Shown: positions 1 through 27,341 of the stretch, piece by piece
Layout of the letters: each line of letters begins with the position of its first letter
Numbering within the stretch: the first letter of the stretch is position 1
Origin: Erwinia pyrifoliae DSM 12163
GTDB taxonomy: Bacteria; Pseudomonadota; Gammaproteobacteria; Enterobacterales; Enterobacteriaceae
Length of the DNA: 27,341 nt
Direction: 5' to 3'
Assembly (NCBI RefSeq): GCF_000026985.1
Contig: NC_017392.1
Span: 3,069 to 30,409, forward strand
Notes under the pieces: model-generated
The model's database searches: none
The model's input: the letters and a program-made list of their open reading frames with translations, nothing else
What the model was told of the DNA's origin: nothing
Made by a program: the position numbers and the translations under genes

Positions 1-99
1 TTTAATACGGTGGCAGTTACACAGAATTGTTTACAGGGTCCCGGCAGGCGCTGTTTTCCTTTACCTCGACAATTCCGTTTCAGCAGGCAGTCAATCAAT

Positions 100-530
100 C
101 AGCTTTACATGTTTGTGATCTCAGCTGTGTCCATGTCGTCGCAGAGCCTGTCTGGCAGGTAGTGATAAACAGTCCTGCTCAGCGCTATGACCGACAGGCC
201 TGCCCCATGCTCAGATCAAAAGCCTGGACCCGGTATGCAGCCATTTCCCGCTGTATGGCAACTTTTAGCGTTTTCTTTCGGACACGTCTCTCAGCGCCCG
301 GTTCTCAAGGCTCAAATCCGCGAACATCTGTTTCAGACGGCGATTCTCATCTTCCAGGTCTTAGAGCTTCTTTACCTCGCAGGTTTTCATACCGCCCTAT
401 TTGGCTTTCCAGTTGTAGCCGCTGCCCTCTGAAATCCCGGCTTCATGACAGACATCTTTCACCGTTCTGCCAGCCTCACAGGCTTCAGGATGGCAATGAG
501 CCGGTGTTCAGTAAAAGGGGATTGACGTAT
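100..530 (-). pseudogene. Decayed IS3-family transposase remnant
   Basis: Read on the minus strand from about 530, the segment matches an IS3-family OrfA in pieces. FTEHRLIAILK comes first, then a frame change to CEAGRTVKDVCHEAGISEG and YNWKAK, a stop where a Tyr codon is expected, GGM, another stop, and DLEDENRRLKQMFADLSLEN, the leucine-zipper part. A further shift leads to GQACRS and RTVYHYLPDRL, which look like the start of OrfB. With at least two stops and several frame changes it is certainly non-functional. The catalytic DDE part and the terminal repeats were not found. The sequence type is that of the IS407/IS51-like branch, unlike the intact IS3 copy at the other end of the window. 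The boundaries are approximate. Confidence 0.75.
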
Positions 531-695
531 AGCGATCTCCTGTGCGGCATTATCAGTAAGCTATGTGAATGGCACCATTATACGGGATGGTTACAGGCCA
601 CGGAGATCCCGGTGAATAGTGCCATGACTCCGGCTATGGTCGTCAGGCGAAAAGTCGCGTGCATTACAGGATCCCTTTATTGTCAGCAGGTTTAG

Positions 696-1153
696 AGTAC
701 TGACGAAAAATATCAAGCCTGATAAGGGGTGAATTCATCTGGTTATTTGCATTTACTGCATAAGGTGTCGGTGTTTTTTATCATATTGCTGAGGCTGGGA
801 AACGATTATTTATCCTTTTTTCGGGATGAATGGCTGTCCGTTTCTTCTCTCTCATCGTGCAAAAAGTTGTGACAAAGGGCGACTGACGTCGGGTTATTAC
901 ACAGGCGGTAAGGTGATAAGACAGATCTTAACCTTTATATTTTTCCCTGTATCGAAAAAATGCGGCCACATTCCTGGCGAGAACTTGCCCTGTTGGCGAT
1001 AAGAAATGGATGTATTAAATACATTTGATAATCAACGGATTGTTTTTTTTGAAAATTCTTATCCGAAATTGGACGTGTGGATCACCACAGACTTTGACAG
1101 GATTTGCTTTCTTGCATACATTGTCGGGGTAAAGAGTATAGTGGAATAACATG
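696..1153. other. Intergenic region without a supportable gene
   Basis: No convincing coding frame on either strand. It holds a perfect 15-bp palindrome at 1010-1024 (ATGTATT-A-AATACAT) and a short dyad at 1076-1089 (TGTGG/CCACA). I saw no iterons, DnaA boxes or RNA gene. It separates the transposase remnant from hns. Confidence 0.5.
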
Positions 1154-1177
1154 TGGCCACGCTGGATGACGTGGCCA
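1154..1177 (-). terminator. Stem-loop downstream of hns
   Basis: A perfect 8-bp inverted repeat (TGGCCACG / CGTGGCCA, 8-nt loop) starts 9 bp past the hns stop codon. The position suits a transcription end. No clean U-run follows on the minus strand (CATGTTATTCC), so intrinsic termination is an inference. Confidence 0.45.
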
Positions 1178-1185
1178 GCCGCCAT

Positions 1186-1590
1186 TTACTTGATTAAAAA
1201 ATCTTCAAGTTTTTTGCCGGCATCCAGAGCCTGCTTAATTACTGCAGGAGTTCGGCCCTGACCGGTCCATGATTTCTGTTCACCGTTTTCATCAGTATAT
1301 TCATATTTGGCAGGGCGTGGAGCACGCTTGGCACGAGGCTTACCCGATGTGTTTTCTGCTGAAGTCAGTTCGCTTAAATCGATACCGTCTTCCAGAAGCA
1401 TCTGACGATATTTAGCCAGTTTCTCTTCTTTCTCTTTTATCTCAGAAGCGATAGCGGCTTCTGCATCACGTCTTTCGTTCACTACTGCTTCCAGTTTTTC
1501 GAGCATCTCTTCCAGTTCAGACAAAGACACTTCACGCGCCTGGGCGCGAAGGGTGCGAATGTTATTTAATACTTTCAGCGTTTCGCTCAT
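1186..1590 (-). CDS. hns: H-NS family nucleoid protein
   Basis: A 134-aa protein with the full H-NS layout. The N-terminal helical oligomerisation region and coiled coil span about residues 1-65 ([20 protein letters not shown]). A basic linker covers about 83-94 ([10 protein letters not shown]). The C-terminal AT-hook-like DNA-binding domain has the core SWTGQGRTP at about 107-115. Length is close to chromosomal H-NS (about 137 aa). H-NS silences AT-rich, horizontally acquired DNA and bends promoters. Plasmid-borne copies are thought to keep a plasmid from titrating the host H-NS. Several AT-rich stretches here, such as the island at 18.7-19.5 kb, are likely targets. The upstream region is itself AT-rich. 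Identification is firm; whether it is redundant with a chromosomal copy cannot be seen. Confidence 0.95.
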
Positions 1591-1988
1591 AACGGAATCC
1601 GTAACCTTGAGTTGATTTAAAATTGATAACTATTACAACCAGAACCAGTCTACAGACAAATGAATCGCGAAAAAACACTAAATCGAAAAAATGTCTCGCT
1701 AAAGTCCGTTTGGCATACATTTTAGTATGGTCAAAAATACACCGAGCGATAGTCATATTTACAACTTATGGGATAAATCTTAACAAAAAAGCCAAAAAAA
1801 GGATTGAATAAGGATTTAAGTTGAAATTTTACACATGACTTATACGAGGCACACTACTATATATCCCGGTAAAATCTGATCTTTGTGCGTATTTTGAGGA
1901 ACGACCCCTCTCATTTTATGCTTGGGTGCGATATCTGTCACCTCTCAGGTTACGACGTCACGCTTGATTACGTTATGACGGAATAAAA
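1591..1988. other. AT-rich hns upstream region
   Basis: About 400 bases with no gene I can support. The part next to hns (1600-1860) is strongly AT-rich and should carry the leftward hns promoter and possible H-NS self-binding sites. I could not fix a -35/-10 pair with confidence. Confidence 0.4.
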
Positions 1989-2153
1989 ATGAGCAACCTG
2001 CTTCCGCCGATGCAGAGAAAACGTTTTTCCTGGATAAAGATGATTAACCGGTTTATCTGCAGGCATGCTAAAAACCGCCATAAGTATATTTTTACGATTT
2101 GCTCGGCGTGCCGGGAAATGCTGAACAAGGATCAAATATGCCGTTTTCTTTAA
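1989..2153 (+). CDS. Small cysteine-containing ORF, unrecognised
   Basis: A 54-codon frame from ATG with a weak GGA-containing upstream stretch (GACGGAATAAAA). The product is basic and has four cysteines, two of them in ICSACREML, plus a cluster of aromatic and basic residues (HKYIFTIC). I do not recognise a family, and chance is a serious alternative at this length. It lies alone between hns and the omptin gene. Confidence 0.2.
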   Translation: MSNLLPPMQRKRFSWIKMINRFICRHAKNRHKYIFTICSACREMLNKDQICRFL

Positions 2154-2280
2154 TTAGTTACAACATACTTCAATGGTCTTTCTCTCTCCCTATATTGGCT
2201 ACCTGTGAAGTCAGTTGGCTTTCGGCGCCCTCGGCGCCGCGTAGCTTGTGTCACTGTACTTTTGGTCAACCTTATTCTCT

Positions 2281-2309
2281 GCTCTGCTACAAAATTATTG
2301 TAGCAGAGC
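2281..2309. repeat. Perfect 12-bp stem, 5-nt loop hairpin
   Basis: GCTCTGCTACAA, loop AATTA, then TTGTAGCAGAGC. It lies 64 bp past the omptin stop codon. Neither strand has a T-run after it, so it is not a standard intrinsic terminator. It could stabilise the 3' end of the omptin mRNA or be a protein-binding site. Confidence 0.6.
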
Positions 2310-2372
2310 GATATCTTACGCAGACGCATTGACCCGTTGTGCCGCTTTAAACGGTTATTATGTCATCGCCGC

Positions 2373-3311
2373 TCAGAAACGATATTGCACACCAACAGTA
2401 GCAGTATAGTTTTTGTTGGAAATGCCCGCTGCATCACCGTCAAGTGATGCTGAGTCACCACTGATGGTATCGATAATCTGCGTGCCGCCTTTGCCTTCTT
2501 CATATTTGCTGTAGCTGAATTCGGCAAACACTTTGGCATTCCGGGTCACATAATAACCGGCATCAACGGACGCACCGTAATAGCGGGAATCAGAGGTCTT
2601 TTCACGGAACGTCAGGCTACGCATATAGTGTTCGTCATTATCGTGCGCCCGAACCCAGTCACTGAATTTAAACAGTGCATTGAATTCGAAATCATTAATA
2701 CGATATTGACCCACCAGTCCGATGTACGGCATGGAGAAGCGTTGGCTGTAACCAATACCGGGTCTCTGATTTGGGAAGTTACCTACCGACGCGCCATTAT
2801 TGTAGCTGTAAGAACCCCCAGTTGCAGTCCAACTAAAGCGCGTTTCCTGATAACCGGCAACGGCTCCGACCTTATAATCACTGCCCTGCAGGAACCAGCC
2901 TTTTAAGTTCAGGTCATATTCGTTGGCATAATTGACATCAGTGCCCGGATGCGAAGAGTGATCGGTCCAGTCTGACTGGTTACTGTTCTGCCAATCGTAG
3001 TCATCCATATGGCCTGATCCTGAAGCCAGTGACGTCCAACCACGGGCATTCAGAGTCAGGAAGGAATAAGCGTCCCAGGAGAAATCAGCTTTTATAATCG
3101 CAACGTTCTTGATTTTCCAGTCCAGCTGGCTAATTTTGCGTGCGTTGCTGGCGTCATAAACCAGCTCTTTTGACTTTCCGCCCAGTATACCTGCCGAGGT
3201 GGCAACACTTATGCTATCAGCGGAGAAGTCAGGAGATATTTGTGCCGCGGCGACATAATCCGTACCGAAAAAGGCGCTCATCATTGTTACCAGAACAGTA
3301 CTTTTTTTCAT
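2373..3311 (-). CDS. Omptin family outer-membrane protease
   Basis: A 312-aa relative of OmpT, Pla and PgtE, which are ten-stranded beta-barrel aspartyl-type proteases that cut host peptides and surface proteins between basic residues. Residues 1-23 form a signal peptide ([10 protein letters not shown]...YVAAA). Both catalytic pairs of the family are present: MDDYD (D104 and D106, equal to OmpT D83/D85) and DNDEHY (D226 and H228, equal to D210/H212). Family blocks [34 protein letters not shown] and MPYIGL are clear, and the chain ends in an aromatic residue (VQYRF), as outer-membrane barrels do. The protease should be active and need rough LPS like its relatives. A PhoP-box-like pair (TGTTGA-N5-TGGTTG, 3373-3389) lies upstream, and plasmid or PhoP control is known for Pla/PgtE, but the match is weak. 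Confidence 0.93.
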
Positions 3312-3519
3312 TTTATATCCCGTAGAATTCCTTTAAGGAGGACTTATATCCAGTGGCCGACTGATATCTCAGCAACCACTTTTTCAACAGTAACCTTCAG
3401 AAAAAAAAGAATATTTTTCTTGATACTATCGTTCAACGGGGGTTGAGTGCATTTAGCCTGTAAAAAGTTCCTTTTTATTTCGGTTTATGCTGAACCGGTT
3501 AACCCGGTAAGATTTTGTC

Positions 3520-4377
3520 TCAATCTTCAGTCAGCAGCGCTTTCATTGCCTGTAAATTGGCAGAGCGCGTGCCCTTGCGCCATACCAGCCAGATGGCAAT
3601 CTGCCCCATTCCTTCGCTGAGAGACCAGGCGTTAACGCTGTCCCGCCCGGGCATGCTTTCCAGCATGCTGGCCGGTATCAGCGCCAGTCCGGCACCGGCG
3701 CTGACGCAGGCAAGAATGCCGTGATATGACTCCATCTCGAAAATTTTTCCGGGAACCGCATGGGTGCGCGCAAACCAGTTTTCGAACAGGCGTCGGTAGG
3801 AGCAGTTGGCGCGAAAGGCATAAATGGTAGAACCGGAAATGCCGGAGGCATCGTAAACCGGCGGATGATTCAGCGCGCCGATCAGCACCAGATCCTCGGC
3901 GAAAACCGGTATACCTTCCAGCTGCGGATGCTTCGGAGGGCCGTCAACAAAGGCCGCGCTGTACCGGCCCGCCAGCACGCCGTCAATCATGTCGCCCGAG
4001 GGCCCGGTGGAAAGATCCAGCCCGACCTGCGGCCAGCGCTGGTGATAGCGCGCAATAAGCGGTGGCAGCCTGACGGCAGCGGTGCTTTCAATCGCCCCCA
4101 GCGTGAAAACGCCGTCGGGGCGCTGGCCAGAAACGCTCTGCTTCGCCTCTTCAGACAATGCCAGAATACGCCGGCTGTAAGCGAGAAACGTTCTGCCGCT
4201 GTCGGTGATATGCAGACGCAGCTTTTCGCGCCGGAACAGCGCGCAGCCAAGTTCTTCCTCCAGCTGTTTCAGGCGGGTAGAGATATTAGATGGCACCCGA
4301 TGCAGCTTCTCCGCTGCCGCAGTAACGCTGCCCTGTTCTGCAATCGCACAAAATATTTCCAGCTGGGTCAGATCCAT
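3520..4377 (-). CDS. ptrR: LysR-type regulator, PtrR/YneJ-like
   Basis: A 285-aa LysR-family regulator. The N-terminal winged HTH is at about 1-60 (LEIFCAIAEQGSVTAAAEKL, VPSNISTRLKQLEEELG), followed by a substrate-binding domain. Stretches such as STGPSGDMIDGVL, YAFRANCSYRR, EMESYHGILACV and ALIPASMLESMPG match what I recall of E. coli PtrR (YneJ), which sits beside sad/yneI and controls succinate-semialdehyde dehydrogenase. The same divergent neighbour is present here (sad), with an inverted repeat in the 140-bp gap. It probably activates or represses sad in response to a putrescine/GABA-pathway metabolite. The ATG is preceded by AAGAGAAAGAT, an acceptable ribosome site. Confidence 0.88.
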   Translation of the reverse strand: MDLTQLEIFCAIAEQGSVTAAAEKLHRVPSNISTRLKQLEEELGCALFRREKLRLHITDSGRTFLAYSRRILALSEEAKQSVSGQRPDGVFTLGAIESTAAVRLPPLIARYHQRWPQVGLDLSTGPSGDMIDGVLAGRYSAAFVDGPPKHPQLEGIPVFAEDLVLIGALNHPPVYDASGISGSTIYAFRANCSYRRLFENWFARTHAVPGKIFEMESYHGILACVSAGAGLALIPASMLESMPGRDSVNAWSLSEGMGQIAIWLVWRKGTRSANLQAMKALLTED

Positions 4378-4409
4378 ATCTTTCTCTTTTTAAGACGTTA
4401 ATCTTCTTT

Positions 4410-4432
4410 ATTATTCATTTTAAAAGAATAAT
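4410..4432. promoter_or_regulatory. Likely LysR operator between ptrR and sad
   Basis: A perfect inverted repeat ATTATTC-N9-GAATAAT in the divergent intergenic region, 33 bp before the ptrR start. It fits the T-N11-A dyad form of LysR-family boxes and is the obvious binding site for the adjacent regulator. Confidence 0.55.
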
Positions 4433-4517
4433 TCGCAAGGCTATGATCGGCGCTATGCTGAGTCATGGCGCAACAGACGCTGGCTTCCCACTTATTCTGG
4501 TTTTTGATAAGGCGGTA

Positions 4518-5906
4518 ATGATGAAAAACGTTTCTTCTGCTGTAGCGGTTTCCCGCAATCCGGCCACGGGTGAGGTGTTTGCCCGTTATCCTTTTGCAAC
4601 CATCGCCGAGGTTGACAGCGCGCTGGCGTTAACCAATGGTGCATTTCAATACTGGCGTCACAGCGCAATGAGCGATCGCGTTCAGCTGCTGTGCAACGTT
4701 GCGGACGCCCTGCGTCAGCAGGCGAGAGAGCTGGCGGAGATGATGACCAGTGAAATGGGCAAGCCTGTCGATCAGGGGCTGGCCGAAGTCGAGAAAAGTG
4801 CCAGACTGTGCGAATGGTACGCTGGGCATGGCCCGGCTTTCCTTCAGCGTGAGCCGACCCTGGTCGAGGGTAACAAAGCCTTTGTCGACTATCTGCCGCT
4901 GGGTCCGGTTCTGTCGGTGATGCCGTGGAACTTCCCCGTCTGGCAGGTGCTGCGCGGCGCGGTACCGATCCTGCTGGCCGGTAACAGCTACCTGTTGAAA
5001 CCGGCACCGAATGTGATGGGATGTGCGCTGTTGCTGCAGCAAATCCTGACCCGTGTCGGCGTGCCGGAAGGGCTTTTTGCGGTGGTGAATGCGGATAATG
5101 ACGGCGTGGCGCAGGCGATTAACGATCGGCGTATTGCTGCCGTGACCGTGACCGGCAGCGTGCGCGCCGGTGCGGCGATTGCAGCCCTGTCCGGTGCAGC
5201 GATAAAAAAATGCGTGCTGGAGCTGGGCGGTTCTGATGCCTTTATCGTGCTGGCTGATGCGGATATTGATGCTGCGGTAAAAGGGGCGATTGCGGGCCGC
5301 TTTATGAATAACGGTCAGCTGTGTATTTCCGCGAAGCGCATCATTGTTGAAGCGCCGGTGTTCGACGCGTTCCGGGATAAGTTCGTCAGTGCCGTCAAAG
5401 AGATGAAAATAGGCGACCCGCGCGAATCCGGCACCTGGATCGGCCCGATGGCGCGTTACGATCTGCGCGATGAGCTGGATTCTCAGGTACAGGCCACGCT
5501 GAAAGAGGGGGCTACCCTGCTGCTCGGCGGCCATGTTCTGCCGGGCGAGGGTAACTATTATGCGCCGACGGTGCTTAGTGACGTGAAGCCGGGTATGACC
5601 AGTTTTGCACAAGAACTGTTTGGTCCGGTGGCTTCGCTGATTCAGGCCGACAATGCTGAACATGCGGTGGCGATGGCGAATGACTCGGAGTTCGGCCTCG
5701 GCGGCAGCATGTGGAGCCGCGATCTTGCCGTAGCGCAGAAACTGGCGTCACGCATCGAAACCGGCGGTGTCTTTATTAACTCACCGAGTTTCTCCGATCC
5801 GCGTGTTCCGATTGGTGGCGTGAAGAAAAGCGGCTTTGGTCGTGAGCTGTCTCATTTTGGCCTGCGCGAGTTTACCAATACTCAGACGGTGTGGATGGAA
5901 GAATAA
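4518..5906 (+). CDS. sad: NAD-type succinate-semialdehyde dehydrogenase, Sad/YneI-like
   Basis: An aldehyde dehydrogenase of 462 aa that oxidises succinate semialdehyde to succinate, the last step of GABA/putrescine breakdown. Long stretches agree with E. coli Sad: SEMGKPVDQGLAEVEKSA, MPWNFPVWQVLRGAVPI, NADNDGVAQ, VTVTGSVRAGAAI, GGVKKSGFGRELSHFGL and NTQTVW. The catalytic Glu lies in LELGGSD (about 235) and the nucleophile Cys in NNGQLCISAKR (about 269). The frame is open from 4443, but ATG 4518 (or 4521) is preferred. It follows AAGGCGG at a suitable distance and gives the family's N-terminus just before SRNPATGEVF. It is divergent from ptrR. A dyad (CCGACT/AGTCGG, about 5907-5942) follows the stop codon. 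Confidence 0.9.
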   Translation: MMKNVSSAVAVSRNPATGEVFARYPFATIAEVDSALALTNGAFQYWRHSAMSDRVQLLCNVADALRQQARELAEMMTSEMGKPVDQGLAEVEKSARLCEWYAGHGPAFLQREPTLVEGNKAFVDYLPLGPVLSVMPWNFPVWQVLRGAVPILLAGNSYLLKPAPNVMGCALLLQQILTRVGVPEGLFAVVNADNDGVAQAINDRRIAAVTVTGSVRAGAAIAALSGAAIKKCVLELGGSDAFIVLADADIDAAVKGAIAGRFMNNGQLCISAKRIIVEAPVFDAFRDKFVSAVKEMKIGDPRESGTWIGPMARYDLRDELDSQVQATLKEGATLLLGGHVLPGEGNYYAPTVLSDVKPGMTSFAQELFGPVASLIQADNAEHAVAMANDSEFGLGGSMWSRDLAVAQKLASRIETGGVFINSPSFSDPRVPIGGVKKSGFGRELSHFGLREFTNTQTVWMEE

Positions 5907-6171
5907 CCGACTCAGGGTTGCTTTCCCCTCCTCCGCAGTCGGTGGGGGGCGTTAACGTTAATTGCGCACACATTCCCAGATACCTTTGGGGCATTGTTTA
6001 CGCTTTTCTGCTGTAAAAAAATCATATCGTATTGCCAGTAACCTGCTGAAAATAGAGATGATAAAGCCCCGGTAAACTTGTAATGAGGTTCTGCTATAAC
6101 GGCTTTCAGGCCATCACGGCGGGTGAGATTATGCTATGCCAGGGAGTTCGGTTGGCTCCTACGGCCTGGCG
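5907..6171. other. Intergenic region between sad and the MCP gene
   Basis: No gene seen. The first 40 bases hold GC-rich dyads (CCGACT/AGTCGG and CCCC/GGGG) after sad that may end transcription, without a U-run. The right edge joins the repeat at 6172-6207. Confidence 0.4.
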
Positions 6172-6207
6172 ATCCTCCAGCGATGGCAATATAGAGATCT
6201 TCTGCCT
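6172..6207 (-). repeat. Fragment matching the DUF2132 gene
   Basis: About 33 of 36 bases match 9330-9364, which lies inside the DUF2132 gene, including the shared core GGCAATATAGAGATCTTCT. Read on the minus strand it would encode a piece like EDLYIA. It overlaps the last bases of the chemoreceptor gene. It is a small duplicated scrap, not a gene. Confidence 0.7.
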
Positions 6208-7763
6208 AAACGGCGGTTGCCCTCACCTGAAATACGGCGACAGCCTGGACAAGTTGCTCAGCCTGCTCTTTCAGGTTTTCTGCGGCCGCGGCGCTTTCTT
6301 CCACCAAAGCCGCGTTTTGCTGTGTAACCATGTCGATCTGAGTGATGGCTTGTCCCACCTGTTTCACCCCTGAGCTTTGTTCCAGGCTCGCCGCACTGAT
6401 TTCAGACACGATATATTTCACTTGATTGATCGCCTCCATAATCCGCGTCATGGTTGCACCTGTTTCATCCACCAACAGACAGCCCTGCTCTACCTGCCCG
6501 ACGCTGTTGGTAATTAATGTGCTGATTTCTTTGGCGGCATTGGCGCTGCGTTGTGCCAGGCTGCGCACTTCGGCGGCAACAACGGCGAATCCACGACCCT
6601 GTTCGCCGGCCCGTGCGGCTTCCACCGCCGCATTCAGCGCCAGAATATTCGTCTGAAAGGCGATGCCATCGATCACATTGATGATTTCGGAAATTTTCTT
6701 CGAGCTGTCATTGATAACTTTCATGGTGGAGATAACGCGCCCGACCATCAGCTCCCCCTCTACTGCCAGCGTTGAGGCACCGGAAGCCAGCTGGCTGGCC
6801 TGATGTGCGTTTTCAGCGTTATTGCTGACGGTGGAACCCAGTTGTTCCATGGTGGCAGAGGTCTGCTGCAGCGAGCTGGCTTGTTCTTCCGTTCGCTGGC
6901 TGAGATCCTGGTTGCCCTGAGATATCTGGGTACTGGCGGTCGCCAGGCTTTCTGCATTGCTGCGCACGTTGGTCACCAGCCCGGAAAGGGATGACTGCAT
7001 ATCTTTCAGCTGGGCCAGCAGGCTGACACGATCGTGCTGCTTCACAAGGATCGGATGGGAAAGGTCGCCTCCTGCCATCAGCCTGACCTCCTGTGCTGCT
7101 GCCAGAGGCTCTCCGCCCAACTGTCGAAGTAAACTGCGCAGGATCACCGTTCCCAGTACAGCCGATATCAGCGCAACAACCCCGGCAGCGAGAAGTGAAA
7201 TAATGAGCGTCTTGAAATCCTTATGTTTCTGATCAACGACCTTATTTTCTGCAACTTCGTCCTGATGTTTTTTTTAGAGAGGATAATGCACCAAATGTTT
7301 TATCTGCATACGCTTTTACTTCATTTCTGTTGATTTCACTGGCCTTTTTTATGTCGCCAGACTCAACGGCCTGCACCTGATGCTCCATCCCCTTACGCAT
7401 TAATACATACGATGATATTAATCCGTTAAAGGACGACGTCATTGTGGCATCAATCGTGGGTCTAAGCTTATTTAACAGTTCGTTAACTTTGTCAAAATTC
7501 TCGGTGTTTTGTTTTTTCCAGCCGGCAATCGATGCCGGGTCACCGATGGCGATCATCCGCAGAATATTGATATCCACACGGGTGAGCAGACCATCGACCC
7601 GACCGATTATCGAGGCAGACTGGTAGTCTCGTTCATATAAATTCTGTAATTCTGACGTGGTGGCTGTCAGACGGGATAGTAAAAATGAAGTCAGTATTAA
7701 GAAGGATATTATTATCATTGCGATTGACATTGATAACTTTATCTTAACTGTCCATCTGTTCAT
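6206..7763 (-). pseudogene. Methyl-accepting chemotaxis protein, frameshifted
   Basis: Two adjacent minus-strand frames (7763-7242 and 7147-6206) join into one chemoreceptor of about 518 aa if one A is removed from the A8 tract at 7268-7275. The first part has an N-terminal membrane helix (MSIAMIIISFLILTSFLL) and a four-helix-type periplasmic sensor. Past the tract the corrected frame gives the second membrane helix ([15 protein letters not shown]) and then the cytoplasmic coiled coil. The coil tip is [20 protein letters not shown] and [19 protein letters not shown], which contacts CheA/CheW. The C-terminus (FQVRATAV) lacks the NWETF pentapeptide that tethers CheR/CheB, so it would rely on other receptors for adaptation. 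The sensor ligand is unknown. As given, the gene would make a 173-aa truncated product. It may instead be an over-called homopolymer. Confidence 0.85.
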
Positions 7764-7858
7764 GGGGTGCTCTCAAATCATAACATTCTGGTGCTTTGAA
7801 CACAGGTTGCCCGTCGGCATACCCTGTAATATGACGAAGCAAGCCTCGTGTCTGAATG

Positions 7859-7885
7859 ATATCGGCAAATCAGATACGTCCTTTA
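7859..7885 (-). promoter_or_regulatory. FliA (sigma28) promoter of the MCP gene
   Basis: On the minus strand TAAA, exactly 15 bases, then GCCGATAT. The class 3 flagellar consensus is TAAA-N15-GCCGATAA, so 11 of 12 defined bases match with correct spacing. It lies about 95 bp before the chemoreceptor start and ties the plasmid gene to the host motility regulon. Confidence 0.8.
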
Positions 7886-8228
7886 ATGCAGACGGTTATC
7901 GATACTTAAATATTCTGTTTTATTTTAAAAATAAAATTATAATATACTGATTTTATAACTATTTTTATTTATCTGTCTTTCACATATCGACAAATGCGAC
8001 GGCCAGGCCATAGCTTTTATTGTTTACTCCTGAATCTGCACGCATCTGGCTACGACAGAAAACAGGGAGTTAAAGAAGCGTAGCAGCCAATGCATTTACC
8101 TGACATCCGGTCAGAAAAGCGATGGGGAATATGAAGAACCAAGAGGAAAGAGCTTCTGATTCCGCTGCCCTGATCCAGGACCGATGGTAGTCATTGCGTC
8201 GCGAAGAAATCTGGCTTAAGGAACAGAA
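7886..8228. other. Intergenic region without a supportable gene
   Basis: The left part is AT-rich and the rest has average composition. Only short frames occur on either strand, none with a recognisable motif. It separates the MCP promoter from the end of higA. Confidence 0.4.
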
Positions 8229-8255
8229 GCGCTCACCGGTTATGCTGGTGAACGC
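8229..8255 (-). terminator. Stem-loop after higBA
   Basis: A 9-bp stem with one G-U pair in the leftward transcript (GCGUUCACC / GGUGAGCGC), 15 bp past the higA stop codon. It is followed by CTTCTGTTCC, only moderately U-rich, so it is a possible rather than a strong intrinsic terminator. Confidence 0.45.
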
Positions 8256-8270
8256 TTTCAGAAAGGATGA

Positions 8271-8684
8271 TTAATCGATGAACAACGCCGGAGATATGGC
8301 AAACCGCGTTGCTAACTTTTTGGCATGTTCCAGGGTCAGTTTACGCTCGCCATTGAGTACGCGGGAAACCATCGATTTGCTACCGATTTCGGGTAAATCG
8401 GATAACGTTAAATCGTGCTGATCGAGCAGCAAACGGATCATAGCAACGCCTGCCGGCATGGCTGCCAGCTGTGCATTAAATTCTGCGAATTCGGGCGCTG
8501 TGTCTTCGTAAGCCGTGATTTTGGCACAAACCAGATCTAAAAGTGGGTTTTCCGGGTCGTTAAGTAAAAGGTGCTCCACAAATTCCAGCGCCTCTGCATG
8601 TTGCCGTTTGTCAGTAATACCCGCAAGGAAAGGGGCAACGGCGGTTAAAGCCTCTCCGGCTTTGATGATGTCGGCTACGAGCAT
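8271..8684 (-). CDS. higA: HigA-type antitoxin
   Basis: A 137-aa antitoxin of the HigA/YgjM type. The C-terminal Xre-like HTH (about 85-130) reads LSDLPEIGSKSMVSRVLNGERKLTLEHAKKLA. The N-terminal part is helical and should wrap the toxin. It starts one base after the higB stop codon, the toxin-first order typical of hig modules. The frame is open further upstream, but ATG 8684 gives the family N-terminus (MLVADIIKAG). The protein neutralises HigB and represses the operon through the palindrome at 9026-9050. A stem-loop follows the gene. Confidence 0.9.
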   Translation of the reverse strand: MLVADIIKAGEALTAVAPFLAGITDKRQHAEALEFVEHLLLNDPENPLLDLVCAKITAYEDTAPEFAEFNAQLAAMPAGVAMIRLLLDQHDLTLSDLPEIGSKSMVSRVLNGERKLTLEHAKKLATRFAISPALFID

Positions 8685-8685
8685 T

Positions 8686-9000
8686 TTATTTTTTCCCCTT
8701 TGTGCGATGTAACGCTGTAAATACGTCGTACTCTTTGTGGGTAAACACATGTCTTACATAAAATTTTTGAGACTCAAAAAATACCAGCGCAACTAAACGC
8801 AAGTCATTGCGGCCAATATTGATAACGTAGTGCTTATCTAAATATTTCAGATTGTCCAGTGATGGAAACGCCGCCTTTAACGCTTCGGGAGCCTTAAAGT
8901 ACCCTTTTTCAATAGCGATCATCAGAGCCAGGAGTTCCCTGGAATGCTGCGGGTACTTATCAGTGGCATCCTTAATCATGCTACGGCTTATCAAGTGCAT
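8686..9000 (-). CDS. higB: HigB-type mRNA interferase toxin
   Basis: A 104-aa toxin of the HigB/YgjN family, a RelE-fold ribosome-dependent mRNase. Conserved blocks: KYPQHSRELLALMIAIEKGYFKAP (within about 14-37), FPSLDNLKYLDKHYVINIG, LRLVALVFFESQKFYVRHVFTHKEYD and a basic end, HRTKGKK. A longer frame runs up to 9060, but that would place the promoter inside the gene. The ATG at 9000 gives the normal family length and start (MHLISRSMIKDA). Together with higA it forms a plasmid-addiction unit. Confidence 0.9.
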   Translation of the reverse strand: MHLISRSMIKDATDKYPQHSRELLALMIAIEKGYFKAPEALKAAFPSLDNLKYLDKHYVINIGRNDLRLVALVFFESQKFYVRHVFTHKEYDVFTALHRTKGKK

Positions 9001-9025
9001 TTCTTCATCAATGCGTTGACTATAT

Positions 9026-9060
9026 GGCAACATTATATAAAGCTGTTGCCTGATTGGCAA
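9026..9060 (-). promoter_or_regulatory. higBA promoter with overlapping operator
   Basis: On the minus strand: -35 TTGCCA (9060-9055), 17-bp spacer, -10 TATAAT (9037-9032). A perfect inverted repeat GGCAACA-N11-TGTTGCC (9026-9050) covers the -10 box. HigA binding there would block RNA polymerase, as expected for autoregulation. The start site falls about 20-25 bp before the higB ATG. Confidence 0.8.
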
Positions 9061-9263
9061 TTGCGATCTGACGGTATAAAGCTGCTCAGCCAGGCATCAT
9101 TTCTGTCGCCGGAAAAATCTGGGATTCCGGCCCAGAACCCCTCTTCGGCGTATAGCGAGCACCGATGTAAACGGCGCTCGTCGTATTTTAGCGGTGGGGT
9201 ATGCCATGCCGGCCTGTGAAGGGATGGTGCAGTCAGAACGTTGTAGGGATCGCGGGGAAGTCG

Positions 9264-9548
9264 TCAGCTTTTGCGCTGCCGACTGTTCCAGGGATTGTCT
9301 GTTGGCATCTCCGGTTTTGCACTGTGGTCATCCTTCAGCGAGGCAATATAGAGATCTTCTACCTCTTTGCGCGCCCACGGCGTTCGGCGCAGGAATTTCA
9401 GGCTGGATTTAATGCTGGGGTCGCTCTTAAAGCAGTTAATATTGATGCGCTTTGCCAGCTGCTCCCAGCCAAAACGCGCGACCAGCATATTGAGTAACGC
9501 TTCCAGCGTAACGCCATGTAGCGGGTCTTTTGAAGAGTGATTGGCCAT
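9264..9548 (-). CDS. DUF2132 (VF530-like) small protein
   Basis: A 94-aa protein of the DUF2132 family, named after Vibrio VF530, whose fold suggests DNA binding. The family signature is nearly complete: [58 protein letters not shown]. The start was set at ATG 9548 ([12 protein letters not shown]), although the frame is open to 9692; this gives the usual N-terminus. The C-terminal tail ([20 protein letters not shown]) is hydrophilic and not part of the domain. Function in the cell is unknown. It sits between two toxin-antitoxin modules, but nothing shows that it belongs to either. Confidence 0.85.
9330..9364 (-). repeat. Donor copy of the 35-bp repeat
   Basis: The segment encoding [13 protein letters not shown] in the DUF2132 gene. 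It is matched almost exactly at 6172-6207, next to the MCP stop codon. Confidence 0.7.
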
Positions 9549-9707
9549 GGTGGTGTCCGGTAAGTCAGCGTGAATGGCGCACACCTTACTGAGCGGCGAC
9601 GGCTTATGCAATGTCCGTTTTCCCCCGATGTTGAACCAGCCTGGAAGCGGATCAGGGAGTTGGCTACTCGTCTCTTCGGGGAATAAGTGCATTTTTGGAT
9701 CCAGGCA

Positions 9708-9995
9708 TCAGGGAAGCCGGTTCTCTGTATCAGAGTAAATCTGATTACCTTCACGTTTGCCAATGCCCATAACCATTATCGTAATGGTGTGCTCCTGGAC
9801 CAGATAAACCAGCCTGTAACCGGCAGACTTTAGCTTAATTTTGTACTGATCTTTACGACCATGAAGCTGTGCTGAAGGCACTCGGGGGTTTTCCAGGCGT
9901 TCAGCAAGCTTTTTTTTGAACTGCTCCCTGACAGGGTGCCCGAGCCTTTTCCATTCCTTCTCTGCGGAAGGGACAAACTTGAGTTTATAAGTCAT
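9708..9995 (-). CDS. stbE: RelE/StbE-type toxin
   Basis: A 95-aa RelE-superfamily toxin, the same length as E. coli RelE, which cuts mRNA in the ribosomal A site. Family features: EKEWKRLGHPVREQFKKKL at about 14-32, LENPRVPSAQLHG, YKIKLKSAGYRLVY at about 53-66 (with the conserved basic residues and RLVY), and GKREGNQIYSD. The start at 9995 lies inside the end of the antitoxin gene (11-bp overlap), so translation is coupled. The longer frame to 10064 is an artefact of this overlap. Partner: the StbD-like protein. Confidence 0.9.
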   Translation of the reverse strand: MTYKLKFVPSAEKEWKRLGHPVREQFKKKLAERLENPRVPSAQLHGRKDQYKIKLKSAGYRLVYLVQEHTITIMVMGIGKREGNQIYSDTENRLP

Positions 9996-10239
9996 CCAAT
10001 GATATCTCTTTCGCAACCGGTAACTCTGACATGCGATCGTCAACGATACATCCAAGCTCAGCATCCTCTGCCAGCTCCATCAGATAAGCGTACATAGCGG
10101 GTGGTACGCAATAAAATGCCGGCTCGTTACGGTTTAAAATTGCGATAGTTTCCCCTTCGGCAGCACGGACTGTGCCCATTGGGTCGCGCTTCAAATCCGT
10201 GATGCTTGCTGCGGTATTAGTGAGTATGTTGAATGCCAT
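9985..10239 (-). CDS. stbD: StbD/Phd-YefM type antitoxin
   Basis: An 84-aa antitoxin. Its N-terminus MAFNILTNTAASITDLKRDP, followed by MGTVRAAEGETIAILNRNEP and AFYCVPP, matches the StbD branch of the Phd/YefM DNA-binding antitoxins. The acidic tail (AEDAELGCIVDDRMSEL...SLDDL) should bind the toxin. The start was put at ATG 10239. A GTG four codons upstream is also in frame but has a poorer ribosome site. The antitoxin-first order is normal for stbDE/relBE. With higBA the plasmid carries two unrelated post-segregational killing modules. Confidence 0.88.
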   Translation of the reverse strand: MAFNILTNTAASITDLKRDPMGTVRAAEGETIAILNRNEPAFYCVPPAMYAYLMELAEDAELGCIVDDRMSELPVAKEISLDDL

Positions 10240-10273
10240 AATTTTCTTCACTCGTTCGGAAATACAATAAGAT

Positions 10274-10348
10274 GAATAAATTTATTCTGGCATAAGGTCT
10301 TTGAAAAATCAAATTTCAGAACCTTTTAAAGGTGCCTTTAAAGGTTCT
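10274..10348. promoter_or_regulatory. Palindromes upstream of stbDE
   Basis: Two dyads lie upstream of stbD. One is a perfect 14-bp palindrome GAATAAATTTATTC at 10274-10287. The other is a compound inverted repeat at 10318-10348, AGAACCTTT...AAAGGTTCT, with a nested CCTTTAAAGG. They are likely antitoxin operators. I could not assign the -35/-10 boxes reliably. Confidence 0.55.
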
Positions 10349-10449
10349 GTATTTGGCGCATTAAAAAATAAAAGATATTTCAGATGGCCCTTTTTTCAAG
10401 TCACTAAAATCATCAACCCGTCGTGCCATGCGAAGTGCTTTTCATCCGT

Positions 10450-11415
10450 TCAGCGGCCAGCGGCAATAATCGCCAAATGGCTGAACCCCCGCAGTTCAAG
10501 CGCCATCGCCGCTTTTGCTGCCCGAATACCGCTGGCGCAAACCAGCACGATACGGCGTTCGGCGGGCGGCTGCCAGCCCGACAGCTGTTGAGGCAGTACC
10601 CGCTGCACGGCATCAGCAACGCTTTCCGGGGCCTCATTCACGCTGCGTAACTCTACAATACAGTCTTCTGGCGTCAGTAAATGGCGGTCGATAAACGGCA
10701 CCGGGGGATGATCAGGCTCGGTGGCCGAATCAAAACGCAGCTGGCGGAAATGCCATTGCGCAAAATCGCAGTTGACCAGACAACCCAGCGGAGAAGGCGA
10801 GAAGTTTAGCAGAATACTGAGGGCCATCTGCGCCTGCATCGCGCCCAGCGTGGCGACAGCAGGCCCCATCACCCCGGCGGTATTGCAGTTTGCGGCAGAA
10901 TCCGGCAGCCGTGGAAAGAGGGCGCGATAGCTGGGTGCACCGCCGCAGAAACCGCCCACGTAACCCCGGCGTCCCAGCACGGAAGCGCTGACCAGGGGAA
11001 TACGCTGCGCCAGACAGGCATCGGAGAGCGGATAGGTCAGGGCGAAGTTGTCGGCGGCATCGATCGCCAGGTCGATGCCAGCAAGCGCGACCTCCGTGGC
11101 GCTGGCCGTCAGGGCATGGGGCCGTGCATCCACCACGCACTCAGGATTGCGAGTCGCCAGCGCGCGCCGGGCGCAGAACACTTTTTCCTCACCGATATCC
11201 TGCATGCCGTACAGCGTCTGGCGATGCAGGTTATGCTCTTCAACCCTGTCGCCATCATACAGGCGCAGATAGCCAACGCCGGCGGCGGCCAGCAGCGGCA
11301 GCAGCGCTGAACCCAGGCCGCCCGCGCCGATGACCAGAACACGCGCCTGAGCCAGGCGCCGTTGGCCGCTTTCGCCGATTTCCGGCAGCATGGATTGTCG
11401 TTGATAACGGCTCAT
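10450..11415 (-). CDS. thiF: ThiF adenylyltransferase fused to a rhodanese domain
   Basis: A 321-aa enzyme that adenylates the C-terminal glycine of ThiS, the first step of sulfur loading for thiazole synthesis. The ThiF/MoeB/E1-like domain covers about 1-245: Rossmann motif GAGGLGS (30-36), DGDRVEEHNLHRQ (54-66), AADNF (120-124) and the catalytic-type Cys177 in CNTAGVMGP. The two CxxC pairs that hold zinc in most relatives are missing: APSYRALFP stands where PCYRCLFP is usual, and the second pair is replaced by ATEPDHPPV. Residues about 245-321 form a rhodanese-like domain with the active-site loop CASGIRA (Cys293), as in MOCS3/Uba4. Last gene of the operon, 15 bp after thiG, with a good AGGAG site. 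Confidence 0.92.
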   Translation of the reverse strand: MSRYQRQSMLPEIGESGQRRLAQARVLVIGAGGLGSALLPLLAAAGVGYLRLYDGDRVEEHNLHRQTLYGMQDIGEEKVFCARRALATRNPECVVDARPHALTASATEVALAGIDLAIDAADNFALTYPLSDACLAQRIPLVSASVLGRRGYVGGFCGGAPSYRALFPRLPDSAANCNTAGVMGPAVATLGAMQAQMALSILLNFSPSPLGCLVNCDFAQWHFRQLRFDSATEPDHPPVPFIDRHLLTPEDCIVELRSVNEAPESVADAVQRVLPQQLSGWQPPAERRIVLVCASGIRAAKAAMALELRGFSHLAIIAAGR

Positions 11416-11430
11416 GGTTTACGGCTCCTG

Positions 11431-12192
11431 TTAGCTAAACTGCGCCATACCAAAGATTGGCGTTGAGGCTGTCGCCATATCCCGCCGCTCGATTAACCCC
11501 GCGCCGTGCGCATCGTAACCGGCGCGAACGGCGGCGGCAAACGCCTGCGCCATGCGTAGCGGATCCTGTGCCCTTGCTACTGCGGTATTCAGCAGGATGC
11601 CATCAAACCCCATCTCCATCGCCTGTGCCGCCTGACTTGGCGCACCAATGCCCGCGTCAATAATCAGGGGAATATCTTTGAACCATAAACGCATGGAACG
11701 CAGCCCCTCGATATTGCGCAGCCCCTGACCGGAGCCAATCGGCGCGCCCCACGGCATCAGCAGTTCACAGCCCGCCTCAAGCAGCTTTTCTCCGAGGATC
11801 AGATCTTCAGTGGTGTAGGGGAAGACCTGAAACCCGTCGGCGCAGAGAATGCGGGCCGCTTCCACCAGGGCAAACGGATCCGGTTGCAGCGTGTCGGCAT
11901 GGCCAATCACCTCCAGCTTTATCCAGCGGGTATTAAACAGCTCACGCGCCATATGAGCCGTGGTCACCGCCTCTTTAACCGTGTGACAGCCTGCCGTGTT
12001 GGGTAAAATGCGTTTGTTCAGCTGCGTCAACAGCTCGCGGAACGCACCGCCCTGGCTGCCCTCGCGGCGCAGGCTGACGGTAATAATTTCACTTTCTGAA
12101 GCCATTACTGCCTGCTGCAGGATCTGCGGTGAGGGGTAACCGGCGGTGCCGAGTAAAAACCGTGATTGCGGCACAAAGTCGTAAAACATCAT
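11431..12192 (-). CDS. thiG: Thiazole synthase ThiG
   Basis: A 253-aa TIM-barrel enzyme that condenses deoxyxylulose-5-phosphate, dehydroglycine and the sulfur of ThiS thiocarboxylate into thiazole phosphate. The Schiff-base lysine is K92 in WIKLEVIG. Other marks: [31 protein letters not shown], the phosphate loop region [33 protein letters not shown] and LLNTAVARA. Length is normal for the family (about 250-260 aa). The ATG follows the thiS stop codon directly (TGAATG), so translation is coupled to its partner. Confidence 0.96.
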
Positions 12193-12390
12193 TCAGCCTC
12201 CCTGCATCGGCGCTAACACTTCCAGTTCACACCCTTCGGTAAGCGGCTGCGCATCGTACTGCGATCGCGGCACAAACTGGCCGTTGACGGCGCTGGCAAT
12301 GCAGCCTGCATCAATCTGCCGCTCACGCAGTAATTCCGTCAGGGTACGGGCGTGGGTATCGATCGCACTGCCGTTGAGTTGAATTTTCAA
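12193..12390 (-). CDS. thiS: Sulfur carrier protein ThiS
   Basis: A 65-aa ubiquitin-like carrier ending in the essential Gly-Gly (APMQGG). ThiF adenylates the end, sulfur is added as a thiocarboxylate, and ThiG uses it. The start codon is TTG, overlapping the thiO stop codon (TTGA) and placed after a strong GGAGG site. ThiG follows without a gap. Confidence 0.95.
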   Translation of the reverse strand: MKIQLNGSAIDTHARTLTELLRERQIDAGCIASAVNGQFVPRSQYDAQPLTEGCELEVLAPMQGG

Positions 12391-13319
12391 ATCAGGTTTT
12401 CCTCCGTCAGTTGTTGCATCAGTTTTTCCGCCATCACCGGCGCGAGAAGAAATCCGTGGCGGTACATGCCGTTGAGATACCAGATGCCGTTGCGATGGCG
12501 AATTTCAGGGATATGGTCAGGCCAGGCCGGACGCAGCCCCGTACCACTCTCCAGGATCCGGGCCTCTGCAAGTGCCGGGTGGATGCTGTACGCCGCGCTC
12601 AGCAGTTCCATCATGGCGCGGGCGCTGATCGGGCTGCTGTCGTGGCTTTCCATCATGGTGGCACCCAACATAAAACGCCCTTCTGTACGCGGCACCAGGT
12701 AGCAGGGGAAGCGGGGATGGAGTAAACGGACAGGGCGTGAGAACTGTACATCATCGCAGTGCAGGAGCAGCATTTCGCCGCGTACGGCCCGCAGGCCGGG
12801 CAGCTCATCAGCCGCGTGGATGCCCCGACAGTCAATCACCCGGCCAGCTGGCTTTCCCTGATGGAAACAGATGCCAGATCGCTGTAATTTCTCGCGCAGC
12901 TGCTGCATGGCGCGGCGCGGGTCGAGGTGAGCTTCTCCGGCAAAGAACAAGCCGCGGGCAAAGCGCCCTGCCAGGTCCGGCTCCAGAGTATCGGGCTTTA
13001 CCCACCGATGCGCGTGAGTCATGCGGGCGAAGCGCGTCAGCTCGGGGGCATCGCGCGGCGGAGCCACCACCAGAGTGCCACGATGTTCCACTCCGTCAAC
13101 GTGAGCGGACCACCACGGCGACGAGCGCTGGCCAAGTTCAACGACCTCTGACGGCGCGCTTTCTCCTTCACACCAGGGCGCGAGCATGCCGCCTGCCAGG
13201 TGTGATGCCGGCTGATGGTGCGCATCGGTGATCACTTCCAGTGATTCACCCCGCCCGGCGAGTAAGGTGGCGACACAAAGCCCGGTCACGCCATCGCCGA
13301 TCACTGACCAGCGGCTCAT
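12387..13319 (-). CDS. thiO: Glycine oxidase ThiO
   Basis: A 310-aa FAD-dependent oxidase of the DAO family that makes dehydroglycine for ThiG, the oxygen-dependent alternative to the radical enzyme ThiH. The dinucleotide-binding loop is near the N-terminus (VIGDGVTGLCVATLLAGRG). Other family blocks are ASHLAGGMLAPWCEGE, HLDPRRAMQQL, VIDCRGIHAADELPGLRAVRGEM, GATMMES and the C-terminal FAD-binding stretch GLRPAWPDHIPEI...YLNGMYRHGFLLAPV. The start was set at ATG 13319 (MSRWSVIGDG). The frame runs on to 13469, but that part is the riboswitch leader and contains a terminator. It is first gene of thiOSGF. It is about 50 aa shorter than many ThiO proteins. Confidence 0.93.
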   Translation of the reverse strand: MSRWSVIGDGVTGLCVATLLAGRGESLEVITDAHHQPASHLAGGMLAPWCEGESAPSEVVELGQRSSPWWSAHVDGVEHRGTLVVAPPRDAPELTRFARMTHAHRWVKPDTLEPDLAGRFARGLFFAGEAHLDPRRAMQQLREKLQRSGICFHQGKPAGRVIDCRGIHAADELPGLRAVRGEMLLLHCDDVQFSRPVRLLHPRFPCYLVPRTEGRFMLGATMMESHDSSPISARAMMELLSAAYSIHPALAEARILESGTGLRPAWPDHIPEIRHRNGIWYLNGMYRHGFLLAPVMAEKLMQQLTEENLI

Positions 13320-13409
13320 GACGTGTGGTTTCCGGGCGACAGAATAAAAGCTGCAGATATTGTCACGTAAGCCTCTCAAATCATGCGGAGACCCGTGATA
13401 CAGGAAGGG

Positions 13410-13444
13410 AAAAAGGCGAGAGCGCGGTGAGATCATGCTCTCGC
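13410..13444 (-). terminator. Intrinsic terminator in the thi leader
   Basis: On the minus strand GCGAGAGC, 13-nt loop, GCTCTCGC, then C and TTTTT. A textbook rho-independent terminator between the TPP aptamer and thiO, so ligand binding would stop transcription before the operon. Confidence 0.8.
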
Positions 13445-13476
13445 AGCAGGTATCTTCAGACGTCATCAAGATACGA

Positions 13477-13586
13477 GTCTTCCTACGCCAGTATCAGCTG
13501 GGTCAGGTTCTAAGGGTCGCTAAGCCGCGAAAATCGCTATTAGCCTCTCAGTCTCTCTGGCGAGACTCCCCTGACAGGGACTAGTT
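13477..13586 (-). ncRNA. TPP riboswitch (THI element)
   Basis: Read on the minus strand, the conserved TPP aptamer blocks appear in order: CAGGGGAGTC (about 13575-13566), ACTGAGAGG with the pyrimidine-sensor CTGAGA (13551-13546), GACCCTTAGAACCTGA (ending near 13503) and ACTGGCGTAGGAA (down to 13480). Outer AGTC/GACT segments close the P1 helix. It lies 160 bases before thiO and ahead of an intrinsic terminator, which implies repression by thiamine pyrophosphate through attenuation. Confidence 0.93.
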
Positions 13587-13613
13587 GTATTTTACCTTGT
13601 GGTCTGCCGTCAA
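13584..13613 (-). promoter_or_regulatory. Promoter of the thiOSGF operon
   Basis: On the minus strand TTGACG (13613-13608), 18-bp spacer, TACAAC (13589-13584), immediately before the aptamer. The -35 box is good and the -10 box modest. TAAAAT a few bases upstream is an alternative. Confidence 0.5.
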
Positions 13614-13921
13614 GTCGCAGATCCTGTTTCCGCTGTGACTGGTTGTTGCGCATCGGGTATGACAAAGCTGCTCAGAAGTGGTTTTCAGGCATTATCAGGA
13701 GTGATAGAGGCAGGATGCTATAAGTAAAAAATTATCGCTGCCGGCGTAAACAAGCCGATGTCAGGCGGTGATCCTGCGTGACCAGAAAATCGTAAGGTTA
13801 TGCTTCACAGGCTCAGGTTTTCCCTTCCCTGCAAAAGGTGTCCTGCCGGCGTTCTGGAAGTGGCCGGGGACGACAGGGGCATAGATAAATTACGAGTAAT
13901 GATGGTAACGGCAGATGTAGA
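13614..13921. other. Intergenic region without a supportable gene
   Basis: About 300 bases between the thi promoter and the resolvase control region. No coding frame with recognisable features and no RNA motif was seen. Confidence 0.4.
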
Positions 13922-14011
13922 TGTACGAAAATGGTCTGTTTAGTACACCTTTCTGTATACCTATCCGAAAGTAAGTGAAATTAATTTCGTAAATGCACTA
14001 TAATTCGGATA
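13922..14011 (+). promoter_or_regulatory. Resolvase upstream region: dyads and promoter
   Basis: Contains TGTAC-N16-GTACA (13922-13947), TATCCGAA...TTCGGATA (13962-13969 and 14004-14011), the palindrome GAAATTAATTTC between them, and a perfect -10 box TATAAT at 13999-14004. Dyads of this size just before a resolvase gene suggest its recombination (res) site, which would also let the protein repress itself. The subsites cannot be assigned with certainty. Confidence 0.5.
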
Positions 14012-14035
14012 CCCTTTACGTACGGAAAGTTTCCT

Positions 14036-14620
14036 ATGTCACGAGTTTTTGCCTACTGCCGCGTCTCCACACTGGAACAGACCACAGAGAACCAGTGCCG
14101 TGAGATTGAAGCGGCGGGTTTTTCCGTTAAACCTCAGCGTCTGATTGAGGAACACATCAGCGGTTCGGTTGCTGCCAGTGAGCGTCCCGGTTTTATCAGG
14201 CTGATTGATCGTATGGAAGATGGCGATGTGCTGATTGTCACCAAACTAGACCGCCTGGGACGCAATGCGATTGATATCAGGAAAACAGTTGAACTGCTGG
14301 CTGATTCAGACATTCGGGTTCACTGTCTGGCTCTTGGCGGTGTGGATCTCACCAGCCCTGCCGGAAAAATGACCATGCAGGTGATTTCCGCCGTGGCGGA
14401 ATTTGAGCGCGATCTGCTGCTTGAGCGCACACATTCAGGTATCGCTCGTGCGAAAGCGTCAGGAAAACGCTTCGGGCGGCCACCTACCCTGAATGATGAT
14501 CAAAAGCAATCTGTTCTGGCTCGTCTGAGTACGGGGATGAGCGTCAGCGCAGTGGCGCGTGAGTTCAACACAACACGGCAGACCATTCTCAGAGTAAGAG
14601 CTGCCAGCCTGATGGGCTAA
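14036..14620 (+). CDS. Serine resolvase, likely plasmid multimer resolution
   Basis: A 194-aa serine recombinase of the resolvase/invertase group. The catalytic serine is S11 in YCRVSTLEQ. The conserved [13 protein letters not shown] (about 69-81), [24 protein letters not shown] (about 107-130) and long E-helix follow. The C-terminal HTH covers about 150-190 ([18 protein letters not shown]). The start follows GGAAA at proper spacing. No transposase is nearby, and dyads lie directly upstream. A role in resolving plasmid dimers is therefore more likely than transposon cointegrate resolution. It is distinct from the Tn3 tnpR at 25.3 kb. Confidence 0.88.
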
Positions 14621-14946
14621 AGCGACAAAATCCCTTTTCATTGCTGACAGCGACGGGTAAATACATTTTAGAACAGATTGCCGTATTTAGCGGTATGGGA
14701 AAGAGTGACAGTAGCTGTTACAGCGTCTGCCACCAGTTGCTGCGAAGTCGAACTTGCCAGCTAAATTTGTATGTTGTAACTAAATGGCGGTACAAATAAT
14801 AAGCAGGAACGCCATCAGAGACAGCCATTCTGAAAGGATACATTCAGATAAAATAACAAAATAATCTGGTGAAACAGAACTTTATCTCTTCAAGATAATC
14901 GTTTAAAGTAGAATGATATATTAAATAAATTACAGGAAGAATACCA
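14621..14946. other. AT-rich region before the methyltransferase gene
   Basis: No gene seen. The last 130 bases are strongly AT-rich and should hold the promoter of the methyltransferase. Candidate boxes exist (TTGTAA near 14774), but none is convincing. Confidence 0.4.
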
Positions 14947-15657
14947 ATGGACATCAGAAGTGAGAAAGGAGCAAGCATATACACCCCACTCATACTCAAG
15001 CTATACGATACATGGGTACTTAACATATCCAACAACTACGCGTGGCGTTGCAATACTGATAATATACTTCTTCCTCATTTTAAGCAGAATATGGCAAAAA
15101 GCCATTTAGATATTGGCGTTGGCACCGGTTACTACCTGGCAAATGCCAGACAAAGCTCTGACGCGATAACCCTTCTGGATCTCAACTCAAATAGCCTTGC
15201 CGCCGCAAAAAAACGAATTGGTGCTCACAGAATAAAACATGTGTTACAGCACGATATATTCACTCCATTGCCCGAGAGAGAAAAAAACAAATATGACAGC
15301 GTTTCAATGTATTATCTGTTGCATTGCTTGCAGGGGAATATAAAAGAAAAGGCATCAGCGATAGAAAATGCATCTCAAGCATTAACTGAAAAGGGAACGC
15401 TCCATGGAGCAACTATCTTAGGAAGTGGGGTTGAACACAATGCCTTTGGCCGATACTTAATGAAAGTGTACAATAAAAAAGGTATTTTTAGTAATAACTT
15501 TGATTCTCTGAATGATTTAAAAAACGTGTTAGACCACTATTTTGATCAAGTTAATATCCAACAGCATGGTGTTGTTGCCGTATTTACAGCGGCAGGAAAA
15601 AAAATAGTACCTGACAGTTCTTTTTTGCCTGTATCAGGCAGACGGGACTTGGGTTAA
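14947..15657 (+). CDS. Class I SAM-dependent methyltransferase
   Basis: A 236-aa protein with a Rossmann-type methyltransferase fold. Motif I is LDIGVGTGYYL (54-64), the acidic residue that holds the SAM ribose is in ITLLDLNSNSL (D78), and post-motif regions are QHDIFTPL and YDSVSMYYLLHCL. The N-terminal YTPLILKLYDTWVLNISNNYAWRC is typical of a group of small bacterial methyltransferases of unknown substrate. It is preceded by AGGAAG at good spacing. Its AT-rich composition differs from the thi and betT genes on either side, which suggests separate acquisition. It has no operon partner, so the substrate cannot be inferred. Confidence 0.85.
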   Translation: MDIRSEKGASIYTPLILKLYDTWVLNISNNYAWRCNTDNILLPHFKQNMAKSHLDIGVGTGYYLANARQSSDAITLLDLNSNSLAAAKKRIGAHRIKHVLQHDIFTPLPEREKNKYDSVSMYYLLHCLQGNIKEKASAIENASQALTEKGTLHGATILGSGVEHNAFGRYLMKVYNKKGIFSNNFDSLNDLKNVLDHYFDQVNIQQHGVVAVFTAAGKKIVPDSSFLPVSGRRDLG

Positions 15658-15758
15658 CAAGGTTTATTCTGTTTATCCGGCGCAATCCTCTCCCGTTACC
15701 TGAGTCAGGTTAATGGGATGGGGACAACATTATGAACTGTTTCGACACAACCGTTATT

Positions 15759-15893
15759 CTATCCCAATCGCTTACCGAAATGCTTACCAACCACAGGCAT
15801 GCCATCTTTTACAGTGAGCCATTCTTTGCCGGAAGGGTAACCAGTGGCCGCGACGACGCCCGGGGGGCTAAAGTCTTTGACTGAAAAAACACG
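15759..15893 (-). pseudogene. Possible C-terminal fragment of a lost gene
   Basis: A minus-strand frame without a start codon reads like coding sequence for about 43 codons (DFSPPGVVAATGYPSGKEW, then LTVKDGMPVVGKHFGKRLG) and ends at a stop codon. It could be the tail of a gene removed by deletion. I do not recognise the family. The rest of the gap (15658-15758) holds only a palindrome, ACCTGAGTCAGGT at 15698-15710. Confidence 0.25.
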
Positions 15894-15966
15894 CTAATGA
15901 GTACAAAAAACAGGTACGGCATGAAATATTATTAAATTTCATGCCATTAGGCTATTCAGGCAGTCT

Positions 15967-15984
15967 CTCGCCCCTAAGGGCGAG
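15967..15984 (-). terminator. Stem-loop after betT
   Basis: CTCGCCC-CTAA-GGGCGAG, a GC-rich 7-bp stem starting 7 bp past the betT stop codon. No U-run follows, so termination is probable by position only. Confidence 0.4.
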
Positions 15985-15991
15985 GAGAATG

Positions 15992-18022
15992 TTAAACCTC
16001 GGGGAAAGGCATGGAATTGCCCGGCGCTTCCCGGTGGATATGCAGGAAGGTCAGATGGCGTTCATACTGGTCGAGAATATCATTGATGATCTGCTCCTTC
16101 GTGTAGTCCATCAAATCGTTCCCCTGCGTACCTTCCAGCAGGAAAGTTTCCAGGCGGAAGTAGTCAGACTTACCGCTACGTGCACGGTAGGTAAACGCCG
16201 GCACAGAGTAGCGCTGTGGCCAGATTTGGTAGAGGAAGCTCTGTTCATCGGCTAAATCGACCAACAGCTCAAGATGGTTCAGACGTTCGTCTTCCACTGC
16301 AGGCAGCTCATTAACCTGCACTTTCGCACCCCGGCGCTCCAGTTCGCGTCCCACTTCTTCCATAGCCGGACGACACACGTTATCCAGCATTTTACGGGTG
16401 TGCGTGGTACCCGGGTAGTTCATAACGCGCGAGATACGCTGCTTCCAGTTCAGACGGTCCACCGTTACAGGCGGCGTGTTGACCGTCGCACTGGCACGGC
16501 GATGATCTTCTACCCGCAGTGATTTATACAGACCGGCCATGACGAAGAAGATGACAAAGCTGAAGGGCAGCCCCATGATAACCGTGGTTTTCTGCAGCGC
16601 CGTTACGCCGTTCACCATCAGCATCCCCATCGTCAGTACGCCAATTGTCACCGACCAGAAAATACGCAGCCAGTTTGGTGCATCATTATTGATGTCGGCA
16701 AGACGTGAGGTAAAGTTTCCCAGCACCAGCGAACCCGAATCTGCGGATGTGACATAGAACAGCAGACCGGTGATGGTGGCAACCGAAGCACTGAACGTGA
16801 AGCCAGGATATTGCGCCAGCAGGCTGTAGAAGCCGCGCTCCGGGTGCGCCAGCGTTTCCTGAGCCAGCGCCAGATTACCGTGGATGATTTCATTCAGCGC
16901 GCTGTTACCGAAGATCGACAGCCACAACAGGGTAAAGATAAACGGAATGGTCAGCGTACCCAGTACAAACTGACGAATAGTACGTCCGCGAGAGATACGC
17001 GCCAGGAACAGACCGACAAACGGTGACCAGGCCACCCACCAGGCCCAGAAGAACAGCGTCCAGTTGTTCATCCATTCTGTTGGGCGATCGAAAGCAAAGC
17101 TGTCCAGCGTCATGCCCATAAAACGGTTGATATAGTCACCAACGTTAAGCACCAGTGCGTTGAGCAGGAAGCTGGTATCGCCCACAAAAAGCACAAACAG
17201 GATCAGTCCAAAGGCCAGCAGAACATTCAGCTCCGACAGAAACCGGATGCCTTTATTGACCCCGGAGGTGACTGATATCGTGGCCATAATCACCGAAAGC
17301 ACGATCAGCCCGGCTTGCGCCGTCAGACCTTCCGGCACGTCAAACAACACCTTAAGCCCGTAGTTAAGCTGCACGACACCAATACCGAGAGTGGTGGCAA
17401 TGCCAAAGATGGTACCCAGCACCGCAGCGATATCCACCGTATGCCCGATGGGGCCGTTAACTCGTTTACCGAAAATCGGATACAACGCCGAACGAATAGT
17501 CAGCGGCAGGCCATAACGATAGCTGAAGTAGCCAAGCGCGATGCCCATCAGCGCGTACATCGACCATCCGGTCAGCCCGTAGTGGAACAGGGTCCACACC
17601 ATTGCCTGGCGTGCCGCTGCCAGCGTCTGCCCCTGACCTTCCGGCGGCATCATGTACTGGGTTACCGGCTCGGCCACTGAGAAGAACATCAGGTCGATAC
17701 CAATCCCCGCAGCGAACAGCATCGCTGCCCAGCTCATGAGGCTGAATTCGGGTTTGGACTGTTCCGGCCCGAGCTTGATCGAGCCAAAGCGTGAACAGGC
17801 CATGAAAATGACAAATACAATGTACAACGTGGCAGCCAGCAGATAATACCAGCCAAACGTGTTTGAAACCCAGTTAAGGGTACGGTTAATCCAGCGATCG
17901 GAAAAATCGGTAAACAGGATGGTCGTCAGGGAAAATAGCAGAATAAGTACTGCTGAGGTATAGAAAACCACGGGGTTAATGCGATCTTTCTGGTGTTTTT
18001 CTGGTATTTCAGTCGCCGGCAT
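15992..18022 (-). CDS. betT: BetT choline transporter (BCCT family)
   Basis: A 676-aa proton-driven choline importer of the inner membrane, almost the length of E. coli BetT (677). It has the BCCT core of 12 membrane segments (about 15-510): LSWAAMLFAAGIGIDL-like SLMSWAAMLFAAGIGIDLMF, FHYGLTGWSMYALMG and the signature FFWAWWVAWSPFVGLFLARI with the tryptophan box for choline. A long hydrophilic C-terminal domain (about 515-676, ending HREAPGNSMPFPEV) senses osmotic stress in this family. The ATG at 18022 was chosen because GCGGAG precedes it and INPVVFYTSA then falls at the usual position. betA, betB and betI are absent, so imported choline would need chromosomal enzymes to become glycine betaine. 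Confidence 0.96.
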   Translation of the reverse strand: MPATEIPEKHQKDRINPVVFYTSAVLILLFSLTTILFTDFSDRWINRTLNWVSNTFGWYYLLAATLYIVFVIFMACSRFGSIKLGPEQSKPEFSLMSWAAMLFAAGIGIDLMFFSVAEPVTQYMMPPEGQGQTLAAARQAMVWTLFHYGLTGWSMYALMGIALGYFSYRYGLPLTIRSALYPIFGKRVNGPIGHTVDIAAVLGTIFGIATTLGIGVVQLNYGLKVLFDVPEGLTAQAGLIVLSVIMATISVTSGVNKGIRFLSELNVLLAFGLILFVLFVGDTSFLLNALVLNVGDYINRFMGMTLDSFAFDRPTEWMNNWTLFFWAWWVAWSPFVGLFLARISRGRTIRQFVLGTLTIPFIFTLLWLSIFGNSALNEIIHGNLALAQETLAHPERGFYSLLAQYPGFTFSASVATITGLLFYVTSADSGSLVLGNFTSRLADINNDAPNWLRIFWSVTIGVLTMGMLMVNGVTALQKTTVIMGLPFSFVIFFVMAGLYKSLRVEDHRRASATVNTPPVTVDRLNWKQRISRVMNYPGTTHTRKMLDNVCRPAMEEVGRELERRGAKVQVNELPAVEDERLNHLELLVDLADEQSFLYQIWPQRYSVPAFTYRARSGKSDYFRLETFLLEGTQGNDLMDYTKEQIINDILDQYERHLTFLHIHREAPGNSMPFPEV

Positions 18023-18120
18023 AATGTCTCCGCAAAAAATGCTCAAGAAGAAAAACCTGAAGTCCGCTCTGCGAAGCGCGCATTAGCGCATACTGGGTAA
18101 AATCCGCCGCATATCCGCTA

Positions 18121-18150
18121 ATTACACTGGGAGAACCATCAGGATGTCAG
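18121..18150 (-). promoter_or_regulatory. Candidate betT promoter
   Basis: On the minus strand CTGACA (18150-18145), 18-bp spacer, TGTAAT (18126-18121), about 100 bp before the betT start. Each box has five of six consensus bases. Confidence 0.55.
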
Positions 18151-18416
18151 TAGTGTAGCCTGTTGATTTCTTTTTTTTATTTTTTATTCAAACATCCTCC
18201 TGAAGGCCGTCACTCTGTAAGCAAGGAGATAAATGATAGTTTTTATTGATTGCGCATTCAATTAAAAAAAAGTTTGCTGTTTCCCGTCGTGTACTATTTA
18301 TCCGATAACACCGACTGTCGCCATATGCCTGATGGCAACAGCCGGACAAGATATTTTTCAGCCCAGGCAGCAGATATAAAGGGCAGCGCTCCGCTATAAT
18401 TCTGCGGAAAAAATGA
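18151..18416. other. Intergenic region upstream of betT
   Basis: Contains runs of A/T just behind the betT promoter and otherwise nothing that I can support as a gene. Confidence 0.4.
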
Positions 18417-18606
18417 CCAGAACCGGAGAAGGACCTGTCTGAAAGGAAATCAAAGGGCGGGGAAAATGCCGCCTCAACGCCGCACGAGCTGGCATTTAAA
18501 CAGTTTGCCCCTATCCCTATACCGCACAGGATTTCATGCAGCTGCACCTGCCGCCAGATCTGCAGGCCGTCTACGATCTCAACACGCTGAAACTGGAGTC
18601 AGGCCG
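18417..18606 (+). pseudogene. Fragment of an Rpn/YhgA-like nuclease gene
   Basis: The plus strand encodes STPHELAFKQFA and, after a one-base frame change near 18511, YTAQDFMQLHLPPDLQAVYD followed by LNTLKLESG. This matches the start of the Rpn (recombination-promoting nuclease, YhgA-like, PF04754) family, usually written TPHDAVFKQFLTHPE...ARDFLDIHLP...LCDLSTLKLESG. Everything after LESG is lost, including the PD-(D/E)XK catalytic core. Dead remnant. Confidence 0.7.
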
Positions 18607-18724
18607 TGTTCCTGTCTCCAGCAAGTGTTTGCTGCGTCGATCCATGACACCATATCTTTTCCGCGAAAATCTACCACATTTGTAGGCTCCCTCCCTACTT
18701 GCCATTTCATTCCGCCAGAAACTT

Positions 18725-18820
18725 TTAACGAAGATAATATTTTTCTATCCCCTGACTGGAATAAGCCGAAGATGGCACCAAATAAATAGTAATGAATATA
18801 CATAACACTTTCCATTTCAT
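18725..18820 (-). CDS. Small secreted-peptide-like ORF
   Basis: A 31-codon frame 34 bp downstream of the putative immunity gene. The product begins like a signal peptide (MKWKVLCIFITIYLVPSSAYS) and ends after SQGIEKYYLR. GGG lies upstream at ribosome-site distance. It may be a third small gene of the microcin unit or chance. Confidence 0.2.
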   Translation of the reverse strand: MKWKVLCIFITIYLVPSSAYSSQGIEKYYLR

Positions 18821-18854
18821 TATAAACCCATCTTTGGAAACAGAAAAAATATCG

Positions 18855-19043
18855 CTATTTTCTTGATGTTATATTCAATGAAAGCCGAACAAGAAAAATA
18901 AAAATGATTAACATGACAATAAAGCTGGATAGTGTTTTTGGAAACTTATACCAGTCGCAGAACATGACACCAGAACCGCTCAAAAGAGATGAACCCGTTA
19001 GTATGCTAAAAAAAACACAGGCTGACTTTCTTAAAATATCCAT
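18855..19043 (-). CDS. Putative microcin immunity protein, two TM segments
   Basis: A 62-aa membrane peptide with two hydrophobic segments, about 9-28 (CVFFSILTGSSLLSGSGVMF) and 39-57 (LSSFIVMLIIFIFLVRL). They are joined by a short polar loop (CDWYKFPKT), and the ends are basic (MDILRK, NITSRK). The start codon follows GAGGGAAT, a strong ribosome site. It lies 59 bp downstream of the microcin-like precursor on the same strand, with a stem-loop between them. Class II microcin immunity proteins (Cvi and others) are small inner-membrane proteins encoded beside the toxin, so role and position agree. No sequence family is recognised. The function is inferred from context. Confidence 0.55.
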   Translation of the reverse strand: MDILRKSACVFFSILTGSSLLSGSGVMFCDWYKFPKTLSSFIVMLIIFIFLVRLSLNITSRK

Positions 19044-19055
19044 ATTCCCTCGTGG

Positions 19056-19078
19056 GCAGCCCTGTTATTAAGGGCTGC
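19056..19078. repeat. Perfect stem-loop between microcin and immunity genes
   Basis: GCAGCCCT-N7-AGGGCTGC. No U-run on the minus strand. It could act as a partial terminator or an mRNA-protecting structure that sets toxin and immunity levels separately. Confidence 0.65.
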
Positions 19079-19102
19079 ATAGTTAAAATGATGCTTTCCT
19101 TG

Positions 19103-19309
19103 TCAGCGATTAAAGCACCCTCCAGCGATAGCCCCCCCGATCAAACCGAGTGTCAGGCCTGGTATTCCTCCCATTGCTCCTGCAATCATTCCACCGATAA
19201 TCCCATTATTGCAGTTTATAACGTATTGATCACCATAATTCCTTTGATGAAGAAGGCTGTTACTCGCACCATAAATTAAAATACTCTCTTCTTTTTTTAA
19301 CGCTTTAAT
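19103..19309 (-). CDS. Putative class II microcin precursor (double-glycine leader)
   Basis: A 68-codon minus-strand frame with the build of a colicin V-type microcin. The leader (MKALKKEESILIYGA with the start read as Met) has L at -12, E at -8, I at -4, G at -2 and A at -1, the pattern cut by CvaB-type peptidase transporters. The mature peptide of about 53 aa (SNSLLHQRNYGDQYVINCNN...) carries a glycine-zipper membrane segment (GGMIAGAMGGIPG...LGLIGGAIAGG). It has two cysteines, C33 and C65, which could form a disulfide. There is no ATG; the frame has an ATT start 8 bases after AAGGG. A consensus promoter lies 47 bp upstream and a putative immunity gene downstream. No exporter genes are in the window. 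Alternatives: a dead copy whose ATG mutated to ATT. Confidence 0.6.
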   Translation of the reverse strand: MKALKKEESILIYGASNSLLHQRNYGDQYVINCNNGIIGGMIAGAMGGIPGLTLGLIGGAIAGGCFNR

Positions 19310-19355
19310 TTTTAAATCCCTTTATTAATGTATCTATACAGTTGAGCTCCCGGAA

Positions 19356-19384
19356 ATTAAAATATAATAAAAAATTCCTGTCAA
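19356..19384 (-). promoter_or_regulatory. Strong sigma70 promoter of the microcin unit
   Basis: On the minus strand TTGACA (19384-19379, perfect), 17-bp spacer, TTTAAT (19361-19356). The spacer is very AT-rich. It gives a 5' leader of about 40 bases to the ATT start of the precursor. The AT content makes it a likely target of H-NS silencing. Confidence 0.75.
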
Positions 19385-19493
19385 CTCTTTCCTTTGTAAG
19401 CACTGAGCTCATCACAATTTTTCATGAACAGCCTTACCTGTAATTATATTTACAGTTTTTTCAGAAAAATAAGGGGATTATAATCATAAGACA

Positions 19494-19628
19494 TTAACCA
19501 TAGGCAGGCTTACAGCCGTCAATTGCTGAAAAATCAGGATTGCAAGAGATATCCATATTAATAAACTGCATGACCTGAAGAATATCTGTTAAACTCAACA
19601 GAATATGTCGTCTGTCAATCGACGGCAT
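19494..19628 (-). CDS. Small ORF upstream of the microcin, unrecognised
   Basis: A 44-codon ATG frame between metQ and the microcin promoter. The product has two cysteines near the end (DISCNPDFSAIDGCKPAYG). No ribosome site is visible before the ATG. It may be a decayed or untranslated stretch. Recorded because it lies in the same AT-rich island and strand. Confidence 0.2.
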   Translation of the reverse strand: MPSIDRRHILLSLTDILQVMQFINMDISCNPDFSAIDGCKPAYG

Positions 19629-19659
19629 GAGGATATTAAATTTAGCAACTTAAGATTAC

Positions 19660-20457
19660 TCAGTTATTAACCGGAATCACCGCGCCTTTATATTTGGTGC
19701 GGATCCAGTCCTGAATCACTGTTGAGTGCAGTACGCTAACCAGCGCTTTAATATCCGGTTTCTTCTCATCGCCGTGGTGTACGGTAATAATATTGGCATA
19801 AGGATTATTTTCGCCGCTTTCCACCGCGATCGGGCCTTTAACCGGATCGAGACCGGCATCAATCGCATAGTTCGCGTTAATCACCACCGCATCACCTTCG
19901 TCATTGTTGTACATTTGTGGCAACAGCGCACCTTCAACATTGGCGAAAAACTTCAGATGCTTAGGGTTTTCAACGATATCACTGATGCGCGCATCAACCT
20001 TGCTGATGCCCGGCTTGATTTTAATCACTCCCTGTTGCTCGAAAATCGACAGGATGCGCCCCTCTTCCGCGACAGCATCACGCATAATGACTTTGCCATT
20101 TTCTGGCAGGTCTTTCAGTGACCTGTAGTTTTTCGGGTAAATCCCGATCTGCTCAATGTGGATGGCACCCGCACTAACGAAATCGTAATTTTGATCCCCG
20201 GCATGATCCTTCAGCACGCTGTTCAGATAGGGAACGTGCTGGAAGTAGTTCGCATCAATGTCGTGGCTTGCCAGCGCGGTATTAGGCAGGATGTAGTCCT
20301 GGAAAGATTTGATTTCCAGGTCGATCCCCTGCTTCGCCAGAATGGGCTTAGCCTGCTCGAGGATTTCGGCATGCGGTACGTTAGAAGCCCCCACCGTCAG
20401 CGTATCCGCCCATGCACTCAGGTTCAGGGCGCCCAGGGTTGCTGCAGCCAGCAGCAT
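19660..20457 (-). CDS. metQ: MetQ/NlpA-type substrate-binding protein
   Basis: The binding protein of a MetNIQ-type methionine ABC importer. The coordinates give a 265-aa frame from an internal ATG without a ribosome site. The true start is probably ATG 20473 behind AGGAAAGG, but the A7 tract at 20464-20470 shifts that frame. With six A's it reads MKKQLMLLAAATLGALNLSA, a normal signal peptide, giving 270 aa (E. coli MetQ 271). Family marks: LTVGASNVPHAEILEQ, FQDYILPNTALASHDIDANY, FQHVPYLN, VVENPKHLKF and VVINANYAIDAGLDP. There is no lipobox cysteine at the cleavage site (AWADT), so the protein should be free in the periplasm rather than lipid-anchored. Confidence 0.88.
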   Translation of the reverse strand: MLLAAATLGALNLSAWADTLTVGASNVPHAEILEQAKPILAKQGIDLEIKSFQDYILPNTALASHDIDANYFQHVPYLNSVLKDHAGDQNYDFVSAGAIHIEQIGIYPKNYRSLKDLPENGKVIMRDAVAEEGRILSIFEQQGVIKIKPGISKVDARISDIVENPKHLKFFANVEGALLPQMYNNDEGDAVVINANYAIDAGLDPVKGPIAVESGENNPYANIITVHHGDEKKPDIKALVSVLHSTVIQDWIRTKYKGAVIPVNN

Positions 20458-20492
20458 CAGTTGTTTTTTTCATTTTGCCTTTCCTGCAAGAG

Positions 20493-21162
20493 TTAACGTT
20501 TATCGAGCCGTGTCGTCACAACATCACCTGAGAACTGAATAATAAAAACGATCACCAGAATCATTATCGTTGCGACCAGCGTCACATCGCCGTGGTTACG
20601 TTGAAAACCTTCAAGGTAAGCAAGATTACCAAGCCCCCCCCGCACCAATCACGCCGGCCATCGCACTGTAGCTGACCAGCGCAATCAGGGTGACGGTCAT
20701 TCCCGAGACCAGCGCCGGGGATGATTCCGGCAGCAGCACGCGGAAAATCAGCGTACTGAGGCGGGCCCCCATTGAGCGCGACGCTTCAATCACGCCCTTA
20801 TCCACTTCACGCAGCCCGATTTCAACCAGGCGGGCATAGAAAGGCGCTGCGCCAACGATCAGAGCAGGAAGTGCGGCATCCGCTCCGAGAATGGTGCCGA
20901 CCAGCGTTTTCGTGAACGGGATCAGCAGCACGATTAAAATGATGAACGGTATAGAACGGAACACATTCACCAGCACGGAAATCACCGAATAGATCGCACG
21001 ATTCTGGAACAGCCCGCCACGCGCGGTAAGGAACAACGCCAGTCCGAGCAGAATGCCAAGCACAAAGGTCGCTCCCCCGGATAACGCCGTCATATACAAG
21101 GTTTCAAGCGTCGCGGCACACAACTGGTCCAGCTTCAGATGGGTAAAGAGGTTTTCAAACAT
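20493..21162 (-). pseudogene. metI: MetI-type permease, frameshifted near the 3' end
   Basis: The membrane subunit of the methionine ABC importer. The given frame runs from 21162 to 20626 and ends GVIGAGGAW. Removing one G from the G8 tract (20634-20641) continues it as GAGGLGNLAYLEGFQRN, a last membrane helix (IMILVIVFIIQF) and TTRLDKR, to 222 aa, the normal length. Membrane helices are at about 15-45, 55-80, 90-110 and 145-170. The coupling loop (EASRSMGARLSTLIFRVLLPE) contacts MetN. The start overlaps the metN stop codon by 8 bases. As given, the last helix is lost. A sequencing over-call is likely. Confidence 0.88.
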
Positions 21163-22104
21163 TCGTCACCACCTCGGTCGAAATTTCATAAGCGTGTAAA
21201 TCAGCCAGAATACGTGGCAACTGGCTCTGGCTGGCGGGAACCTGCAGCCATATCTCGCCAAAGGTACCGTTAGTGGTTTGGGTCATTATTCCATGCAACA
21301 TATTGAAGGCTAATCCATATTTCAGCGTCAGTTCACCGATAACCGGTTGCTGCGTACTCTGCCCGACAAACGTCAACTTCAGCACCTTGCCGTTATCAAT
21401 ATTGACCAGCTGCGGATTAAACGGCACGTTGGCGCTGATGTATCCGGACGTTTGTTTGACGAACTGACGGGTGATGGGCTGCTGCGGATGGGTAAATAGC
21501 GACAACACCTCGCCTTCCTCCACGATCCTGCCCTCTTCCATCACCGCCACGCGATGACAGATTTTGCGCACCACATGCATCTCATGGGTGATCAGTACAA
21601 TTGTCAGCCACAGCTTGCGGTTAATATCCAGCAGAAGTTCGAGGATCGCATCGGTGGTTTGCGGATCAAGGGCTGAGGTGGCCTCATCGCATAACAGCAC
21701 GTTCGGGTTGTTAGCCAGAGCTCGCGCAATCCCCACGCGCTGCTTCTGTCCACCGCTCAGCTGTGAGGGATAAGCCTGCTCTTTACCGACCAGCCCCACC
21801 AGGGCAATCAGTTCCTGTACCCGGTCCTGAATGACAGATTTCGATGTACCGGAAATTTGCAGAGAGAAAGCAATGTTTTCACTGACTGTACGCGACCACA
21901 ACAGGTTGAAATGCTGAAAGACCATGCTGATTTTCAGCCGTGCCTGGCGCAGCGCTTCGACGCTGGCCTGGGCAATATCCTGCCCGGCAATGGTCACACT
22001 GCCGGAACCTGGTTTTTTCCAGGCCGTTGAGCAGGCGGATCAGGGTGCTTTTTCCCGCACCACTGTAGCCAATAATGCCGTAGATCTGCCCTTTATCTAT
22101 CTGC
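21155..22104 (-). pseudogene. metN: MetN-type ATPase, 5' end lost to a transposon
   Basis: The ATP-binding subunit of the methionine importer. Walker A (GYSGAGKST) sits near 22060. Then come the Q-loop (VFQHFNLL), the ABC signature LSGGQKQRVGIARAL, Walker B VLLCDEATSALD, the H-loop ITHEMHVV, and a C-terminal NIL domain (about the last 90 residues) that senses methionine in this family. There are two lesions. Codons before about IDKGQIYG are replaced by the terminal repeat of a Tn3-family element at 22105. Also, an A6 tract (22013-22018) holds one A too many, splitting GLEK from [10 protein letters not shown]. The terminal repeat itself is open in frame and offers GTG 22136 as a start. The product would then miss about 15 residues of the first strand, including the aromatic that stacks on ATP. 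Confidence 0.9.
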
Positions 22105-22142
22105 GGGGTTTGAGGGCCAATCGTGTAAAAAACCACGTTAAG
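22105..22142. repeat. 38-bp terminal inverted repeat of the Tn3-family element
   Basis: Begins GGGG at the metN junction and ends ACGTTAAG 7 bp before the tnpA stop codon. This is the standard Tn3-family form (38 bp, GGGG...GTTAAG). The partner copy is outside the window. Confidence 0.85.
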
Positions 22143-22149
22143 AAGATAA

Positions 22150-25146
22150 TTAATTGTTTAAATTGAAATTTAATGACCTCAGCTCTCCCTTCAAAATATC
22201 TTCCGGCAGGGTAAACGTATAGTGCCCCAGCATGTTGATATGACCATGCATCAGTGGCGAAAGCCGGGCAATATGCTCATCCTCTGGCGTTTCGCCTGTT
22301 GAGCGAAGGTGTGAAAGCGCCTCCTGCATATAAAGAGAATTCCATAGTACTACTGCATTAGTGACCAGACCGAGCGCACCCAACTGACCTTCCTGCCCTT
22401 CACGGTAGCGCTTTCTGATCTCTCCACGCTGACCATAACAAATGGCTCTGGCTACAGCATGACGACCCTCTCCACGATTGAGCTGGGTTAGGATCCGACG
22501 GCGATAATCCTCATCATCAATATAATTAAGCAGATACAACGTCTTATTTACTCGTCCAACCTCCATGATCGCCTGCGCCAGCCCTGACGGGCGGGTACTC
22601 CTGAGCAGGGAACGGATAAGTTCCGAAGCATGGATCGTGCCCAGTTTGAGGGAGCCGGACGCCCGCATTATTTCATCCCAGTGGCTTTCAATCTTCGGCA
22701 GCGCCACACATCCCCGAGCCAGTTCATCCAGTGCACCGTAATGGGCATTTTTGTCTATCCGCCAGAATACGGCCTCACCGGCATCCGCCAGCCGGGGTGA
22801 AAACTGATACCCCAGTAGCCAGAACAGACCGAATATAATGTCGCTGGCTCCGGCCGTGTCCGTCATTATTTCCACCGGATTCAGGCCGGTCTGTTGTTCC
22901 AGTAGCCCTTCCAGGACAAAGATAGAATCCCTCAGCGTCCCGGGGATAACGATACCGTGGAATCCGGAATACTGATCGGAAACGAAGTTGTACCAGGTGA
23001 TACCGCGTCCGGAACCAAAGTATTTTCTGTTAGGGCCTGAATTGACGGTTTTCACCGGGGTGACAAATCTCATACCATCCGCTGAAGCTACCTCGCCGCC
23101 GCCCCAGTGGCTGGCAAGCTCCAGCGTGGACTGAAAATCAACCAGCCGGGCATTAGCGCTGACCAGCGTTTCTGCCCGGAGATAATTCTGTTTTACCCAA
23201 CTGAGACGGTGGCGGGTCAGTGCCGGTATATTGTGCTTTATCAGCGGTTCATGCCCGATATTACAGGCCTCAGCCAACAATACGGCACACAGGCTGACGT
23301 TAAGATCTTTTGCTCTCGCTTCAGATTCACTGACGTGCGTAAACTCACGGGTAAAACCAGTTCTGGCGTCGATTTCAAGCAACAGCTCAGTTAAATCCAC
23401 CGGGGGAAGGAGTTGTTTCACCCGGCTGCTGAGTTGTGTCAGCGCGGGTGGCTCACTGAGTTTTTCCAGACTGCTGATGGTCAGGGAGGGATATTTGCCT
23501 TCATGGCACATACCTACAGCATCATTTCTGTGGAAGCGTGCGGACACGGCTTTCCAGGTCTCATCCCGTTGGTTCGCCATCTGCTCTGTGGCTTTTCTGC
23601 CATCGGTGGGGCGCCCCAGCGCACGACAGACTGCGACACGTTGAACCTGCCACTCTTTACCCTGAAGCAGCTTCTGACGCGGATCGCCCCAGCGCTCACT
23701 GTTTTCCAGCCAGATATCACGACGACGAAGTGCATCCTGAAGACGCTCCAGCAGGCACAGTGAATAACCAGCGCGTTGTATCCGGCCCTCCGCATCGTAT
23801 ACGAGGCGTTTCCAGGGGCCTGTGATGATACGCTCAGGCGCATCATCAAGGATGCGCTTTTTCGAGCCGATCAGTTCTGCCAGGTAGTGGATTGCGGCCA
23901 GGGTATGTTCACCGTCGGGCGCAGAACTAAAGTGCAGGTCGCGCAATAGCGCGGGAAGGAAACGCTTTACTCGTCCGTACTGCTCCACCATTTCATCCTG
24001 AAAATTCGTGTCCTGCGGACGGGCCAGCTCGTTAACTTTATCAACAGACTCCGCAAGCCTGGCGACCGGAACGCTTTTGAATATGGTCTTTCGCAACGTA
24101 CTTTCGTCAGTATTTTCGTCAAGCAAAAGCGCACAGGCCCGCGCCAACAGCAGTGCTGCCCGATCGAGATCTTTCAACGTCCTGAGCCGCTTTTTCTGTC
24201 CCGTTTTCTTCGCCTCGCGGGCGATGTCCAGGATCAGCATATCAAGCACATCGACAGCGTCATCCAGCGCGGATATTTCCTGCGCTTTAACAAATGCGGT
24301 CAGAACCGCCAGCCGCCGCACCTCAGGCATTCTGGCGATATACTTGGCTGACGTCATTCCTGCGTAGCGGGCCAGGTTACGTAATTGTATGGCCGGGAGG
24401 CCACTGAAATTCAGCCGGGAAAACTCCAGGTTTCTCAGTCGGGTATAGCGTTCCAGCGCTTCCGTAAAAGACGGGCCGCTGACCGCCACAGGACCTTTAC
24501 GTAGCTGCTCCATAACCGACACCCGCTGCCCCTCGGGGACCTCAAGTAAAGACGCCAGTTGTGCTGTCTGCCAGCTGTCAGGCAGCGATGCCAGTTTTCG
24601 CCACAGACGACGATTTGCCCGCTCCCGGATTTCACCAATAATTCTTGTCAACGTGGATGCAGCTGGCAGTAACACTTTGTACTGAAGTAGCCATGCCGTC
24701 GCAAAATCAAACATCAGACCGGGCCGTTCATTGCTGAGCCAGACGCGGACATAAAGAAGACGTTTCAGCCTGAATGTCCAGGGGAAATCACCAAAATCAT
24801 GATAGCCATAGTGCTGCCTGATCAATGCATGGTGTTCCCAACGTGTATTATCCCTCTGTGCGTAACGGGAAAGGATTTCCGGGCGGGGAATGCCTAATTG
24901 TGCTGCCACATAGAATCGTACCCCGTCAGGGATCTGCATGAGATCATGCAGAAACGTTCCCAGAAAACGGGCGGTGGTGAGCTGAAGGGCAATTCCAAGG
25001 CGGTTATGTCTGCCCCGGCGCTGATTAACGAAAGCCAGATCGCGCTCATCAAGATGAAAATACCTCGCCAGCTGAACCTCATTTGGCTCGGCGGCATAAC
25101 AGCCATAGCTCTGGATCTGGCTATCGGTCAGAAAATCAACACTCAT
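22150..25146 (-). CDS. tnpA: Tn3-family transposase TnpA
   Basis: A 998-aa DDE transposase, the usual length for the family. The N-terminal DNA-binding region starts [20 protein letters not shown]. The catalytic RNase H-like part is in the last third: first Asp in [11 protein letters not shown], second in [10 protein letters not shown], Glu in [14 protein letters not shown]. Other blocks are [20 protein letters not shown] and [13 protein letters not shown]. The start was taken as ATG 25146 ([10 protein letters not shown]) behind AAGGGA. A TTG two codons earlier is also in frame. The frame is uninterrupted over 3 kb, so the enzyme should be active, though the element lacks a visible right end. 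Confidence 0.96.
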
Positions 25147-25190
25147 CCGCAAATCCCTTTTTCGTTCATTACTCCATAATATTTTTGATG

Positions 25191-25302
25191 GTATCAGATA
25201 TTATGATATCTGATACCCGTCAAAACCGCAGCGTAAACAGGTATCAGAAATCGCATTTTGTGCATTATGATACCACTTTGTATCAAAACCGATTTGTGAG
25301 AC
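25191..25302. promoter_or_regulatory. res site between tnpA and tnpR
   Basis: Three dyads share GTATCA/TGATAC ends. The first is a perfect 26-bp palindrome at 25191-25216 (11-bp arms around TATG). The second is GTATCAGAAA...TTATGATAC at 25241-25273, and the third GTATCAAAACC...TGTGAGAC at about 25280-25302. Position and number fit resolvase subsites I, II and III. Both gene promoters must overlap it, so TnpR would repress itself and tnpA. Confidence 0.8.
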
Positions 25303-25306
25303 AAAA

Positions 25307-25888
25307 ATGGCGTTACTGGGCTATGCCAGGGTATCAACCAGTCACCAGAAGCTGACGCTCCAGGTGGCGGAACTGAAAAATGGCGGTGTGCGTGAAGACA
25401 GGATTTTTACCGACATGATGACCGGGGCCACTGACGAACGGGAAGGGTTGCAGCGGCTGCTTGGCCGGGCTGAAAAAGATGACATTATCATCTGTACCAA
25501 AATGGACCGACTCGGCCGCAATACAGCCGATATGATCCATATCGTAGACGCCTGCTATAAGAAGGGGATCGCCATTCGTTTTCTGGAAAATGGTCTCAGT
25601 ACGGAAGGCACTATGGGGAAAATGGTCATTCAGATCCTGGCTGCTGTTGCAGAAGCCGAGCGTGAGCGCATTCTGGAACGAACCAATGACGGACGGGTTG
25701 CTGCAATGGCCTCAGGTGTTCGGTTCGGCAGAAAGCCTCATCCGGCGACAGCTTCGGCTCTGACTCTGATTCGGCAGGGCGTGTCATTTAAGGTGGTATC
25801 GGAAAAAACAGGCATATCGAGGCCTACTTATTTCAGACTGAAACGACGGTTTACAGCTGAAAATAAAGGGGTATCATCGGCGATGTAA
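25307..25888 (+). CDS. tnpR: Tn3-family resolvase TnpR
   Basis: A 193-aa serine resolvase. Catalytic S10 is in GYARVSTSHQ. Then MTGATDEREGLQRLL, TKMDRLGRNTADM (about 66-78), TMGKMVIQILAAVAEAERERILERT and a C-terminal HTH (GVSFKVVSEKTGISRPTYFRL). It is divergent from tnpA with the res site between. It resolves cointegrates formed during replicative transposition. Sequence divergence from the 14-kb resolvase is large, so the two probably act on different sites. Confidence 0.95.
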   Translation: MALLGYARVSTSHQKLTLQVAELKNGGVREDRIFTDMMTGATDEREGLQRLLGRAEKDDIIICTKMDRLGRNTADMIHIVDACYKKGIAIRFLENGLSTEGTMGKMVIQILAAVAEAERERILERTNDGRVAAMASGVRFGRKPHPATASALTLIRQGVSFKVVSEKTGISRPTYFRLKRRFTAENKGVSSAM

Positions 25889-25971
25889 TATACAGGGAGA
25901 ACAAAAATGGATGCGGCATTGCTTGATATGATGCCGCTCTGGCGGAAGAAATAAAGCCTGGGCGGAAACAA

Positions 25972-26095
25972 TGGTTAACCTTGAAGCCAGAAAACTTATT
26001 AATACTGCCAACAGACTTTCCGCCTTTCACCTTCAGGATGGTCTGACCCGGATTAATTTTGTTCAGGAAATAAAACAGGTTATAGAGCAGCAATT
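25972..26095 (+). pseudogene. Passenger ORF cut by IS3
   Basis: An ATG frame behind GGGCGGAAACA (MVNLEARKLINTANRLSAFH...LTRINFVQEIKQVIEQQFD) runs straight into the IS3 end, where it reads on for a few codons to a stop. It is probably the 5' part of a transposon passenger gene. Not recognised. A second frame over the same bases (AALAEEIKPGRKQWLTLKPE) also lacks an early stop, so the reading frame is not certain. Confidence 0.4.
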
Positions 26096-26125
26096 TGATC
26101 CTACCCACGTAATGTGGACACAGCC

Positions 26126-26981
26126 CTAAGCGAGGTTCTGGTTTTCAAATTGTTCAGGACTAAGGCCGCCACAGGCACTGTGACGACGCCACCGATTGTA
26201 ATCACACTCGATATAATTAAACACCGTTGTCCGCATTATTTCCCGGCTGGCAAAGCGTTCTCCGTGGATACATTCCACCTTCAGCGAATGAAAGAAGCTT
26301 TCCACGCAGGCATTGTCATAACAGCAGCCTTTTGCGCTCATGCTCCCGCGCAGATTATGACATTTCAGCAAGCTCTGATAATCCGATGAACAGTACTGCC
26401 CACCACGGTCAGTGTGAACAATCACTTTTTCAGGACGTTTTCGCCGCCACAACGCCATCTGCAGTGCGTCGCAGGCCAGTTGTGCGGTCATACGCGGCGA
26501 CATCGACCAGCCAATGACGGAACGCGACCACAGGTCAATGACCACCGCCAGATACAGCCAGCCCTCATCTGTACGTAAGTAGGTGATGTCACCTGCCCAC
26601 TTCTGGTTTGCGCCGCTGGCGTAAAAATCCTGTTTCAGCAGGTTCTCTGACACGGGCAGGCCGTGTTCACGATAACTGACCGGACTGAACTTGCGGGCCG
26701 CTTTCGCCCGCAGCCCCTGACGTCGCAGGCTGGCGGCAATGGTTTTTGATGTTGTACTCCGGCAGCTCGTCAGCAAGACGAGGTGCGCCATAACGCTGTT
26801 TTGCCTCAGTAAATGCCTTACCGACGGCCTTATCGCAGATGAGGCGGAACTGCTGGCGCGGGCTGATTTGATGGCGACGCAGGCACCAGACATACCAGCC
26901 GCTTCGGGCAATTCTAAGCACACGACACATGGCCTTGATACTGAACTCAGCCCGATTTTTTTCGATAAAGACATACTTCAT
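26126..26981 (-). pseudogene. IS3 OrfB (integrase part), frameshifted
   Basis: Starts at 26981 ([20 protein letters not shown]), overlapping the orfA stop codon (ATGA). It continues to [17 protein letters not shown], where one extra A in an A5 tract (26743-26747) changes frame. The rest is intact: [15 protein letters not shown], the DDE core with [23 protein letters not shown] and [13 protein letters not shown]. With four A's it is about 284 aa (IS3 OrfB 288). In IS3 the active OrfAB protein arises by -1 frameshifting at the orfA/orfB overlap. This extra shift would prevent that unless it is a base-calling error. Confidence 0.88.
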
Positions 26982-27277
26982 TTCAGGCGCTTCGCGAAGT
27001 ATGTCGCGGCCTTTTGGAGAATGGCCAGCTCCTCAGCCTGCTCCGCCAGTTGCCGCTTAAGGCGGGCAATTTCAACAGACATTTCCTGCTCACGTTCAGA
27101 AGAGGAATGTGCATTTTTGAGCTTGCTGCGCCAGGCATAAAGCTGCGATTCATACAGACGGAGTTCACGGGCAGCTGGAGCCACACCGATACGCTCAGCA
27201 AGTTTCAGGGCTTCGTTGCGAAATTCAGGCGTATGTTGTTTGCGTGGCTTTTTGCTGGTTGATGCTGGTTTTGTCAT
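26978..27277 (-). CDS. IS3 OrfA
   Basis: A 99-aa protein with an N-terminal HTH ([38 protein letters not shown]) and a C-terminal leucine-zipper coiled coil (about 60-95, [19 protein letters not shown]). It ends [11 protein letters not shown] as in IS3. It binds the terminal repeats and, with OrfB, controls transposition. Intact. Confidence 0.94.
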
Positions 27278-27341
27278 GAGTCACCTCTTGCTTGAGAGTT
27301 TACTCACTTAGTCGCGTGTCCACTATTGGCGGGTAGGATCA

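What the first reader, a model, noticed from the sequence alone, without database searches (positions are those of the whole stretch)
18855..19384. Unannotated class II microcin with putative immunity gene
Seen: on the minus strand, a perfect TTGACA-17-TTTAAT promoter, then a 68-codon frame whose first 15 residues fit the double-glycine leader pattern (L-12, E-8, I-4, G-2, A-1). The mature part has a glycine zipper (GGMIAGAMGG, LGLIGGAIAGG) and two cysteines. Then a stem-loop, and a 62-aa two-TM protein with a strong ribosome site. Known: colicin V-type microcins have this leader, a Gly-rich membrane-active core and a small membrane immunity protein beside them. Inferred: an antibacterial peptide not found by ATG-based gene calling.
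Basis: partly seen in the sequence, partly recalled or inferred. Interest (0 to 1): 0.88.

Follow-up and report, generated by a model that had tools for sequence, protein, structure and literature searches.

The report
Silenced-looking microcin beside its immunity gene
A plasmid of a pear pathogen carries a real but mostly overlooked gene for a small bacteria-killing peptide next to its likely protective partner gene, but in this species the killer gene has a very poor start signal, so the bacterium probably keeps the protection while making little or none of the weapon.

Summary
The features exist and the family assignment is right. The window is an Erwinia pyrifoliae plasmid of the pEP36 type. 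The 68-codon minus-strand frame (19309-19103) belongs to a family of leader peptides with an invariant Cys-glycine-zipper-Cys core (14 of 14 rows) that includes E. coli microcin S. Its cysteines match the two that are essential in microcin PDI. The 62-aa neighbour is a conserved partner: a homologue lies directly downstream in 16 of 21 comparison loci, including an unannotated ORF in the microcin S operon.

Corrections: (1) sister plasmid pEJ30 already lists the gene as 'bacteriocin-type signal sequence'. (2) The first codon here is ATT, as in all six E. pyrifoliae plasmid records; two sister plasmids have a standard start codon. (3) The peptide lacks the C-terminal tail of microcins S and PDI.

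The chromosome keeps a CvaAB-type exporter and an immunity-like gene, but the microcin found there in two sister genomes is deleted; a third precursor is truncated. Best reading: a core-only class IIa microcin pair in a probable immune non-producer or weak producer. No activity was tested.

The parts
19356..19384 (-). promoter-like site: TTGACA (19384-19379), 17 nt, TTTAAT (19361-19356)
   Evidence: read; not listed by the consensus scan because the -10 lacks A at position 2; spacer one base shorter in pEJ30 and pJE01
19318..19322 (-). AAGGG ribosome-binding-like site, 8 nt before the ATT codon
   Evidence: read; same in pEJ30 and pJE01
19103..19309 (-). microcin precursor frame, 68 codons plus stop, first codon ATT; leader = residues 1-15 (ends Gly-Ala), core = residues 16-68 with C33 and C65
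   Evidence: annotated in pEJ30 and pJE01
19056..19078 (-). stem-loop between the two frames
   Evidence: 8 of 200 shuffles of the 71-nt stretch fold as well
18855..19043 (-). 62-aa two-helix membrane protein, putative immunity protein
   Evidence: homologue directly downstream of 16 of 21 comparison microcin loci; two helices predicted; family search

Best explanation
The locus is a compact class IIa-type microcin precursor gene and its membrane immunity gene; its core is homologous to those of microcins S and PDI. Intended working (inferred): the 15-aa leader is cut after Gly-Ala by a CvaB-type transporter that exports the peptide with a fusion protein and TolC; the 53-aa peptide (about 5.32 kDa) forms one disulfide between C33 and C65, inserts in the inner membrane of a neighbouring related cell as a glycine-zipper helical hairpin and disrupts it; the 62-aa protein in the producer's inner membrane blocks it. 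Shown here by sequence: leader pattern, invariant core, conserved partner gene, and an exporter pair on the chromosome whose peptidase has C32, H105 and D121. Not shown: export, toxicity, uptake, immunity. In this species the precursor starts with ATT, so translation is probably very low, and the strain is most likely an immune non-producer or weak producer, in line with two other decayed microcin precursors on its chromosome.
For: Homologues with the same core: 8 besides the Ejp617 protein itself, 55-76% identity; both cysteines and most core glycines invariant in 14 of 14 rows; two homologues carry a precomputed Bacteriocin_IIc domain, PF10439. Microcin S (pSYM1, L045) matches the family profile, E 4e-9, with Cys at 57, 90, 109 and 118 (one search shows them one lower, as the first Met was left out); in microcin PDI C57 and C90 are required, C109 and C118 not (PMC5311971, passages). 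Partner homologue directly downstream in 16 of 21 loci at E <= 1e-4, 10 of 15 not used in the profile. Chromosomal MFP and PCAT with C32/H105/D121. First codon ATT in the window and six of six E. pyrifoliae plasmid records; standard in two of two sister plasmids, and four short homologues have Met at the aligned position. Microcin body missing at the exporter locus and a third precursor truncated. A Listeria reporter gave least expression with ATT of three codons (PMC13068326, passages).
Against: No activity, expression or immunity data. For the window peptide PF10439 scores 15 of the 27.1 bits needed. The leader pattern alone is not above chance. Exporters of this type are common in the genus (32 of 37), so having one is weak evidence; 2 of 19 genomes with a family peptide have none. 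The plasmid carries no exporter genes in the annotated stretch. The frame has no stop or frameshift in any of the records, which a long-dead gene might show. In microcin S immunity comes from mcsI, a different protein (PMC3316575, passages). 5 of 21 comparison loci lack a clear partner. ATT does start infC in Listeria.
Confidence: 0.7

Rival explanations
1. The ATT codon is a working low-rate start codon, so that E. pyrifoliae still makes a small, perhaps regulated, amount of active microcin.
For: The frame is otherwise open and complete in the window and all six E. pyrifoliae plasmid records; an AAGGG site stands 8 nt before the codon; ATT starts infC in Listeria and gave low but detectable protein in a reporter (PMC13068326, passages); the chromosome has an exporter.
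Against: The two sister plasmids and the short homologues have a standard start; the two other microcin precursors seen in this genome are decayed.
Confidence: 0.25
2. The 62-aa protein is not the immunity protein but another conserved membrane partner, for example an accessory to export or a second peptide of the system.
For: In the microcin S operon a homologue lies between mcsS and mcsI, yet mcsI alone gives immunity (PMC3316575, passages); L087 has the same order with a CPBP-type gene after it.
Against: No CPBP-type gene is annotated near the present pair; size (62 aa), two membrane helices and position directly downstream fit known immunity proteins (51-216 aa, membrane helices; PMC10233263, passages). 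In microcin PDI the immunity gene mcpI is described as close to mcpM (PMC5311971, passages).
Confidence: 0.2
3. The peptide is a glycine-zipper membrane protein with some other, non-antibacterial role.
For: Glycine zippers are general membrane motifs (recalled); two Sodalis-group relatives lack the leader pattern.
Against: Leader, cysteine pair, partner gene and homology to microcin S.
Confidence: 0.05
4. Chance open frames in non-coding DNA.
For: The leader pattern alone occurs by chance about 0.37 times per shuffled window.
Against: Homologues, invariant core and conserved neighbour.
Confidence: 0.02

Closest known systems
Microcin S (plasmid pSYM1, E. coli G3/10) and microcin PDI (McpM), class IIa
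   Same: Double-glycine-type leader, Cys-glycine-zipper-Cys core with the pair equivalent to C57 and C90, small two-helix ORF directly downstream in pSYM1.
   Different: One 15-aa leader instead of two 18-aa ones; no C-terminal tail with the third and fourth cysteines; no exporter or CPBP-type gene annotated beside it; first codon ATT in E. pyrifoliae.
'Bacteriocin-type signal sequence' protein WP_173145461.1 of pEJ30 and hypothetical protein WP_041474744.1 of pJE01
   Same: The same gene at the same place on sister plasmids.
   Different: Standard start codon; a few residue changes; the pEJ30 copy has Val for Gly in the zipper.
Class II microcin candidates of Erwinia and Pantoea (PMC13174018: abstract, passages, sections 16 and 18)
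   Same: Plant-associated Erwiniaceae, class IIa type, candidate immunity ORFs alongside.
   Different: Those described in the main text have C-terminal domains and mostly linked exporters; E. pyrifoliae is not named in the main text; supplements were not opened.
Short metagenome homologues P0002, P0003, P0005, P0007 (66-73 aa)
   Same: Leader and core without a long tail; with the present gene they look like a core-only subgroup.
   Different: Start with Met; genomic context not seen.

Membership tests
class II microcin | leader of 15-19 residues ending Gly-Gly or Gly-Ala | tested here: met
   15-residue leader with L-12, E-8, I-4, G-2, A-1
class II microcin | small core peptide under 10 kDa | tested here: met
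   53 residues, about 5.32 kDa; shorter than the 60-90 listed for known cores (PMC10233263, passages)
class II microcin | PCAT and fusion-protein exporter available in the genome | tested here: met
   chromosomal pair, C32/H105/D121 present; not linked to the plasmid locus and common in the genus; that it handles this peptide is not shown
class II microcin | adjacent small membrane immunity protein | tested here: inconclusive
   position, size, two helices and conservation fit; protection not tested
class II microcin | antibacterial activity | not testable with these tools
   needs an expression test
class II microcin | translated gene with a usable start codon | tested here: inconclusive
   ATT in E. 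pyrifoliae, standard in two sister plasmids
class IIb microcin | Gly/Ser-rich C-terminal siderophore motif | tested here: not met
   peptide ends three residues after C65
microcin PDI / S | core homology with the pair equivalent to C57 and C90 | tested here: met
   essential residues from PMC5311971 passages
microcin PDI / S | second leader segment ending G35-A36 | tested here: not met
   single leader of 15 residues
microcin PDI / S | C-terminal tail with cysteines 109 and 118 | tested here: not met
   absent
microcin PDI / S | linked CPBP-type gene and exporter genes | tested here: not met
   none annotated in the 29,320 bases of pEP36 shown; present in L045 and L087

The most novel reading that the evidence does not exclude
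A core-only microcin (leader plus Cys-zipper-Cys hairpin, 53 mature residues, no C-terminal uptake domain) that works without the uptake module of its relatives; and E. pyrifoliae as an evolved immune non-producer, in which three microcin precursors have decayed separately while the immunity-type genes beside two of them and the exporter stay intact.
Probability: 0.35. Interest if true: 0.65.

Novelty: new variant of a known kind. Interest (0 to 1): 0.5.

Why it matters
It gives a minimal natural form of the microcin S/PDI core, useful for asking what the C-terminal domain is for. It points to a conserved two-helix partner family, including an ORF without annotation in the well-studied microcin S operon whose role can be tested directly. 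And it offers a natural case that looks like weapon loss with protection retained in a plant pathogen, which bears on how bacteriocin producers, resistant cells and sensitive cells coexist.

Full report
Where it is. The window region matches six E. pyrifoliae plasmid records at 99.9-100% over the 1,151 bases searched (two of the six are both from strain Ep1/96, and one is named pEP36). The genome that holds the window has a 4,026,286-base contig, the size printed for the chromosome of strain DSM 12163T (PMC2827408, passages). Two sister plasmids of Japanese Erwinia strains, pEJ30 and pJE01, are 97% identical there. E. amylovora pEA29 (CFBP1430) has other genes at this place, and a six-frame search of the plasmid collection for the peptide found only the eight E. 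pyrifoliae and Ejp records.

The observation. The frame, leader pattern, glycine zipper, two cysteines, stem-loop and 62-aa frame are all present. The promoter is good at -35 but lacks the conserved A of the -10, and the scan does not list it. By itself the leader pattern is no more than chance would give (1 in the window; mean 0.37 in 30 block-shuffled windows). What makes the gene real is its relatives.

The peptide family. A search of 5.8 billion proteins gave nine hits, one of them the Ejp617 protein itself; the other eight have 55-76% identity over the aligned part. In an alignment of 14 rows both cysteines and most core glycines are invariant. A profile search found the core in 15 of 392 genomes of the family and, with the later profile, 11 of 37 of the genus, the own genome counted in both; some of these hits are weak, up to E 4e-4. 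With the profile the microcin S precursor of E. coli G3/10 (plasmid pSYM1, L045) matches at E 4e-9 and a microcin S/PDI-like precursor, annotated as hypothetical, on another E. coli plasmid (L087) at 2e-10. In microcin PDI the cysteines at 57 and 90 are required and those at 109 and 118 are not (PMC5311971, passages); microcin S has cysteines at the same four positions (allowing for its left-out first Met). The window peptide keeps only the equivalents of the essential pair, C33 and C65, and ends three residues later. Four metagenome homologues of 66-73 aa are equally short. So there seems to be a natural core-only form. The C-terminal part of some known class II microcins is described as the uptake domain (PMC13174018, section 18); how a peptide without it would enter a target cell is open. 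AlphaFold2 draws the core as two helices, 27-45 and 49-62, at moderate confidence (mean pLDDT 66), with no convincing fold match.

The partner. The 62-aa protein had no hit as a single sequence. A profile made from six relatives without the window finds it at E 1e-17. The same profile finds a similar protein directly downstream on the same strand in 16 of 21 comparison microcin loci at E <= 1e-4. Six of those 16 built the profile, leaving 10 of 15 independent ones; three more are weak (E 0.03-0.15: L035, L039, L086) and two have none (L038, L043). All 24 partner hits with E <= 0.15 among 8,020 ORF pieces lie beside a microcin hit; the 24 include the window, pEJ30 and pJE01 copies and two copies of the microcin S locus, and the two next hits (E 0.5 and 0.95) do not. 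In the microcin S operon the homologue is an ORF without annotation between mcsS and the CPBP-type gene. In that system mcsI, the CPBP-type protein, gives immunity on its own (PMC3316575, passages), so immunity by the small protein is likely but not shown. A search with the family alignment gave 10 proteins, one of 62 aa at 63% identity to the window protein.

The start codon. The first codon is ATT in the window and in all six E. pyrifoliae plasmid records: two were read (L004, L005) and the other four are 100% identical over the region. Both sister plasmids have a standard start codon there and are annotated. In a Listeria reporter study ATT gave the lowest expression of three codons, yet infC uses it (PMC13068326, passages). 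Between E. pyrifoliae and Ejp617 the microcin frame differs at 5 of 207 sites and the partner at 1 of 189, against 14 of 340 upstream; these numbers are too small to measure selection.

The rest of the genome. An exporter pair stands on the chromosome, the peptidase with C32, H105 and D121, the positions given for CvaB in PMC9746304 (passages). Two sister genomes (G420, G406; PCAT 86%, MFP 83% identical) carry a small membrane ORF, a double-glycine peptide and this exporter in a row. E. pyrifoliae has the membrane ORF and the exporter but lacks the peptide's body: about 325 bases are missing against G420, and what remains is the first part of its leader. A third precursor, at C3:1937498-1937599, stops after 33 codons. 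In G403 an exporter pair 75-77% identical to this one lies between two peptides of the present family, one of them a weak hit (E 0.0045) with a clear partner. Exporter peptidases of this type occur in 32 of 37 genomes of the genus and in 17 of 19 genomes that carry a family peptide, so their presence is permissive evidence only.

Conclusion. It is best described as a compact relative of microcins S and PDI with a conserved two-helix partner, and in E. pyrifoliae most likely a weapon turned down or off while the protection stays. Retention of protection after loss of the weapon is an inference from three decayed precursors in one genome. In print: a search for Erwinia pyrifoliae with bacteriocin and microcin gave no paper in the held library, and neither word occurs in the main text of two Erwinia genome papers searched by term; PMC13174018 does not name E. 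pyrifoliae in its main text, and its supplements were not opened.

Noticed in passing
L045 6570-6785 (E. coli G3/10 plasmid pSYM1): An ORF without annotation between the microcin S gene and the CPBP-type immunity gene encodes a homologue of the 62-aa partner.
   Followed up: partly
L009 8519-9188 (E. pyrifoliae chromosome, C3): Immunity-like ORF and exporter kept, microcin body deleted (about 325 bases against sister genome G420).
   Followed up: yes
L088 1492-1593 (C3:1937498-1937599): A third double-glycine precursor in this genome, cut off after 33 codons.
   Followed up: partly
18500-18604: About 105 bases match the Rpn-family nuclease gene of E. amylovora pEA29 (999 bp there); the annotated remnants in pEP36 and pEJ30 are 150 and 252 bp, so the insert seems to have cut this gene.
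   Followed up: partly
L031 9404-9679 and L032 9379-9693: Sodalis-group relatives keep core and partner, but their N-terminus lacks the leader pattern; G364 has no C39 exporter peptidase.
   Followed up: no
L002 3341-3547 (pEJ30): The Ejp556 copy has Val for a Gly in the zipper.
   Followed up: no
13463-13582 and 125-265: TPP riboswitch (minus strand) and an isrN-like small RNA match just above its gathering score.
   Followed up: no
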